NCBI RefSeq assembly: GCF_947503045.1
Contig: NZ_CANNCF010000001.1
Span: 806,001 to 870,000, forward strand
Direction of reading: 5' to 3'
Origin: an uncultured Tateyamaria sp.
GTDB lineage: Bacteria > Pseudomonadota > Alphaproteobacteria > Rhodobacterales > Rhodobacteraceae
Length of the DNA stretch: 64,000 nucleotides
Below, piece after piece: positions 1-64,000 of this stretch. Position 1 is the stretch's first letter. Each line of letters begins with the position of its first letter. The translations under genes and the position numbers were made by a program. The notes beneath the pieces were generated by a model. That model was not told the DNA's origin and ran no database searches. It saw nothing but the letters and a program-made list of their open reading frames with translations.

Positions 1-1
1 G

Positions 2-520
2 GAACATATGCGCACCGCGCGGCTTGCGATCCTGCGCGGGGTGGCCGACCAGATCGGCGAGACCTGCAACCTCGCAACGCCCGACCGCGAGGGGATGACC
101 TATCTCGACCGGGTCGAAACCGAATGGCCGCTGCGCATCCAGCTGCCCATCGGCACGCAGGTCCCGTTTCACTGCACCGCCAGTGGCAAGATGTACCTCT
201 CCACCCTGCGCCCGCATATCCTGCGCTCGCTCCTGGGGGCCCGTCCGCTGGAAAAGCGCACGGCCCGCACCATGACCGATATCGACAAGATCAAAACGGA
301 ATTGGAACTGACCCGCCAGCGTGGCTACAGCACCGATGACGAGGAGTTCATGGAAGGCATGACCGCATTGGCCGTGCCGGTTGTGGACAATCAGGGCAAG
401 CTGCTGGCCACGCTGTCAGCCCATGCGCCAATGCAGCGCCGCCGCCTGTCCGAGCTGATGTCCTATCTGCCCGCCCTGCGCAAAGGGGCCGAGGATCTGC
501 GCATCCTGCACGGGCGCTGA
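2..520 (+). CDS. IclR-family transcriptional regulator, C-terminal part (5' truncated by window edge)
   Basis: The reading frame is open from base 2, so this is the end of a gene beginning outside the window. The visible ~170 residues match the IclR effector-binding (GAF-like) domain: a GETCNLA segment, YLDRVET, the PFHCTASGK small-ligand pocket motif, a GYSTDDEEFMEGM stretch and a conserved AVPVVD segment. The N-terminal winged helix is not in view. IclR proteins usually sense small aromatic or carboxylic acids and control neighbouring catabolic genes; the divergon at 1.2-4.5 kb is a candidate target (inference). It ends 26 bp before the convergent GntR gene. Confidence 0.85.
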   Translation, partial: EHMRTARLAILRGVADQIGETCNLATPDREGMTYLDRVETEWPLRIQLPIGTQVPFHCTASGKMYLSTLRPHILRSLLGARPLEKRTARTMTDIDKIKTELELTRQRGYSTDDEEFMEGMTALAVPVVDNQGKLLATLSAHAPMQRRRLSELMSYLPALRKGAEDLRILHGR

Positions 521-546
521 ACCACTCGTAGCCTGCGCGCCGCGCG

Positions 547-1209
547 TCACAATCCGTGAAACTGATGCTTTTCCAGCAATTCCACCAGCATGACCCGCGC
601 CGCACGGCGGTGGGCATGGTGGGTGTCATGGGCGCGTTTGGGATCACGCTCGGCAATCGCCTGATAGACGGTGCGGTGATCGGCGTTCGACTTTGACGGT
701 TTGGGGCGGATGAACAGGGTCGTGGCCCGCGCCCGGCGCACCTGATCACGCATCACCGACACGATCATGGCCAGACGCGCATTGCCCCCCAGTCGCACGA
801 GTTCGCGGTGAAACCTGTCATCGGCATCGGCCCATGCGCGCAGATCGTCCTCGGACAGGGCCGCGTCCATATCGCGAATCGCAGCCGCCAGCGTAGCCAG
901 GTCGGCCTTGGAATAGGCGGCCTCGGCCGCGCGGGCAGCGGCAAGGCTCTCAAGCTCGGTCAGGATGTCATAGATGTCGCGCATGTCCTGCGCGGACACC
1001 GGCAGCACCCGGATGCCACGGCGCGGGCGCACCTCGACCAGACCCTGAGCCTGCAGCATCAGTGCGGCTTCGCGCACCGGGGTGCGCGACATGCCCAATT
1101 GCTCGGCCAGTTCGGTTTCAAGGTGATCCGATCCCGGCGTCAGCACCCCGGAAAAGATCATCTGGCGCAGCGCCGACAGCGCTCGGTCCACATTTGAAAC
1201 AGCTCCCAT
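547..1209 (-). CDS. GntR-family (FadR subfamily) transcriptional regulator
   Basis: A 220-residue protein with an N-terminal winged helix-turn-helix (LETELAEQLGMSRTPVREA, about residues 31-49) and an all-helical FCD effector domain (about 80-200) with the usual Asp/His metal or ligand residues (DDRFHREL). It is the last gene of a leftward operon: its ATG overlaps the TAA of the preceding oxidoreductase (TAATG). FadR-type GntR proteins typically repress the operon that encodes them in the absence of a sugar acid or other organic acid. A likely operator is the imperfect palindrome at 3362-3379. Confidence 0.9.
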   Translation of the reverse strand: MGAVSNVDRALSALRQMIFSGVLTPGSDHLETELAEQLGMSRTPVREAALMLQAQGLVEVRPRRGIRVLPVSAQDMRDIYDILTELESLAAARAAEAAYSKADLATLAAAIRDMDAALSEDDLRAWADADDRFHRELVRLGGNARLAMIVSVMRDQVRRARATTLFIRPKPSKSNADHRTVYQAIAERDPKRAHDTHHAHRRAARVMLVELLEKHQFHGL

Positions 1210-2231
1210 TACCTGCCTCCCTCAATGGCCAGCTTTTGCCCGGCTTCTGCCGAAGCATAGATCGCATCACGGATCGCAAGCACCGTCAAATAATCCGCCG
1301 CCTCGTTTTCCAGCGTGCCGGTCCCTTGCATGGCCGCAATCACATGCGATTGCAGCGCGTGTACACAATCCCCGCCAAACCCGTCCCAACCGTCCGGGCC
1401 GCGCACGGTGGTTTCCGTGTCCGCACCAAAGGCCCGGCGCGTGACCGACCCGTCCCCGAACAGCGTCATCGTGCCCTTCGTGCCTTCGATCCACGCCTCA
1501 CCCATGGTGCGGCGCAGGTTGTCAGCCACATGATCCAGATGCCGGTTGCCGTCAAACAGCGCCCGCACACCCAAGGCATGATCAAAGATCACATGCCCCG
1601 CATCCTCGCCCGCTATGGCAGGGTTGAGGCGGCGCAGGTCGGCATAGACATGGGTCACGCGGCCAAAGAGATAGCGAAACGTATCGACCCAATGCACCGC
1701 CGTCTCGTGGATGAGAAAGCGGGGCATGGTCTGGAAATAGGGCTGCCGGTCCAGATAGGCGCGGGGCCCCTGACCGTCGCCCGGGCGCAGCCGGAATGTG
1801 GCGTTCTGCACCTCGCCGATGGTGCCGGCCTCCAGCTCTGCCTTGATGGCGCGATACCATGGCTGAAAGCGGAAATTCTCGTGCACGATCAGCGTGGCAC
1901 CCGCCGCGTCCGCCTCTTTCACGATCACGCGGGCCTCGTCCAGATCGGTGCAAAACGGCTTTTGGCAGATGATCCACTTGATGCCCGCGGCAAGGGCCGC
2001 GCGAACGGTGGCAGCATGGGCGGGCGGGGGCAGGATGATGTCCAGCAGGTCAGGCTTGGTCTCGTCCAGCATCGCATCGAGCGTGCCAAAGGGGGCAACG
2101 CCGGTGGCCTTGGCGCGCATCAGGTCCGTGTCGCAGGCCCCGACCAGTTCGACACCGTCGATCCGCGCCCATGCGCCATAGTGGAACTGGCTGAAATAAC
2201 CCGCGCCGACGCAGGCCACCCGAATGCTCAT
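1209..2231 (-). CDS. Gfo/Idh/MocA-family NAD(P)-dependent oxidoreductase
   Basis: About 340 residues. The Rossmann dinucleotide-binding motif VACVGAGYFSQFH lies at the N-terminus, followed by a CQKPFC segment equivalent to the family EKP catalytic-lysine motif, and a C-terminal substrate-binding domain. The family oxidises or reduces sugars, inositols and related polyols. The open frame continues upstream, but the ATG at 2231 is chosen because it places the Rossmann glycines at the usual position and overlaps the stop of the upstream dehydrogenase (ATGA). The substrate is unknown; the neighbours suggest a sugar-acid or hydroxy-acid pathway (inference). Confidence 0.88.
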   Translation of the reverse strand: MSIRVACVGAGYFSQFHYGAWARIDGVELVGACDTDLMRAKATGVAPFGTLDAMLDETKPDLLDIILPPPAHAATVRAALAAGIKWIICQKPFCTDLDEARVIVKEADAAGATLIVHENFRFQPWYRAIKAELEAGTIGEVQNATFRLRPGDGQGPRAYLDRQPYFQTMPRFLIHETAVHWVDTFRYLFGRVTHVYADLRRLNPAIAGEDAGHVIFDHALGVRALFDGNRHLDHVADNLRRTMGEAWIEGTKGTMTLFGDGSVTRRAFGADTETTVRGPDGWDGFGGDCVHALQSHVIAAMQGTGTLENEAADYLTVLAIRDAIYASAEAGQKLAIEGGR

Positions 2232-3310
2232 GCCAGCGCCTCCCGCACAGCCGCGGCGACCTCTGCCGTGCCCGCACTGCCGCCCAGATCGCGGGTCAGC
2301 ACGCGGCCCTCGGCCACCACACCATCGACCGCCGCGCGCAGACGCGCCGCATCCGCCTGCATCGCAGGCACCCCGTGCCGCCCACCCAGCCAATCCAGCA
2401 TCATCGCCGCCGACAGGATCATCGCCATCGGGTTCGCCACGCCTTGGCCCGCAATATCCGGGGCCGACCCGTGACAGGGCTGGAACACCGCGTGATCCGC
2501 TCCAATATCGGCCGACGGCGCAAGGCCAAGGCCTCCCATCAGCCCCGCACCCAGATCGGACAGAATGTCGCCAAACATGTTCTCGGTGACCATCACGTCA
2601 AATGCCCACGGCTTTTCCACCATCCACAGGGCGGTGGCATCCACATAGGCGTGGTCCGCCGCGATCTCGGGGTGATGGGCGGCCTCGGCATCGAACATCT
2701 CGCGAAAGAACGCGAATGCGCGGAACACGTTGGCCTTGTCAACGCAGGTGACCTTGCCCGGCCCTTGCCCCGAGGCCTTGCGCGACTTGGCCAGATCAAA
2801 GGCAAAGCGGAACAGCGGCTCGGAAATGGCGCGGGTGATGCGCAAGGTCTCGCGCGCCTCGTCGGCCTGCACCTCACCGCGCCCTTGCGTGTAAAACAGC
2901 CCCTCTGTGCTTTCGCGGATCAACACGAAATCGACCGATTGCCCGCCTTTCAGCGCCAGCGGCGTGGGCTGGCCGGGGCGGATGGTGACGGGGCGCACGC
3001 CTGCAAACAAGGTCAGCGCCTTGCGCAGATCGATCTGAGGCGAAATCTCGGTCCCGTCCGGGTAACGCACATCCGGCAGGCCCATGGCCGAGAGCAGAAT
3101 GGCATCCGCAGCCCGCGCCGCCGCCATCGAGGCAGGGGGGAAGCTTTCGCCCGTTTCCCGGTAATGCGCTGCCCCCGCAGGGGCGTCGGTAAAGGTCAGC
3201 CCATAGCCCCCTTGCGTGGCCAGTTCGCTTAACAGTGCGGTGGTCGGCGCCATGATCTCGGGGCCAATGCCGTCCCCCTGAAAGACTGCGATATCGAAAC
3301 TGGTTTTCAT
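2228..3310 (-). CDS. Isocitrate/isopropylmalate dehydrogenase-family protein (beta-decarboxylating dehydrogenase)
   Basis: About 360 residues beginning with the family hallmark [11 protein letters not shown]. Further landmarks are the RES(T)EG phosphorylation-loop/substrate motif ([10 protein letters not shown]), a VTCVDKANV segment with the catalytic Lys, and the Asp cluster [22 protein letters not shown] that binds Mg2+. It could act on tartrate, 3-isopropylmalate-like or other malate-type substrates. It is not next to leuC/leuD, so a biosynthetic LeuB role is unlikely here. ATG 3310 is preferred over the upstream in-frame codon because the conserved N-terminus starts there. First gene of the leftward operon. 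Confidence 0.87.
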
Positions 3311-3361
3311 GGGCGCGGCAACTCCTTTGACCCTAAGATGAGTCAAAGCGACTCGCTATCG

Positions 3362-3379
3362 GTATGCATCTGTGTATAC
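3362..3379. promoter_or_regulatory. Candidate GntR operator in the divergent promoter region
   Basis: GTATGCA-TCTG-TGTATAC: 7-bp arms with one mismatch and a 4-bp spacer, lying in the 139-bp gap between the two divergent transcription units. Spacing and sequence style match FadR-subfamily operators and resemble the perfect GTATCCA palindrome at 20378-20397 next to the other GntR gene. The regulator assignment is inference. Confidence 0.35.
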
Positions 3380-3449
3380 GTTAGCGCATGCGTTTGTAAA
3401 TTCCCTGTTCGGAAAATCCGCATCAGGCCAGAAAAAGAAAGGGCAGCCC

Positions 3450-3743
3450 ATGCCATATGCCGTCACCGTCACCTTCGACATCAAGGAAGGAAAGATGGAC
3501 GAATTCATGACCCACATCCTCAACAACGCGCGCAGTTCGCTGCGCGATGAACCGGGCTGCCAGCAGTTTGATGTGTGCACGGACCCCGAGGTGCCGAACA
3601 CGGTGTTTCTCTATGAACTCTACGACGATCTCGCCGCCTTCGAGGCGCACCAGACCATGCCGCACTATCTCGCCACGGGTCCCAAGGTTGGCGATCTGGT
3701 TGCCAACAAGACCCTGCGCACCTTTGAGCGTGTCGACAGATGA
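3450..3743 (+). CDS. Antibiotic biosynthesis monooxygenase (ABM)-domain protein
   Basis: A 97-residue ferredoxin-like-fold protein: MPYAVTVTFDIKEGK, a RSSLRDEPGCQQFDV segment, FLYELYDDLAAFEAHQ and PHYLATGP are typical of the YgiN/LsrG-type ABM family. Members act as small quinol monooxygenases, isomerases or auxiliary enzymes. The ATG at 3450 is chosen over an upstream in-frame codon because it starts the conserved beta-strand. It overlaps the next gene by 4 bp (ATGA), so the two are probably translationally coupled and work on related metabolites. Confidence 0.85.
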   Translation: MPYAVTVTFDIKEGKMDEFMTHILNNARSSLRDEPGCQQFDVCTDPEVPNTVFLYELYDDLAAFEAHQTMPHYLATGPKVGDLVANKTLRTFERVDR

Positions 3744-4537
3744 GCGGCTGGGAAATCTACGCCATCAAATACGGTGACCGCGACGGGCGCACCCGGGCGG
3801 ACAGTTTCATCTTTGACGACAACCACGACGCCCCCCATGACATCGACTATTACATGTGGCTGATCCGGGGGCAGGGGCGCAACATTCTGGTCGACACCGG
3901 CTATGACGACGCAGAGGCGCAGGCGCGTGGGCGCCCGATCCGGCTTGATCCGGTCGAGGCGCTCAAACCCTTTGATCTCGCTCCTGAGGACATCACCGAA
4001 GTCATCGTCACCCACCTGCATTACGACCATGCGGGCGGGCTACACCTGTTCCCGAACGCCAAATTGCATATGCAGGCCGCCGAAATGGCCTATGCCACCG
4101 GCCCCTGCATGTGCCACGACACGCTGCGCATGCCGTTTACGGCAGGGCATGTCTGCGAGGCGGTCAAGCGGCTTTATTCGGGGCAGGTGATCTTTCACGA
4201 CGGCGAGGCGGAACTGGCCGACGGCATCACGTTGCACTGCATCGGCGGACATTCTCGCGGGCTTCAGGCGGTGCGGGTGCGCACGGATGTGGGCTGGATG
4301 GTGCTGGCCTCGGACGCCTCGCATTTTTATGAGAATTTCATGTCCGGCAAACCCTTTCCCATCGTGGTGGATCTGCAGGACATGCTTGATGGGTTCGACA
4401 CGCTGCACCGCCTTGCCAGCGCGCCAAAACTGATTGTGCCGGGGCATGATCCGCTGGTGCGGACCTATTTCCCGCAGGCCATGGCGGACCATATCCACCG
4501 GCTCGATCAGGGCCCGTTGCGCGACATCACGCCGTGA
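3740..4537 (+). CDS. Metallo-beta-lactamase-fold lactonase (N-acyl homoserine lactonase-like)
   Basis: A 265-residue member of the AttM/AiiB-like metallo-beta-lactamase group. The dinuclear zinc motif THLHYDHAGG is at 91-100 (H92, H94, D96, H97); the later metal ligands are in the GGHSRG, LASDASHFYEN and PGHDPLV segments. AHL lactonases open the homoserine lactone ring, but many relatives hydrolyse other lactones. The coupling to an ABM gene and the facing dehydrogenase operon make a sugar- or hydroxy-acid lactone at least as likely as quorum quenching (inference). Confidence 0.82.
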   Translation: MSGWEIYAIKYGDRDGRTRADSFIFDDNHDAPHDIDYYMWLIRGQGRNILVDTGYDDAEAQARGRPIRLDPVEALKPFDLAPEDITEVIVTHLHYDHAGGLHLFPNAKLHMQAAEMAYATGPCMCHDTLRMPFTAGHVCEAVKRLYSGQVIFHDGEAELADGITLHCIGGHSRGLQAVRVRTDVGWMVLASDASHFYENFMSGKPFPIVVDLQDMLDGFDTLHRLASAPKLIVPGHDPLVRTYFPQAMADHIHRLDQGPLRDITP

Positions 4538-4639
4538 GCGCGGCCATGCCCTTTGAAACGTGAGTTGTTCCCGCCCCTTTTCAGGTCTAGGTAGAGAGGT
4601 GAAATTCCGCACTGCAGCATGAAGACAAGAGGGCACCCC

Positions 4640-5416
4640 ATGACACGCACCGCCATCATCACCGGATCCACCAGCGGCATCGGCCTTGGAATCGCCGAGG
4701 CGTTTGCAGCCGAAGGCTACAACATCATGCTCAACGGCTTTGGCGACGCGGACGAGATCGAGGCGACCCGGGCCAAGCTTGACGCGGCAAGCAGCGGCGA
4801 GGTTGGCTATCACGGCGCGGACATGACCAAACCGGGCGAAATCGAACACCTCGTTCAGCAGACCGAGGCACGGTTCGGTGCGGTCGACATCCTCGTCAAC
4901 AACGCGGGCATCCAGTTCGTCGGCCCGGTCGAAGAGTTCCCCATCGAAAAGTGGGACGCGATCATCGCGATCAACATGTCCTCGGCCTTTCACACCATCC
5001 GCGCGGCCTTGCCGGGGATGAAGGAACGCGGCTACGGGCGGATCATCAACATCGCCTCGGCCCACGGTCTGGTCGCCTCGCCCTTCAAATCGGCCTATGT
5101 GACGGCCAAGCACGGCATCATCGGACTGACCAAGACCGTGGCGCTGGAAGCGGCAGAACACGGCGTGACCGTCAACGCGGTGTGCCCCGGCTACGTTCTC
5201 ACCCCGCTGGTCGAAGGGCAGGTCGCCGACACCGCCAAGGCGCGCGGCATCACCGAGGAAGAGGTCAAGAACGACGTCATGCTCAAGGCCCAGCCCACCA
5301 AGGAATTCGTGACCGTCGAACAGCTCGGCGCGCTTTGCGTCTTCCTGTCGGGCGAGGCTGCCGCCTCGATCACCGGGGCCTCGCTGCCGGTCGATGGCGG
5401 GTGGGTCGCGCAGTAA
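4640..5416 (+). CDS. bdhA: 3-hydroxybutyrate dehydrogenase
   Basis: A 258-residue classical short-chain dehydrogenase. NAD-binding GSTSGIG is at 9-15, NNAG at 87-90, the catalytic Ser140 and the YxxxK pair Tyr153/Lys157. The long C-terminal insert (VEGQVADTAKARGITEEEV, then QPTKEFVTVEQ) and the SITGASLPVDGGW ending are characteristic of D-3-hydroxybutyrate dehydrogenases, which interconvert 3-hydroxybutyrate and acetoacetate with NAD+. ATG 4640 is chosen to start just before the Rossmann motif. The following hydrolase gene suggests a PHB/ketone-body unit. Confidence 0.93.
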   Translation: MTRTAIITGSTSGIGLGIAEAFAAEGYNIMLNGFGDADEIEATRAKLDAASSGEVGYHGADMTKPGEIEHLVQQTEARFGAVDILVNNAGIQFVGPVEEFPIEKWDAIIAINMSSAFHTIRAALPGMKERGYGRIINIASAHGLVASPFKSAYVTAKHGIIGLTKTVALEAAEHGVTVNAVCPGYVLTPLVEGQVADTAKARGITEEEVKNDVMLKAQPTKEFVTVEQLGALCVFLSGEAAASITGASLPVDGGWVAQ

Positions 5417-5479
5417 GGGCACACGTCGCAGTACAATACCGACGACGCAGAGGAACCGGAGCACCGCAGGAGGCGAACC

Positions 5480-6574
5480 ATGGCCAGAGATTACGGTCGC
5501 CAGAAACGGCATGAAAAGTCCATCAACCTCGCCCTGCAGGGCGGCGGGTCGCACGGGGCGTTCACCTGGGGCGTGCTGGACCGGATGTTCGAAGAAGACC
5601 GGCTGTGGATCGAAGCCATCAGCGGTACCTCTGCCGGTGCAATGAACGCGGTGGTCGCCACGCAAGGCATGTATGACGACGGCGCAAACGGCGCGCGCGA
5701 AGCGCTCGAGGCGTTCTGGCGGTCCGTCAGCATCGCGGGGCAGGCCAGCCCCGTCAAACGCTCGCCGCTGGATGTACTCTTCGGGTCCTGGTCGCTCGAC
5801 ACCTCGCCCGGCTACATCATGATGGATGCGCTCAGCCGCATGGCCTCGCCTTATGATCTGAACCCTCTGGGCATCAACCCGCTGCGCGATCTGGTCGAAG
5901 AGTTCATCGACTTTGACAAGGTGGCGAACTGTTCGGACATGGGCCTCTATATCTCGGCCACCAATGTGGAAACGGGGCGCGCGCGGGTGTTTCACCGCCC
6001 CGAGGTGAGCCTTGACGTGGTCATGGCCTCCGCCTGCCTGCCCAGCATGTTCAAGGCGGTCGAGATCGACGGCACCCCCTATTGGGATGGGGGATATATG
6101 GGCAATCCGGTGCTCTTTCCCTTCATCGACCACTCGCCGTCCTCGGATATCGTGATCGTGCAGATCAACCCGCTCTTGCGCCCCGGCACCCCGAAACAGG
6201 CGCGCGACATCCAGAACCGGCTGAACGAGATCACCTTCAACGCTTCGCTCCTGCGCGACCTGCGCACCATCGATCTGATCCACGGGCTGATCGAGGATGG
6301 CGCCCTGTCGGGCAATGAATACCGGGTCATGAACATGCACATGATCGACGGCTGCGAAGACATGCTCGAACTGGATGCGTCCTCAAAGGTGAACTCGGAA
6401 TGGGCCTTTCTGGTGCACCTGCGCGATCTGGGCCGCGCCCATGCGGATCGCTGGCTGGGGGATCATTTCGACCAGATCGAAGTGGAAAGCACGCTGGATC
6501 TGGGCGCGCTGTTCAATGATGTGGAAACCGCGCACGGCGCCAATATTATTGAACTGGGATCGCGCAGGGACTGA
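5480..6574 (+). CDS. Patatin-like phospholipase/esterase
   Basis: A 364-residue patatin-fold hydrolase. The oxyanion-hole GGGSHGAF is at 21-28, the nucleophile elbow GTSAG at 49-53 (Ser51), and the catalytic Asp is in WDGGYMGNP (Asp203). No signal peptide, so probably cytoplasmic. An AGGAGG-type site precedes the ATG by a few bases. It follows bdhA by 63 bp on the same strand. Pairing with 3-hydroxybutyrate dehydrogenase raises the possibility of an intracellular polyester or lipid-droplet hydrolase (inference); bacterial patatins otherwise act as lipid acyl hydrolases. Confidence 0.88.
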   Translation: MARDYGRQKRHEKSINLALQGGGSHGAFTWGVLDRMFEEDRLWIEAISGTSAGAMNAVVATQGMYDDGANGAREALEAFWRSVSIAGQASPVKRSPLDVLFGSWSLDTSPGYIMMDALSRMASPYDLNPLGINPLRDLVEEFIDFDKVANCSDMGLYISATNVETGRARVFHRPEVSLDVVMASACLPSMFKAVEIDGTPYWDGGYMGNPVLFPFIDHSPSSDIVIVQINPLLRPGTPKQARDIQNRLNEITFNASLLRDLRTIDLIHGLIEDGALSGNEYRVMNMHMIDGCEDMLELDASSKVNSEWAFLVHLRDLGRAHADRWLGDHFDQIEVESTLDLGALFNDVETAHGANIIELGSRRD

Positions 6575-6583
6575 TCGTGCAAA

Positions 6584-6646
6584 TGCATATTTGAAGAACA
6601 ATGAAGGGGGGCGGACCGCCTTATTTCATTGTTCCAAAAATATGCA
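6584..6646. repeat. Dispersed inverted-repeat element, copy 1 (probable bidirectional terminator)
   Basis: Two 22-nt arms (6584-6605 and 6625-6646) pair with 19 of 22 matches around a 19-nt loop that itself contains GGCGG-A-CCGCC. The right arm is identical to that of the copy at 44133-44154. It sits between two convergent gene ends (6574 and 6664), the expected place for a two-way terminator. Confidence 0.75.
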
Positions 6647-6663
6647 AATCCGGCCTCTGAAGC

Positions 6664-7626
6664 TTATTCCACCATATGACAAGCCACGCGCGCGCCGCCG
6701 ACGGCGCGCAAGGCAGGCCGTTCTTCGCGGCAGATCGCCTGTGCCAGCGGGCAGCGCGGGTTGTAGGCGCAGCCGGGCGGTGGGTTGATCGGGTCGGGGA
6801 TCTCGCCCGTGGGCGGGGTCACTTCGCGCCCGAACCCATCAAGCTTGGGGGCCGCGGCCAGCAGCATCTGCGTATAAGGGTGCTTGGGGTCGTCAAAGAG
6901 TTCGGCAGGGGTGGCCTCTTCGACGAGACGCCCGAGATAAAGCACACCGATCCGGTCAGCCATGTGCTGGACCACGGTCAGATCGTGGCTGATGAACAGG
7001 TAGGTGAGGCCAAATTCGTCCTTGAGATCGCTCATCAGGTTCAGCACCTGCGCCTGCACGGACACGTCCAGCGCCGAGGTCGGCTCGTCACAAACGATCA
7101 GCTTCGGTTCTGACGCCAGCGCGCGGGCGATGCAGATCCGCTGGCGCTGACCACCGGAAAACTCATGCGGAAACTTGCCCGCATCGCGCGCGCTCAGCCC
7201 CACCTGTTCCAGCAGCTTTTCGGCCAGCCCGTTCGTATCGCCCCCCCGCGCCGCCACCGGTTCGGCGATGATGTCGCGCACCCGCCAGCGTGGGTTGAGC
7301 GAGGCAAACGGGTCCTGAAAGATCATCTGGATGTCGGCGCGCACTGCGTCCACCTTGGCCGCATCCTTCTCGCGTGCCAGATCGACGCCGCGGATGTCCA
7401 CCGACCCTTCGGAGGGACCAAGGAGCCCCACCAGCATCTTGCCGATGGTGGACTTGCCGGACCCGGATTCGCCCACAAGGGCATAAACCGTCTTTTCCTC
7501 GATCTCGAAACTCACATCCGACACTGCCGTCAGCAAGGCGCGCGGGCGGCGTTCAAGCACGCGGTTGAGCCAGGGTTTGGACACGTCAAAGATGCGCGTG
7601 AGGTTGCGGATGCTGACAAGGGCCAT
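6664..7626 (-). CDS. dppF: Peptide/nickel ABC transporter ATP-binding protein DppF
   Basis: A 320-residue ABC ATPase: Walker A GESGSGKST at 52-60, signature FSGGQRQRI, Walker B LIVCDEPTSALD, an H-loop in LFISHD, and the C-terminal oligopeptide-transporter domain with Cys residues (GCAYNPRCPLA). It pairs with DppD to power the DppBC channel for di- or oligopeptides. The open frame extends far upstream inside dppD; ATG 7626 is chosen because it overlaps the dppD stop (ATGA) and begins the conserved ALVSIRNL sequence. Last gene of the leftward operon. Confidence 0.92.
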   Translation of the reverse strand: MALVSIRNLTRIFDVSKPWLNRVLERRPRALLTAVSDVSFEIEEKTVYALVGESGSGKSTIGKMLVGLLGPSEGSVDIRGVDLAREKDAAKVDAVRADIQMIFQDPFASLNPRWRVRDIIAEPVAARGGDTNGLAEKLLEQVGLSARDAGKFPHEFSGGQRQRICIARALASEPKLIVCDEPTSALDVSVQAQVLNLMSDLKDEFGLTYLFISHDLTVVQHMADRIGVLYLGRLVEEATPAELFDDPKHPYTQMLLAAAPKLDGFGREVTPPTGEIPDPINPPPGCAYNPRCPLAQAICREERPALRAVGGARVACHMVE

Positions 7627-8606
7627 CAGGCGACCTCGACCCGGTCGATGGGAAAGAAACAGGCGGCCCGGCCCGCGCCATCCTCGATGCGCGGGGCGGG
7701 ATCGGCGCGGCATTGTTCGGCGGCACGCGGGCAGCGCGGGTGAAAGGCACAGCCCTGCGGCAGCGCATCCAGCCGCGGCATCGCGCCGGGGATCTGGTGC
7801 AGCCGGTCCTTGCCGCGCGAGGCCAGCGGGGTCGAACCCATCAGCCCGTCCGTATAGGGGTGCAGCGGCGCGGTGAGTACATCCCGCACCGGTCCCAACT
7901 CGGCCAGTTTGCCTGCATACATCACCGCCACGCGGTCGCAGGCCTCGGCAATCACGCCCATATCGTGGGTGATCAGCATAACGGCGGTGCCCCGTTCGCG
8001 ACACAGCCGTTTCAGCAGCGCGATGATCTGTGCCTGCACGCTCACATCAAGGGCCGTGGTCGGCTCATCCGCAATGATCAGGGACGGCTCGGCGCAGAGC
8101 GCCAGCGCAATCACCACCCGCTGGCGCATGCCGCCCGAGAATTCATGCGGATAGCTGTCGACCCGCTCGGCGGCGCCCGGAATGCCAACCTCGTCCAGCG
8201 CCGCAACGGCCCGTTTGCGCGCCTCGGATTGCGAGATATCGAGATGGGCCAGCATGGTTTCGGTCAGCTGATCGCCAATCCTGAGCAGCGGATTGAGCGA
8301 GGTCAGCGGGTCCTGAAACACCATCCCGATTTCCTTGCCGCGCAGACGGCGCATGGTGTCGCCCGCAAGGTGGTCGATGCGGGTGCCGTTCAGGTGAATC
8401 TCGCCCGATGCGATATGGGCGGGCGGGTTCAGCAGCCCGATGACCGCATTTCCAGCCATGGACTTACCGGCCCCGGATTCGCCCACAACGCCAAGGATTT
8501 CACCGGCCGCAATGTCGTAAGAGACGTTGTCCACGGGGCGCAGCGTGCCGTGCCGGGTGGGGATGTCGACGGTGAGGTTGCGGATGGAGAGAATAGGGGC
8601 TGTCAC
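7626..8606 (-). CDS. dppD: Peptide/nickel ABC transporter ATP-binding protein DppD
   Basis: A 326-residue ABC ATPase with Walker A GESGAGKSM (about 42-50), signature FSGGMRQRV, Walker B LIIADEPTTALD, H-loop ITHD and a C-terminal Cys-containing oligopeptide domain (GCAFHPRCPRA). The proposed start is the GTG at 8606 (VTAPILSIRN), where family homology begins; an ATG at 8660 would add 18 residues that do not resemble the family and has no clear ribosome-binding site. It partners with DppF. Confidence 0.9.
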   Translation of the reverse strand: MTAPILSIRNLTVDIPTRHGTLRPVDNVSYDIAAGEILGVVGESGAGKSMAGNAVIGLLNPPAHIASGEIHLNGTRIDHLAGDTMRRLRGKEIGMVFQDPLTSLNPLLRIGDQLTETMLAHLDISQSEARKRAVAALDEVGIPGAAERVDSYPHEFSGGMRQRVVIALALCAEPSLIIADEPTTALDVSVQAQIIALLKRLCRERGTAVMLITHDMGVIAEACDRVAVMYAGKLAELGPVRDVLTAPLHPYTDGLMGSTPLASRGKDRLHQIPGAMPRLDALPQGCAFHPRCPRAAEQCRADPAPRIEDGAGRAACFFPIDRVEVA

Positions 8607-8732
8607 GGCAATCCACTCTGTTGCGAAGTCTTTTATGAGAACTTCGACAGAGGATGGCAAGCAACATGACAGGCAGACCGCCCAAGTGTGGACGGAGTGC
8701 GCGCGGCCAAAGCTGGCAGGCAGTTGGCCCGG

Positions 8733-8915
8733 TCAGCTCTGGTTGGGGCCTCTGAGGCGCCGGATCGAGGCGCGTACCGCGCGCCAGGCCTTGGCTTCGC
8801 TCAGCTTTTGGGCGCTCAGTGCCTCGGTGGCCTTCTGGGCCGCTTCTGCCTCGGCCCTGTCCCCATGCGCTGCATAGAGCGCGTTTGCATAAACTGCGAC
8901 TTTGGTGGCTTCCAT
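8733..8915 (-). CDS. Small hypothetical protein, 60 residues, Ala-rich
   Basis: ATG 8915 is preceded by an excellent AAGGAGG five bases upstream, which decides the start. The product is helical, rich in Ala, Glu and Lys, and ends basic (RASIRRLRGPNQS). No membrane segment or known motif is recognised. It lies on the same strand inside the dppC-dppD interval, with 126 bp to the dppD start. Function unknown; it could be a small regulator or an unrelated passenger. Confidence 0.6.
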   Translation of the reverse strand: MEATKVAVYANALYAAHGDRAEAEAAQKATEALSAQKLSEAKAWRAVRASIRRLRGPNQS

Positions 8916-9073
8916 TCTTGCCTCCTTGTTCATCAAACGAGAGGGTGCGCCTCGCGCACCGGCAATGTGGACTTTCGACACTACAGGAATTGGGGTTTTG
9001 GCGCAAATGCAGGGCGCGATTATTCGCTCGCCCGAGGGCGCGCGCGACTTCCGGGGTGGAAACTGTGCCCGTG

Positions 9074-9529
9074 CTACTTGCTCAATTCGGCCTGAATGCG
9101 GGGAATGAGCCGGGCTTGCATGGCCTGAAATTCCGGCCCCAGGCTGGTCATCGTCTGTTGCATGAAGGGCGTCATTTTCGACATGGCCGACGCGCCCACA
9201 GGCGAAGAATAAAAGGCGGTCAGTGCCTCGATTTCTTCAAGCGTAAAGCTTTGCGCCATGCCTTCGACCATCGCGTTGACGATCGAGGGTTTCATGCTCT
9301 GCAATTCCTCCGACACGATGCCTGCGACGGTTTCCTGCTGCTCAAGCGTCAGTTGCCCGCCCGTCAGGCCCAGCTGCGCCATCACGCCTGCAGGGGAAAA
9401 CATGTCGTCCAGCAGCTTTTGCTGGACCGGCGTTTCTACATAGGCCTGTGCGGCGTCAAGCCGGGATTGGTCCTGCGCATAGGCTGGTGCCGACAGTGCG
9501 AGGACACAGAGGAAGGCGAATTTTTTCAC
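9074..9529 (-). CDS. DUF2059 domain-containing exported protein
   Basis: A 151-residue protein with a clear signal peptide (MKKFAFLCVLALSAPAYA, cleavage about residue 18). The mature part is helical and carries the DUF2059 pattern: YVETPVQQKLLDDMF, a FTLEEIEALTAFYSSPVGASAMSKM segment near 112-136 and a closing LIPRIQAELSK. Probably periplasmic. Its role in the family is unknown. It starts 10 bp after the dppC stop, so it should be cotranscribed with the peptide transporter. Confidence 0.85.
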   Translation of the reverse strand: MKKFAFLCVLALSAPAYAQDQSRLDAAQAYVETPVQQKLLDDMFSPAGVMAQLGLTGGQLTLEQQETVAGIVSEELQSMKPSIVNAMVEGMAQSFTLEEIEALTAFYSSPVGASAMSKMTPFMQQTMTSLGPEFQAMQARLIPRIQAELSK

Positions 9530-9538
9530 GGGTGTTTC

Positions 9539-10492
9539 CTATCTGAGCCGTGGGTTCAGCGCATCGCGCAGCCAGTCCCCGAGCAGGTTCACCGACAGGG
9601 CCAGCACCAACAGCGTCACCGCCGGGAACAGCAGGATCCACCACTCGCCCGAGAACAGGAAGCCCTGGCCGATGCGGATCAGGGTGCCCAGCGACGGCTG
9701 CGTGGGTGGCGCGCCGACGCCAAGGAAGGACAGCGTCGCCTCGGCGATAATCGCGAGCGCCAGCGAGATGGTCGCGATCACGAGGACTGGCGAGAGTACA
9801 TTGGGCAGGATGTGGCGCACCATGATGGCAGGGCCGGTGCGCCCGATCAGCTTGGCGGCGGCCACGTATTCCTTGTTCTTTTCCACCAGCGTCGCACCGC
9901 GCACCACACGGGCAAACTGCACCCAGTCGGACAGCCCAATGGCGACGATCAACACCCAGATCGCCATCTGGTCGCGGTATTCCACGGGGGTCACGCCCTT
10001 GGCGATCCCAAAGATCAGCATCGCCACGAGGATCGCGGGAAAGGTCAGCTGCACGTCCGCCACGCGCATGATGATGGTCTCGGTCCAGCCCCCCACATAG
10101 CCCGCAAGCAGGCCCAGCGTGATGCCCAGCACCATCGCAAAGGCCACCGCGGCGGCGCCCACAAACAGCGATATGCGCATGCCGTAAAGGATGGTGGAAA
10201 ACACATCCCGCCCCTGATCGTCCGTGCCCAGCCAGAACGTATCGCCGGTGAACGCATTGGGGGTCATCGGCGCCGAAAACCCGTTCATGAGGTTCAGCGA
10301 GGCGGGATCAAACGGGTTATAGGGCGCAATCAACGGCGCAAAAAGCGCGCTCAGCACCAACAGCAACACCAGCGCAAAGCTGACCACCGCCACGGGCGAG
10401 CGCTTGAACTGGTACATGAAATCGGACTGCATCGCGAGCGACAGGCGCGAGGGGTCCTTGACAGGCGTGTCGGGCAGCGGGGTGTCGACCAT
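9539..10492 (-). CDS. dppC: Peptide/nickel ABC transporter permease DppC
   Basis: A 317-residue inner-membrane permease. The N-terminal cytoplasmic stretch and first membrane segment (VVSFALVLLLVLSALFAPLIAP) are followed by the periplasmic FWLGTDDQGRDVFSTILYG motif diagnostic of OppC/DppC proteins. The BPD_transp_1 domain with about five further helices carries the EAA loop (YVAAAKLIGRTGPAIMVRHILPN). It forms the channel with DppB; 2-bp gap to dppB. Confidence 0.92.
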   Translation of the reverse strand: MVDTPLPDTPVKDPSRLSLAMQSDFMYQFKRSPVAVVSFALVLLLVLSALFAPLIAPYNPFDPASLNLMNGFSAPMTPNAFTGDTFWLGTDDQGRDVFSTILYGMRISLFVGAAAVAFAMVLGITLGLLAGYVGGWTETIIMRVADVQLTFPAILVAMLIFGIAKGVTPVEYRDQMAIWVLIVAIGLSDWVQFARVVRGATLVEKNKEYVAAAKLIGRTGPAIMVRHILPNVLSPVLVIATISLALAIIAEATLSFLGVGAPPTQPSLGTLIRIGQGFLFSGEWWILLFPAVTLLVLALSVNLLGDWLRDALNPRLR

Positions 10493-10494
10493 CT

Positions 10495-11475
10495 TCAGTG
10501 CCCTCCGGTCCGGTCAGCGCGCAGGCGCGGGTCAATGGCGAAATAAAGCAGGTCCACAATCAGGTTTATGCCCACAAACATCACCGAAATCAGCATCAGA
10601 TAGGCCGCCATCACCGGGATATCGACAAACTGGATCGCGTTGATGAACAACAGGCCCACACCGGGCCACTGAAACACCGTCTCGGTGATGATGGCAAAAG
10701 CGATGATCGACCCCAACTGCAAGCCCGTCACCGTGATCACCGGTACCAGCGTGTTCTTGAGGGCATGGCGAAAGTTCACCGCCCGCTCGCGCAGGCCACG
10801 GGCGCGGGCAAAACGGATATAATCCTGACGCAAGACCTCCAGCATCTCGGAGCGCACCAGCCGCATGATCAGAGTCATCTGATAAAGCCCGAGGGTAATC
10901 GACGGCAGGATCAGCGCCTTCAGACCGCTTTCGGTCAGGAACCCGGTGGACCAGTTGCCGATCTTGACGGTCTCCCCCCGTCCGAAACTGGGCAGCCAGC
11001 CCAGCTCCACAGAAAATAGGTATATCAACAGGATACCGATCAGAAACGTCGGCAGTGACACCCCGATCAACGACACGGACATGATCACATTCGCCCCGAG
11101 CCCGTTGCGTCGAATCGCGGTAAAGACGCCCAGACCAATGCCGATCGAAATGGCCAGCAATCCGCTGACAGCGGCCAGTTCAAGGGTGGCGGGCGCGCGC
11201 TCCATCAGGATCTCGGCGACCGGGCGACCCTGCCGATAAGACACGCCAAAATTGCCTTGCACGGCGCTGCTGAGGAACTTGTAATACTGCACCACAAAAG
11301 GCTGATCGAGGCCCAGAACCTCGCGCAGTCGCTCGATATCGGCCTGCGTGCGTTCCTGCCCCAGCATGTTGTCGATGGGATCACCGACAAAACGGAACAT
11401 CGAAAACGCCACCAGCCCGACGACGAGCAGGACAAGGGCGGATTGGGCGATGCGTTGGATGATGTAGGCGAGCAT
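10495..11475 (-). CDS. dppB: Peptide/nickel ABC transporter permease DppB
   Basis: A 326-residue OppB/DppB-type permease with the typical N-terminal helix (MLAYIIQRIAQSALVLLVVGLVAF), a YRQGRPVAEIL segment, five or six membrane helices and the EAA cytoplasmic loop YIRFARARGLRERAVNFRHALKN. It is the first permease gene of the leftward operon dppB-dppC-DUF2059-small gene-dppD-dppF. The matching solute-binding proteins are upstream at 13.7 and 17.0 kb. Confidence 0.92.
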   Translation of the reverse strand: MLAYIIQRIAQSALVLLVVGLVAFSMFRFVGDPIDNMLGQERTQADIERLREVLGLDQPFVVQYYKFLSSAVQGNFGVSYRQGRPVAEILMERAPATLELAAVSGLLAISIGIGLGVFTAIRRNGLGANVIMSVSLIGVSLPTFLIGILLIYLFSVELGWLPSFGRGETVKIGNWSTGFLTESGLKALILPSITLGLYQMTLIMRLVRSEMLEVLRQDYIRFARARGLRERAVNFRHALKNTLVPVITVTGLQLGSIIAFAIITETVFQWPGVGLLFINAIQFVDIPVMAAYLMLISVMFVGINLIVDLLYFAIDPRLRADRTGGH

Positions 11476-11547
11476 GGGCCAAGCAGATAACGTGTGACGG
11501 TGCGGGTCAAGCGGAAAGCGGGGCAGAGCGCATGCGCAGGCGCGACT

Positions 11548-12507
11548 TTAGCCCGCCAGTGCCGCCGCCGTTCTGCTTTTCTTGAAGCCTGCAGGGGAAA
11601 ACCCAGTTTCCTTCTTGAACGCGCGCGCGAATGCGGAATCCGAGGCATAGCCCACACATTCCGCCACATCCGCGACCGAGTTGATCGGGTCCATCAGGGC
11701 GGTCTTGGCAATCTCCATCCGCCAGCGTGTCACATAGTCCAGCGGCGTCATCGCCATCTTTTTCTGGAACGTCACCGCAAAACTGGTGCGTGACATGCCC
11801 GCACTGCTGGCGAGGCGTTCGACCGTCCAGTTGCGTTGCGGGGTTTTGTGAAATGCATCCAGCGCCCCCACGATGTTCTGATCCGAAAACCCGCTCAGCC
11901 CCCATGTTGGGGCGGCATCACTCTCGACAAAGCTGCGGATGGCTTGGGCCAGAATCGCCTCGGACATCTTCAGCGCGATCAGATCGCCGCCCATGCGTTG
12001 GCCACCGGCCTCGTCCCCGATCACCCGCAGCGTCGCCTCCATCCATTTCCCAGCCGTTTCGCCATAGTTCTTGATGTGAAGCAGCGGTGGCAGACGTTCA
12101 AACAGGATATGCGTGGAATCAGGCACGAACGAGAAATGCCCGCAGATCAACTGGGTTTCGCTCACCGGCTGGGACTCGCCGCCATAGACCAGCACCCCGG
12201 TGCCATCAAAACCGGATTTTTCCAGAACGGTTTCCAGCGGCAGCACGGTCGTATCGGGGTCATGTCCGCAATAAAGGTCATGCGAGGCGCCATGCGGAAC
12301 GATGATCAGATCCCCCTGTTCGATCGTAACCGGTTCGGCGACCCCGGCCACGCGCACAAGGCACGCACCCCGGTGCGCATAGTGGAACCGCGCCACGTTC
12401 TCGAACGGCGGAACGGCGACCCCCCACGGCTTGGAAAAGGACGTGCGGAAATAGAGTGTGCCGCGCATGGACAGTCGGGTGAGGATATCACTGAGCAGAT
12501 CAAGCAT
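11548..12507 (-). CDS. AraC-family transcriptional regulator with N-terminal cupin
   Basis: About 319 residues. The N-terminal AraC-type cupin (cupin_6) includes MLDLLSDIL, FHYAHRGACL and the QGDLIIVPHGASHDLY segment with the effector pocket. The C-terminal ~100 residues contain the double helix-turn-helix (SSAGMSRTSFAVTFQKKMAMTPLDYVTRWRM, then VADVAECVGYASDSAFARAFKKETGFSPAGFKK). ATG 12507 is chosen as the homology start; a GTG at 12522 is an alternative. It lies between dppB and the divergent DUF4142/cupredoxin pair and could control either side. Confidence 0.88.
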   Translation of the reverse strand: MLDLLSDILTRLSMRGTLYFRTSFSKPWGVAVPPFENVARFHYAHRGACLVRVAGVAEPVTIEQGDLIIVPHGASHDLYCGHDPDTTVLPLETVLEKSGFDGTGVLVYGGESQPVSETQLICGHFSFVPDSTHILFERLPPLLHIKNYGETAGKWMEATLRVIGDEAGGQRMGGDLIALKMSEAILAQAIRSFVESDAAPTWGLSGFSDQNIVGALDAFHKTPQRNWTVERLASSAGMSRTSFAVTFQKKMAMTPLDYVTRWRMEIAKTALMDPINSVADVAECVGYASDSAFARAFKKETGFSPAGFKKSRTAAALAG

Positions 12508-12644
12508 GCCTCTGACATGCACTAAATTTTCTCTTCGTACAAGAGTTTGAACGATCTGTATGAAATTATGAACGTATGCGCATGTATCGCAGGGTATTTT
12601 GTGGGGTACGTGGTCTCATAGTCAAAAAATGATGGAGAAACCCA

Positions 12645-13172
12645 ATGAAGACCATGATATCCGCTCTCGCCTTTGCCGTTGCCCTGATGGGCGCCCCGGC
12701 CACCGCACAAGACGTTGCCGCGATGAACGATCTCGAATTCGCGCATATCGCCTACACGGCTGACAATATCGACATTCGCTACGCGCATCTCGCGCTGGCC
12801 CTGTCCAAGAACCCCGACGTGCACGAATTCGCCCGCACCATGATCCGCGATCATGAGGCCGTGAATGCCGCCGCACTGGGCCTGCTGGAAAAACTGGGTG
12901 CCAGCGCGCAGGACAACGCCGTCAGCCAATCCCTCGAAGTGCGCGCCGACCAGATCATCGCCGGGTTCATCGAGCTGGAAGGCGCTGCCTTTGACAAGGC
13001 TTACGCTGAAAACGAACTGGCCTATCACCAGGAAGTCAACGCACTGGTGGGTGGGACGATGATCCCCAACATCGACAACGCCGAGGTCAAGGCGCTGTTC
13101 GAGGAAGGTCTCGAAATCTTCAAGGCGCATGAAAAGCACGCCGAGATGATGGTCAAAAAGCTCGGCAAATGA
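12645..13172 (+). CDS. DUF4142 domain-containing exported protein
   Basis: A 175-residue protein with a signal peptide (MKTMISALAFAVALMGAPATA). The mature protein is a helical, ferritin-like DUF4142 bundle with His/Glu residues in likely metal-facing positions (EFAHIAYTADNIDIRYAHLAL, FARTMIRDHEAVN, YHQEVNALV, AHEKHAEMMVKKL). Its stop overlaps the start of a blue-copper protein (ATGA), so the two are coupled. DUF4142 proteins are linked by others to oxidative or metal stress; a redox/copper role is inference here. Confidence 0.87.
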   Translation: MKTMISALAFAVALMGAPATAQDVAAMNDLEFAHIAYTADNIDIRYAHLALALSKNPDVHEFARTMIRDHEAVNAAALGLLEKLGASAQDNAVSQSLEVRADQIIAGFIELEGAAFDKAYAENELAYHQEVNALVGGTMIPNIDNAEVKALFEEGLEIFKAHEKHAEMMVKKLGK

Positions 13173-13510
13173 CCGCGCTCGTAACCCGCCGCAAGGTGAT
13201 CGCAGGAGTGGCGGCAACATCCGCCGCTCTTGCTATGCCGGGCTCGGTTCTGGCGGCCCCCACGGCGCACGAGGTCCGGATCAAACGCTTTGCCTTTGTG
13301 CCTGACCGCATTCAGGTCCGTGTCGGGGACACGGTCCGGTGGATCAACGAAGACCTCGCGCCCCACACGGCCACGGCCGAGTCCTTTGACTGGGACACTG
13401 GCGAGATCGTGCGAAACCAAAGCGCGGAGGTGATCGTCACCGCTGAAATGGACACACAATATTTTTGTGTGTTTCACCCCCACATGAAGGGCGCGATAGA
13501 GCTGGTCTGA
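13169..13510 (+). CDS. Cupredoxin (plastocyanin/amicyanin-like blue copper protein), Tat-type signal
   Basis: A 113-residue protein whose N-terminus (TRRKVIAGVAATSAALAMPGSVLAA) looks like a twin-arginine signal. The mature ~83-residue domain has a type 1 copper site: His66 (APHTATA), then Cys100, His103 and Met106 in a C-x2-H-x2-M arrangement like amicyanin. It is a probable periplasmic electron carrier or copper-binding protein. It overlaps the DUF4142 gene by 4 bp. Confidence 0.88.
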   Translation: MTALVTRRKVIAGVAATSAALAMPGSVLAAPTAHEVRIKRFAFVPDRIQVRVGDTVRWINEDLAPHTATAESFDWDTGEIVRNQSAEVIVTAEMDTQYFCVFHPHMKGAIELV

Positions 13511-13577
13511 CGGCCAGCGGATCGCTCGGATGTGGCCTGCCACAGGTCGCGGCAACAGGCCCCCACCACTCACGAAA

Positions 13578-13614
13578 AGAGGCGGAAACCTTGTCGAAAG
13601 GTTAATCCGCCTCT
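13578..13614. terminator. Hairpin after the cupredoxin gene
   Basis: AGAGGCGGA at 13578-13586 pairs perfectly with TCCGCCTCT at 13606-13614; the enclosed AACC...GGTT extends the stem. It lies 68 bp after the cupredoxin stop in a convergent gap. No long T-run follows, so terminator strength is uncertain. Confidence 0.55.
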
Positions 13615-13643
13615 GTAAGCCACTGATTTTGTTAGAGTGGGGT

Positions 13644-13664
13644 GCTGTCCCAGCGTGGGACAGC
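13644..13664 (-). terminator. Hairpin after the first binding-protein gene
   Basis: GCTGTCCCA (13644-13652) and TGGGACAGC (13656-13664) form a perfect 9-bp stem with a GCG loop, 5 bp beyond the stop of the leftward binding-protein gene. Probable terminator, without an obvious U-tract. Confidence 0.6.
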
Positions 13665-13669
13665 CCTTC

Positions 13670-15232
13670 TTAGTTCACCGTCACCCATTTCAGGATGAAG
13701 AAGTTGTCCGGACGCTGGGTCAGCTCGATGTTGCTCTGCGCCCCCCAGACCAGCGGCTGGACATAAAGCGGCACATAGGCCACCTCGTCCTGCAGGATCT
13801 TGGCCGTTTCATCCAGCATCGCCTGCCGCTTGGTATCGTCGATCTCCGACTGGATCATTGGCAACAACTCGTCCACGCGGGCGTTCGAATAGCCGCCAAA
13901 GTTCCACGACCCCAGCTTCTTCTCCTCGTTGGGGGTGGAGGCCAGAAAGCGCACCGGATGCTCGGCATCAAAGGTGCCCGGCGACCAGCCCAGAAGATAC
14001 ATGTCAAAATTGTCGGCGCGCAGTTCGGGCCAGTAGTTCTGAACCGGCATCGCATCCAGCGTCGCCGTGATCCCCACCTGCGCCAGCATGCCCGTGATCG
14101 CCTGACAGACAGCCTCGTCATTCAGGTAGCGGTCGTTGGGACATTTGAGGCCAAAGGAGAACCCGTTCTCATATCCCGCCTCGGCCAGCAGCGCCTTGGC
14201 CGCATCAGGGTCATAGGCGGGCCGTTCGCTCAAGCCCGCCGAATAGCCGCGCATCGCCGCACTCACCAACTGGCTGGCAGGCTCCGCATTGCCGCGCATG
14301 ATCGTCTGCAGGATGGCAGGCACGTTGATCGCATGGGCCACCGCGCGGCGCACCCGCACGTCCGAGAAGGGGTTGGTGTCGGTGGTGTCGTTGGAGTATT
14401 TCAGCGCGTCGGCCTCATGCGGAAAGCCGAGCATGATGATCCGCGCCTCGATCCCCTGGAACACCTTGACCGCGTCGTTGCCAGCCAGCCGCGCGGTGTC
14501 CTGAATTGGCACCGGGTTGATCAGGTCGACATCGCCTGACAGCAGGGCCGCCACCGCGGTGGCCGAGTTCTGGATCGGCGTCAGTTGAGCGTTGGTGATG
14601 TTGTGCTCGGCCTCGTCCCACCAGTCGGCATGAGGTTCCAGCACGGTCATCAGACCGGGCTCGCGCACGGTGACCCGGAAGGGGCCGGTGCCGTTGGTGT
14701 TGAGCGTGGCGTGGTTGCCGTTTTCCTTGTCGGGGAGGGTGGTGCCATTGGCCTCGGCCCAGCCGGAATCCATGATCATCCAGTTGGCGATGCTGTCGGG
14801 AAAGATCGGGTTGGGCGCCGTTGTCATGATGTCGACCGTATAGTCGTCGACCTTGACCACGTCCGAAACCGGCGCAAACCAGCTGCGCGTGTCCGAGGAT
14901 TCGTCGCTCGCCCGCTGGTAGGAAAAGATCACGTCGTCGGCGTTGAAGGCTTCGCCGCCGTGAAAGGTGACGCCCTGGCGAAGGGTAAAGCGCCAGCCCT
15001 CACCGTCGCCAATGGGTTCCCATGCGGTGGCCAGCGACGGCTCGATCGCCATGTCCTTGCCGCGCCGCACGAGCCCTTCGTAGACGTTGTTGAGGAAGCC
15101 CAGAACGGGGGCCGAGTTGACCGCATGCGGGTCCATAGTCTGCGGGTCGGTCGTTTCCGCCCATTTGAAGTTTTCAGCCCATACGGGAGCGGCTCCAAGG
15201 CTGAGGGCGATGGGGAGAACGTATCGGAACAT
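13670..15232 (-). CDS. Peptide ABC transporter substrate-binding protein (SBP_bac_5), paralogue 1
   Basis: A 520-residue exported protein: signal peptide MFRYVLPIALSLGAAPVWA, then the family-5 binding-protein fold with DPQTMDPHAVN, RQGVTFHGGEAFNADDVIFSYQRA, NGTGPFRV, DVRVRRAVAHAIN and GFSFGLKCPNDRYLNDEAVCQAI. It delivers peptides to DppBC in the periplasm. No lipobox is seen, so probably soluble. Clearly related along its length to the second binding protein at 16.97-18.54 kb. It is separated from dppB by the AraC gene and the DUF4142 pair. Confidence 0.92.
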   Translation of the reverse strand: MFRYVLPIALSLGAAPVWAENFKWAETTDPQTMDPHAVNSAPVLGFLNNVYEGLVRRGKDMAIEPSLATAWEPIGDGEGWRFTLRQGVTFHGGEAFNADDVIFSYQRASDESSDTRSWFAPVSDVVKVDDYTVDIMTTAPNPIFPDSIANWMIMDSGWAEANGTTLPDKENGNHATLNTNGTGPFRVTVREPGLMTVLEPHADWWDEAEHNITNAQLTPIQNSATAVAALLSGDVDLINPVPIQDTARLAGNDAVKVFQGIEARIIMLGFPHEADALKYSNDTTDTNPFSDVRVRRAVAHAINVPAILQTIMRGNAEPASQLVSAAMRGYSAGLSERPAYDPDAAKALLAEAGYENGFSFGLKCPNDRYLNDEAVCQAITGMLAQVGITATLDAMPVQNYWPELRADNFDMYLLGWSPGTFDAEHPVRFLASTPNEEKKLGSWNFGGYSNARVDELLPMIQSEIDDTKRQAMLDETAKILQDEVAYVPLYVQPLVWGAQSNIELTQRPDNFFILKWVTVN

Positions 15233-15676
15233 CGGGTATCCTTTTCGTGAGGTGGCAGAGCTTTGAGGATACTAGAGCCGAGTACGCGCAGAAATGGAAG
15301 GGGAGGGGTGTTGATGGCGTTGCGTTGAAAGGCGATGAAGGTTGGATGGGCTGCAGTCGCCTACAGGGCGCTGGGTTTGCGGAGCCATGGTCGATGTCCA
15401 CGTCTGGAGCCCATCACAACATGCAGCGCCGATCTGTTGCCAGCCCGGTGGGGCGGACTGGCAATGGATCGGCGCCTTCGGCTTGCTTCCGATCCGTGTG
15501 CTGAGTGGTTGCGTTGCAACGAGGGGCGGCTGTGAGCACAGAATCGCAAATTCTGAGTGCGGCGCGAATGTCTGGTCGCGCAACACATGCGAGTCTTTCT
15601 TGACGCACCACAGATTCCGAAAAACCATTGTGCCGCAAGGCGAGCCACCTTGGGAGCCGCTTGCAGTTTTCTCCAA
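15233..15676. other. Intergenic region of lower GC, no gene recognised
   Basis: This 444-bp gap between the first binding-protein gene and the P-loop gene has short open frames in nearly every frame on both strands, none with a family pattern or a good ribosome-binding site. Composition is less GC-rich than the flanks. It may hold remnants of inserted DNA plus the promoters for the flanking divergent genes. Confidence 0.4.
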
Positions 15677-16621
15677 ATGTCTTACCGTTTCGAGACGGTC
15701 ATTTTTGTTAGAGTCATCGCTGCATTTGTTCTTTCGTCGCGGGTTTCAGGGGGGTGCGCCATTTCGACCGATAACTTTTCAGAAACCAGTACTTGGAAGG
15801 TTCTGAACGACGCCGTGCGACATTGCCGGTTGGTCTTATTTACGGGATTGCCTGCATCCGGAAAATCTTTCCTGCTGCGCGAGGCGGTCTTGATTGCGAA
15901 GACAGCAGAGCGCCGCGTTAAGATGATACGTTGGGACATTGCACTTGCGCCATTCCAAGAAGAACGGATTCTTGCGAAGTACCCGGATGTTGTGGATGGG
16001 AGCCATCCGATTGTTCGAAGAGCCGCCGGACATTGGGGGAGGCAATCCATTGCCCTTTGGCTGGAGAAGAACAGTGATCCAACGGAAATAATCATTGGGG
16101 AAGTCCCGATTGTCGGGAACAGATATTCTGAATTTGTTCAGACACTTCCGGACCAAGCAGAGCAAGTATTGGCGTCCGATAGCGCAGCTTTCTTCTATCC
16201 TGTGCCAACGCCAGAGGTGCTGGAAAAGTTAGAGGCGATCCGGAGGGCGACTTTTGCGAAACCACAACACCCACATGAAGCCAAAGATGCCCCGCCCGCC
16301 ACAATGGACTTAGCTTGGCGTCTAACGCACGAAAAAGCCCTACAACTTGGTTTGGTTGCGCCGGATGATGTCGATGCGCACGGCAAATACTCAGAGATAG
16401 TCTACAGGCGTTTTTTCGACCACCTGCTACAACATCGGGTTTCTCGAGCGCTTGAAGTTGATGCAATCTATTCCGGAAGCGGGTCTGCGCACGACTTGGC
16501 GAGCGGCTTCACCGAACTGATTGCAACGCCCACAGATGCCGCAAGCGCCATTGCTGAAGTTGAGATGATGATGAGTGCTGAAGAAGCAGCCCAGGCTGTT
16601 CAAGACTGGTACAAGGTCTAA
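15677..16621 (+). CDS. P-loop NTPase / kinase-like protein of unknown function
   Basis: About 314 residues with a strong Walker A motif GLPASGKS (about 57-64), preceded by a beta-strand (RLVLFT). The next strand ends in KMIRWDIAL; the sequence contains IIIGEVPIVGNRYSEF and a Glu/Asp-rich C-terminus (AIAEVEMMMSAEEAAQAVQDWYKV). This resembles small-molecule kinases and zeta-toxin-like P-loop proteins in outline only; I do not recognise a family. The start is uncertain: ATG 15677 and an ATG at 15557 are in frame, and the true start could be nearer the P-loop. Base composition is lower in GC than its neighbours, suggesting transfer. Confidence 0.6.
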   Translation: MSYRFETVIFVRVIAAFVLSSRVSGGCAISTDNFSETSTWKVLNDAVRHCRLVLFTGLPASGKSFLLREAVLIAKTAERRVKMIRWDIALAPFQEERILAKYPDVVDGSHPIVRRAAGHWGRQSIALWLEKNSDPTEIIIGEVPIVGNRYSEFVQTLPDQAEQVLASDSAAFFYPVPTPEVLEKLEAIRRATFAKPQHPHEAKDAPPATMDLAWRLTHEKALQLGLVAPDDVDAHGKYSEIVYRRFFDHLLQHRVSRALEVDAIYSGSGSAHDLASGFTELIATPTDAASAIAEVEMMMSAEEAAQAVQDWYKV

Positions 16622-16966
16622 CGTTTGCCCTCCAATTTAGAACCATTCACGTAGTTGCCATCCGTGTTCGCGGGCTCCGTGAAGCTGCATGACTGTCACA
16701 AAAATTCTCCAATTTTCCAGAGTAGCCCCTCCACGAAAAGAAGTCATTTCCAGTGCCGGCTTCTTCGAAGCAGACTTTCGTGCAGGCGCAGCGAAAGGGC
16801 GCTTCGTCCTGCTGGCCAACCGTCCACTATCAAATCCAACCAAAGCTCTTGGCTCTGAACGAAGATTGCCATTCGCGCCTCAAACAACCGTTTTTCTCCC
16901 CAACTCAACGCCCAACAAAAAAGGCGGCACCAACGGTACCGCCTTTTCCTGCGCTTGGTACGCGAC
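16622..16966. other. Intergenic region ending in a terminator, no gene recognised
   Basis: This 345-bp gap between two convergent genes contains short overlapping frames with no family pattern. The only structure seen is the terminator at 16917-16947. GC content is lower than in the flanking binding-protein genes. Confidence 0.4.
16917..16947 (-). terminator. Rho-independent terminator of the second binding-protein gene
   Basis: Read on the minus strand: AAAAGGCGGTACC, loop GTT, GGTGCCGCC followed by TTTTTT. It has a near-perfect stem (one mismatch) and a U-tract, 20 bp after the stop at 16967. Confidence 0.85.
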
Positions 16967-18544
16967 TTAGTTCATGGTGATGTATTTCACCTTGGGTTGA
17001 TCTTCGGGGTCAACCTCGATGCCCACACCTTCGGCCATGCCCCAGTTCAGCACCTGGTGGTGCACCGGGATGTACAGTGCCTCGTCCTGCACGGTGCGCC
17101 AGATGCTGGCGATGTCCGCGTTGCGCGCTGCGAGGTCGGTGTTGGAGGCCAGCGATTTGATCTTGGCGTCGAGATCAGCACTGGAAAATCCTGTGCCGTT
17201 CCATGTGCCGATGTCCGAACCGCGCGAGTGCACGAGGAAGTTGAAGATGTACTCGGAATCGTAGGTCGGCACGCCCCAGCCCAGCATATAGAAGTCGGTC
17301 TTGCCGTCTGTGATCAACGGGAAGTGCTGCGCCTTGGGTTTGGCATCGAGGTTCACGTTGACCCCGATCTGGCCCAGCATGCCGACAGCCGCCTGACAGA
17401 TCGCTTCATCATTGATGTAGCGATCATTCGGGCAGTCCAGCCGGATCGAGAAACCATCGCCGTAGCCTGCTTCGGCCATCAGCGCCTTGGCGCCCTCGAT
17501 GTCGGTGGAGGATTCGGCGTCCATGTCAGACGTCCAGCCGTTCACGAAGGGTGGGGCGATCATGCCCGCTGGCTCGGACTGGCCACGCATCACGACCTGC
17601 TGGATCGCATCGCGGTTGATTGCCATCGACATCGCCTTGCGCACACGCACGTCCGCGAGCGGGTTCTTGCCATCCACATTGTCGGCCTCGATGTCATCGG
17701 CGCCCTGGTTCATACCGAAAAAGATCACCCGGTTTTGCGGGGCCTTTTTGACCACCAGACCTTCGGCGGCGTTGATCCGCTCCAGATCCTGCACCGGCAT
17801 GTCCTGAAGGAAGTTCACTTCACCCGACAGCATGGCCGCAACGCGGGTCGCGGCGTTTTGGATGGGCGTATAGACGATCTCGCTGACTTCGAGCGGGAAC
17901 TGGTCGCGGCCCCAATAGTTCTCGTTGCGGGTCATCACGGTTTTGACGTCGGGCTCGCGGCTGGTCAGCACGTAAGGTCCGGTGCCGTTGACGTTGGTGG
18001 TGGCAAAGGTGATCTCGCCGCCTTCAAAGTCCTGCACGTTCACGGTGTTGTTGGCCTCGGCCCAGCCCTTGTCCATGATGAACAGGTTGGTGAGGTTGGA
18101 AGGCAGGATCGGGTTCGGCCCGTCGGTGACCATTTCGACCGTATAGTCGTCCACCGCGCGCACTTCGGTGATCGAGCCGATCAGCTCTTTCATGTCCGAA
18201 TTGGGCTGTTGTGCGCGTTCAAAGGTGAACACGACATCCTCGGCGTTGAAGTCTTCTCCGCCGTGGAATTTCACGCCCTCGCGCAGTTTGAACACCCAGA
18301 CGTTGGGGTCGCCCTCTTTGGGTCCCCACTCGGTGGCCAGCGCCGCTTCGAACGCGCCGGTGGTGTCGCGAATGATGAGCGGCTCATACATCTGGTGGCG
18401 GATGGTGTGGGTTGGCCCTTCGTTCTGGGCATGTGGGTCCAGCGTAAGTGCGTCGCCTGAGCGCGCCCATTTCAGCGTCTCGGCGCTGACAAGCGCGGTG
18501 CTGGACAGCAGCATTGCGGCTGACAGGATGGAAGTGAGTTTCAT
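16967..18544 (-). CDS. Peptide ABC transporter substrate-binding protein (SBP_bac_5), paralogue 2
   Basis: A 525-residue exported binding protein: signal peptide MKLTSILSAAMLLSSTALVSA, then SGDALTLDPHAQNEGPT, REGVKFHGGEDFNAEDVVFTFERA, NGTGPYVLTSREPDVKTVM, DVRVRKAMSMAINRDAIQQV and GFSIRLDCPNDRYINDEAICQAAV. It shares these blocks, in order, with the binding protein at 13.67-15.23 kb, so the two are ancient duplicates. ATG 18544 is preceded by GGGGAGATATCTG. No transporter subunits adjoin it directly; it probably shares DppBCDF. Confidence 0.92.
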   Translation of the reverse strand: MKLTSILSAAMLLSSTALVSAETLKWARSGDALTLDPHAQNEGPTHTIRHQMYEPLIIRDTTGAFEAALATEWGPKEGDPNVWVFKLREGVKFHGGEDFNAEDVVFTFERAQQPNSDMKELIGSITEVRAVDDYTVEMVTDGPNPILPSNLTNLFIMDKGWAEANNTVNVQDFEGGEITFATTNVNGTGPYVLTSREPDVKTVMTRNENYWGRDQFPLEVSEIVYTPIQNAATRVAAMLSGEVNFLQDMPVQDLERINAAEGLVVKKAPQNRVIFFGMNQGADDIEADNVDGKNPLADVRVRKAMSMAINRDAIQQVVMRGQSEPAGMIAPPFVNGWTSDMDAESSTDIEGAKALMAEAGYGDGFSIRLDCPNDRYINDEAICQAAVGMLGQIGVNVNLDAKPKAQHFPLITDGKTDFYMLGWGVPTYDSEYIFNFLVHSRGSDIGTWNGTGFSSADLDAKIKSLASNTDLAARNADIASIWRTVQDEALYIPVHHQVLNWGMAEGVGIEVDPEDQPKVKYITMN

Positions 18545-18703
18545 CAGATATCTCCCCGTTTTTGATATTGCGCAGAGTGTTTGCCACTTGGGCGCGATTG
18601 GCAAGGCGGTTCCTGCGGCAATTGTTGTGTTTCTGATCGTGCCGGTCCGCATTCGGCTGCAAAACAGGGCAAGTACAAGGGCGTCTGTGGCTGGCGTGCC
18701 CGC

Positions 18704-19729
18704 CTAAACCGTGGGTGCCTTGAACATTCGCGCAAACAGCGGCGCCCCAAGGATGACGACGAATATCCGCAGCACGTGATGCGCAATCACAAAGGCCATG
18801 TCGGCGCCGACAATCAGCGCAAGGATCGTCAGTTCCGCCTGCCCACCCGGGGCAAAGGCCAAAAGCGCGTTCATCCCGTTGGCCAGCCCAAAGCCATAGA
18901 CCGCCTCGACAAAAACCAGCGTCAGCACCATCAGGATTACGCAAAACCCGAAGCCCGCCGCCAGATCGCGCCGCACCTCGGCCATGGTGATTCCGGTGTA
19001 TTTCATGCCCACCCCCATGCCGATAAAGAACTGCGCAGACCAGATCGCCTCGACCGGCGGGCGGTGGTGCAACAGGCCTGCCAGCGCGCAGATGGCCGCG
19101 ACAATCAGCGGGCCGAGGATCGACGCGCCGAACATGCCGATCCGCTTGGCCCCTTGCCAGCCGACAATGGCACAGGCCACCATCAGCGCCAGCTGTCCGG
19201 GTGGTACGCTTTGGGCGGGCGCGCCCGGCGGGTTGGACAGATCCGCCCCCCAGACCCCTTGCAGGATGAAGGGCAGCGCCACCACGATCACCAGCACCCG
19301 CGTGGCGTGGATCAGCGAAAGGGTGCGCGGATTGCCCCCGGCCTCTTCGCCAAAGACCAGCATGTCCTGCAGGCCCCCGGGCATCGTCGAATAATAACTG
19401 GTGGCAAAGTCATAGCCCCAGATGCGCTGGAAATAGGGCACGCCGATCAGCCCGATGACGAGGATCATCACCGGAATCAGTAACAATGTCGGCCACATCT
19501 GCGCCATCGAGGCCAGCATGACGGGCGTGAAGGTCGCCCCCACCGCCAGCCCCAGAAGGGTGCGCATCCCTTCGTTCAGGGGCTTGATCCCCTCCATCCT
19601 CACACCCGACAGGGACGCGATCAGGCAGGCCGCAATGGGCCCGAGCAGCCAGGGCAGGGGCAGGGCGGCGGCGTGAAAGGCGGCAACACCAAGGGCTGCA
19701 ATGGCAAAGGTGATCGCGACGCGCATCAT
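18704..19729 (-). CDS. AbrB-family membrane protein (PF05145, putative transporter)
   Basis: A 341-residue polytopic membrane protein with two homologous halves of the AbrB/'ammonia monooxygenase-like' family: GVRMEGIKPLNEGMRTLLGLAVGATFTP, ATSYYSTMPGGLQDMLVFGEEAGG in half one, and the related FAPGGQAELTILALIVGADMAFVIAHHVLR in half two. About 9-10 hydrophobic segments. The substrate is unknown despite the family nickname; no amo genes are near. Its start overlaps the stop of the upstream GntR gene (ATGATG/TGA), so regulator and transporter form one operon. Confidence 0.87.
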   Translation of the reverse strand: MMRVAITFAIAALGVAAFHAAALPLPWLLGPIAACLIASLSGVRMEGIKPLNEGMRTLLGLAVGATFTPVMLASMAQMWPTLLLIPVMILVIGLIGVPYFQRIWGYDFATSYYSTMPGGLQDMLVFGEEAGGNPRTLSLIHATRVLVIVVALPFILQGVWGADLSNPPGAPAQSVPPGQLALMVACAIVGWQGAKRIGMFGASILGPLIVAAICALAGLLHHRPPVEAIWSAQFFIGMGVGMKYTGITMAEVRRDLAAGFGFCVILMVLTLVFVEAVYGFGLANGMNALLAFAPGGQAELTILALIVGADMAFVIAHHVLRIFVVILGAPLFARMFKAPTV

Positions 19730-20361
19730 GACCCAAGCCCCTTGAGCCGGTGGATCAGCGAGGTCTGCAGATGCGCCTCGGCTGCGTCGCCGGCTGCGGC
19801 CACGTCGCCATCCTCGATGGCATCAAGGATCAGCTCGTGTTGTTCGCTGACCAGCGCAATGCGCGCTGGATCGTCCAGTGTGGTCGGCCCCAGCAGCATC
19901 AGCGCGTTGTTGAGTGCGCGCGCGGCATCCAGCAGAAATCTGTTGCGCGTGGCGAGGTATATCCCGCGGTGAAAGTCCTGATTGAGCGCGGCGGCCTTTG
20001 CAGATGCGCTTGCTGCAAGGCCCGCATTGAGGGCGCGCAGGGCGGCGACTTCGGCGGGGCTTGCGTGTTTGGCGGCCATTTCAGCGGCGGTGCGTTCCAG
20101 CACGGTGCGCATCTCGTAAAGCTCGACCAGCTCGCCATGGCTGAGCTGGCGGATGATCGCACCCAGACGCGGGCGGTGTTCGACGATGCCGTCCGCCTCA
20201 AGCCGACGCAGCGCCTCGCGCACCGGCGTGCGGGACAGGTTGAGGCGGTCCGCGATATCCGTTTCGCGCAGCCGGTCGCCGGGCGCAAAGGTGCCTGCGC
20301 GGATGGCGGCAATCAGGCTGGCATATGCCGCTTCTCCCTGGCTCATGTCAGGCGAGTTCAT
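19726..20361 (-). CDS. GntR-family (FadR/FCD) transcriptional regulator
   Basis: A 211-residue regulator with winged HTH (LRETDIADRLNLSRTPVREALRRLEADGIVEHRPRLGAIIR, about 32-72) and an FCD domain (about 80-200) containing ALNQDFHRGIYLATRN and SEQHELILDAIEDGD. It is cotranscribed with the AbrB-family permease. A perfect 9-bp-arm palindrome 17 bp upstream of its start (20378-20397) is its probable autoregulatory operator. The likely ligand is the permease substrate, an organic acid (inference). Confidence 0.9.
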   Translation of the reverse strand: MNSPDMSQGEAAYASLIAAIRAGTFAPGDRLRETDIADRLNLSRTPVREALRRLEADGIVEHRPRLGAIIRQLSHGELVELYEMRTVLERTAAEMAAKHASPAEVAALRALNAGLAASASAKAAALNQDFHRGIYLATRNRFLLDAARALNNALMLLGPTTLDDPARIALVSEQHELILDAIEDGDVAAAGDAAEAHLQTSLIHRLKGLGS

Positions 20362-20377
20362 AATGTGCCCTCATATT

Positions 20378-20397
20378 TTGTATCCAAGTGGATACAA
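20378..20397. promoter_or_regulatory. Perfect palindromic operator candidate upstream of the GntR gene
   Basis: TTGTATCCA-AG-TGGATACAA: two perfect 9-bp arms with a 2-bp spacer, immediately upstream of the GntR-permease operon. Size and GTAT...ATAC form fit FadR-subfamily GntR operators. Which regulator binds it is inference. Confidence 0.65.
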
Positions 20398-20443
20398 GAT
20401 GGGCATACGCGCCCAAGGGGCCCGAGTCAAAGGCGCGCGCGCC

Positions 20444-23400
20444 TCAGTAGTCTTTTTCGATGAAGATGCCGACGCCCGTGCTGCTGTCTGCAGCCACGCT
20501 GCCCCGCACGGTGACATTGGGGGTAAGGTCGATGTTCAGCGACACTTCGGGTCCTTGCGTGCCGCCAACGGTCACATCAGTATAGACGTTTTCCGAGATG
20601 TATTTGCCCGCGCGCACAGCGGCGTTGCCCTCGTCATCGGTGGTCACGTCGAGATCGTCGAGGCCGAACGAACCGCGCAGTTGTGATATCAGGCTTTCCC
20701 CGCCGCCGCCCGCCAATCGGGCAACCGCGCTGGCCAGCTGCAGCGCCTGAAAGGCGGAGAGTTGCGAGATGTCGCGGCCAAAGAAAATCTGGGCCAGCAC
20801 CTGATCCTGCGGCGCTTCGGGCGAAGATTCAAAGGTGACCGTGGGATCGCTCGCGCGCCCTTCCACCACGATGCTGGCGGTGCCGGACGAGGTCGAGGTG
20901 ACCGCGATCAGCCGCAGGAACACTTCGAACCGGCCCTGTATCTCGATCCGCCCGTCGTCCAGTTCGAAGCGCTTGGTCAAAATCTCAAGCCGGCCGCGGA
21001 TCAGGTCGATCTGCCCGGTCGAAATCGTATCGGCCGTTGTCCCGGTGATCCGCAGGGTGCCGCCAAGTTCGGCGTCAATCCCGCGCCCACGTACAAAGAC
21101 CCGCGAGGGGGCGTTGACCGTGATGTCGAGCGGATAGGCCAGCCCTCCGCCGCTGCTGGCCGAGGTTTCCTTGATCAACCCGGCACGCGCGCGCGTGCGC
21201 ATTACGGGCCGTGTCGCGCCGATATGGGTGATGTCGGGGATCGAACCGAGGGTGGAGACGGTGCTGGACGGCACCTGTACGGTGGTTTCGCCAACCTCGA
21301 TATTGCCTGCAATACGCGCCCCACCCGTCAGCGCGCCATTGAGCGACACGCCCCCGTTCACGACGCTGGTATAGACCACGTTGTCGGTCAGAACGACGTT
21401 GCTGAGCCCGATCTGCAATTGCGCGGGAAAGCCGCCGCCCAGAGTGATCGGCCCATTCAGTGCAATTGTGCCGCCTTCGGTCACTTGCCCGGTCAGATCC
21501 AGCGTGGCCTGCCCGCCGGTCAGTTCGACCGCGCCGCTGAGGTCCGACAGGGACAGAGGCAGCTTCGGGGCGGCGAGCCGCGTGCCTTGCGTACTGATCC
21601 GCCCGCGCAGTGAGGACAGCGCCGCAGGGCCGTCGATGGTCAAATCGAAATTGGCAAGCCCCGCGATGGTGCGCGGCGCGATGAACGGGTTGAGCAGGCC
21701 CAGTTGCGCCTGACCGGTGGCATCGAGCTCCAGCCGCCCGTCAGTCGCGACCAGCCCCTGCACCTGCGCAATGGTGCCCGCAGGACCGTCAAGGCTCGCG
21801 TTGATGTCGAACCCGCGCGCCACTTGCTTGGCGGTGCCTGTGACGGCCGCCGCACCGGACAGGCGCGGCACCAGCGCACCCACATTGGGCAGGCGCACGG
21901 CATAACGCGCTGTGGTGCCGACCTCTCCAAACGTGCCGCTGATGGTGGCGGTGCTGGCATAGGGGCCCTGTACATCTGTGTCGACCGCCCAGCCGTTGTC
22001 GATCTGCGCCAGCGTTCCGTCAACCGCGAGCGGGCCGTTCACGCCGGGGGCAAGCGGGGCGAGGTTTGGCACGGCGAGTGTGAAGGCCGTGGCGAGGCGC
22101 GCGGCGGTATAGGTGCCGGTCACCCGGCCCGTGCTGGAATAGGGCCCGCTGAGGTCAGTGGCGAACTGCCAGCCCTCGGACACTTGTTGCACATTGCCCT
22201 CAAGTGCGGCGGACCCAGTGATGCCCGGCGCCAGCGCCGATACATCCGGCAGGTTGGCGGTGTAGTCCGCGCTCAGAATGCCGGACAGGAACTGGCCTGT
22301 GGCGGTCACGCGCGCGGCGTAAGGGCCGGTGAGGTTGGTAGCAAATTCCCACCCGTCGGGCACCTGTTGCACATCGCCCGTGAGCGTCAGCGCGTCGGGA
22401 ATGCCGGGCACCAGCGGGTCGAGCGAGGGCAGGAAGGCGGTGTAATTTGCACTCAGCGCCCCTTGGGCAAAGCGGCCCGAGGCGGTGGCGGCACTGTCCA
22501 GTGGCCCCTCGATCGTCGTGTCGAAATCCCAGGCGCCGTCGCGTTGGCGGGCACTGGCCTCGATCACCGCACCACCGCTGAGTTGCGCAACAAGCGGTTG
22601 CAGATCGGGCAGGGCGGCGCGCAGGTCGATGTCGATATCGGCGCCCGCAAGCCGGGCATCGACATTTGCTGTTGCGTCCAATGGGCCTGCAAGGGCGGCG
22701 GTCACATCCCAGACCTCGCCGGTCTGGCGCGCGGTGCCGTCGACGCTCAGCGGCCCGTCGAGCGTGTCGACAACCCGGGCGGCGTCATCAAGGCGGAAGG
22801 CGTATTTGGCGGTGGAGGCCCCGGTCTTCAGCTCGGCCGAGACATCTGCAGACAGGGCCGCGTTGTTCAGTGTCAACGCGTCGAGATATGTGCCCGTTTC
22901 ATCCCGCCGCGCAATCAGATCGACGTTCGTGACCCCTTCCAGCAGCGCATCGGCCTGCGGAATGCCAAGGGCGAGGTTTTCGGTGATGCCCACCACTTCG
23001 ATGTTGAAAAAGCCGCCGAGGGCCGCGCTGCCTGCCGCTTCGATCCGCCCCGCGCCGTCCAGCGACAGGCCCGCAAGGGCGGCAAAGGCCGACAGGTCCG
23101 GCGTGTCGAGGGTGACGTCGAGGGTTGTTGCGAAATCCTCGGACAGGCTTTGGGTGACGACATTGCCGGTGATGTCCCATGCCCCACCTGTCAGGGACAG
23201 GTTCGACAAACGTAGCGGCGCCTCATCACCATAAGCGACGTCCAGACCACCCCGCACCACCGCGCCGATGGCCTGGGCCAGGGCCGGGTCGGCAAAACCA
23301 AGGCCCGAGGCGTTGAGGTCCACGCGCGCGGCAAATGCGCCGATGGCGTTCACGTCGCCCGACAGGGTGCCGTCAATGCCAAGGCTGACCGAGCGCGCCT

Positions 23401-24574
23401 GTACTTCGGCCCGGTCAAGCCCGGCGAGGGTGATCGCCGCGACCAGCGCGTCGCTGTCGCTGGCATCAAAGCTGACGGTCAGATCGGCCAGATCAACGCG
23501 CGTCTCGCCCCCGCCCGCAGGCAGCAGCACGGGGTCGCCATCGGGGTCGGAAATCTGCCCCTCGATGTCCAGCAGCGTTGGCCAACCATCGCTGTTGAGT
23601 GCGGCCTGACCCGACAGCCGCAGCGCGCGGGTGTCGAGAGCGAATTGATCAAGGCTGAGCGCGCCGGAGGCGGCCTGATTGCCTTGCGCACTCAGCGACA
23701 CGTCGGGGCCGAAAAACTCGGCATATTGGGGCAGGAACAGGGCCGTGACATCGCCATTCAGATCAATGTCAAACACCTTCGGGCCTTCCGCCTCGCTTTG
23801 CAGGGCCAGCGTGCCGGTCAGGCGGGGCGCGCCATCGGTGCGCAGATCGAGGGTTGCGGCAAAGTCCGACAAGAGACCGTCGCCCGCCACTTTCAGATCG
23901 ACGCTGGGCCGTCCGGGCAGGTTCATGAGGCCGGAAATCAACCCATCCGCAGCCTCGGACAGATCAAGGTTGAGGCGTAATGCACGGGTTTCATTGGCAT
24001 AGGCCGCATCAACGTTGAAGCTGGCGCGGGGCCCATCGATACGCTCGGCCACCAGCGTGGCGTCGCCCGCACCATTCGCAAGCGTGGCTGTGCCACTGAG
24101 GGACAGCTCCGCCGCTTCGCCCAGCACCGGCGCGCCAAGCGCGACGCTGTCGATGGCAAGCTGGCCCAGCCGAATCGAGGCGGGCAGGTCGGGCAAGGCA
24201 AAGGGCTTGGCCTCGGCGTCGGGCACGTCGATGCCCGGTTCGGCCACAGGCAGACGGGGCAGGTCGATGCGGGCGGCGCGCAACTCTTCGACCTCGATGG
24301 CACCACGCAGCAGGGCCCGGCGGCTCCATGTCAGGGCGACATCGTCGATGGTCAGCCAGATGCCTTCGCGATCCGCAATGGTGATCTGGTCAATGGTGGC
24401 CGTGCTCGACAGTGCCCCGGCAAAGCCGATGATGCGCACGGTGCGCCCGTCACCGCCAAGCGCCCCTTCGAGCAGCCCTGCAATAAAGCCGCGGTCATCC
24501 TCGTCCGCGTCCTGTGCCGCAAGGGCGAGAGGCCACAAAAGGCAGGTCATCAAGAGAAGGGCAAAACGCATCAA
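20444..24574 (-). CDS. tamB: TamB-type translocation and assembly module inner-membrane component
   Basis: A 1376-residue protein with an N-terminal signal/anchor (MMRFALLLMTCLLWPLALAA), a very long beta-rich repetitive periplasmic region, and a C-terminal DUF490/TamB domain (LRITGTTADTISTGQIDLIRGRLEILTKRFELDDGRIEIQG, then DPTVTFESSPEAPQDQVLAQIFFGRD and an amphipathic end). It bridges the periplasm with TamA for outer-membrane protein or lipid traffic. Residues 607-966 consist of six gap-free 60-residue repeats, each with a GW/GF turn, a (D/T/S)GP(Y/L) turn and an LP-x-L end. It overlaps the tamA stop by 4 bp. Confidence 0.9.
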   Translation of the reverse strand: MMRFALLLMTCLLWPLALAAQDADEDDRGFIAGLLEGALGGDGRTVRIIGFAGALSSTATIDQITIADREGIWLTIDDVALTWSRRALLRGAIEVEELRAARIDLPRLPVAEPGIDVPDAEAKPFALPDLPASIRLGQLAIDSVALGAPVLGEAAELSLSGTATLANGAGDATLVAERIDGPRASFNVDAAYANETRALRLNLDLSEAADGLISGLMNLPGRPSVDLKVAGDGLLSDFAATLDLRTDGAPRLTGTLALQSEAEGPKVFDIDLNGDVTALFLPQYAEFFGPDVSLSAQGNQAASGALSLDQFALDTRALRLSGQAALNSDGWPTLLDIEGQISDPDGDPVLLPAGGGETRVDLADLTVSFDASDSDALVAAITLAGLDRAEVQARSVSLGIDGTLSGDVNAIGAFAARVDLNASGLGFADPALAQAIGAVVRGGLDVAYGDEAPLRLSNLSLTGGAWDITGNVVTQSLSEDFATTLDVTLDTPDLSAFAALAGLSLDGAGRIEAAGSAALGGFFNIEVVGITENLALGIPQADALLEGVTNVDLIARRDETGTYLDALTLNNAALSADVSAELKTGASTAKYAFRLDDAARVVDTLDGPLSVDGTARQTGEVWDVTAALAGPLDATANVDARLAGADIDIDLRAALPDLQPLVAQLSGGAVIEASARQRDGAWDFDTTIEGPLDSAATASGRFAQGALSANYTAFLPSLDPLVPGIPDALTLTGDVQQVPDGWEFATNLTGPYAARVTATGQFLSGILSADYTANLPDVSALAPGITGSAALEGNVQQVSEGWQFATDLSGPYSSTGRVTGTYTAARLATAFTLAVPNLAPLAPGVNGPLAVDGTLAQIDNGWAVDTDVQGPYASTATISGTFGEVGTTARYAVRLPNVGALVPRLSGAAAVTGTAKQVARGFDINASLDGPAGTIAQVQGLVATDGRLELDATGQAQLGLLNPFIAPRTIAGLANFDLTIDGPAALSSLRGRISTQGTRLAAPKLPLSLSDLSGAVELTGGQATLDLTGQVTEGGTIALNGPITLGGGFPAQLQIGLSNVVLTDNVVYTSVVNGGVSLNGALTGGARIAGNIEVGETTVQVPSSTVSTLGSIPDITHIGATRPVMRTRARAGLIKETSASSGGGLAYPLDITVNAPSRVFVRGRGIDAELGGTLRITGTTADTISTGQIDLIRGRLEILTKRFELDDGRIEIQGRFEVFLRLIAVTSTSSGTASIVVEGRASDPTVTFESSPEAPQDQVLAQIFFGRDISQLSAFQALQLASAVARLAGGGGESLISQLRGSFGLDDLDVTTDDEGNAAVRAGKYISENVYTDVTVGGTQGPEVSLNIDLTPNVTVRGSVAADSSTGVGIFIEKDY
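21677..22756 (-). repeat. Six tandem 60-codon (180-bp) repeats within tamB
   Basis: Residues 607-966 divide into six units of exactly 60 residues without gaps, aligned on a G/D start, Q/R at about 11, W or F at 16, GP at 24-25, G or A at 34, and P at 50 in the first five units; the sixth is diverged at its end. The DNA is not identical between units, so this is an old amplification. Confidence 0.75.
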
Positions 24575-26358
24575 AAGGCCTGTCCAATCCCGATATAGAT
24601 TTCGACTCCGGATGGATCGCCCGGGCCTGATCCGGGCACCGCCAGATCAAAGCGGATTGGCCCGATGGGCGTGTTGTAGCGGATGCCAGCCCCGATCCCG
24701 GTATGCCATTCGCCCGAGCCGTCAAATAAGGATTCAGCACCGATATAGCCGGCATCGTAAAAGCCGACGACCGACAGGTTTTCGCCGGTCTTGACCCGCA
24801 CCTCGCCCGAGAGGCCCAGGTAAGAGCGCCCGCCGATGGTTACGCCGGGGCTGAGGGTGACGCCAAGAGACTGGTATTCTTGCCCGCGCACCGAATCCGA
24901 CCCCCCCGAAAAGAACAGGAAATCAGCCGGGGCAATGGCGATATCCGGCCCCGCAAGCGAGCCGAGCACGCCGCGAAAGGCCAACGTGACCCGACTGCCC
25001 AACTGGCGATAGGTGCGCAGATCAAGCGTGGTGACGAGGCCATTGTCGGTGCCGTCGATGTTGAGGAACGGCGTCAGCCCGATCTGGGCGTAATAGCCCG
25101 AAGTTGCATTCAGCGGATCGTCGCGCCTGTCAAAGGTGGCCGAGAGCGGAATGGTGAAAATTGTATAGTCCCGCTCACCCAGATCGTCGCGCGTGAGCGA
25201 GCGGCGCAGGCCGACGCCATAGCTGTATTCACGAGTCTCGCTGGCAAAATAGGTCCCGCCCAGTTCCAGCCGAACGGTGCGCGAAAACAGATTGGGATCG
25301 TCGCGTTGTTCGATCTCGGCCAGCAGAAACGCCTCGAGATCGGTGCGGATGGTGGCGGGACGTGACAAGAGGCCCGTCAGGCGGAAATCGACGCCGCCGG
25401 TATCGCCGCCAACGCCAGTGACCTCACCGTCGATTTGCAGTCGCTCGGCTCCGCCAAAGATGTTGCGATGCAGCCAAAGCGCGCTGACGCTGAACCCGTC
25501 CAGTGTGCTGTATTCCGCGCCAACACTGTAACGACGCGGCAGTTGGTCCGAGATCGTGGCGGTGACATCCAGCGTGCCGTCCGGGTTGGGTTCGGCGGCC
25601 TCGGTCAGATTGGCGGCGGCAAAGGTGCCGGTGCGGCGCATGCGGTTTTCAACCTGCTCGATGTCGTCGGGGTCGAACTGCTTGCCCTCAGGCCAGCCCA
25701 TGATCTCGCGGATGCGTTTTTCGCGCACCGCGGTCTCGCCCTTGATCAGCAACTTGCCAAAGCGCAGGCGCGGACCGGGGTCGAGCGTGACGGCGGCGTT
25801 TATCTGTTTTTCGGGGTGGCGGGCGGTGATCTTTTGGTCCGCCACGGCGGCCTTGGCGTGGCCTGCCTGACGCCAGCCGTCGATCTGGGCGGTGGTGCCC
25901 GCGCGCAAGGTTGAGACTCGCGCCGTGGCGCCAGGCGTCAGCCCGTCGACCGGCTCGGATGTGGGGGCCTGAGGCGTGATGGTGACCGAGCCGAAAGTGA
26001 ACACCTCGCCCGGGACAACTCTGATCACCACGGTCGAAATGGCGGGCGGGGCAGCAATCGGGGCGATGGAGGCGGCCTCGCGCCCGTCCACCAGAATGTT
26101 TATGCTGGGCGCGAAATACCCAAGTTCGTAAAGCACTCCAATCAGGCGGGCATAGTCGGCCTGTGCCGCACTGAGGACATCAATGGCGCGCGGTGCGTCC
26201 TCTTCTCCGTCGAGCAGGGCGGCGGTCAGGGACCCGGTGCGCAGATCATTCGCAACACTGTCTGGCGCCTCAACAGTCACATCCAGCGCCCATGCGGCAC
26301 TTGCAGCACAGGTCGCGGCGATGACTGTGGCCAGCACAGGCCGGATTTTCTGGATCAT
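24571..26358 (-). CDS. tamA: TamA-type outer-membrane protein (BamA/Omp85 family)
   Basis: About 595 residues. Signal peptide MIQKIRPVLATVIAATCAASAAWA, then three POTRA-like modules (AQADYARLIGVLYELGYFAPSINILVDG; FTFGSVTITPQAP...; LRFGKLLIKGETAVREKRIREIMGWPEG) and a 16-strand barrel ending in an aromatic residue (YIGIGQAF). The barrel includes the Omp85 surface-antigen motif SVRGQEYQSLG (equivalent of RGF/Y). An in-frame ATG at 26376 would add six residues. It forms an operon with tamB. Confidence 0.9.
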   Translation of the reverse strand: MIQKIRPVLATVIAATCAASAAWALDVTVEAPDSVANDLRTGSLTAALLDGEEDAPRAIDVLSAAQADYARLIGVLYELGYFAPSINILVDGREAASIAPIAAPPAISTVVIRVVPGEVFTFGSVTITPQAPTSEPVDGLTPGATARVSTLRAGTTAQIDGWRQAGHAKAAVADQKITARHPEKQINAAVTLDPGPRLRFGKLLIKGETAVREKRIREIMGWPEGKQFDPDDIEQVENRMRRTGTFAAANLTEAAEPNPDGTLDVTATISDQLPRRYSVGAEYSTLDGFSVSALWLHRNIFGGAERLQIDGEVTGVGGDTGGVDFRLTGLLSRPATIRTDLEAFLLAEIEQRDDPNLFSRTVRLELGGTYFASETREYSYGVGLRRSLTRDDLGERDYTIFTIPLSATFDRRDDPLNATSGYYAQIGLTPFLNIDGTDNGLVTTLDLRTYRQLGSRVTLAFRGVLGSLAGPDIAIAPADFLFFSGGSDSVRGQEYQSLGVTLSPGVTIGGRSYLGLSGEVRVKTGENLSVVGFYDAGYIGAESLFDGSGEWHTGIGAGIRYNTPIGPIRFDLAVPGSGPGDPSGVEIYIGIGQAF

Positions 26359-26477
26359 CAAAACACCCCGCCGCATTGTCGCTGCGGCCTTGCAACATCA
26401 TTGCCAAAACTTGGCTCAAGGTGCCAGCGGTTAAAGGGGAAATGTCGAAAAGTCGCGCAAGCTTGAAGGCAGGTCGC

Positions 26478-29400
26478 TCAGGTCTTGACGTAGCCTGCCA
26501 CCACCTGCAGCAGACGGAAGGCCGTGGCGGCGTCATTTTCGACCACGGCCATGAAGTCTTCTTCGCTGATACGCAGGCAGGACAGGGCGGATTTGGCCCG
26601 CATATCAAGGGCGCGGGGCTCGCGCCGGATCAGGCCCAACTCGCCCACCAGTGCGCCCGCGCCGACGGTTGCGATCAGCTGATCTTCGCCGCCCGGACGG
26701 GGCAGCAGCAGGTCCGCCTCACCGTCGATGATCATATAGGCCCCGTCGGTCGGGTCGTCGCGTTTGCGGAACACGTATTCGTGCGGATTGGCCGTGTACC
26801 AGCGCGCGCCAAACGCAAGCAGACGCAACTGCTTGCGCTTGAGCCCGGAAAACAGCGGCGTGCGGCTAAGCGCGTCGAGCTTGCGGGCCAGATCCGCGCC
26901 AACCTCGCTGTCGGCTTCGGCGCGCGTCCCTTCGGCCCCGACAAGGCGGCCCTGCTGGATTTCAAAGTGCATATCGAACACGTCTTCGTCCTCGAATCCT
27001 TCGTTGAGAAAGATGAGGATCGAGTCAGGCAAAAGTGCGCGCAGGTTGGTGATCAGCGCCTCGCGGGTGTCGGCATCATAGCTGGCCATGACCCGGTCCA
27101 GGATCAGGACATCGGGGCGCTTGATGGTGGCCCGGCTGATCGACAGTGGTTCGGCAAAGATGGCAGGCAGGTTGGCCCCGCCAAGGGCGATCGGCACGTC
27201 AAAGACCAGTTCCAGCACCTGTGGGCTGACCCCTTCATCCGCCAGCACCTGCACCACGATCCGGCGCAATTCCTCGCCCCGCGTGCCGGCCCCTTCGGCC
27301 ACTTTGCCGAACAGCGCGTTTTCCAGAACCGTCATGCCGTAGACGTATTTGCCCTCTTCGATGGGCACAAAAAGGTCGTCCATCTGTTCGCGCAGCGAGT
27401 CGGCATGCTGGGCGCGCATCTCCAGCACACGGGCCTTGACGTCTTCGGGAAAGGATGGGCCGACCTGTTCGGCGGTGACGCTGGACGGCACGCTTAACAG
27501 CAGGGCGAGTTCGCTGTCGGTGATCTGCGATCCCGGTGGTTTGCGGTTCACCAGATCAAGGGCGGCGTCATAGACAGCTACTTCCAGGCCCACTTTGCGG
27601 AACAGCGGATGATCGGTGCCATTCGCGCCAAAAATCTGGCGCAGCATTTCGATTATGTTGCGGGCCAACTGTTCGAGATTGCTGGCCAGTTCCAGCGCGT
27701 GCAGCAGGCGCAGGAACTCCAGCTTGGCCTCGATGATCTCGGGGGTGATCGCCTCGCGCGGAGTGGCAAAGAGCAGGTTTTCCGAGATCGGCAAGGCCGG
27801 GTTGTATGCCTGCGGATCAAAACGGTGCACATAGCGCGTGAGACCCGCCGCCTCGACCGCCGCAGCCACCTTGGGACGAAGGGCGATCAGGGCTTCGGTC
27901 AGGGCCGCGTGTTTGTCCGCGTCAAAAGTCTGATCCATCGTGCGCCGGGTCAGCACCTCGCCACTGCCGGACCCATCGATCAGCGTGTACCACCAGGCGC
28001 GCAACTGGGCGCGATCCTCGACCCCGGCCAGCGTCGGATCAAGCCACTTTGCCTTGAGCATGTCGGGCGAGTTCCCGGCCCGTTTGGCTTCGCGGGCAAA
28101 GTCGGTTTCGGTGCCTTCGCCAACCGGAGAGACCCGCATCGGCATCATAACGTTCTGCCCATAACTGCCCTGAAACAGGATGGGGCGCGAGTTGGCATGG
28201 CCAATCCGCTTGGCGATTGTGGCCTGATGCAGGCTGTTGATGCTCTTGCCCGACAGGGTGACCGAACCGCTGGTGGGCAGGGTTTCGCGGGTCAGCACTT
28301 CTGCCAGCGCGCGGCGGTCTTCGTCATTTTCGGCGCTGATCCCCACCACGGCCCCGGCGGGCAGCGTGACCGAGATATCTTCGAGCACCGGGTTGCCGTC
28401 GCCGTCACGCACCGTCACCTGATCCAGCACAATGTCACCTGTCAGACGCGGCGCTTCGGGGGCGGGGCCGTAAAACAGGTCCTCGTCCACCATGCCTTCG
28501 GGGGCAAAGCGTTCGGTAATCGTCTCCCAGCGCAGGGACATGTCGGCGGACTGGTTGTAATAGGTCAGCAGCTCCTTCCACGGGCTCGACAGGTCCTTGT
28601 AGGCCGCGAGGGCTGCGACCAGCGCGCCGATGGTCACCTGCCCCTGAATGACCAGGTAGCCACCGATGGAAAAGAAAAAGAATGGCGTGAGTTGCGTGAT
28701 GAAGTTGTTGAGAAACTTCATGAAGAATTTCTTCTGGTAGATCTGGAAGCGGATGTCGAAGAGCCGCCCCAGCCGGTCGCCGATCATCGCCATCCGGTAG
28801 CGCCAGCCGCCATTGACCCGCAGGGTCGAGGCCCCCACCGCGCCTTCGCCAATCTCGGCCGCCAGCGCGCGCACCTGAATGACGCGTTTCTTGTTCAGCA
28901 GGTTGATCTGGCGTTGCAGTTTCGGGATCAGCCAGGCCTGCAGCGGGATCAGCGCACAGGCGGCCAGACCAAAGGCGACCGACTGAAGGAACAGAAAGCC
29001 GAGGATCGTCAGCATCTGGCCCGCCTGCAGCACAGGCTGGGCCACCGCATCGCCCATCAGACCACCCATCGGCTCGCTCTCGGCGGTGACCATGCTGACC
29101 AGCTCGCCTTGGCTCGTGCGTTCGAAATAGGGCTGGGGAAAGCGCAGGATGCGAGCGATCAACGTATAGCGAAATCGGCGCAGCAGACGTTCGGCCAACA
29201 CGCCCTTCATGGTGTTGATCCGCATCTTCATCAGGCCGTGGGCCATCACCGCCAGCAAGAATCCGCCACAAAGCAGCATCAAGTAGTTGATTTGCGAGAA
29301 CTCCATCCCGAAGGCGGTGATCGATGACGACCCCGACCCAATGGCGTCGTTGATGATCTGCTTGGGCAGCTCCAGCGTCAGGTAAAGCAGGGGAAACAGG

Positions 29401-29516
29401 CTCAGCGTCACCACCAGCAGGATCAACTGATCGCGTTTGGAATACTTCCAGATAAAGGCAAAAATGGAGGATTCGATGGCTCTGGCCCTACTCAATTTGG
29501 ACGCCGTGCGCCTCAA
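26478..29516 (-). CDS. ABC-type exporter-like fusion: membrane domain, degenerate nucleotide-binding domain, C-terminal cNMP-binding domain
   Basis: A 1012-residue protein. Residues ~20-330 form an ABC exporter membrane domain with about six helices and ABC coupling features (RFRYTLIARILRFPQPYFERTSQGELVS). Residues ~360-860 align with an ABC ATPase, but Walker A is GISAENDEDRRAL (391-403, no GKS/T), the signature region is FAEPLSISRATIKR (787-800), Walker B ends LILDR instead of LILDE (804-808) and the H-loop is FLNEGF (836-841). Residues ~886-1005 are a CRP-like cyclic-nucleotide domain (FSGLKRKQLRLLAFGARWYTANPHEYVFRK; GALVGELGLIRREPRALDMRA). A ~270-residue insert carries two additional ENLLF/ENALF segments. 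Probably does not hydrolyse ATP (inference). It lies upstream of tamAB on the same strand, 119 bp apart. Confidence 0.8.
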   Translation of the reverse strand: MRRTASKLSRARAIESSIFAFIWKYSKRDQLILLVVTLSLFPLLYLTLELPKQIINDAIGSGSSSITAFGMEFSQINYLMLLCGGFLLAVMAHGLMKMRINTMKGVLAERLLRRFRYTLIARILRFPQPYFERTSQGELVSMVTAESEPMGGLMGDAVAQPVLQAGQMLTILGFLFLQSVAFGLAACALIPLQAWLIPKLQRQINLLNKKRVIQVRALAAEIGEGAVGASTLRVNGGWRYRMAMIGDRLGRLFDIRFQIYQKKFFMKFLNNFITQLTPFFFFSIGGYLVIQGQVTIGALVAALAAYKDLSSPWKELLTYYNQSADMSLRWETITERFAPEGMVDEDLFYGPAPEAPRLTGDIVLDQVTVRDGDGNPVLEDISVTLPAGAVVGISAENDEDRRALAEVLTRETLPTSGSVTLSGKSINSLHQATIAKRIGHANSRPILFQGSYGQNVMMPMRVSPVGEGTETDFAREAKRAGNSPDMLKAKWLDPTLAGVEDRAQLRAWWYTLIDGSGSGEVLTRRTMDQTFDADKHAALTEALIALRPKVAAAVEAAGLTRYVHRFDPQAYNPALPISENLLFATPREAITPEIIEAKLEFLRLLHALELASNLEQLARNIIEMLRQIFGANGTDHPLFRKVGLEVAVYDAALDLVNRKPPGSQITDSELALLLSVPSSVTAEQVGPSFPEDVKARVLEMRAQHADSLREQMDDLFVPIEEGKYVYGMTVLENALFGKVAEGAGTRGEELRRIVVQVLADEGVSPQVLELVFDVPIALGGANLPAIFAEPLSISRATIKRPDVLILDRVMASYDADTREALITNLRALLPDSILIFLNEGFEDEDVFDMHFEIQQGRLVGAEGTRAEADSEVGADLARKLDALSRTPLFSGLKRKQLRLLAFGARWYTANPHEYVFRKRDDPTDGAYMIIDGEADLLLPRPGGEDQLIATVGAGALVGELGLIRREPRALDMRAKSALSCLRISEEDFMAVVENDAATAFRLLQVVAGYVKT

Positions 29517-29648
29517 TGCAGGTTAAACGTGCTGAGGTTGGTAAATCAATGCTTTGTGGGGCGATGTTGACTTGCTGCGTGAGGTGGATTGCTCCGAACG
29601 GATTGCCATCCTAGGATGCGGATCAGAGTAACACGTGAAGGACCGTCC

Positions 29649-30029
29649 TTGAGTGATCCAGTGCTTTTCGGGTTTGGGCTGCTGTTTTTGCTGCAGGCCA
29701 AACACCTGTTTGCGGATTTCTATCTGCAGACACCTCGCATGTTGCGGGACCGTGGGCGCTATGTGCATGTGGGGCGCGCACAACATGCGGGCGTGCATGG
29801 TGTCGGATCGCTGATCGCAATGATGGTGATGGGGGTGCCGTTTGGGCTGACCCTCGTGGTGGCACTGATCGAATGGGCGGTGCATTTCCACATCGATTGG
29901 GCCAAGGGGCGCTGGTCGGATCACACCGGACACGGGCCCGATCAGGCCGGATACTGGCGCGCCTTCGGGGTCGATCAGGCCCTGCACCAATGGACTTATC
30001 TCATAATGGTCTGGGCCGTCCTGCCCTGA
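29649..30029 (+). CDS. DUF3307 family small membrane protein
   Basis: About 126 residues starting from TTG 29649, which has AAGGA seven bases upstream; the open frame extends further but without homology. Three hydrophobic segments (LFGFGLLFLLQAKHLFADFYLQ; VGSLIAMMVMGVPFGLTLVVALIEWAVHFHIDW; DQALHQWTYLIMVWAVLP) with the DUF3307 signatures K-HLFADFYLQ, HAGVHG, EWAVHFHIDW and DQALHQ. An inner-membrane protein of unknown role; the conserved His and Asp could bind a metal. Confidence 0.82.
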   Translation: MSDPVLFGFGLLFLLQAKHLFADFYLQTPRMLRDRGRYVHVGRAQHAGVHGVGSLIAMMVMGVPFGLTLVVALIEWAVHFHIDWAKGRWSDHTGHGPDQAGYWRAFGVDQALHQWTYLIMVWAVLP

Positions 30030-30198
30030 GCGGCCACAGCGCTTTTCTGCACCTGGTGCGCGACGTGCATGTCCCGCTTCTCTGATTTATAAAACCCTCC
30101 CCGAAGGGTCGGCCCGCCTTTTTTCCCGAGGCCCGCAGGATTGACACAGGCCCTTTTCGCGGGCCTTGTGGGCCGCAAATATGCAAGGAGATAGGACC

Positions 30199-31314
<1,116 letters not shown>

Positions 31315-31323
31315 ACCTGAGGC

Positions 31324-31347
31324 GGGCGGAGGACACCTCCGCCTTAC
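31324..31347. repeat. 24-bp hairpin repeat, copy A
   Basis: GGGCGGAGGACACCTCCGCC followed by TTAC: an inverted repeat (GGCGGAG/CTCCGCC) just after frmA, differing at one base from the copy at 36111-36134. It probably works as a terminator or mRNA-stabilising hairpin. Confidence 0.6.
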
Positions 31348-31474
31348 AGCCAGCCCATCGCGCCGGATTTCACTCAATTTGGCGCGATGTTCCTGCGTGG
31401 TGGCGCGCATTGCAGGTTTTTTGCGTTCGGCGCCCAAGGTAAAATGATGCAGTCGCAATGCGTGCGGAGGCTGC

Positions 31475-31933
31475 ATGAAACTGACCGTCAATGGCAGAGA
31501 TCACGAGGTGGATGTCGAAGAGGACATGCCGCTCTTGTGGGTGCTGCGCGATGAGCTGAACATCAAGGGTGTCAAATATGGCTGCGGGGTCGCCCAGTGT
31601 GGGGCCTGCACGGTGCATATCGATGGCGAGGCGGTCCGCTCCTGCCAGACGGCGGCCGGCGATGTCTGGGGCGATGTCACCACAATCGAAGGGCTGGGCA
31701 CGCCCGAAGCGCTGCACGCGGTGCAGGCCGCGTGGATCACGCATCAGGTGGCGCAGTGCGGCTATTGCCAGTCCGGGCAGATTATGCAGGCCGCCGCCTT
31801 GCTGTCCGAAATCCCGAACCCGACCGATGCCGAAATTGATGACGCGATGAACGGCAACCTGTGCCGCTGCGGCACCTACACCCGTATCCGCGCCGCCATC
31901 AAAACCGCATCACAGTCCATGCAGGCGGGCTAA
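31475..31933 (+). CDS. 2Fe-2S small subunit of a molybdenum hydroxylase (IorA/CoxS-like)
   Basis: A 152-residue two-cluster subunit. N-terminal plant-type [2Fe-2S] ligands in [14 protein letters not shown] (Cys37, Cys42, Cys45) plus Cys57; the C-terminal cluster uses CGYCQSGQ and NLCRCGTY. It passes electrons from the molybdopterin subunit encoded 4 bp downstream. The pair resembles isoquinoline 1-oxidoreductase or aldehyde dehydrogenases of the xanthine oxidase family that lack a separate FAD subunit. Substrate unknown. Confidence 0.9.
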
Positions 31934-31937
31934 GCGT

Positions 31938-34178
31938 ATGAGCCGTCTGGGAAAAATCGCGCGCCGCAGCTTTCTGGTCGGATCGGCCGCTGTCGTGGGA
32001 GGCGTCGCCTTTGGCTATGTCATGTACAAACGCCCCGTTGCCAATCCATTGCTGGATAATCTCGGCGAAGGTGCCGCGGGGCTGACCCCCTATGTGCGCA
32101 TCGATGCTTCGGGCATCACCTTGATCACGCCGCGTGCGGACAGCGGGCAGGGGGCTTATTCCGTGCAGGCCGCCCTGATCGCAGAGGAACTGGATGTGGA
32201 ACTTGACCAGATCCGCGTCGATCCCGGCATGCCAAGCCCTGCCTATTACAACACCGCCCTCAGCGATGAGGCCGCACCGTTCCGTGCGACGGATGACACG
32301 TTGCTGGCGGAGTCCGCGCGTGGTGTCATGGATGCGATGATCAAGTTTCTGGGCCTGCAGGTGACGGGTGGATCGACCACGGTGCCTGATGGTTTTGGCA
32401 AGCTGCGCATGGCGGGCGCCGTGGCGCGCGAGACGTTGAAAGCCGCCGCTGCCGAGGCCAAGGGCGTGCCTGTGAGCAGCCTCAAAACCGCGCGGGGCCA
32501 AGTGGAACTGCCGGGTGGAGAGACGATCAGCTATGTCGATCTGGCACCGATTGCGGCGACTTTGACGCCCGTGAATGACGTTTCCTTGCGCGATCCGTCC
32601 ACGTGGCAGCTGGTCGGAAAGGCGATGGAACGCGTTGATATCGTGGCGAAATCCACTGGCACGCAGGACTATGGCATCGACTTTGAAGCCGAGGGGCTGC
32701 TGCATGCCAGCGTGCGCACCAACCCGCGTCGCGGTGGGGCGCTGCTGCGCTATGATGCCTCGGTTGCGCGGGGCATGCGCGGTGTGAAACAGATCGTTGA
32801 GGTCACCGGTGGCGTCGCGGTCATTGCGGACAACACGTGGCGGGCCATTCAGGCGGTCAACGCGATTGAGGTTGAGTGGGGCCCGGCCGCATACCCCGCA
32901 GAGATGGTGGGCCATTGGCAGGCCTTGGCCGACAGCTTCGATGACGCTTTTGTCGACAGTCGCAAGCGCGATGACGGCGATGTTGAGGCGGCCTTGGCCA
33001 ATGCAGATGTGATCGAGGCCGAGTACCGGGCGCCTTACCTTGCCCATGCGCCGCTTGAGCCGATCTCGGCCACCGTGTTGGTTGGCGAGGACCGTGTAGA
33101 CGTCTGGACGGGCACGCAAATCCCGCGCTTTGTCCAGAACAACGTGGCCGGTATCACGGGCCATGACCGCGATGACGTGCATGTCCATGTGCAGATGATG
33201 GGGGGCAGTTTTGGCCATCGGCTGGAGGACCGCGTCGTGCGCGAGGCCGCCGAGATTGCGCTGGCCGTCAAGGGCACGCCGGTCAAGCTGACCTATTCCC
33301 GCGAGGAGGATATGAGCCACGATGACACCCGCCAGATCGCCATGGCGCGCGGGCGTGGCGCGGTGCGGGACGGGCAGGTGCAGGCCTATGATCTGGGCAT
33401 CGCGATGCCGTCGATCATTGCCAGTCAGATGGGCCGTCAGGGCCTGTCCCTGCCGGGGCCGGACACGCAGATCGTGGCGGGCGCCTGGGAGCAACCCTTT
33501 GAAATTCCTGACTATCGTGTCACAGGCTATCGCACGCCTGAGCTGGCGCCGATCACCTCGTGGCGCTCGGTCGGGGCCTCGACCAACGGTTTTTTCCACG
33601 ATGTTTTCCTGGATGAACTGATCCACGCCGCGGGCGCAGATCCGATGGAAGAACGCCTGCGCCTGTGCTGGCATGACCCCTCGCGCAAGGTGCTGGAGGC
33701 CGTCGCCGAGATGTCGGGTTGGGGCCGCCCGCAGGCCCCCAACACGGGGCGCGGTGTCGCGTTCTGCCTGTCCTTTGGCGTGCCGACCGCCGAGGTGATC
33801 GAAGTCACCCAAACCGAGGCGGGCATCCGTCTGGACAAGGTCTGGGTGGCGGCGGATGTGGGCACGGTGGTGGACCCTGTGAACTTTGAAAACAACGTGC
33901 AGGGCGGGGTCATCTGGGCGCTGGGCCATGCGATCAATGCCGAAGTGACCTATGCCGACGGGATGGTCGAGCAGATGAACTACTATGACTTTGAGGGACT
34001 GCGGCTGGCGCAGGCCCCGGAGATCGAAGTGCGCGGGCTGGAGAACGGCGCCCATGTGCGCGGCATCGGGGAACCGATGGTGCCCCCGGCGGCTGCGGCC
34101 CTGTCCAACGCCATCTTTGCCGCGACCGGTAAGCGCATCCGCGAGATGCCGATGCGGAAATTTATCGACTTTGCCTGA
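31938..34178 (+). CDS. Molybdopterin-binding subunit of an IorB-like molybdenum hydroxylase, Tat-exported
   Basis: A 746-residue protein with a twin-arginine signal (IARRSFLVGSAAVVGGVAFG). It carries the xanthine-oxidase-type Mo domains: GAYSVQAALIAEELDVELDQIRVDPGMP, GGSFGHRLEDRVVREAA, the WRSVGASTNGFFHDVFLDEL cofactor segment, and the catalytic-Glu region HVRGIGEPMVPPAAAALSNAI (GxGE). Family members hydroxylate N-heterocycles or oxidise aldehydes, donating electrons to the respiratory chain. Cotranscribed with the 2Fe-2S subunit. The physiological substrate cannot be read from sequence. Confidence 0.9.
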   Translation: MSRLGKIARRSFLVGSAAVVGGVAFGYVMYKRPVANPLLDNLGEGAAGLTPYVRIDASGITLITPRADSGQGAYSVQAALIAEELDVELDQIRVDPGMPSPAYYNTALSDEAAPFRATDDTLLAESARGVMDAMIKFLGLQVTGGSTTVPDGFGKLRMAGAVARETLKAAAAEAKGVPVSSLKTARGQVELPGGETISYVDLAPIAATLTPVNDVSLRDPSTWQLVGKAMERVDIVAKSTGTQDYGIDFEAEGLLHASVRTNPRRGGALLRYDASVARGMRGVKQIVEVTGGVAVIADNTWRAIQAVNAIEVEWGPAAYPAEMVGHWQALADSFDDAFVDSRKRDDGDVEAALANADVIEAEYRAPYLAHAPLEPISATVLVGEDRVDVWTGTQIPRFVQNNVAGITGHDRDDVHVHVQMMGGSFGHRLEDRVVREAAEIALAVKGTPVKLTYSREEDMSHDDTRQIAMARGRGAVRDGQVQAYDLGIAMPSIIASQMGRQGLSLPGPDTQIVAGAWEQPFEIPDYRVTGYRTPELAPITSWRSVGASTNGFFHDVFLDELIHAAGADPMEERLRLCWHDPSRKVLEAVAEMSGWGRPQAPNTGRGVAFCLSFGVPTAEVIEVTQTEAGIRLDKVWVAADVGTVVDPVNFENNVQGGVIWALGHAINAEVTYADGMVEQMNYYDFEGLRLAQAPEIEVRGLENGAHVRGIGEPMVPPAAAALSNAIFAATGKRIREMPMRKFIDFA

Positions 34179-34514
34179 GACGGAATGCGCCGCGCGGCCC
34201 GTTGCCGGGCGCGCGTGTTGCGCGTGCGCCGTTAACCTATGCGCAATTTGTATCCTGCGGCGAATTTACCATTGATTTGGAATGGTTTACGCCAAATCCG
34301 GGGACGCACAACCCGTACACAACCTGTGCACAAGGTGTGCACCGAAGTGGTGCATTTGGCCATGTGTTAACGCAGCGTGCGTTGCGCGCCCATCCCCTCA
34401 CGCCCGCCAGCGGGGCATAAAAATCTTTCGCGTTGGTGTGAATAATCCCGGCCGTCCTCGTGTTTCCCCCTCATAGCCCGGCGCAGATAGCGTCCCTTGA
34501 TACGGAGAAATTTG
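34179..34514. other. Intergenic region with short palindromes upstream of an unknown gene
   Basis: This 336-bp gap has no gene. It contains clustered GTGCAC-type sequence at about 34325-34354, including TGCACC-GAAGT-GGTGCA (34338-34354), and two GTTAAC sites. It probably carries the promoter of the following gene and may bind a regulator. Confidence 0.4.
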
Positions 34515-35363
34515 ATGGCTCAGAAGATTGGCGGAATTACCTACCCCAGCACCGTTGCGGAACTTTTGCGTGAACGCGAGTTGACCAAAGTGATGATGCA
34601 AACCTTTACGTCGCCCGAGGTGCGTCACCGGTTCAAGTTCCTGATCAACCCACCTGCGGCGGATGCAGTGTTTTCCGAGTACATTGCCGAACGCTCGCGC
34701 ACCCCGATTTCCCTGCCGCGCCACATCACGCAGAACGCCACCGATCTGGTGACGGAGGACAACTATGACCCCCGCCTGTGGAAGGGTATTCTGGACCTTG
34801 TCGAGGCCAACTGCCGCACCTTTCTGGAAACCGAGATCTTTCCCGAGTTCTTTGACGAAAGCAAATCCTCGACCTTCAAGAAGGTCCACACCCAGAAGCT
34901 GTTTCAGGCCGGTGAAAAGAAATACGGCGACGTCAACAGCATTATGGTGCGCCTGAATCTGACGGATGCTCCTTCGGTGCGCGGGATTCTGGCCGAGATG
35001 ATGCGCGGCAACAAAAGCGGGGCGCGCGAACTTGCCAAATATACGATCAACAAGGCCCGTCTGAAAGCCAGCGCCGAAGAGGTGATTGACGCCATCAAGA
35101 CGGGCAAGGGCCTGACCAATGCGGGCGCCTTTGAGGTCGACACCAAGAAACTGTCGATGTGCGGTTTTGACAAGCCCAAGGATCCCAAGTTGAAAAACCG
35201 GGTCGAGGACATGGTGAACGCCTGGATGAGCGGGGACAAGACGACGGCCAAGCAGATCTTTGCCCTGATCCAGAAAAACGAACCCAAGGACAGTTTTGTT
35301 CAGAAGGACACGATCGAAAGCCTCTTCAAGGCGTTCAAGAAGTTCAAGGTCGTGATCGGCTGA
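34515..35363 (+). CDS. Hypothetical protein, 282 residues, predicted soluble
   Basis: ATG 34515 follows a GGAG at the proper distance. The protein is Lys- and Glu-rich, mostly helical, with no signal peptide or membrane segment. Recognisable stretches are YPSTVAELLRERELTKVMMQTF, FKFLINPPAADAVFSEY, a Lys-rich middle (SSTFKKVHTQKLFQAGEKKYGD) and a basic C-terminus (SLFKAFKKFKVVIG). I recognise no family or catalytic motif. It stands alone between the molybdenum hydroxylase and the urease operon, with a strong terminator after it. Confidence 0.8.
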   Translation: MAQKIGGITYPSTVAELLRERELTKVMMQTFTSPEVRHRFKFLINPPAADAVFSEYIAERSRTPISLPRHITQNATDLVTEDNYDPRLWKGILDLVEANCRTFLETEIFPEFFDESKSSTFKKVHTQKLFQAGEKKYGDVNSIMVRLNLTDAPSVRGILAEMMRGNKSGARELAKYTINKARLKASAEEVIDAIKTGKGLTNAGAFEVDTKKLSMCGFDKPKDPKLKNRVEDMVNAWMSGDKTTAKQIFALIQKNEPKDSFVQKDTIESLFKAFKKFKVVIG

Positions 35364-35407
35364 TCCTAAGACTTGCCGCGCACAGCCACCACGCGGGGCG
35401 GCAAGGG

Positions 35408-35447
35408 CGGGTCGGATTGCCTGTGGCAACGCAATCCGACCCGTTTT
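35408..35447 (+). terminator. Rho-independent terminator
   Basis: CGGGTCGGATTGC (35408-35420) pairs perfectly with GCAATCCGACCCG (35431-35443), followed by TTTT. The 13-bp stem has a 10-nt loop. It ends the unknown gene at 34.5-35.4 kb and can also stop the converging ureG transcript. Confidence 0.9.
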
Positions 35448-35452
35448 GCTGT

Positions 35453-36079
35453 TCAGGCCGTGGTCAGGCCCAGCCCCGAGAGCGCGCGGATGTGGGTCAC
35501 GATATCCTCGACCCCTTGCCCGTGGCGCAGGGCGGCAAAGACAAAGGGGCGGCCAGCGCGCATTTTTGTGGCGTCCCGCTCCATCACCTCAAGCGAGGCC
35601 CCGACATGGGGCGCGAGGTCGGTCTTGTTGATGATCAAGAGGTCCGAGCGCGTGATCGCAGGCCCGCCCTTGCGCGGGATTTCCTCGCCCGCCGCGGTGT
35701 CGATAACATAGAGCGTGATGTCCGCCAGCTCCGGCGAAAAGGTGGCGCTGAGGTTGTCGCCGCCGGATTCGATCAGGATTGCTTCGACCTCCGGATGGCG
35801 TGTGCGCATCTCGGCGACTGCTGCGAGATTGATCGAGGCATCTTCGCGGATCGCCGTGTGCGGGCAGCCCCCGGTTTCGACCCCGATGATCCGGTCCTGC
35901 GGCAGGATTTGCCGCCGCATGAGTTCCTCGGCGTCTTCCTGCGTGTAGATGTCATTGGTGATCACCCCGATGGAGTGCTGATCCTTGAGCGCGGTGGCAA
36001 GGGCTGCGGTCAGCGTGGTCTTGCCTGCCCCTACGGGGCCGCCGATACCGATGCGCAGGGGGCCATTGAGTTGGGTCAT
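35453..36079 (-). CDS. ureG: Urease accessory GTPase UreG
   Basis: A 208-residue SIMIBI-class GTPase: Walker [10 protein letters not shown] (about 13-21), nickel-binding CPH motif in [21 protein letters not shown], and NKTDLA for guanine. It delivers nickel to urease together with UreD, UreE and UreF. ATG 36079 has GGAG ten bases upstream; an earlier in-frame ATG adds five residues. Last gene of the leftward urease operon. Confidence 0.96.
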
Positions 36080-36110
36080 AGGTTGGTGCTCCATTTGCGT
36101 GCGCTGGGCC

Positions 36111-36134
36111 GGGCGGAGGACAGCTCCGCCTTAC
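36111..36134. repeat. 24-bp hairpin repeat, copy B
   Basis: GGGCGGAGGACAGCTCCGCC plus TTAC, in the ureF-ureG gap; one base different from copy A at 31324-31347. Inverted repeat with a short loop. Inside an operon it may tune downstream expression. Confidence 0.6.
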
Positions 36135-36155
36135 GGGGATGGGCGCGATGTCTGG

Positions 36156-36788
36156 TCATGTGCGGAAAATCCTTGGGCTGAGGGCTTCGTGGCGCATGGC
36201 CGCGATGTCGGCGGCAAAGCTGGTGGCGGTGAGGTCGTCGAGGCTGCTTGTTGTCGCCTCTGTTGCCGTGGCGGTGATGGCTGGGGCGAGGTTGGCAAGC
36301 ACCTGTTGCCCTGTAGTTTGCCCCAGTGCCATCAGCCGTTGCGCGGCCGCGATGAGGTTGGAGGCAAAGGCGTGCAGGTAGAGCGGTAGCGTTTGGTCGA
36401 GCGGCACTGCCATCGCGCGCGCCGCTGTGCCGACGGCCACGGGGTAGGTGAGGGTGCTGATGTCGATGTTCCAGACCGCCCGCGCGGTATCGCAGAAGGC
36501 CGTGCCTTGCAGGTCCGCCTCTTTCAACCGCTCGGCACTGGCGGCAAACGCGCGTGCGGTGGCGTCGATCTGGGCCGGGTCATCGGCGGTGTAGGCCGCC
36601 GCCAGCAGGATCGCATCGGCGCACGCCGAGCCTTGGGTGATCAGGGTTTCGATCCAGTCCTGCAGGGTTGCCGCGTCGCTGACCTGCCCGTCCGCGATGG
36701 CCTGTTCCAGCCCGTGGGAATAGGCAAACGCCCCGACCGGAAAGGCGGGCGAGAGCCATTGCATGAGGGTGAGGGCGGGGTCGGTCAT
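36156..36788 (-). CDS. ureF: Urease accessory protein UreF
   Basis: A 210-residue all-helical protein with the UreF signature near the N-terminus (LMQWLSPAFPVGAFAYSHGLEQAI) and the LYLHAFASNLIAAAQRLMALGQTTGQ segment. UreF bridges UreD on the apoenzyme to UreG in nickel insertion. Its start overlaps the ureE stop by 4 bp. Confidence 0.94.
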   Translation of the reverse strand: MTDPALTLMQWLSPAFPVGAFAYSHGLEQAIADGQVSDAATLQDWIETLITQGSACADAILLAAAYTADDPAQIDATARAFAASAERLKEADLQGTAFCDTARAVWNIDISTLTYPVAVGTAARAMAVPLDQTLPLYLHAFASNLIAAAQRLMALGQTTGQQVLANLAPAITATATEATTSSLDDLTATSFAADIAAMRHEALSPRIFRT

Positions 36789-37240
36789 GTGTGGCTGTGC
36801 GAGTGGTCGTGCCCATGGGTGCGCCCATGCCCGTAGGCACCGCCCTCGGGGGTGAAAGGTTCGGTAACCTCGCGCGTTGTGGCGCCGATTTTGGCAAGCA
36901 TGTCGGCCATCACGTGGTCGCGCTGGATCAGGATGCGGGTGTCTTCGATCTGGGCTGGCGTGTGCCGGTTGCCGATATGCCAGGCGATGCGGTGGAGGGC
37001 GTCGCCTGTCACTTCGAGCAGCGGTTCGGGGGCGGCGTCGATGCGGATTTCGCTTTGCTCGGTCGTGATGAGCGCGCCGCCGTGGTTAAGCGAGGTTGTC
37101 TGGGGCAGGTCCACCAGCAGCTGGGTGCCCGACGCTAGGGTGAGCACCTTGCGCCGCAGAAAGCGGTCCTCGTAGGTGAGTTGGATGTGATCGGCGGGGG
37201 TGCCGTGGGTGTGATTGTGGTAGGTTTGGGCGGTTTGCAT
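36785..37240 (-). CDS. ureE: Urease accessory metallochaperone UreE
   Basis: A 151-residue protein with the UreE peptide-binding N-domain (LTYEDRFLRRKVLTLASGTQLLVDLP) and metal-binding C-domain (AWHIGNRHTPAQIEDTRILIQRDHVMADML). The C-terminal tail is His-rich (GHGRTHGHDHSHSHT), and the N-terminus also holds two His; both can bind nickel. ATG 37240 is chosen; an upstream frame extension is Pro/Arg-rich spurious sequence from the hairpin region. It donates nickel to UreG. Confidence 0.93.
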   Translation of the reverse strand: MQTAQTYHNHTHGTPADHIQLTYEDRFLRRKVLTLASGTQLLVDLPQTTSLNHGGALITTEQSEIRIDAAPEPLLEVTGDALHRIAWHIGNRHTPAQIEDTRILIQRDHVMADMLAKIGATTREVTEPFTPEGGAYGHGRTHGHDHSHSHT

Positions 37241-37278
37241 GGTCTTACAGTACTGAGGGCGGCCCCCGGCCGCCGGGT

Positions 37279-37377
37279 GGGGGAGAAGCCCCCGCATCGC
37301 ACCTTCGGTGCGTCCCCTTGGGGTCTCCGCCTTTGGCGGAAGGGGGCGGTCGGGGGCTGCCCGGCCTGGAGCCGGGC
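37279..37377. repeat. Cluster of GC-rich hairpins between ureC and ureE
   Basis: Within 100 bp: GGGGG/CCCCC (37279-37293), CGCACC-TTC-GGTGCG (37298-37312), TCCGCC-TTT-GGCGGA (37326-37340) and GCCCGGC-CTGGA-GCCGGGC (37359-37377). It starts 6 bp after the ureC stop. Likely a palindromic repeat unit affecting mRNA stability or partial termination. Confidence 0.6.
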
Positions 37378-37383
37378 GTGACG

Positions 37384-39144
<1,761 letters not shown>

Positions 39145-39152
39145 TGGGTCTC

Positions 39153-39470
39153 CTACTGTTGGCGCCACGCGCCAGATTTGTACTTCTCGGGTAGCTCTTC
39201 GGATGCAAGCAGCGGTTCGTCAAAGCCAAGCGCTTCGAGCTCATCAAACCAATCATCTCGCTTGCTTGGCGGGAGCTTGGTTCCGCAGAATGGGCAAAAG
39301 CTGATCAATACAACGGAAATTCCATCTGGATACATGAGTGCGAACTCATCAAAAACTGCGTTGTAGTCGAAAAAGAAATCGGGGCATTCTGGCCTAGAAT
39401 GCTCGGTGCACGTCCCGGTTAAGTCGCTCTGCATGCGCGTGCAGCAAAAACTGTTGGGTAGATCAGTCAA
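39153..39470 (-). CDS. DUF6980-like small Cys-rich protein
   Basis: 105 residues with a paired CC near the N-terminus (residues 9-10), further Cys at 21 and 29, and a CPFCGTKLP knuckle that may bind zinc. The [18 protein letters not shown] ending matches my recollection of the DUF6980 family. Its stop lies 8 bp before the ureC start, on the same strand inside the urease operon. GC content is visibly lower than in the flanking genes, suggesting recent acquisition. Function unknown. Confidence 0.75.
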
Positions 39471-39862
39471 ACCTCAAACACCTCATCCACCGGCACCTGC
39501 ATCGCGCTCACCAGCCCGTTGGTCTGCATCGCCATGCCGATCACGCTCAGCAACTCGCCATGCTGTTCGGAGCTCATCCCCTTGGCCTTCGCCGCCGCTG
39601 TATGAGAGTGGATGCAGTACTCGCACCCGTTCGCCACCGACACGGCGATATAGATCATTTCCTTGACCAGCGGGTCGAGGTCGCCCGGGCCCATGACGAC
39701 CTTTAGCCGCCCCCAGGTGGCGGCCAGCAGGTCCGGATCATTCGCCAGCGCCCGCCAGAAATTGTTGATGAAATCGGTGCCGCGCACCGCGCGAATGTCG
39801 TTAAAAACGGCCAGCACCTCTGCGCTGGCCGCTTCGTCACTTATGAGCGGAACGGTCGCCAC
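39467..39862 (-). CDS. Carboxymuconolactone decarboxylase / AhpD-like protein
   Basis: A 131-residue helical protein with the AhpD-type redox motif ANGCEYCIHSH (Cys80, Cys83, His87). Proteins with this CxxC-H arrangement reduce peroxides or have alkylhydroperoxidase-like activity. It overlaps the DUF6980 gene by 4 bp and directly abuts the cyclase-family gene, so all three are probably cotranscribed within the urease operon. Confidence 0.88.
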   Translation of the reverse strand: MATVPLISDEAASAEVLAVFNDIRAVRGTDFINNFWRALANDPDLLAATWGRLKVVMGPGDLDPLVKEMIYIAVSVANGCEYCIHSHTAAAKAKGMSSEQHGELLSVIGMAMQTNGLVSAMQVPVDEVFEV

Positions 39863-40687
39863 TCAGACCATCGCAAAGATACGGGCGGGGCCACCTGTGC
39901 CGCCCACATGGTTGGGCGCGCCCACGACCAGCGTGGCTCCGGCGGCAGGCACCTGATCCAGCCCGGCAAGGTTTTCGATCCCGTAGCGCCCGGCGGGCAG
40001 CCACGCGTAATGCGTCGCGAAATCGGGCGACGGGCCGTGATCGAGCGACAGCGTGTCGACGGCCATGGCCGCGGCAGTGGTTTCCTCAAGCAGCATCTGC
40101 GTGGCCTCGATATGAAAACCGGGGAAGTGTTTCACGTCGTTGGCATCATTGCCCACATAGGCCGCCGCATCGCCTGACTTGGCCGCCCAGCCCGAATGCA
40201 TCGCGATGCAGGCTTTGTCGGGGATGTCGCCATGGGCCGCGATCCACGCCTTGAGGTCATCCGGTGTCACCTGCGCGTCAGGATCATTGGCGGCCTTTTC
40301 GTGGATGTGGATCACGCAAAGCGGGATCACCAGATCGGACACCGGGATTTCATCCACCGACGTGCCATCTGCGGAAAAGTGCAGTGGGGCGTCGATATGG
40401 GTGGCGGTGTGTTCGTTGATGGTGAGGTTCATCAGATTGAACCCGTGTTCGGCAAAGTTGAAGGATTGCTCCATCGAGATGCCGGGCACGCCAAAGAAGG
40501 TGGGGAAATCGGGGCTGAGCTTGTGGCTCATGTCCACGACCGCGCCGTGCCCGTCGGCCATGGCAGCAGGCGCACTGATCACGCCACCCACGGCTGCCGC
40601 CGCACTGACCGCCGCAGTTTTCCGGAAAAAGTCACGGCGCGACAGCATCCTGTCTTTCACCGCGTTCATCACACATGCATCACACAT
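39863..40687 (-). CDS. Cyclase-family (PF04199) metal-dependent hydrolase with Tat signal
   Basis: About 274 residues. The N-terminus contains a twin-arginine motif (LSRRDFFRKTAAVSAAAAVGG) after a 15-residue lead with two Cys. The mature domain has the cyclase/kynurenine-formamidase metal motif HTATHIDAPLH (93-103) and a later YGIENLAGLDQVPAAGATLVVG segment. ATG 40687 follows GGGAGG. Relatives hydrolyse N-formylkynurenine, isatin or cyclic amides. Sitting between ureB and ureC, it may act on a nitrogen-containing metabolite in the periplasm (inference). Confidence 0.85.
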   Translation of the reverse strand: MCDACVMNAVKDRMLSRRDFFRKTAAVSAAAAVGGVISAPAAMADGHGAVVDMSHKLSPDFPTFFGVPGISMEQSFNFAEHGFNLMNLTINEHTATHIDAPLHFSADGTSVDEIPVSDLVIPLCVIHIHEKAANDPDAQVTPDDLKAWIAAHGDIPDKACIAMHSGWAAKSGDAAAYVGNDANDVKHFPGFHIEATQMLLEETTAAAMAVDTLSLDHGPSPDFATHYAWLPAGRYGIENLAGLDQVPAAGATLVVGAPNHVGGTGGPARIFAMV

Positions 40688-40717
40688 TGTCGGGTCCTCC
40701 CTTTGGGGTTGTCTCAA

Positions 40718-41023
40718 TCACAGATCACCCATGACCTGCTGATTGAAACCATACACGCGCCGCGCGCCACCGATAGGGATCAGTTGCACATCGCGCGCCT
40801 GTCCGGGTTCAAACCGCACCGCCGTGCCCGCCGCAATGTCCAGCCGCATGCCGCGCGCGGCGTCCCGGTCAAAGTCGAGCGCCGCGTTGGCCTCGCCAAA
40901 GTGATAGTGGCTGCCCACCTGCACGGGCCGGTCGCCGGTATTGGCCACATGCAGGGTGATGGCCTTGGCCTCTGCATTGAGGGTGATCGACCCGGATGCA
41001 GGGATGATTTCACCTGGGATCAT
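40718..41023 (-). CDS. ureB: Urease beta subunit UreB
   Basis: 101 residues, the normal size, with [13 protein letters not shown] at the start, then [28 protein letters not shown] and [13 protein letters not shown] 41023 is chosen over an in-frame ATG 7 codons upstream because it starts the conserved sequence. It assembles with UreA and UreC. Confidence 0.95.
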
Positions 41024-41039
41024 GGGCGCGGCTCCTGTC

Positions 41040-41062
41040 TTCATTGTTCCAGAAAATATGCA
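41040..41062. repeat. Half copy of the dispersed inverted-repeat element
   Basis: TTCATTGTTCC-AGAAAATATGCAT, closely matching the right arm of the elements at 6625-6646 and 44133-44154, but without the facing left arm. It sits in the ureA-ureB gap. Confidence 0.6.
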
Positions 41063-41065
41063 TAT

Positions 41066-41368
41066 TCAACGGATCGGATTGTGCACGGTCACAAGTTTTG
41101 TGCCGTCCGGGAACGTCGCCTCGACCTGCACGTCATGGATCATCTCGGCGACCCCTTCCATGCATTGATCGCGGCGCAGGACCTCGGCGCCGGCCTCCAT
41201 CATGTGGGCCACCGAATGGCCGTCCCGGGCGCCTTCGACCACGGCGTCGGTGATCAGCGCAATCGCCTCGGGGTGGTTCAGCTTGACCCCCCGCGCCAGC
41301 CGCTTGCGCGCCACCTCGGCGGCCATGGAAATCAGCAATTTGTCTTTTTCACGGGGGGTGAGTTGCAT
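41066..41368 (-). CDS. ureA: Urease gamma subunit UreA
   Basis: 100 residues, the usual length: [50 protein letters not shown] with the family VAHMMEAG and [13 protein letters not shown] ends. Small structural subunit of the (UreABC)3 enzyme. It starts 3 bp after the ureD stop. Confidence 0.97.
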
Positions 41369-41371
41369 GTC

Positions 41372-42202
41372 TCAAAGTCTCCAGCAGAGTGGCATGTCGC
41401 TGTGCGTCAGGTGGTCAAGAATGGGCAGAAGATGGCGACGCAGGTGATAGCCCGAGGGCGCAAGCAGGCGCAGCACCAGCACATCGCGCGCCAGCAGGCT
41501 GGTCCCGCCGGTTTCGGGCAACAGCGCGCGGATCGGATCAAGCCGGGCCTCGGCGTCCGGGGCCACATAGGTGAGGGAGACCATCGCACCCGCTCCATCG
41601 CCCGAGGCGGCATGGGCCATTTGCGCGGTGATGTCACCGCTCAGCGTCCAGCCGTCCTGCACCAGCGGCGCGCCGTCGCGCCGGATGCTGATGCGGTCGC
41701 TGATGCGGCCCTGCACCTGTGCCTCGCCCATGGCCAGGCGGCCGAGGCAAATGGGCTCAACGATCAGCGCGCGCCCCGTGCCGGTGATGTCGCAACTCAG
41801 CCGTCGTTCCAGCGCGCAGCCGTCAAAGACCAGCGTTTCCTGCGGCAACCACCACAGGCTCGCACCATTCGCGACGCGCAAGGTGGTGCTGACCCGTCCA
41901 ACCTCACCCGGCTGGGCGCGGTAGGCCCGTTCACAGGCTTGCGTGGTCAGCGTCAGATGCGTGCCCGCCCCGGCCTCGGCCTCGTATTGAAACCGGTCCC
42001 CTCCCGTCACACCTCCGGACGTGTTCAGCAGGACAGCCGTCAACCCGGTATTGGCGCGGGGAAAGACGGCCTTGGCCGCCCCTTGCTGATAGAGCCCGTC
42101 CAGCACCGACCGCCCGTTGAGCGCCTTGGTCGACAGCCGCACCGACCCTATGGCCCGCGGCTGTGCGGGCAAAGGGGGTGAAAGAGGCATGTGCGCAGTC
42201 AT
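41372..42202 (-). CDS. ureD: Urease accessory protein UreD
   Basis: About 276 residues with UreD landmarks: KAVFPR near the start, LLNTSGGVTGGDRFQYE, LTTQACERAYR, LWWLPQETLVFDGCALERRL and a closing PSGYHLRRHLLPILDHL. UreD is the scaffold that docks UreF-UreG on apo-urease. The start is uncertain: 42202 is proposed, 42190 and 42241 are alternatives. First gene of the urease operon. Confidence 0.92.
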   Translation of the reverse strand: MTAHMPLSPPLPAQPRAIGSVRLSTKALNGRSVLDGLYQQGAAKAVFPRANTGLTAVLLNTSGGVTGGDRFQYEAEAGAGTHLTLTTQACERAYRAQPGEVGRVSTTLRVANGASLWWLPQETLVFDGCALERRLSCDITGTGRALIVEPICLGRLAMGEAQVQGRISDRISIRRDGAPLVQDGWTLSGDITAQMAHAASGDGAGAMVSLTYVAPDAEARLDPIRALLPETGGTSLLARDVLVLRLLAPSGYHLRRHLLPILDHLTHSDMPLCWRL

Positions 42203-42296
42203 CTGGGGTCTCATCGGCAACGGTTCAGCCGATATGAACACCCTGTGCGGCCAGGGGCCAGTCTCAGGTCCGATATGCGATCAGCACAAAGGCAAA

Positions 42297-42315
42297 GCGC
42301 CTAAATTTTAGGCGC
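42297..42315. other. 19-bp palindrome spanning the cobF stop codon
   Basis: GCGCCTAAA-T-TTTAGGCGC, perfect 9-bp arms. The cobF TAA is part of the symmetric sequence. It lies between cobF and ureD and may be a terminator stem or a protein-binding site for the ureD promoter. Confidence 0.5.
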
Positions 42316-43042
42316 GACGGCGCAAAAGATAGGTGTCCATGATCCAGCCATGGGCGGCGCGCGCCGCGGCCCGGCGGGCGATGATGCGGGCGCTGACATC
42401 TGCAAGCCGTCCGGCCTCGAGGATCTGTTCGGGCATGCCCAGATAGGCGCCCCACCATATATCAAACCCCGCGCCGTCCAGTGTCTGAAAGGTGCATTCG
42501 CCATCCAGCATCACCACCATCGTCTCGCATTCGACAGGCCAGCCGTGATCGCGCAGCCGCCGCCCGGTCGAGATTGTGACCGGTGCGTTCAGCGTGTTGA
42601 GGGGGATGGAATGAGCTGCGGTCAGGGCCTGTACCGATGTGATGCCCGCCACCACATGCAGCCGGGGGGCGGGGTTCAGCCGCGCGGCGATGCGCAAGGT
42701 GCTGTCATAAAGCGACGGGTCGCCCCAGACCAGCAAGGCAACGCCGCGCGCACCGGGGTGCGTGGCGATGGTGGCGCCCCAGATGCGCGCAATCTCGTCA
42801 TGCCAGGCATCGACGCGGGCCAGATAGGGCAGGCTGTCATTGCGCACCGGCATATCAAAAAACGCGATTTTGGCATCATCCCGAACGCCTTCGATGATCT
42901 GTGTGCGCAGGTCGGCCAGGTCGGATTTGCCGGGCTTGTGGGGCACCAGAAATAGATCCGCCTCGGCAATGGCGCGCCGCGCCTCTCCCGTCAGGTGGTC
43001 GGGATTGCCGGTGCCGATGCCAATCAGGTGCAGGTCGATCAT
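42308..43042 (-). CDS. cobF: Precorrin-6A synthase (deacetylating) CobF
   Basis: A 244-residue tetrapyrrole methyltransferase: IGIGTGNPDHLT, VPHKPGKSDLADLRTQII and VWGDPSLYDSTLRIA mark the CobF group. It methylates C1 and removes the acetyl group of precorrin-5 in the aerobic cobalamin route; its presence marks the oxygen-dependent pathway. ATG 43042 is chosen at the conserved start. It follows the CbiM-like gene by 62 bp and probably shares its riboswitch. Confidence 0.93.
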   Translation of the reverse strand: MIDLHLIGIGTGNPDHLTGEARRAIAEADLFLVPHKPGKSDLADLRTQIIEGVRDDAKIAFFDMPVRNDSLPYLARVDAWHDEIARIWGATIATHPGARGVALLVWGDPSLYDSTLRIAARLNPAPRLHVVAGITSVQALTAAHSIPLNTLNAPVTISTGRRLRDHGWPVECETMVVMLDGECTFQTLDGAGFDIWWGAYLGMPEQILEAGRLADVSARIIARRAAARAAHGWIMDTYLLRRRA

Positions 43043-43104
43043 GGTCTTACTCACGAAAAAGGGCCGCGCGGGATGGCGCAGCCCTTGGTGTCATGTGATC
43101 GCGC

Positions 43105-43782
43105 TCAGGCGGCGTTGAACAGACGGTGTGTGAACAGGTTGCCGGTCTTCCAGTTGCGCGCGCCCTTGGCGGCGGCGAGAATGGCAAGGTCAGCCAGTGG
43201 CTCGATCAGCACAACCAGCGCATAGGCGGCACCGAAGGTCAGCACGGACTGGATGTTTTCAGCGCCAACGCCCTGACCGTAGATCGCCCAGAACGCGACC
43301 CATGCGATGATGCCGCCCTGATAGACGGCGGACATCTTGAGCACCTGCGCATAGTCGAGATCCACATAGGCCCGTGCTTGCGGAACGATCCGCTTGGCCA
43401 GCGCATGCAGTGCAAAGAGCGGGAAGAGCAGCGTGGTCATGTTCACAAAGAACATCGGCAGATCGGTCGGGGCAAAGAAGGTGCCCTGCAGCAAAAGGCC
43501 AAGGACAAGTCCGGCCGCCGCCGCTCCCGCGCCGAGCAGAAGGAACAGCGTGGTGCCGAGGATGAAGTGCACTTCGGAGATGCCGGCCGAGAAATGCGGC
43601 AGCACTTCGAAAAAGACGAATGTGCCGATGGTGGCAAGCGCTGCGCGGACCACAAAGGCCGGGACATTGGCGAATTTCAGGTCATTTGCGGCCAATTTCA
43701 GCGAGTAGCCTGCCGCAGCTGCGGCCGACCCGTAGGCAAAGGCCATTTTTGCGCCATCCACGACGCCTGGTTCGATATGCAT
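43105..43782 (-). CDS. CbiM-like energy-coupling-factor permease (probable cobalt uptake)
   Basis: A 225-residue membrane protein with a Met-His start (MHIEPGVVDGAK), as in CbiM proteins where the N-terminal Met1-His2 binds Co2+. About six helices, with EVHFILGTTLFLLLGAGAAAAGLVLGLLLQG and NMTTLLFPLFALHALAKRIV. ATG 43782 is preceded by GGAGAGAG. It lies directly downstream of a cobalamin riboswitch and upstream of cobF, which supports cobalt uptake. No ATPase or T-component gene is adjacent. Confidence 0.8.
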   Translation of the reverse strand: MHIEPGVVDGAKMAFAYGSAAAAAGYSLKLAANDLKFANVPAFVVRAALATIGTFVFFEVLPHFSAGISEVHFILGTTLFLLLGAGAAAAGLVLGLLLQGTFFAPTDLPMFFVNMTTLLFPLFALHALAKRIVPQARAYVDLDYAQVLKMSAVYQGGIIAWVAFWAIYGQGVGAENIQSVLTFGAAYALVVLIEPLADLAILAAAKGARNWKTGNLFTHRLFNAA

Positions 43783-43847
43783 TTCGTCTCTCTCCTTGCC
43801 ACCCGCCCGGCGGCATTTTGACCGGTCGCCCGGCCTGTTACATTTGC

Positions 43848-44010
43848 GATGGCAGGTCTCCTGACTTGCGGGTCGCTGCGGGGCCGAACCTTCCCAGCCC
43901 TCTTTCGGGGGCCAGTGGCATTTGCCGGGCCGCTCGCCGGTCACAGTTGCGGGGGCAGTCCGGGATTTTCACCCGGGTTCCCTTTTCAGACCTCTTGCGA
44001 GGCCACCATC
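43848..44010 (-). promoter_or_regulatory. Cobalamin riboswitch 1
   Basis: On the minus strand: the B12 box AAGTCAGGAGACCTGCC (complement of 43851-43867), the conserved GCCACTG core (complement of 43913-43919), GACCGGCGAGCGGCCCGGC and the 5' AAAAGGGAACCCGGGTGAAAATCCCGG helix. It leads the CbiM-like/cobF operon and should switch it off when adenosylcobalamin is high. Confidence 0.93.
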
Positions 44011-44089
44011 ACGGACAGGTTTACATTGATTCCGAGGTCGAACAAGTCCGGATGCGGCATTTGGCGACGCGGAATGGCCAGTGTAGCTG

Positions 44090-44154
44090 TGCATATTTGC
44101 AGAACAATGAAGGCAGAAGCAGCACCTTTGACTTCATTGTTCCAAAAATATGCA
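44090..44154. repeat. Dispersed inverted-repeat element, copy 2
   Basis: Arms 44090-44111 and 44133-44154; the right arm is identical to that of copy 1 (6625-6646) and the left arm differs at one base. The loop is 21 nt and differs from copy 1. It begins 3 bp after the cobA stop and separates it from the riboswitch 1 leader; probable terminator. Confidence 0.75.
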
Positions 44155-44156
44155 AA

Positions 44157-44876
44157 TCAGCCCTCCGCCAGCGCGCCGTAGAGGATCAGCGCGGGCGCGT
44201 CGCTGACAGCTTTGGCCAGTCGGGCGGCCAGGGTGGCCACGGTCAGCCGGTGCAGGGCCTGCGCGGGTGTGCTGACCCCTTCGGCCAGCAGGGCGGGGGT
44301 GTCGCCGGGCAGGCCTGCCTCGATCAGCATTTGCGCGAAATCGGGGAAGGTGCGCTGGCCCATGAACACCACCGTCGTTGCCTGTGCATCGGCAAGCGCG
44401 GCCATGTTGAGGTCTTGGGGCAGGGCGCCGCGCACGTCGTGGCCGGTCACAAACTGCACCCGCCGTGCGGTCAATCGCCGGGTCAGCGGGATACCCGCCG
44501 CCGCTGCCGCCGCGCAGGCCGAGGGTACGCCGGGGACAATTTCATAAGCGATTCCAGCGGCTTTGAGCGCATCGAGCTCTTCCTCAAGCCGCCCGAAGGT
44601 GCCGCCATCGCCGGATTTCAGCCGCACGATCCGCTGCCCGGTCCGGGCATAGTCCACCAGCAACTGGCTGACATGGTTCTGTTTGGGCGAAGGGCGGCCC
44701 GCCCGCTTGCCCACGCCCACAAGGTCTGCGCCGCTGCGCGCATGGGTCAGGATGGGTCCCGCGCTCAGGTCGTCAAACAGCACCGCGTCCGCCCGCTTCA
44801 AACGGTCCACCGCCTTGAGCGTCAGCAGTTCCGGATCGCCGGGGCCGGAGCCGACAAAGCTGACAAAACCGCTCAT
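44157..44876 (-). CDS. cobA: Uroporphyrinogen-III C-methyltransferase CobA
   Basis: A 239-residue SUMT: FVGSGPGDPELLTLKAVDRL, YDDL-type ADAVLFDDLS, VGKRAGRPSPKQ, RLKSGDGGTFGRLEEE, and YEIVPGVPSACAAAAAAGIPLTRR. It adds methyls at C2 and C7 of uroporphyrinogen III to give precorrin-2. ATG 44876 is chosen where homology begins; it overlaps the end of cobB (ATGA). Last gene of the leftward cobL-E-M-B-A operon. Confidence 0.95.
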   Translation of the reverse strand: MSGFVSFVGSGPGDPELLTLKAVDRLKRADAVLFDDLSAGPILTHARSGADLVGVGKRAGRPSPKQNHVSQLLVDYARTGQRIVRLKSGDGGTFGRLEEELDALKAAGIAYEIVPGVPSACAAAAAAGIPLTRRLTARRVQFVTGHDVRGALPQDLNMAALADAQATTVVFMGQRTFPDFAQMLIEAGLPGDTPALLAEGVSTPAQALHRLTVATLAARLAKAVSDAPALILYGALAEG

Positions 44877-46186
44877 GCGCCTTCTCCGGTGATGAGATGA
44901 AAGAAAGTGCCGGTGACATTGGCGCGCCACGACCCGCTTTGGGCAGCGGCGTTGCCGTCGGCGTCATAGACGGCGGCCAGCGGCGCGTCAGGTTGGTCGA
45001 GGATGGATGAGTAGTGGAATTCGTGCCCCCGCAAGGCCGCCCCTGCCGCAAAGCCGGGCATGGCATGTTCCAGCACGGCGCGGCGATAGCCGAGGTTAAA
45101 TTTGCGCTTTTCGTAGGAGGTGACGAGGCCGAGCAGACCGGCCATCTCGTGGCGCGCGCCGTCCTTGTCGATCAGGGCCGCTCCCAGCGCCATGTAGCCG
45201 CCGCACTCGCCGTGCACCGGTTTTGTGTCGGCGTGTTTGCGCAGGCCCGCCTTGAAGGTGCTGGCCGCCGCCAGAGTGCCAGCATGCAATTCGGGATAGC
45301 CGCCGGGCAGCCAGACGAGGTCCGCACGTGCGTCCGGGGCCTCATCAGCGAGGGGGGAGAAGGGCAGGATCTCGGCCCCGGCTGCCCGCCAGCCGGTCAG
45401 AAGGTGCGGATATGTAAAGGAAAACGCCGCATCCCGCGCCAGCGCAATGCGCTGGGCCGGAGGCCTTGGCAGGGGGCCGGTGGGCAGCGCAGCCCCGGCC
45501 CGTGCGGCCTGTTTCAATGCGTCCAGATCGACGTTTTCGCGCAGGAAATCTGCATAGCCTGCGATGGCGGCCTCGAGATCGGGATGTTCGACCGCCTGAA
45601 TGAGGCCAAGGTGGCGTTCGGGCAGTTTGAGGTCACCACGACGGGGCAGGGAGCCGAGGACGGTGACCCCGGCCTGCTCCATCCCGACGCGCGTCAACCG
45701 CTCGTGGCGCGGACTTGCGATCCGGTTCAGGATCACACCGGCAAAGGGCAGATCGGGGTTGTACATTTTGAACCCAAGTGCTGTGGCCGCCGCTGATTGC
45801 GCCTGCCCGCCCACATCGATCACCAGCACGACGGGCCAGCCCATGGCTGCGGCGGTTTCCGCGCTTGAGCCGAACCCGGATTGCCCGCGTGTTGCGACCC
45901 CGTCAAAGAGGCCCATCGACCCTTCGGCCACGCAAATGTCGGCGCCCTCGCGCTGTGCTGCGATCCCGCCCAAAAGTGCGCCATCCATCGCCCATGTGTC
46001 GAAGTTGAACGAGGGTCGCCCGGCTGCCGCCAGATGAAAGGCCGGATCGATATAGTCGGGCCCGGATTTGTAGGGTTGGACGGTCATGCCGTCATCGCGC
46101 AGTGCGCGCAACAGGCCCAGCATCACCGTGGTCTTGCCGGTGCCCGAGGCCGGGGCCGAAATCATCAGGCCGGGGGGGTTAGTCAT
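44873..46186 (-). CDS. cobB: Hydrogenobyrinic/cobyrinic acid a,c-diamide synthase CobB
   Basis: A 437-residue glutamine amidotransferase-type synthetase: P-loop [42 protein letters not shown] in the synthetase half; [13 protein letters not shown] and the glutaminase nucleophile in [11 protein letters not shown] in the C-terminal half. It amidates the a and c side chains of hydrogenobyrinate with ATP and glutamine. Two adjacent ATGs (46189, 46186) overlap the end of cobM. Confidence 0.94.
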
Positions 46187-46973
46187 CATTGTGGCTCCAG
46201 CTGGCCCATGGGCTTTCGGCGCTTTGCGGGCGGTAGCGGCGGTCGTAATCGGGGGCGTAAAGGCAGCTTTCGTCGAACTCTTCGGCCCCAATGGCGCGGC
46301 CCACGAGGATGAGGGCGGTGCGCGAGATATTGTCGGTCATCGCCTCGGCCAATGTGGAGAGCGTGGCGTGGATCACCTGCTGGTCGGGCCAGCTGGCGCG
46401 GTAGACAACCGCCACGGGGCAGTCAGCGCCGTAGGCCGGGGTGAGGTCGGTGATCACCTGGGTGAGGTTGCCGATGGACAGGTGGATCGCCAGTGTTGCG
46501 CCGGTGGCCGCAAAGTTGGTCAGCGTCTCGCCCGGCGGCATCGACGAGGCACGCCCCGGCGTGCGCGTCAGCACCAAGGACTGGGCGACACCGGGCAGGG
46601 TCAGCTCTGCCCCGAGCGCGGCGGCGGCGGCGCTGAACGAAGGCACGCCGGGGGTGACGGAGAACGGGATGCCCGCCGCCTTGAGCCGTCGCAACTGTTC
46701 ACCCATGGCCGACCAGACCGACAGGTCACCCGAATGCAGGCGCGCGATGTCCTGTCCCCTGGCGTGGGCGGCGCTGATTTCTTCCATGATCTGGTCGAGG
46801 TCCATGGCGGCGGTGTTCACCACCCGCGCATCGGGCGGGCAATGGCCCAGGATCGCCTCCGGCACCAGCGATCCGGCATAAAGGCAGACCGGGCTGGCCG
46901 CGATCAGATCGCGCCCGCGCAAGGTCAGCAGGTCAGGCGCGCCGGGGCCAGCGCCGATGAAATGGACAGTCAT
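46179..46973 (-). CDS. cobM: Precorrin-4 C11-methyltransferase CobM
   Basis: A 264-residue methyltransferase: [78 protein letters not shown] and the [10 protein letters not shown] segment typical of CobM/CbiF. It methylates C11 of precorrin-4. ATG 46973 overlaps the cobE stop. Confidence 0.95.
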
Positions 46974-47338
46974 GTGTCGGCTCCTTTGGCGATGGCGCAG
47001 GTGGCCATGCGGTCCTTTGAGATATGGCGTGTGCACAGCAGCGTAGCACCGGGGCCTGCGGCGGCCAGCGCGGCGGCCTCAGCCACGGACCCGGTGCGGC
47101 GCAACAGGCGGCTGAGAGGGGATTGGGTGGCGGTCTGGGCTGCCTCCAGCTTGCTGGACGTGATGGCCATGATCATCACCCGCATCTCCTTGGACAGATC
47201 GAGCAGGGCGGGTTGCATTGCCTTGTCCCACGGGGCGGCCATCAGCGTCACCTCGTCCTTGTATCCGGTCGCCGCAAGCGCGGCGGCGAGGCTGTCTGCC
47301 GTGGCGCGGCTGGTGAATCCAAAGCCTGCGACGATCAT
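46970..47338 (-). CDS. cobE: Cobalamin biosynthesis protein CobE (CbiG C-terminal type)
   Basis: A 122-residue protein resembling the C-terminal domain of Cbi[48 protein letters not shown] and a terminal [14 protein letters not shown]. The exact role of CobE in the aerobic pathway is not settled; it may stabilise an early precorrin. Embedded between cobL and cobM with overlaps at both ends. Confidence 0.88.
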
Positions 47339-48522
47339 CGGGTGAGGCTCCATTGCACCACCGGGTAGGAGGTGGACCAGCCGCGTTTGGACCCCAGCGG
47401 TTTGGCATTTGCGATGTCGATGCGCATGAGGTCACCGCCGAGTTGCGCCTGCCATTGCGCCAGCAGCGCCTCGCCTTCGAGTGTGACGGCGTTGACCACA
47501 AGGCGGGCCGGGTGGGCGCTGACCGCTTCGATCAGGGCGTGATCGAGGCCGCCGCCAACAAAGATCGCATCCGGGGTTTCGAGGCCCGCGAGCGCCGTGG
47601 GTGCGGCGCCGGTCACGATGGTGATCCGGTGTTCGACCCCGAGCGCTTCGGCGTTTTGGGCGATCCGTGCGGCGCGGTCTGCGCGCTGCTCGATGCAAGT
47701 GGCGTGGGTGGTCGGGTGGGCGAGCAGCCATTCCAGTGCGATAGAACCTGATCCGCCGCCGATGTCCCAGAGGTGCTCGTGGGGTTTCGGTGCGAGGGTG
47801 GAGAGGGTGATGGCCCGCACGGGGCGCTTGGTCATCTGGCCGTCGCTGGCGAAGGTCGTGTCGGCCTGCCCGGTCGCTGTGCTGAGCGCCCTGCCGTCCC
47901 CGGCAAAAGCGATGGCGGCGCAGACCGGATGGTCAAAACGGCCCTCAAGTGCGCTTGCTTGGGCAGAGGTGATCCGTTCCTGCGGGCCGGCAAGATGTTC
48001 AAAGATTGTGAGCGTGCTGTCGTCAAAGCCCTGATCGCAAAGGTATTTTGTGAGGTCTGTGACGGAGGTCCCGTCGCGCAGGGTGACAATCGCCCGCGTG
48101 CCTGCCGCGAGGTGACGGCGCAGGCGGGCCATGGGGGCGGCATGCAGGCCGAGGCAGGTGACCCCCTCAAGCGCCCAGCCCAGATGGTTGGCCGCCAGCG
48201 CGAAACAGGAGGGGCCGGGCTGGGCGGTCCACTCGTTGCTGTCGAGTTCCCGCGCAATCGAAGCCCCGGCCCCGAACCAGAACGGATCGCCGGAGGCCAA
48301 CACCACCACGCGCTGCCCGCGCAAGGATTTGAGCTGATCAAGCCCGTCGCGATAAGGCACGGGCCAGGGGATGGTGCGCGCTGGCGTTTCGCGCAGCAGG
48401 TCGAGATGGCGGGGCGGGGCCATGATGATGTCGGCGCGCGCCAGTGCCGCTTGACTTCGCGCAGATAGCCCTGCAACCCCGTCCTCACCCAGACCGATGA
48501 TCGTCAACCAAGGGTCAGACAT
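47335..48522 (-). CDS. cobL: Precorrin-6Y C5,15-methyltransferase (decarboxylating) CobL
   Basis: A 395-residue bifunctional protein. The N-terminal CbiE-like half has IIGLGEDGVAGLS, RHLDLL and VVLASGDPFWFGAG; the C-terminal CbiT-like methyltransferase has the SAM motif LWDIGGGSGSIALEWL and DAIFVGGGLDHALIEA. It methylates C5 and C15 and decarboxylates the C12 acetate. ATG 48522 is preceded by AGGAGG, and its start codon overlaps that of the divergent cobK within one CATG. Confidence 0.94.
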   Translation of the reverse strand: MSDPWLTIIGLGEDGVAGLSARSQAALARADIIMAPPRHLDLLRETPARTIPWPVPYRDGLDQLKSLRGQRVVVLASGDPFWFGAGASIARELDSNEWTAQPGPSCFALAANHLGWALEGVTCLGLHAAPMARLRRHLAAGTRAIVTLRDGTSVTDLTKYLCDQGFDDSTLTIFEHLAGPQERITSAQASALEGRFDHPVCAAIAFAGDGRALSTATGQADTTFASDGQMTKRPVRAITLSTLAPKPHEHLWDIGGGSGSIALEWLLAHPTTHATCIEQRADRAARIAQNAEALGVEHRITIVTGAAPTALAGLETPDAIFVGGGLDHALIEAVSAHPARLVVNAVTLEGEALLAQWQAQLGGDLMRIDIANAKPLGSKRGWSTSYPVVQWSLTR

Positions 48523-49273
48523 GACGCCAAACCTCCTGATCCTTGCAGGAACCACCGAAGCGACCGCCCTTGGCGCGGCTGTGGCCGAGGCCGGGCTGCG
48601 CGGCGTGGTGAGCTTTGCCGGTCGGGTGGAGCGGCCCAAACGCCAGCCCCTGCCGCAACGCATCGGTGGCTTTGGCGGCGTCGACGGTTTGCGTGAGTAC
48701 TTGCGCCACAATGCCGTGACCCATGTGGTCGATGCCACGCACCCCTTTGCCGCGCAGATGAGCCGCAACGCGGCTTTGGCCTGTGCTGCTGAAAACGTGC
48801 CCCTGATCGCGCTGACCCGCGCGCCATGGGTTGCGCAGGTGGGCGATCAGTGGACCCATGTTCCGGATATTGCTGGCGCGGTTGCGGCCCTTGATCGGCC
48901 TGCGCTGCGCGTCATGCTGGCCGTCGGGCGCATGCATCTGGCCGAGTTTGCTCCCAATCCGCAGCATTTCTATTTGCTCCGTCTGGTTGATCCGCCCCAA
49001 ACACCGCCGCCCTTTCCCGACCATCACGTGCTGGTCTCGCGCGGGCCGTTTACCTCCGCTGATGACCGCGCGCTGATGCAGGACCACGCAATCGATTTGG
49101 TCGTGTCCAAGAATGCAGGCGGCACCGGGGCCTATGCCAAGATCGAGGCCGCGCGTGATCTGGGCCTGCCGGTGATCATGATTGACCGCCCTGCGATTGC
49201 GGCGCGGGCGGAGGCCTTTAGCGTGGCCGAGGTGATGGCTTGGTTGTCTCATGACGCGGACCGGGGTGTGTAG
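48521..49273 (+). CDS. cobK: Precorrin-6A reductase CobK
   Basis: A 250-residue NADPH-dependent reductase: LLILAGTTEATALGAAVAEAGL at the start, VVSFAGRV, IGGFGGVDGLREYL, VDATHPFAAQMS, and VSKNAGGTGAYAKIEAARDLGLPVIMIDRP near the end. It reduces precorrin-6A to precorrin-6B. The lone rightward gene in this part of the cob cluster: its start overlaps that of cobL, and its 3' end overlaps the cobJ 3' end by 25 bp. AAGGG lies seven bases before the ATG. Confidence 0.94.
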   Translation: MTPNLLILAGTTEATALGAAVAEAGLRGVVSFAGRVERPKRQPLPQRIGGFGGVDGLREYLRHNAVTHVVDATHPFAAQMSRNAALACAAENVPLIALTRAPWVAQVGDQWTHVPDIAGAVAALDRPALRVMLAVGRMHLAEFAPNPQHFYLLRLVDPPQTPPPFPDHHVLVSRGPFTSADDRALMQDHAIDLVVSKNAGGTGAYAKIEAARDLGLPVIMIDRPAIAARAEAFSVAEVMAWLSHDADRGV

Positions 49274-49998
49274 ACAATCGGGGCATTTCCGGTGTCGATG
49301 ATGCGGGTCTGGCTGGACCCGACAATCACCATGGTGCGCATGTCGGCCATGTCCGCGTGGGTGTCCTGCAGGGGCACCACCCTGATCTGTTCGTCCGGGC
49401 GAGCGACGTTGCGGGCAAAGATCACCGGGCGGTTGTCGCCGCAGGCCTGTTTCAACACCTCCAATGTGCGCACGAACCCTTCGGGCCGGGATTTGGATCG
49501 TGGATTGTAGAACGCCATCGCGAAATCGGCCTGCACGGCGAGCCGCAGGCGTTGTTCGATCAGCGCCCAGGGTTTGAGGTTGTTGCTGAGGTTGATGGCG
49601 CAGAAATCGTGGCCCAGAGGTGCCCCGGCGCGGGCGGCGGCGGCCAGCATCGCGGTGATGCCGGGCAATACGCGGATGTCCAGGCTGCGCCACTCTTTTG
49701 GGCCAGCTTCTATCGCCTCGAACACGGCTGAGGCCATGGCAAAGACGCCCGGATCGCCGGAGGAGACGACCACCACGTGTTGGCCTGCACTGGCCATCTC
49801 GAGCGCATGACGCGAGCGGTCGAGTTCGACCCGGTTGTCAGACGGGTGCAGTGTCAGGCCGGGCCGTTCGGGGATGCGGGCGACGTAAGGGATATAGCCG
49901 ACGATGTCCGTGGCGCGGGCGAGGGCGGCGGTGACTTCTGGCGTGACAAGCGCGTCATCCCCGGGGCCGAGGCCGGCAATCACCAGCGAGCCGGTCAT
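49249..49998 (-). CDS. cobJ: Precorrin-3B C17-methyltransferase CobJ
   Basis: A 249-residue methyltransferase: VIAGLGPGDDALVTPEV, DIVGYIPYVARIP, VVVSSGDPGVFAMASAVFEAIE, VLPGITAMLAAAARAGAPLGHDFCAINLSNNLKPW. It methylates C17 and contracts the macrocycle ring. Overlaps cobI upstream by 4 bp and cobK tail-to-tail. Last gene of the leftward cobW-N-G-H-I-J unit. Confidence 0.95.
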   Translation of the reverse strand: MTGSLVIAGLGPGDDALVTPEVTAALARATDIVGYIPYVARIPERPGLTLHPSDNRVELDRSRHALEMASAGQHVVVVSSGDPGVFAMASAVFEAIEAGPKEWRSLDIRVLPGITAMLAAAARAGAPLGHDFCAINLSNNLKPWALIEQRLRLAVQADFAMAFYNPRSKSRPEGFVRTLEVLKQACGDNRPVIFARNVARPDEQIRVVPLQDTHADMADMRTMVIVGSSQTRIIDTGNAPIVYTPRSAS

Positions 49999-50723
49999 GG
50001 CCTGCGCCCCTGTCCGTGGACCACGATGATCGAGAAATAGGGGGTCACTTTGTCCTCGGCTTGCGCCAGTTTTTGCACCGTCTGGTTCGGCATGGTGGCG
50101 TATTCGACCAGCCATGCGGCCTCGTATCGCCCGGCCGCGCGGAGGGCGCGGCGGACCTTGTCGATGTTGCGCCCGATTTTCATCACCACCAGCGCATCGG
50201 CGTCTTTCATGCGGGCGGTCAGCGTGTCCTCGTCCAGAGTGCCCATCAGCACGGTCAGGATGTCATCGCCCCAGGTGATCGGCGCGCCCGTGGCTGTCCA
50301 TGCGCCGGACATGCCGGTGATCGCGGGCACGACCTCGACCGGCACATCGTCCTTGAGCCGGGTGTAGAGATGCATGAACGAGCCGTAAAAGAACGGATCA
50401 CCCTCACAGAGCACCACCACGTCCTCGCCCGCATCCGAGAGCATACGCAGACGTTTGGTGCAGTCAGTGTAAAAGGCGCTGAGAGCGGCGTTGTAGGCCG
50501 GATCGCTCAGCGGGATTTCGGTGGTGACGGGGTATTCCATCGCATGTTCGGTGGCACCTTCGGGCAGCAGTTCATTGGCGAGGGTGCGCGCCTGTCCCGG
50601 ACGGCCCGCCTTGCGGAAAAAGGCGATGTGGCGGGCACCCCGCACCAGTCTGTCGGCGCGCACGCTCAAAAGGTCGGGATCGCCGGGGCCGAGGCCGACG
50701 CCGTATACGGTGCCGGCGCTCAC
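49995..50723 (-). CDS. cobI: Precorrin-2 C20-methyltransferase CobI
   Basis: A 242-residue methyltransferase: VYGVGLGPGDPDLLSVRADRLV, FFRKAGRPGQARTLA, VVLCEGDPFFYGSFMHLYTRL, VEVVPAITGMSGAWTATGAPI. It converts precorrin-2 to precorrin-3A. The start is GTG 50723, overlapping the cobH stop as GTGA; an ATG far upstream would sit within cobH and add unrelated residues. Confidence 0.94.
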   Translation of the reverse strand: MSAGTVYGVGLGPGDPDLLSVRADRLVRGARHIAFFRKAGRPGQARTLANELLPEGATEHAMEYPVTTEIPLSDPAYNAALSAFYTDCTKRLRMLSDAGEDVVVLCEGDPFFYGSFMHLYTRLKDDVPVEVVPAITGMSGAWTATGAPITWGDDILTVLMGTLDEDTLTARMKDADALVVMKIGRNIDKVRRALRAAGRYEAAWLVEYATMPNQTVQKLAQAEDKVTPYFSIIVVHGQGRRP

Positions 50724-51349
50724 TCTTTCCGGCTCGCGATGGCGTTGACGGCGGCGACGGTGATGGCACTGCCCCCAAGGCGACCTTGCACGATGCAGCA
50801 GGGCACGGGCTGGTCGGCCCAAAGGGCGTCCTTGCTCTCGACCGCGCCGACAAAGCCGACGGGGCAGCCGATGATGGCCGCGGGGCGCGGGCAGTTGGGG
50901 TCTTCGAGCATGTTGAGCAGGTGAAACAGGGCGGTGGGGGCGTTGCCGATGGCCACCACTGCACCCTCAAGATGTGGCCGCCAGAGTTCGAGTGCGGCGG
51001 CAGAGCGCGTGTTGCCCATCTTGACCGCAAGCGGGCGCACTGCCTCGTCATGCAGGGTGCATATGACCGCATTGTCGCGGGGCAGGCGGGGCCGCGTGAT
51101 CCCTTCGCTGACCATGCGCGCATCGCACAGGATGGGCGCGCCGTTTTCCAGTGCCGCACGGGCGGCGGGGACAAAACCGGGCGAGAAGTGGCAGTGCTGT
51201 TCCAGCCCCACCATGCCTGCAGCATGGATCATGCGCACGGCCACCTGTTCTTCGTCCGCGTCAAAGCGGGCAAGGTCAGCCTCGGCCCGGATGGTGGCAA
51301 AGCTTTGCAGGTAAATGGCCGCGCCATCGGTCTGGTATTCATAGGGCAT
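50720..51349 (-). CDS. cobH: Precorrin-8X methylmutase CobH
   Basis: A 209-residue protein with the CobH/CbiC landmarks: SFATIRAEADLARF, MIHAAGMVGLEQHCHFSPG (catalytic His in IHAAG), ARMVSEGITRPRLP, VAIGNAPTALFHLLNM, AAIIGCPVGFVGAVESK. It moves the C11 methyl to C12, giving hydrogenobyrinate. Confidence 0.96.
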   Translation of the reverse strand: MPYEYQTDGAAIYLQSFATIRAEADLARFDADEEQVAVRMIHAAGMVGLEQHCHFSPGFVPAARAALENGAPILCDARMVSEGITRPRLPRDNAVICTLHDEAVRPLAVKMGNTRSAAALELWRPHLEGAVVAIGNAPTALFHLLNMLEDPNCPRPAAIIGCPVGFVGAVESKDALWADQPVPCCIVQGRLGGSAITVAAVNAIASRKE

Positions 51350-51353
51350 GGGG

Positions 51354-52472
51354 TCAGGCCTTGATCGTCATGAGGTCGGTTGCGGACAGCCCGCGCTGGC
51401 GGGGCTGATCCCATGGATGGCCCTGTTCCACAAGGTCGAACGTGCCGTCGCACCCGACGACGGTTGTGGCCGCAGGGCGTGGGTGTGCGCAGCCTTTGGA
51501 GCAGCCCGAGATGTGGAGCGTGCCGGGGTAACGTGCCGCCAGAATGCGGGCGATCAACCGGGTTTCGACCGTCGCTGCGGCGCAGGCGGGCGCGCCGGGG
51601 CAGGCATGCACGCGCAAGAGCGGATCGGCCGCATCGGTGACAAAACCCTGCGCATCGCAGGTCTGGGCCCCTTCCAGCAGGAACATGCGCCAAGGGGTGA
51701 CGCGCACGGCGGTGGCCTTACTGTCTTGGACAAGCGCGGTCATAGCCTTGGCATCGATGGAGCCGAACGGCGTGCCGTAGACAGTGCCGCCGATGGCAGG
51801 CCCCGGAAAGAGGCGATCCCCGGTTGGGGCGGCGGGACTGTCCTGCCACGCGGCGGGCGGGGGGGTGTTTTTGAGGTGCCGGGCCATGCGCCCGGCGGCG
51901 GGACCGTTCGTGGCGACGAACCACTTTGCAAGTTCGATGAGGGCGTACAGGGCGTCACTTTCCCCGATCTCCTTGCCTGCGCGCGCACCGTCGGCGCGCA
52001 ATATCAATGCGCCCGTGTTGTTGCGTTCAAACCGGAAATCGGCAGAGGTGTCGGTCAGGACGGGGCGCGGCCCGGTGTCGATGGCGATGCCCATCTTGGA
52101 CGGAAGGTCGGGCAGGTCGCTCAACCCATCACAGATCAGATCATGCAGCCGCGTTGTCAGATCGTCGTCAGCCCACAGCGGCGTGACGGTAATGTTGCGC
52201 TTGGCTTCGGCCTCGGGTGTGTCATCGAGCAGGTCGAGGGTCAGCAGGGCGTCGAGCACCTCTTGATGCCCATCCTCGTCAACCCCGCGCAGTTGCAGGT
52301 TGGCGCGGCTGGTCAGATCGATGATGCCGTTGCCGTGGGTTTGCGAGATGTCGCACAGGCCCAGCATCTGCGCGTGCGTCAGTCGTCCCAGCCGGGGTCG
52401 CACCCGCACGATCAGCCCGTCGCCGGACATCATGGGGCGATAGGCGCCCGGGCACCAGCCTTTGACGCTCAT
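51354..52472 (-). CDS. cobG: Precorrin-3B synthase CobG
   Basis: 372 residues of the nitrite/sulfite-reductase-like fold. DGLIVRVRPRLGRLTHAQML and DLTSRANLQLRGV are ferredoxin-like half-domain motifs; CPGAPACAAATVETR and HISGCSKGCAHP supply the [4Fe-4S] cysteines. CobG uses O2 to make precorrin-3B, so the pathway is aerobic. It overlaps cobN by 4 bp. Confidence 0.93.
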   Translation of the reverse strand: MSVKGWCPGAYRPMMSGDGLIVRVRPRLGRLTHAQMLGLCDISQTHGNGIIDLTSRANLQLRGVDEDGHQEVLDALLTLDLLDDTPEAEAKRNITVTPLWADDDLTTRLHDLICDGLSDLPDLPSKMGIAIDTGPRPVLTDTSADFRFERNNTGALILRADGARAGKEIGESDALYALIELAKWFVATNGPAAGRMARHLKNTPPPAAWQDSPAAPTGDRLFPGPAIGGTVYGTPFGSIDAKAMTALVQDSKATAVRVTPWRMFLLEGAQTCDAQGFVTDAADPLLRVHACPGAPACAAATVETRLIARILAARYPGTLHISGCSKGCAHPRPAATTVVGCDGTFDLVEQGHPWDQPRQRGLSATDLMTIKA

Positions 52473-55400
52473 TGTGCGGCCTCGAGGGCGGCGCGGATCG
52501 AGTTGCGCCGGGTCTGCCAGAGGCCTGCCGCATCAAGGGCGGCGAACTGGTCGAGCATCGCCTGATAGGCCCCGGGATTGGCGTCTTGCAGGAAGGCGCT
52601 GACCGCCGGATCGCCCAACGTCGCCTCGTGATAGAGGTCGAACAGATGCGGCTGAACCACACCTGCCAGATGGGCAAAGGCCGCCATGTGATCGAGCGTG
52701 GCCGCGATCTCGGCCCCGCCACGAAAGCCGTGGCGCATCATGCCCGCCAGCCATCCCGGCTGGGTGGCGCGGGCCTGCACGACGCGGGCGATTTCCTCAG
52801 GCAGGGCGCGGGCGCGGGGGCGGTTGGGGTCGGTGCTGTCGAGGTGATAGAGGGCTGCAGTGCCGCCGGTGATGGCCTGGGCGGCGGCAAATCCGGCCTC
52901 GTGCGCGGCATAGTCCGAGGCCAGAAGGATGTCGGTTTCCGGCAGGTCCTGCAGGTGCACGAAACTGTCGGCCTGCGCCACACGGGTGCGTATGCCGTCC
53001 GCGTCCTTGACCGCGTTCACTCCGTCGAGCGCGTAGGCGCTGGCGGTGAGCCAGGCCTGGCCCGCGGTAGCGCGGCTTTCGTCGGTGAAGGTTTCCAGAT
53101 CCGCGCCCATGCCAAGGCCAAAGCTGCCCGGTGCAGGGCCGTAGACGCGCGCGGCGGCCTCATGTCCGGCGTAGGGGTTCCAGTCGGAGGCCTCGTCGCG
53201 CAGCGACAGCGCGCGGATGGCTTGGGCAAACAGCGCCGATAGGGTGGGAAACACGTCGCGGAACAGGCCCGAGACACGCAAGGTCACATCAAGGCGCGGA
53301 CGGTCGAGGTCGGTGATGGGCAACACTTCGATCCCCGACACCCGCTCGGACCCCTGATCCCAGACGGGTTTGACGCCCAGCAGGTGCAGCGCCATGGCAA
53401 ATTCCTCGCCCGCCGTGCGCATCGTGGCCGAGCCCCAGAGATCGACGATCAAGCCGCGCGGCCAGTCGCCGTGGTCTTGCAGGTGGCGGCGCACGAGCTC
53501 TTCGGCGAGCTTCACCCCTTGGGCATAGGCCGCCCGGGTCGGCACAGAACGGGGATCGGTGGTGAAGAGGTTGCGCCCGGTCGGCAGCACGTCGGTGCGC
53601 CCGCGATAGGGTGAGCCGGAGGGGCCCGGTGCGATGCGTTTGCCGTTCAGGGCGGCGATCAACCCGCTGCGTTCGCCTGCAAGACTGGCGCATTCGTAAG
53701 GCGCACCTGCCGGTGCGCCCCGGCCCCAGATGTGCAGCCCGTTGCCATATTGGCTTTCCTTGATGTCACAGACAAAGCGGTCAATGCGGGTGATCGCTTC
53801 GGCGGTCGAGGTGGCGCGGGCCAGGCCCAGATCGTCCTCGACCCCCAGCGCCTGTGCTTCGGTGCGGATGTCGTCCTGCAGCCGGTCGCGGCGTTTGGGA
53901 TCAAGCCCGTCGGCGTTGGAGAACTCATCCAGCAGGGTTTCGAGCCGCACCAAGCGGTCGGGCGTTGCGCTGTCCTTCATCGGTGGGGGCAGGTGGCCAA
54001 GGGTCATCGCCCCGATGCGCCGTTTGGCCTGTGCCGCCTCTCCGGGGTCATTGACGATAAAGGGGTAGATCACGGGCTTGGCGCCGGTCAGCGCCTCGGG
54101 CCAGCAGGCCTCGGACAGGGCGACGGATTTACCGGGCAGCCATTCCAGCGTGCCATGCGCACCGATATGGATCAGCGCTTGGGTCTGCGTGCGCAGCCAG
54201 AGATAGAAGGCGACATATGCGTGGCGGGGCGTGCGAGACAGGTCGTGGTATTCGTCGTCCCGCGCCTCGGGTGTACCCCGTTCGGGTTGCAGGGCGACGA
54301 GGGCATTGCCTCGCCGGACGGCCGGAAATTGGAAACATTCGTCCTGCGCTGCGTCACCTGGATCGCCCCAAACAGCGCTCAGGTCATCCTGAAGCGATTG
54401 GGGCAGGGTGGCGAGGGCGGCGCGGTATTGCTCAAGTGGCCAGTCTATCGTTTCGGTGGCGAGCACCTGTTCAAGCGGGCGCTGGGTGTCTGCGACTGCG
54501 TGCCCGGCGTTGGCCAGATCGCTCAGGATCGCCTCGGCTGAGGCCAGCGCATCCAGACCGACCGCATGGGCCATGTTCCAGTCCTTGCCGGGATAGGTGC
54601 TGAGCACCAGCGCGAGGTGACGCTCGGCAGCCGGAGTGGTGGCAAGGTCGCACCACGCCTTGACCTTGTCCGCGACCGCCTGCGTGCGCGCCACATCCGC
54701 CTTGTGCGCATAGCGCGAGAATTGCAGGTTTTCGTCGCGCGGCTGGGGTTCCTTGAAGGACGACACACCGGCAAACAGCCGTCCGTCGACTTCGGGCAGG
54801 ACCACATGCATGGCGAGGTCAGCGGGAGACAGGCCCCGATCCGCCTCGGCCCACATATCGCGCGTTGCGGTGGAGAGGGCGACCTGAAAGACGGGCACAT
54901 TGCCTGCGTCCAAAGGCGAGGTCCCGGCGCTGCCCTTGCCGGAAAAGGCGGTGGCGTTGACGATTGCAGCGGGTTTCAGATGCGCGATCTGGCGCGCCAT
55001 CCATGCGCTGGCATCGGGGGCCTTGAGGGACGGGGCAAAGAGGCCGAGCACTGCAAATCCGCGTGCGCGCAGGGCGTCAAAAAGCGCCTCGATGGGGGAG
55101 AGGTCAGCGGCCGCCAGATAGGCACGGTAGAAGGTGACGAGGACCAGCGGCTTGTCCTCGGTCGCGGTCAGGACAGGGCAGGTCACCCCGTGTTCCGGTG
55201 TCCATGCGCCAACCATGGGCAGGGATTTGGCCCCCGCCACGGGCCCTGCATAAAGCCCCGAGGCCAGTGCCATCTGGGCTAGTGCGGCCTGCGCGGCAAC
55301 CGCCCCGCCCGTGTCGCACAGATGGGCCAGGCGGCGTAAGGTCGAGACAGGCAGCGTCGACATCTCGTCCAGCCGCGTGTCCACCCGCCCGTCTGCAGGC

Positions 55401-55747
55401 AACACAGCCAGCGCAATGCCTTTGGCTTGTGCCAGCGTAAAGACCTGCTGCAATCCGTAGGACCAGTAGGGCACGCCGCCGATGAGGCGGATCAGGATGC
55501 CTTTGGCCCCTGCAAGCGTCGCCTCAACATAGGTATCAACCGACAGCGGGTGTTTCAGACCGACCAGATTGGCAAGCCGCAGAGTCGGCATCATGTCCGC
55601 CCCGCCGCCACGATGCCAGCCCGCGCCAAACGCGCCAAGGTCACTGTCCGAGAACGACAGCACCACCAGATCCGCAGGCGTCTGCCCCAGATCGGTTGGT
55701 GTCTCGGTCTCTTCAAGCCCGTGGCTTTCGCGAAAGACGACGTGCAT
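52469..55747 (-). CDS. cobN: Cobaltochelatase large subunit CobN
   Basis: 1092 residues, somewhat shorter than typical CobN. Conserved blocks: RLIGGVPYWSYGLQ, HVVLPEVDGRLFAGVSSFKE, LVLSTYPGKDWNMAHAVGLD, IHIGAHGTLEWLPGKSVALS, IYPFIVNDPGEAAQAKRRIGAMTLGHLPPPM, PTGRNLFTTDPRSVPTRAAYAQG and YGPAPGSFGLGMG. It binds hydrogenobyrinate a,c-diamide and inserts Co2+ with the CobS-CobT AAA+ partner, which is not in this window. Confidence 0.95.
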   Translation of the reverse strand: MHVVFRESHGLEETETPTDLGQTPADLVVLSFSDSDLGAFGAGWHRGGGADMMPTLRLANLVGLKHPLSVDTYVEATLAGAKGILIRLIGGVPYWSYGLQQVFTLAQAKGIALAVLPADGRVDTRLDEMSTLPVSTLRRLAHLCDTGGAVAAQAALAQMALASGLYAGPVAGAKSLPMVGAWTPEHGVTCPVLTATEDKPLVLVTFYRAYLAAADLSPIEALFDALRARGFAVLGLFAPSLKAPDASAWMARQIAHLKPAAIVNATAFSGKGSAGTSPLDAGNVPVFQVALSTATRDMWAEADRGLSPADLAMHVVLPEVDGRLFAGVSSFKEPQPRDENLQFSRYAHKADVARTQAVADKVKAWCDLATTPAAERHLALVLSTYPGKDWNMAHAVGLDALASAEAILSDLANAGHAVADTQRPLEQVLATETIDWPLEQYRAALATLPQSLQDDLSAVWGDPGDAAQDECFQFPAVRRGNALVALQPERGTPEARDDEYHDLSRTPRHAYVAFYLWLRTQTQALIHIGAHGTLEWLPGKSVALSEACWPEALTGAKPVIYPFIVNDPGEAAQAKRRIGAMTLGHLPPPMKDSATPDRLVRLETLLDEFSNADGLDPKRRDRLQDDIRTEAQALGVEDDLGLARATSTAEAITRIDRFVCDIKESQYGNGLHIWGRGAPAGAPYECASLAGERSGLIAALNGKRIAPGPSGSPYRGRTDVLPTGRNLFTTDPRSVPTRAAYAQGVKLAEELVRRHLQDHGDWPRGLIVDLWGSATMRTAGEEFAMALHLLGVKPVWDQGSERVSGIEVLPITDLDRPRLDVTLRVSGLFRDVFPTLSALFAQAIRALSLRDEASDWNPYAGHEAAARVYGPAPGSFGLGMGADLETFTDESRATAGQAWLTASAYALDGVNAVKDADGIRTRVAQADSFVHLQDLPETDILLASDYAAHEAGFAAAQAITGGTAALYHLDSTDPNRPRARALPEEIARVVQARATQPGWLAGMMRHGFRGGAEIAATLDHMAAFAHLAGVVQPHLFDLYHEATLGDPAVSAFLQDANPGAYQAMLDQFAALDAAGLWQTRRNSIRAALEAAQ

Positions 55748-55759
55748 GGGGCGTCCCTG

Positions 55760-56815
55760 TTATTCGGCGGCTTCGGAAACCTGAACCAAAGCGGCGCGGA
55801 TGGCTTCGCTGTTCACGTCGTCATGTTCGGCAATCACGACCAAACGACCCTGACGCGCCTCATTCGGCCCCCACGGGCGATCGAATTGGTGACGTACGCG
55901 CGCGCCCACGGCCTGCACCAGCAAACGCATCGGTTTGCCTGTGACGGCAGCGTAGCCTTTGACCCGCAGGATGTTTTGCGATTTGGCCATCGCCTCGATC
56001 CGCGCGACCAGTTCGGCGGGGTCGGCGACTTCGGGGATGTCGATGATGACGCTTTCAAAGTCGTCATGCTCGTGATCGTCATGCCCGTCGTGATGGGAGG
56101 GACGCGCGTCCATGTCGTCCTCGGCGGCGGCCTCAAGCCCAAGGATCACGCGGGGGTCCACCACCCCTTCGGCCACTTCGACCACCGGCAGGGGACGGGG
56201 AGTTTCGGCGGCGATCACGGCCTTGGCGCGTGCGATGCCCTCGGGGCCTGCGAGGTCTGGTTTGGTCAGCAGGATGATGTCGGCGCAACTGATCTGATCC
56301 TCGAACACCTCGGAAAGCGGCGTTTCGTGATCAAGGCTGTCATCGGCTGCGCGCTGGGCATCGACGCGCGCCACATCCGGGGCAAAGCGGCCAGCGGCGA
56401 CCGCTTCGGCATCGGCAAGCGCGACTACGCCGTCCACGGTGATGCGCGAGCGGATATCCGGCCAGTCGAACGCCTTGAGCAGTGGTTTGGGCAGGGCGAG
56501 GCCAGAGGTTTCGATCAGGATATGTTCGGGCTGCGGGTCGAGCGCCATCAGCGCCTCGATTGTCGGGATAAAGTCATCGGCCACCGTGCAGCAGATGCAG
56601 CCATTGGCCAGTTCCATGATGTTTTCAGCCGGGCAGTCGGGGATCGCGCAGCTTTTCAGGATCTCGCCGTCGACCCCCACATCGCCGAATTCGTTCACGA
56701 TCACCGCCAGCCGCTTGCCTTGCGGGTTCTGCATCAGGTGACGCACAAGGGTTGTCTTGCCCGAGCCGAGAAAGCCGGTGATGACGGTGACGGGGATCTT
56801 GTTGAGGTTGGCCAT
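55760..56815 (-). CDS. cobW: CobW-type GTPase metallochaperone
   Basis: 351 residues: P-loop GFLGSGKTTLVRH, the metal-binding GCICCTV (CxCC), ETSGLALPKP, the guanine region (LLTKPD), a His-rich loop (SHHDGHDDHEHDD) and a C-terminal CobW_C domain. It is thought to supply Co2+ for CobN. ATG 56815 is chosen at the conserved MANLNKIPVTVITGF start. It sits 12 bp upstream of cobN and right after the DUF1636 gene. Confidence 0.94.
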   Translation of the reverse strand: MANLNKIPVTVITGFLGSGKTTLVRHLMQNPQGKRLAVIVNEFGDVGVDGEILKSCAIPDCPAENIMELANGCICCTVADDFIPTIEALMALDPQPEHILIETSGLALPKPLLKAFDWPDIRSRITVDGVVALADAEAVAAGRFAPDVARVDAQRAADDSLDHETPLSEVFEDQISCADIILLTKPDLAGPEGIARAKAVIAAETPRPLPVVEVAEGVVDPRVILGLEAAAEDDMDARPSHHDGHDDHEHDDFESVIIDIPEVADPAELVARIEAMAKSQNILRVKGYAAVTGKPMRLLVQAVGARVRHQFDRPWGPNEARQGRLVVIAEHDDVNSEAIRAALVQVSEAAE

Positions 56816-56816
56816 A

Positions 56817-57191
56817 TCAGAACTCCTGCGGGGGGATGCGCGCGATGCAGTTTTTGCGGAAATGTTCGGGGCGTTCGCGCCACGGCACAAGGCCATCGGC
56901 GGTTGCAGCATATTTTGCGATGCCGTCCACAACTGTGTCAGCGTCGCGGTCTTCCATCAGGTTGCCGTAGACATAGGTCCAGCGTTGGGCTCCGCCGCGC
57001 ACGGCGACCGAGCATCCCGACGAGCAGTTCGACAGGCATTCGACCGCCTTCAGCGTCACACCCTCGGGCATGGTGCGTTGCGCAAGTTCGGCGTGCAGGG
57101 CCTCGCCGGGGCGGGTGCCGCCTTCGGGCACTTCGGTCTCGCGTCGGCATTTGACGCAGACCAGCAGTTCTACGGGGGGCAGTGCGCTCAT
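56817..57191 (-). CDS. DUF1636 metal-binding protein
   Basis: A 124-residue protein with a thioredoxin-like-ferredoxin pattern: CVKCRRETEVPEGG (Cys12, Cys15) and VECLSNCSSGCSVAVRG (three further Cys), suited to a [2Fe-2S] cluster or cobalt. It heads the cobW-N-G-H-I-J operon directly below riboswitch 2. DUF1636 genes often sit beside cobW/cobN; the function is unproven, and a cobalt-handling or redox role is inferred from context. Confidence 0.88.
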   Translation of the reverse strand: MSALPPVELLVCVKCRRETEVPEGGTRPGEALHAELAQRTMPEGVTLKAVECLSNCSSGCSVAVRGGAQRWTYVYGNLMEDRDADTVVDGIAKYAATADGLVPWRERPEHFRKNCIARIPPQEF

Positions 57192-57289
57192 GTCTCATCC
57201 CAGGGCTTGGGCAGGGGGGATGGCGGGCGGCGGCTGGGCCGTGTTGTCCCGACACCCGGAAACACCCCGTCCGGTTTCGTCAACTCATC

Positions 57290-57460
57290 TGCTGGCAGGT
57301 CTCCCGGCTTGCGGATGTCGAGGTTTCCCTCGGTGGCGGCCCAACCTTCCCGACCCGTGCAGGCCAGTGGCTTTGGGCGACCTCTCCGGTCACGGTCGCG
57401 GGGGCGGCTGCGTTTGGATGCGTTGCGGCACCGTCTGCATTCCCTTTTCACCCGACATGC
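57290..57460 (-). promoter_or_regulatory. Cobalamin riboswitch 2
   Basis: Minus strand: B12 box AAGCCGGGAGACCTGCC (complement of 57294-57310), GCCACTG core (complement of 57365-57371), GACCGGAGAGG and the 5' GGGTGAAAAGGGAATGC start near 57460. It precedes the DUF1636-cobW-cobN operon, which it should repress at high adenosylcobalamin. Confidence 0.92.
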
Positions 57461-57769
57461 GCCGGGCACCAGCGCATCCGTAGTGCGCGCGGCTGTGCGT
57501 CGAGTCAAGCGGGGTTGTGCACAGTGTCGGCACGGAATCAAGGCCGCAGGCCGCCGTGCCAGCGCCGACCCGCCCCCCGGGGCGGCGCTATGTCAATGTC
57601 AGCGCATCGCATGAGTGGCTTGCTGGCATGATAACCATAAATCGCTCCGCGCAACTGATGCTGTGCCACCCCGCGGCTCGGCGCTGGCCCGGCTTTGCTC
57701 TGTGCCCTCTGGTCCTTGCATGCGAGCCATGCCAAACACTGACGCAAACCAAACGCCTGGAGGCCTGCC
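57461..57769. other. Divergent promoter region between riboswitch 2 and cobO
   Basis: About 310 bp with no gene. It must hold the leftward promoter for the riboswitch 2 transcript and the rightward promoter for cobO. No second B12 box is seen on the cobO side. Confidence 0.45.
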
Positions 57770-58378
57770 ATGGATGACATCACCGAACGCCACAATGCCA
57801 AGATGAAAAAGATCAAGGCCGCGCGCGACAAGATGATGGAGACCAAGACGGAGGAAAAGGGCCTGATCATGGTCCATACGGGCCCCGGCAAGGGCAAATC
57901 CTCCTCCGGGTTCGGCATGATCATGCGCTGCATCAGCCACGGTATCCCGTGTGCGGTGGTGCAGTTCATCAAGGGCAACTGGGACACGGGGGAAAAGACG
58001 TTCCTGCGGGATCGATTTCCGGATGAGTGCCGGTTTTTCGTGTCCGGCGAAGGCTTTACCTGGGAAACACAGGACCGGGATCGCGACATTATGGCCGCGA
58101 AAAAGGGCTGGGAAATCGCCAAGGAGCAGATCCTGGACGACGAGGTCGACTTTGTCCTGCTGGACGAGATCAACATCGCGCTTCGCTACGATTACCTGGA
58201 CATCGACGAGGTGGTCGATTTCCTGCTGCACCAGAAACCGCGCATGACACACGTGGTTTTGACCGGGCGCAATGCGAAACCCGAGTTGATCGAGGCGGCC
58301 GACCTTGTGACCGAGATGGCGTTGATCAAACACCCGTTCAAGGACGGGGTGAAGGCGCAGAAGGGCGTGGAGTTCTGA
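57770..58378 (+). CDS. cobO: Cob(I)yrinic acid a,c-diamide adenosyltransferase CobO
   Basis: A 202-residue BtuR/CobO-type enzyme: P-loop VHTGPGKGKSSSGFGM (35-50), VVQFIKGNWDTGE, FTWETQDRDRD, LLDEINIALRYDYLDIDEVV and HVVLTGRNAKPELIEAADLVTEM. It transfers the 5'-deoxyadenosyl group to Co(I). GGAGG precedes the ATG. Rightward, with a membrane hydrolase gene 10 bp downstream. Confidence 0.95.
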   Translation: MDDITERHNAKMKKIKAARDKMMETKTEEKGLIMVHTGPGKGKSSSGFGMIMRCISHGIPCAVVQFIKGNWDTGEKTFLRDRFPDECRFFVSGEGFTWETQDRDRDIMAAKKGWEIAKEQILDDEVDFVLLDEINIALRYDYLDIDEVVDFLLHQKPRMTHVVLTGRNAKPELIEAADLVTEMALIKHPFKDGVKAQKGVEF

Positions 58379-58388
58379 GGCCCCACAG

Positions 58389-58859
58389 ATGATCATCGGG
58401 CATCTTCCCGCAGGTTACCTGATGGCCACGGCGCTGGATCGCAGCTTTGATCGCGATCGTGTCGTGTTCTGGAGCATTCTGGTGGGCAGTGTGGCCCCCG
58501 ACCTCGACATGCTGCGCTTCTTTCTGGTGGACCGGGGGGCGGTGCATCATCACAACTATCTCACCCATGACCCGACTTTGTGGTTCGGCGTTTTGTTCTT
58601 GGGCTTTGTGCTGACGTCACGGGCGTTGATTGGCCTCGGGATCGGTGCGGTGCTGCATATGGTGTTGGACACGGTGGTGGGGGCGGTGTCGTGGGGATAT
58701 GGCAAGTTGTCCGTGTCTGGGCCTCTGGTCACTGTGCCTGCAACACAAGATCACTGGGTGCTGTCTTTTATCCTGCACTGGACGTTTCTGATCGAGCTGG
58801 TGATCTGCGGTGTCGCCGTTGCTGTCTTCATGAAACGACGAAAGGCAGCGCCCGACTAG
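58389..58859 (+). CDS. DUF457/YdjM-like membrane-bound metal-dependent hydrolase
   Basis: A 156-residue membrane protein with MIIGHLPAGYLMATAL, GSVAPDLDMLRFF (Asp-x-Asp), HHHNYLTHDP and a GAVLHMVLDTVVGAVSWGY segment; His/Asp pairs at membrane edges match the LexA-regulated YdjM/DUF457 group. Its short gap to cobO suggests cotranscription. Substrate unknown. Confidence 0.8.
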   Translation: MIIGHLPAGYLMATALDRSFDRDRVVFWSILVGSVAPDLDMLRFFLVDRGAVHHHNYLTHDPTLWFGVLFLGFVLTSRALIGLGIGAVLHMVLDTVVGAVSWGYGKLSVSGPLVTVPATQDHWVLSFILHWTFLIELVICGVAVAVFMKRRKAAPD

Positions 58860-58893
58860 GCGCGCTTGGGGTCGCATGCGTGCGGCGCGTGTT

Positions 58894-59043
58894 TTAGCTC
58901 AGAAACGCTGCCAAGCTATCAAGGTCGATGGCCCATGCCGCAGCGGGCACGGCGATGGCGAGGCCAATCAGGCACAAGGTCTTGCGCTGGCGCGCTTTGG
59001 CAGCCCGTTTGCGCCGCTCGGGCGTGTTCGTGAAATCCAACAT
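58894..59043 (-). CDS. Small single-span membrane protein, 49 residues
   Basis: A basic N-terminus (MLDFTNTPERRKRAAKARQRK) is followed by one hydrophobic segment (TLCLIGLAIAVPAAAWAI). An alternative ATG at 59073 has a somewhat better site and adds ten residues. No family recognised. It lies between the hydrolase and the divergent cobQ. Confidence 0.45.
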   Translation of the reverse strand: MLDFTNTPERRKRAAKARQRKTLCLIGLAIAVPAAAWAIDLDSLAAFLS

Positions 59044-59141
59044 GATCTTTCCGTTTCTATTGCTTGGTGTCATGTAAGTGCTCGTCCTTGCGAGGTTGGG
59101 CATCGAATCTGGCGAATCTAGGATGCCGGGATGGAGGTATC

Positions 59142-60590
59142 ATGGCGAAAGCCCTCATGGTTCAAGGCACCGGCTCCAATGTCGGCAAGTCCATGCTGGT
59201 GGCGGGCCTGTGCCGGGCGGCGCTTCGCCGAGGGCTGTCTGTGGCGCCCTTCAAACCCCAGAACATGTCCAACAATGCGGCCGTGACCGAAAACGGGGGC
59301 GAGATCGGGCGCGCGCAGGCCTTGCAGGCAATGGCCTGTGGATTACAGCCGCATACCGACATGAACCCCGTCCTGCTCAAGCCCGAAACGGATGTGGGCA
59401 GTCAGGTGGTGGTGCAGGGCAAGCGCGTGGCCACGGTCAAGGCGCGCGACTATGCGGCGCTGAAGCCGCAATTGATGGGCGCGGTGTTGGACAGTTTCAA
59501 TCGGTTGAAATCACGCCACGATCTGGTGCTGGTCGAAGGGGCGGGCAGTCCCGCCGAAGTGAACCTGCGCGCCGGTGACATCGCCAATATGGGCTTTGCC
59601 CGCGCCGCCGATTGCCCGGTGATCCTGGCCGGGGACATCGACCGGGGTGGCGTGATTGCCCAGGTCGTCGGCACCAAGGCGGTGATTGATCCAGATGATG
59701 CAGCGTTAATCGCGGGGTTCCTGATCAATCGCTTTCGCGGCGATCCAAGCCTGTTTGACGATGGCTATACCATGATCGAACAGCACACCGGCTGGCGCGG
59801 TTTTGGCGTTGTGCCCTGGTATGGCGATGCGTGGAAGCTGCCTGCCGAGGATGCGCTCGATATTGCGACGCCTGCGCGGGACAAGGGCCTGCACATCGTC
59901 TGCCTCAAGCTCTCACGTATCGCCAATTTCGACGATCTGGACCCGCTGGCGCAGGAACTGGGCGTGCGGGTGACGATGCTGCACGCGGGCCAGGCGCTGC
60001 CCGGCGATACGGATGTGGTGATCATTCCCGGGTCGAAATCGACTATGGGGGATTTGGCCTGTCTCAAGGCGCAAGGATGGGACGAGGATGTGCGCGCGCA
60101 CCATCGCAGGGGTGGGCATGTGCTGGGCATTTGCGGCGGGTTTCAGATGCTGGGACACAGCGTTGATGATCCCGAAGGGATCGAGGGGCCGCCGGGCAGG
60201 GCGGGCGGGATCGGTCTGCTGGACGTGGAGACGGTGATGACCGGGGACAAGCGGCTGACGACCGTGGGCGCTGTGCATGTGCCGTCCGGGCAGCCCTTTG
60301 ACGGGTATGAAATCCATATCGGGCGCAGTGAGGGGGGCGATCGTGCCCGCCCCTTTGCCCGCGTGGGCGGGCAGGACGAAGGCGCGATCAGCGCCGATGG
60401 GCGCGTGGCGGGCAGCTATCTGCACGGCATGTTTCGCGATGACGGGTTCCGCCGGGCGTGGCTTGCCGGGTTCGGGGTCGCTGCGAGCGGCACGGCCTAT
60501 GCGCAGGGCGTCGAGGCGACCCTTGATGCGCTTGCCGACCATCTTGAGGCGCATCTGAATGTGGACGGGCTGCTGGCCTGTGCGCGCTAG
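59142..60590 (+). CDS. cobQ: Cobyric acid synthase CobQ
   Basis: A 482-residue amidotransferase-linked synthetase: P-loop [70 protein letters not shown]; the glutaminase domain has the nucleophile in [10 protein letters not shown] and a C-terminal [11 protein letters not shown] His. It amidates four side chains of adenosylcobyrinate a,c-diamide. ATG 59142 has GGAGG five bases upstream. Confidence 0.95.
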
Positions 60591-60617
60591 GCATTGCGCA
60601 GGTGTCCTGCGCCCCGT

Positions 60618-61355
60618 TCAGGAATCGAAACGAAAAGGCGGCAGTTGCTGAAAAGCGAGCTTGAGCGCCTCGCCCCAACCGTTTGATACGGCCTGATAAT
60701 AGGGATCGTCCATTTCGACCCGCGCGGCATGGCCGATCTGGTGGCTGTCCGCATCATAGGTCACGTAATCCAGCGGCAATCCCACCGACAGGTTCGATTT
60801 GATCGTGGAATCAAAACTGACCATCAGCAGTTTCACCGCATCCTCGAACGACATCTCGGGATCATGGGCGCGCACAAGGATCGGTTTGCCGTACTTGGCC
60901 TCGCCGATCTGGAAAAAAGGCGTGTCATCAGAGGCTTCGATAAAGTTGCCCTCGGGATAGATCAGGAACAGGCGCGGCGGGGCGCCCGCGATCTGGCCGC
61001 CCACGATCAGGGTCGCGCCAAAGGCGCCATCGGCCTCTTGACCACTGGTCGCATTGACCGAGATCACCTCGCGCAATGTGCGGCCCACTTCGCGCGCGAT
61101 CTGGAACATGGACGGAGCTTGCAGGATCGAGGGGTTGCGGTCTTCGGGGGCTTTGGCGCGCTCATCCAGCAGGCTGATCACCGATTGAGTGGTGGCCAGA
61201 TTGCCTGCTGTCATTATGACGATCGTGCGCTCGCCCGGCACCTCCCAGGTGTGCATCTTCTTGACGGTGGAAATATTGTCGACGCCCGCATTGGTGCGGG
61301 TGTCCGACATGAAGATCAGACCGGCATTCAGCCGCATCCCCACGCAATATGTCAT
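60618..61355 (-). CDS. Anbu (ancestral beta-subunit) proteasome-like peptidase
   Basis: A 245-residue Ntn-hydrolase beginning MTYCVGMRLNAGLIFMSDTRTNAG. The Thr after the initiator Met is the expected N-terminal nucleophile; Asp and Lys partners appear in SDTRTNAG and TVKKMHTW. The DGAFGATLIVGGQIAG segment matches the family. Anbu forms proteasome-like ring or helical assemblies. Last gene of the four-gene leftward operon. Confidence 0.92.
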   Translation of the reverse strand: MTYCVGMRLNAGLIFMSDTRTNAGVDNISTVKKMHTWEVPGERTIVIMTAGNLATTQSVISLLDERAKAPEDRNPSILQAPSMFQIAREVGRTLREVISVNATSGQEADGAFGATLIVGGQIAGAPPRLFLIYPEGNFIEASDDTPFFQIGEAKYGKPILVRAHDPEMSFEDAVKLLMVSFDSTIKSNLSVGLPLDYVTYDADSHQIGHAARVEMDDPYYQAVSNGWGEALKLAFQQLPPFRFDS

Positions 61356-61417
61356 TCTGGTTCCGTGCCTTTTTCATGCAAGCGAGTCGTCGCGCGCAAT
61401 ATCACACAGTTATTGCG

Positions 61418-62218
61418 CTATTGTTGCTGCACCTGCAAGGCAACCGCCATCGCTTCGCCCGCCTGACCAAAACGCATGCCCGAAATCGGGGCCGCGCCGC
61501 GATAATCAAGCCCGGTGGCGACACGGATATAGCGCGCATCCGGGCTGATGGAGTTTGAGACATCAAAGCCGACCCAGCCCAGTTCAGGCACATGCGCCTC
61601 GGCCCAGGCGTGGGTGGCGTCCTGTTCGATCCGGTCGTTCATCATCAGATACCCCGACACGTAACGTGCGGGATAACCCATCGCGCGCGCCGCGGTGATG
61701 AACAGATGCGCATGGTCCTGACAGACGCCGTGCCCGGCGCTCAGCACATCCTCGGCCGTCAGGTCTGCTGCGGCCTGATCGGTCGAGTAGGGCACCGCAG
61801 ACAGGACATGGGCCGACAGTGCGTGCAGCACCTCAAGGTCCGTGCCATCGCGCGGAGCGCTGTCCACCAGCGCCTGCACCTGTGGCCCGACCGTTGTCAG
61901 CGAGGTGCTGCGCTGGAACAGCCACAGGGGCACGTAGCCGCCCTGCGGGCCAACAACGCCCGCCTGATCCTCGACATCGACCGTGCCGCGGCAGATGATC
62001 TCGATCTCTGTCTCGCCGGGGGTAAAGCTGACCAGATCGACCGAATTGGCATGCTCATCCTCGAACGCCACCTCGACGCGGCCGCCGCGCACTTCGATGT
62101 CCCAGTCCACGATGGTCTGGCCGGGGCGCGATTTCGGGCGCAGGCGCACCTGTTGCAGCGCATATGGCACCGGTGCGTTGTAGGTGTAGTGGGTCTTATG
62201 TTCGACTCTCAGGCGCAT
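61418..62218 (-). CDS. Transglutaminase-like cysteine peptidase of the Anbu operon
   Basis: A 266-residue protein: N-terminal beta domain (RVEHKTHYTYNAPVPYALQQVRLRP) and transglutaminase core with Cys166 (SAGHGVCQDHAHLF), His203 (DATHAWAEA) and Asp219 (WVGFDVSN). Family members may act on peptides or isopeptides; in the Anbu context the substrate may be a peptide product of the ATP-grasp/alpha-E pair (inference). Confidence 0.93.
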   Translation of the reverse strand: MRLRVEHKTHYTYNAPVPYALQQVRLRPKSRPGQTIVDWDIEVRGGRVEVAFEDEHANSVDLVSFTPGETEIEIICRGTVDVEDQAGVVGPQGGYVPLWLFQRSTSLTTVGPQVQALVDSAPRDGTDLEVLHALSAHVLSAVPYSTDQAAADLTAEDVLSAGHGVCQDHAHLFITAARAMGYPARYVSGYLMMNDRIEQDATHAWAEAHVPELGWVGFDVSNSISPDARYIRVATGLDYRGAAPISGMRFGQAGEAMAVALQVQQQ

Positions 62219-62222
62219 ATGC

Positions 62223-63164
62223 TCACTCGCTGAACCTATAGTCGATCTCGATCTGGCGGCCCAATGCCGCGCTGTCGCGCAGGAAATCCGAGATGAACTC
62301 GTGCAGGCCATAATCGAAAATGGCCGTCATGTCATTGGTCCTGAACCGTCCGCACAACGTGTCGGCCAGCGCATGGCAGGGGTGGCGGGTGTTGTATTCC
62401 TCAGCCAGAAACCCGAGGTTTTCGCCAATCTTGCGATAGCAAAAGGCAAGGCTGCGGGGCAGGCGGCCATCCAGAATCAGGAAGCGCGCGATGGCCATCG
62501 GGTCCGTCTCGCCCTCGTGCAGGGTCTGGTAGGCGCGTGTGGTCGAGGTGGCGCGCAGGATCGTGTCCCATTGCACGTTGTCCGAGGCCGAGCCGACCAG
62601 CCGGACGGAGGGCAGCAGGATGTAGTACTTCTGATCGAGGATACGGGCCGTGTTGTCCGCCCGCTCAAAGAAGGTGCCGATGCGGCTGAAATTGTACATG
62701 TCGTTGCGCACCATCGTCCCGTGCAGGGCGCCACGCACAAAGGCACTGCGCTGGCGGATGATCTGCAGCACGCGGGGCAGATCACGATCCGCGACGGGCT
62801 GTGCCAACAGCCTTTTGAGCACCATGTAGCATTCGTTGACCGCCTCCCACACTTCGCGGGTCAGGGCGGTGCGCACCACGCGCGCGTTCACCCGCGCCGC
62901 TTCGATCTGGGCCATGATGCTGGCCGGATTGTTCGGATCGCGCAGCAGAAAATCGATGATGGCCGGTCCGTTGACTTCGCCGTGCAGCCCGGCATAGGCA
63001 TCGCTCAACCCGGTTGAAGACAGGATCGCCGTCCATTCGCTTTCCGCCGCACTGGATCGGGTCAACGAGATGCGCAGGCCTGCGTCGATCATCCGGGCCG
63101 TGTTTTCGGCCCTTTCAAGATAGCGGAACATCCAGAACAGACCGCCTGCTGTTTTGCCTAACAT
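62223..63164 (-). CDS. Alpha-E domain-containing protein (DUF403)
   Basis: A 313-residue helical protein with the alpha-E start (MLGKTAGGLFWMFRYLERAENTARMIDAGLR), NMYNFSRIGTFFERADNTARILD-type segments, and repeated conserved Glu/Arg. Alpha-E proteins occur nearly always with circularly permuted ATP-grasp ligases and are thought to join them in peptide-like bond synthesis. 4 bp gap to the transglutaminase gene on one side, 4 bp to the ATP-grasp gene on the other. Confidence 0.93.
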   Translation of the reverse strand: MLGKTAGGLFWMFRYLERAENTARMIDAGLRISLTRSSAAESEWTAILSSTGLSDAYAGLHGEVNGPAIIDFLLRDPNNPASIMAQIEAARVNARVVRTALTREVWEAVNECYMVLKRLLAQPVADRDLPRVLQIIRQRSAFVRGALHGTMVRNDMYNFSRIGTFFERADNTARILDQKYYILLPSVRLVGSASDNVQWDTILRATSTTRAYQTLHEGETDPMAIARFLILDGRLPRSLAFCYRKIGENLGFLAEEYNTRHPCHALADTLCGRFRTNDMTAIFDYGLHEFISDFLRDSAALGRQIEIDYRFSE

Positions 63165-63168
63165 GCGC

Positions 63169-64000
63169 CTAGTCCTCCAGCACCCAGGTGTCCTTGGTGC
63201 CTCCGCCCTGCGACGAGTTCACGATCAGCGACCCTTCGGTCAACGCAACCCGGGTCAGTCCGCCGGGAGTGATGTCGATCTTGTTCGGGGACATCAGCGC
63301 AAAGGGGCGCAGATCGACATGGCGCGGGGCCAGTCCCGCCTCGGTCAGGATCGGCACGGTGGACAGCGCCAATGTGGGCTGAGCGATGTAGTTGTCGGGC
63401 TTGGCCGTCAGCTTGGCACGGAACGCCTCGATCTCCTTTTTCGAGGCGGCAGGGCCGACAAGCATGCCGTAGCCGCCCGATCCGTGGACTTCCTTGACCA
63501 CGAGCTCCGACAGGTTGTCGAGCACGAATTTCAGCGCGTCCGGGTCCGAGCAGCGATGGGTCGGCACGTTCTTGAGGATCGCCTTTTCGCCCGTGTAGAA
63601 TTCAACGATATCAGGCATGTAGCTGTAGATCGCCTTGTCGTCCGCGATCCCTGTGCCCGGGGCATTGGCGATGGTGATCCCGCCTGCGCGGTAGACATCC
63701 ATGATCCCCGGCACGCCCAGCATGCTGTCGGGGTTGAAGTTCATCGGGTCCAGATATTCGTCATCGACCCGGCGATACAGCACGTCGATCGCCTTGTAGC
63801 CTTGGGTCGTGCGCATCGTCACACGCCCGTCCACGACGCGCAGATCGTGGCCCTCGACCAGTTCAGCGCTCATTTGATCGGCAAGGAAGGCGTGTTCGTA
63901 ATAGGCCGAGTTGTGAATGCCCGGCGTCAGCACCGCCAATGTGGGCCGCCCCGTGCAGGCGGCAGGCCCGCAGGCCGACAAGGAACGGCGCAGCGAACGC
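63169..64000 (-). CDS. Circularly permuted ATP-grasp protein (type 2), 3' part, truncated by window edge
   Basis: About 277 C-terminal residues are visible. The frame remains open to the window end, so the N-terminus is outside. Landmarks: LTPGIHNSAYYEHAFLADQM, VDVLYRRVDDEYLDP, ANAPGTGIADDKAIYSYMPDIVEFY, VVKEVHGSGGYGMLVGP and SLIVNSSQGGGTKDTWVLED. It belongs to the DUF404/DUF407 CP_ATPgrasp group, predicted carboxylate-amine ligases. First gene of the Anbu operon. Confidence 0.92.
   Translation of the reverse strand, partial: RSLRRSLSACGPAACTGRPTLAVLTPGIHNSAYYEHAFLADQMSAELVEGHDLRVVDGRVTMRTTQGYKAIDVLYRRVDDEYLDPMNFNPDSMLGVPGIMDVYRAGGITIANAPGTGIADDKAIYSYMPDIVEFYTGEKAILKNVPTHRCSDPDALKFVLDNLSELVVKEVHGSGGYGMLVGPAASKKEIEAFRAKLTAKPDNYIAQPTLALSTVPILTEAGLAPRHVDLRPFALMSPNKIDITPGGLTRVALTEGSLIVNSSQGGGTKDTWVLED

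Follow-up and report, generated by a model that had tools for sequence, protein, structure and literature searches.

What does an ABC-exporter-like protein do when its nucleotide-binding domain (NBD) has lost the ATPase motifs and a cyclic-nucleotide-binding domain (CNBD) follows at the C-terminus? The question is raised by one gene in a 64,000-nucleotide stretch of DNA from an uncultured Tateyamaria sp. (the window). The open reading frame runs from 29516 to 26478 on the minus strand, starts with TTG and encodes 1012 amino acids. The position of the start codon is uncertain, and no clear Shine-Dalgarno sequence was seen upstream of the TTG. Several annotated records name such genes only 'ABC transporter transmembrane domain-containing protein'.

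Domain make-up and ATPase motifs of the window protein

The gene, its parts and its two neighbours are as follows.

26478..29516 (-), whole gene, ABC-exporter-like / pseudo-NBD / CNBD protein, 1012 aa, stop codon included
28491..29471 (-), transmembrane domain, residues about 16-342 (Pfam ABC_membrane 54-303), the most conserved part
28137..28433 (-), N-terminal half of the pseudo-NBD, residues 362-460 (covered by PDB matches as far as residue 458; AlphaFold2 model)
28305..28343 (-), Walker A remnant GISAENDEDRRAL, residues 392-404, lacking both Lys and Ser/Thr
28137..28193 (-), Q-loop region and first ENLLFG-like element, residues 442-460, invariant Asn455
27282..28136 (-), insert, about residues 461-745, mostly helical (PDB match gap; secondary structure of the model)
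27753..27818 (-), second ENLLFG-like element, residues 567-588, invariant Asn580
27294..27359 (-), third ENLLFG-like element, residues 720-741, invariant Asn733 and Gly737
26931..27281 (-), second half of the pseudo-NBD, residues 746-862, with lost signature, Walker B LILDR, D-loop ASYD and lost H-loop
26502..26879 (-), CNBD, about residues 880-1005 (PF00027)
26595..26645 (-), phosphate-binding cassette GELGLIRREPRALDMRA, residues 958-974, Glu/Asp and Arg conserved
24571..26376 (-), tamA, downstream, name taken from the preliminary description
29589..30029 (+), divergent neighbour, small protein of DUF3307 type, named as in the TM1040 annotation

From N- to C-terminus, the window protein is made up of an ABC-exporter membrane domain, a single NBD fold interrupted by an insert, and a CNBD. 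The preliminary description, made from the sequence alone, had taken the membrane half and a CRP-like C-terminal domain to be intact, and Pfam agrees: ABC_membrane (PF00664) matches residues 54-303 (E 7e-16, 59.2 bits against a cut-off of 28) and cNMP_binding (PF00027) residues 911-995 (E 2e-14, 53.8 bits against 27.5). The ABC_tran match is confined to residues 378-455 and stays below the cut-off (20.3 against 25 bits), though the NBD fold is present by model and Foldseek. The AlphaFold2 model of residues 345-864, built from alignments of close orthologues, reached a mean pLDDT of 89.4 and a pTM of 0.83, and its Foldseek matches include the single ABC NBDs 1jj7 and 3vx4_A (TM 0.73 by target length). 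Our analysis revealed no second catalytic NBD. The two PDB alignments examined both break off at residue 458 and pick up again at 767, which brackets the insert that the preliminary description had proposed; it is about 285 residues long and lies within the single NBD fold. Docking is not readable from the full-length model, whose membrane loops are of low confidence (pLDDT under 50 at 115-159 and 311-330).

Each motif was found where it had been claimed. The Walker A Lys and Thr positions are Arg401 and Arg402, the Q-loop Gln position is Ser443, the LSGGQ position reads LPAIF, and the H-loop His position is Asn838. In Walker B (LILDR, Asp807-Arg808) the catalytic Glu is replaced by Arg808, and the D-loop ASYD is retained. 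We regard it as very likely that this protein is a pseudo-ATPase.

The first ENLLFG-like element ends where the insert begins, and the other two lie inside the insert. Their centres (Asn455, Asn580 and Asn733) are each invariant in a 25-row family alignment. For each element, the two best of 827 offsets were the other two elements (z 5.6-8.7 in 48 relatives from other families), while the Rhodobacteraceae rows recovered the 580/733 pair alone (z 6.5 and 6.1) and not 455. The proposal that parts of the NBD had been duplicated is thus borne out for this element, and the similarity supports a relationship among the three. The invariant columns of residues 358-862 in alignment A1 are Gly417, Asn455, Arg547, Asn580, Asn733, Gly737 and Asp848; four of these seven fall within the three elements. 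We take the ENLLFG element to correspond to the Phe508 region of CFTR.

Motif loss and selection across the family

Relatives were searched for in 120 genomes of the family, 385 of the class and 398 of the phylum (the samples overlap), and the motifs were scored in 156 sequences, all from the retrieved loci. In the first round 9 of 121 rows were dropped (six duplicates, two pieces of L089 and one fragment), plus 5 identical ones, and in the second 6 of 55 loci (five repeats and one with the membrane domain only). Orthologues, paralogues and distant relatives were assigned solely by phmmer score, a rule which sorted L024 and L129 (about 55% identical) into the paralogues.

Intact orthologues, which the preliminary description had named as a refutation, did not turn up among the close ones: the Walker A Lys was absent from all 91 of them. 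It was also absent from all 14 paralogues and the three distant Rhodobacteraceae rows. Among 48 relatives belonging to other families of Alphaproteobacteria, 23 retained it, so some of these may bind ATP. The close orthologues all lack the Lys, the Ser/Thr and the LSGGQ-type signature together (91/91); the signature was seen in 3 of the 48 other-family relatives, each time as LSAGQ. Not one of the 156 sequences has all seven scored ATPase features. Three other distant relatives (L157, L176 and L177) have Lys plus Ser and Walker B Asp plus Glu, but no LSGGQ, and neither the Q-loop Gln nor the H-loop His is present in them. Placed on the tree, the Lys label takes 8 to 9 changes, 4 of them forced by starred branches, and such counts cannot distinguish gain from loss. 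Judged by sequence, loss of ATPase motifs is characteristic of the family and turns up repeatedly in it. The best reading is a separate, almost purely alphaproteobacterial family with an ABC-exporter fold.

All five regions of the gene are under purifying selection, with dN/dS between 0.06 and 0.19 (transmembrane domain 0.060, insert 0.186, CNBD 0.076). The membrane domain is the most conserved, with 25 invariant columns in 42 sequences (alignment A3) and invariant polar residues spread through its helices. We rejected this inverted constraint as proof and regard it as a weak point only, since the two control exporters disagree: one has dN/dS of 0.127 for the membrane domain and 0.062 for the NBD, opposite in direction to our gene, and the other 0.055 and 0.074, near equal and in the same direction. 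The gene and a second copy were found in 16/16 Tateyamaria genomes, and the reading frames are open throughout, apart from a single second copy (G869), which is interrupted by an in-frame stop. The selected pseudo-ATPase of the preliminary description is therefore well supported by losses common to close orthologues, purifying selection and presence throughout the genus. Its further statement that all catalytic residues are gone holds for the window protein and not for every orthologue, because 7 of the 91 retain Walker B Asp and Glu.

Cyclic-nucleotide-binding domain, NBD-less relatives and neighbouring genes

The Glu/Asp and Arg residues of the cassette have a role in cyclic-nucleotide binding. 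The window protein follows the cassette pattern G-E-L...P-R with GELGLIRREPRALD, and Glu/Asp and Arg are each retained in 154 of 155 rows. Residues after the Arg vary (PRALD in the window protein, PRTAT in many other-family rows). The domain is probably a cyclic-nucleotide sensor, and 16 class III cyclase domains occur in the genome of the window. Outside the window's clade, most CNBDs are encoded by a gene of their own directly downstream. Of 48 non-Rhodobacteraceae loci, 46 have a CNBD either in the ORF itself or on the same strand no more than 253 nt downstream. Stop-codon read-through from the ABC gene into the CNBD gene was considered and dropped. Many top loci had an in-frame CNBD after one stop, which we take to be a ranking artefact, because the search reads through stops and favours in-frame cases. 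A rough estimate by eye over the rows listed put the in-frame share at about one third.

Stand-alone membrane domains with no NBD occur in 20 of 289 genomes. A same-strand NBD was never the next ORF at the 20 called loci. With the ordinary exporters on very long branches of the tree, the stand-alone membrane domains may have lost an NBD or may never have had one. These natural stand-alone relatives and the CNBD as a separate downstream gene outside the clade are new here.

The preliminary description had placed the gene upstream of tamA-tamB on the same strand. This is correct for Tateyamaria (15 of 17 loci) and does not extend to a general link (0 of 63 others). A terminator-like hairpin at 26388-26370, a pattern match only, separates the gene from tamA; the same scan turned up no promoter-like site, a negative that is uninformative. 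With the link confined to the genus and the hairpin in between, tamAB was rejected as a functional partner.

Candidate mechanism and competing explanations

A protein that lacks the ATPase motifs and joins a membrane part to a probable cyclic-nucleotide sensor may be a switch-controlled channel or transporter working without ATP. Two chains would form the usual exporter dimer, in which the pseudo-NBD would no longer close on ATP and would instead offer a surface on which the cytoplasmic loops of the membrane domain dock. The three ENLLFG elements, which hold most of the few invariant residues of the pseudo-NBD, could be the loop-docking sites. The CNBD with its retained pocket would sense cAMP or cGMP, so that a cyclic-nucleotide signal, not ATP, would set the conformation of the membrane domain. 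This domain would then pass or co-transport a solute down its gradient, or act as a receptor. The interpretation in the preliminary description is partly supported overall; its nucleotide-gated membrane regulator, as opposed to an exporter, is a candidate that fits the conserved cassette and the NBD-less relatives. On the reading as a whole, a family of pseudo-ATPases in which the membrane domain needs no ATP hydrolysis and is probably controlled by cyclic nucleotides, we find belief and doubt evenly balanced; ATP-independent action that is actually controlled by cyclic nucleotides falls just short of that balance. The most specific form is a tentative possibility: a branch of the ABC-exporter fold that does without ATP in nature, comprising a cyclic-nucleotide-gated channel or ion-coupled transporter in the full-length form and stand-alone membrane-domain partners. 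Its ATPase domain would have become an adaptor that relays the signal and carries the loop-docking element in triplicate.

The lost motifs could also mean that the gene is decaying; the frame of the L089 locus, from a metagenome-assembled genome, is split into two pieces and one second copy has its in-frame stop. Because of the dN/dS values and the persistence of both copies throughout the genus, decay is very unlikely, indeed close to negligible. An exporter that still works, by a non-canonical ATPase or an ATP-binding switch, would explain the retained NBD fold and the Lys of relatives outside Rhodobacteraceae, but it is hard to reconcile with the lack of Lys, Ser/Thr and signature in every close orthologue and with NBD-less relatives, and we hold it to be quite improbable. 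Catalysis might come from a partner, if the protein were half of a heterodimeric exporter or a membrane part with a separate ATPase. Heterodimers of which one site is degenerate are a familiar kind of exporter (PMC12038006 and PMC7756269). An NBD-type ORF adjoins on the same strand at 1 of 20 loci (L193), and Azospirillum lipoferum has an annotated ABC ATP-binding protein gene next to its family member, although genes for a binding protein and two permeases that go with that ATPase come after it. The window protein, however, has lost Walker A, the signature, the Q-loop, the Walker B Glu and the H-loop, which would damage both composite sites. Within the window, NBD-type ORFs come no nearer than some 18 kb (6667-8732). 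The genome has a single other close family member (54% identical), in which the Walker A Lys is likewise missing, and the other five matches there are 20-26% identical with partial coverage. A partner-driven exporter is unlikely, though a partner encoded farther away may exist.

A cyclic-nucleotide receptor or scaffold in the manner of SUR is a doubtful but more serious explanation: its membrane domain would carry no substrate and would regulate a partner, for example the glycosyltransferase machinery nearby or, in genomes that have one, a stand-alone membrane-domain relative. Members of two clusters of genes, each represented by a glycosyltransferase, lie within the fetched 13-19 kb at 13 of 20 loci outside Rhodobacteraceae (Pfam was applied to the representatives, taken from L188 and L190). 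A full-length member is present in each of the 20 genomes that have a stand-alone membrane domain, compared with any member in 95 of 289, and the divergent DUF3307-type homologue stands upstream at all 80 loci fetched. On the other hand, inspection by eye revealed no glycan context beside the window gene, and the invariant polar residues of the membrane helices resemble a pathway rather than a plain anchor, which is not proof.

The channel or transporter reading has partial counterparts among known systems. The best PDB matches by sequence and by fold are type IV ABC exporters (PCAT1, MsbA, Sav1866 and LmrA), which have the membrane domain and NBD fold in common with the window protein; the latter differs in its missing ATPase motifs, the insert with repeated ENLLFG and the CNBD. 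In CFTR and SUR the ABC-exporter fold is used as a channel or channel regulator, with degenerate ATPase function as here. Both still use ATP, whereas the window protein has lost the motifs of both sites and carries a CNBD. A degenerate NBD is likewise found in the heterodimers TM287/288, TmrAB and BmrCD. These keep one working site, while no working partner for the window protein was found as a neighbour or close paralogue. The sperm exchanger SLC9C1 and CNBD channels share the order of membrane transport unit and CNBD, but their membrane folds are unrelated to ABC exporters.

An engineered LmrA without its NBD (LmrA-MD) is reported to be a working ATP-free ion symporter (PMC2704374). It has the same make-up as the stand-alone relatives described here, the likeness compared being the shared Pfam domain; LmrA-MD is man-made, and the relatives found here are natural genes. 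To our knowledge, the ATP-free usefulness of an ABC-exporter membrane domain rests on engineered truncations of this kind. In open-access full text, which covers the literature partially, we found no description of a pseudo-ATPase ABC-exporter/CNBD family. SMb20813, named in one line of PMC10945364 as an S. meliloti msbA homologue, may belong to the same family, and so may SMb20811, for which PMC6180224 saw no sign of importance in growth or symbiosis.

A natural family with dead NBDs and NBD-less relatives would make ATP-free use of the membrane domain directly testable, and it would offer a bacterial system for how ABC-exporter folds turn into channels or receptors. If the channel or transporter reading is true, CFTR and SLC9C1 would have a counterpart in bacteria and the engineered LmrA-MD one in nature, and marine roseobacters, rhizobia and azospirilla would possess a cyclic-nucleotide-responsive membrane protein.

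Domain make-up and ATPase motifs

The gene under study encodes a long protein in which Pfam recognises an exporter-type membrane domain and a cyclic-nucleotide-binding domain (CNBD).

Features of the window gene and its protein
29516 (TTG start) to 26478 (stop), minus strand: window gene, ORF of 1012 aa
residues 54-303, minus strand: ABC_membrane domain (Pfam)
residues 911-995, minus strand: cNMP_binding domain (Pfam)

The Pfam ATPase profile gave a sub-threshold piece only, at residues 378-455. In the two PDB alignments shown, PCAT1 paired with the protein over residues 71-458 and then again from 767, so the nucleotide-binding domain (NBD) is split by an insert. The closest relatives were found in Tateyamaria loci L036-L052, with 70-89% identity, which makes this genus a very probable source of the window. 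The full-length structural model (63-row alignment) had a mean pLDDT of 75 with unreliable membrane loops, and the Foldseek matches listed for it were ABC exporters. The model of residues 345-864 (74 rows) reached a pLDDT of 89.4 and a pTM of 0.83. Single ABC NBDs were among its matches, with TAP1 (1jj7) and ComA (3vx4_A) each at TM 0.73 by target length. We saw no second catalytic NBD.

To score the motifs we aligned 156 sequences. The Rhodobacteraceae rows were sorted by phmmer score into close orthologues (91), paralogues (14) and distant rows (3); the other 48 sequences are from other alphaproteobacterial families. By this scoring, which depends on the sequence alignment of diverged domains, all seven ATPase features occurred together in 0/156 sequences. 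The Walker A Lys, noted earlier as missing from the window protein, was likewise missing from its Rhodobacteraceae relatives (0/91 orthologues, 0/14 paralogues and 0/3 distant sequences) and was present in 23/48 of the others. Lys accompanied by Ser/Thr was confined to 3 of these 48 (0/108 among the Rhodobacteraceae rows), and those three have neither the signature nor the Q-loop Gln nor the H-loop His. The Walker B pair of Asp and Glu was present in 7/91 orthologues and 5/48 others. Judged by the alignment, the ATPase losses are a trait of the protein family. The Lys loss looks repeated, since its label requires 8 to 9 changes on the membrane-domain tree, 4 of them forced by well-supported branches; this tree comes from a quick method, with long branches and an unsure root, and its change counts cannot separate loss from gain.

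Repeated element and cyclic-nucleotide-binding domain

The earlier suggestion that parts of the NBD had been repeated held for the element resembling the ENLLFG that follows the Q-loop in ABC exporters. Three such elements are centred on Asn455, Asn580 and Asn733, and all three Asn are invariant in the 25-row family alignment. When profiles were compared across the entire protein (827 offsets), the 48 sequences from other families gave, for every element, the remaining two as its two best offsets (z between 5.6 and 8.7). Among the Rhodobacteraceae rows, mutual recovery was limited to the second and third elements (z 6.5 and 6.1) and did not extend to the first. The second and third each lie inside a strand-helix-strand-helix unit of the predicted structure. 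Since in normal exporters the ENLLFG region makes contact with the membrane domain at the coupling helices, the NBD may be read as a docking platform.

The CNBD cassette is GELGLIRREPRALD in the window protein and frequently GEIAILCDVPRTAT outside Rhodobacteraceae. Its Glu/Asp and its Arg were each kept in 154/155 rows, among which some genes appear more than once through repeated fetching. Among 48 non-Rhodobacteraceae loci, the CNBD was fused in 7 and encoded by a separate same-strand ORF, overlapping or at most 253 nt downstream, in 39; in 2/48 the fetched stretch ends before its position can be judged. That the CNBD is fused in some loci and adjacent in the others suggests that it forms a single functional unit with the membrane/NBD protein. 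A cyclic-nucleotide ligand can probably be made, because 16 class III cyclase domains are present in the window's genome.

Constraint, distribution and gene neighbourhood

Both family copies were present in 16/16 Tateyamaria genomes; the second copy of one genome (G869) is interrupted by an in-frame stop. Across 16 Tateyamaria sequences the dN/dS medians were as follows: membrane domain, 0.060; first and second NBD halves, 0.100 and 0.154; insert, 0.186; CNBD, 0.076. These low values and the presence of both copies in all 16 genomes make a pseudogene very unlikely. Two ordinary Tateyamaria exporters (15 sequences each) gave membrane domain/NBD values of 0.127/0.062 and 0.055/0.074, so the NBD of the window family is less constrained than that of either control. 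Strong conservation of the membrane domain is by itself not special.

Members were detected at E <= 1e-80 in 129/385 class genomes and in 28/398 genomes of a phylum sample, 27 of the 28 from the window's class; the remaining match (G607) is a stand-alone membrane domain only. At E <= 1e-60, 24/120 family genomes matched. PLSDB held 330 matching plasmid or chromid records (E <= 1e-50), mainly from Rhizobium (144), Sinorhizobium (80) and roseobacters.

Neighbours were counted in 80 genome_contigs loci with flanks of up to 5 kb. A homologue of the DUF3307-type gene at 29589-30029 (plus strand) of the window was divergent upstream in 80/80, and tamA/tamB lay downstream in 15/17 Tateyamaria loci and 0/63 others. 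Simple ORF calling placed members of two clusters with glycosyltransferase representatives nearby in 13/20 non-Rhodobacteraceae loci. In L188 and L190, Pfam identified GT4, GT28 C-terminal, histidine phosphatase and Opp-type ABC parts, and a Sulfitobacter plasmid copy is flanked by glycosyltransferases and a polysaccharide deacetylase. Recurring gene clusters adjoin the full-length gene in L188, L189, L190, L192 and L200; they hold glycosyltransferases, a histidine phosphatase (Pfam, L188) and Opp-type ABC importer parts (L188, L190).

In 1/20 loci (L193) the full-length gene has an ABC ATPase gene as its immediate same-strand neighbour; in Azospirillum lipoferum an annotated one adjoins it and heads an importer set. 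Outside Rhodobacteraceae, NBD-type ORFs adjoin full-length members in L193 (same strand; same genome as L170) and L172 (opposite strand). Two overlapping frames at 6667-8732 (minus strand) of the window, about 18 kb from the gene under study, match ordinary ABC NBDs. The second copy in the window's genome, 54% identical, lies at G000:C1:8797-11790 (L116:8671-11871). The clusters 3' of it match those 3' of the Ruegeria THAF33 copy, where a CAAX-type endopeptidase and accD are annotated; a further cluster, by ORF calling not shared by THAF33, consists of neighbours of a folylpolyglutamate synthase gene.

Stand-alone membrane domains and a possible mechanism

Searching with a profile of the 42-sequence membrane-domain alignment (up to 7 candidates scored per genome), we found membrane-domain-only ORFs of ~290-425 aa in at least 20/289 class genomes, a count that excludes two fragments of full-length genes at contig edges and includes one ORF running into a contig end and one with an in-frame stop. 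These genomes span 14 family codes. A full-length member was also present in 20/20 of them (in G296 as two contig-edge pieces), compared with any member in 95/289. A same-strand NBD was the next ORF in 0/20 stand-alone loci with a called ORF; the remaining 4 of 24 loci yielded no ORF call and are not counted.

Stand-alone membrane domains
L201:7543-8781, L202:6868-8091, L203:7001-8197, L204:7531-8727, L205:8059-9294: copper subgroup, ~400 aa
L257, L258, L261, L264, L265, L267-L272, L275: second, more diverged set, ~330-400 aa

The copper-subgroup proteins carry an N-terminal extension with His. L203 has a copper-resistance context by Pfam (multicopper oxidase, CopB, metal P-type ATPase), BLAST clusters place similar genes in L201, L204 and L205, and L202 has only an oxidase-cluster ORF ~7 kb off. 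In the second set, pirin genes adjoin the domain in L261 and L269 and lie ~3 kb away in L258.

It is the NBD-less relatives that hint most strongly at an ATP-free activity of the membrane domain and at a possible pairing of the stand-alone domain with the full-length protein. PMC2704374 offers a precedent for an exporter membrane domain working ATP-free: ion-coupled transport by LmrA persisted in liposomes after its NBD was removed. Proton coupling of MsbA is a subject of PMC4979069.

The observation is real and conserved, and we found no description of the family among the papers listed by searches of open-access full text. The fold itself is not new; this variant of the ABC-exporter fold is. 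Because tests for the defining ATPase motifs came out negative, we would file the protein as an 'ABC-exporter-fold pseudo-ATPase with CNBD' rather than among the ABC exporters. It would act as a homodimer, with the three elements docking on the cytoplasmic loops and a cyclic nucleotide gating the membrane domain, through which a solute may pass passively or coupled to ions.
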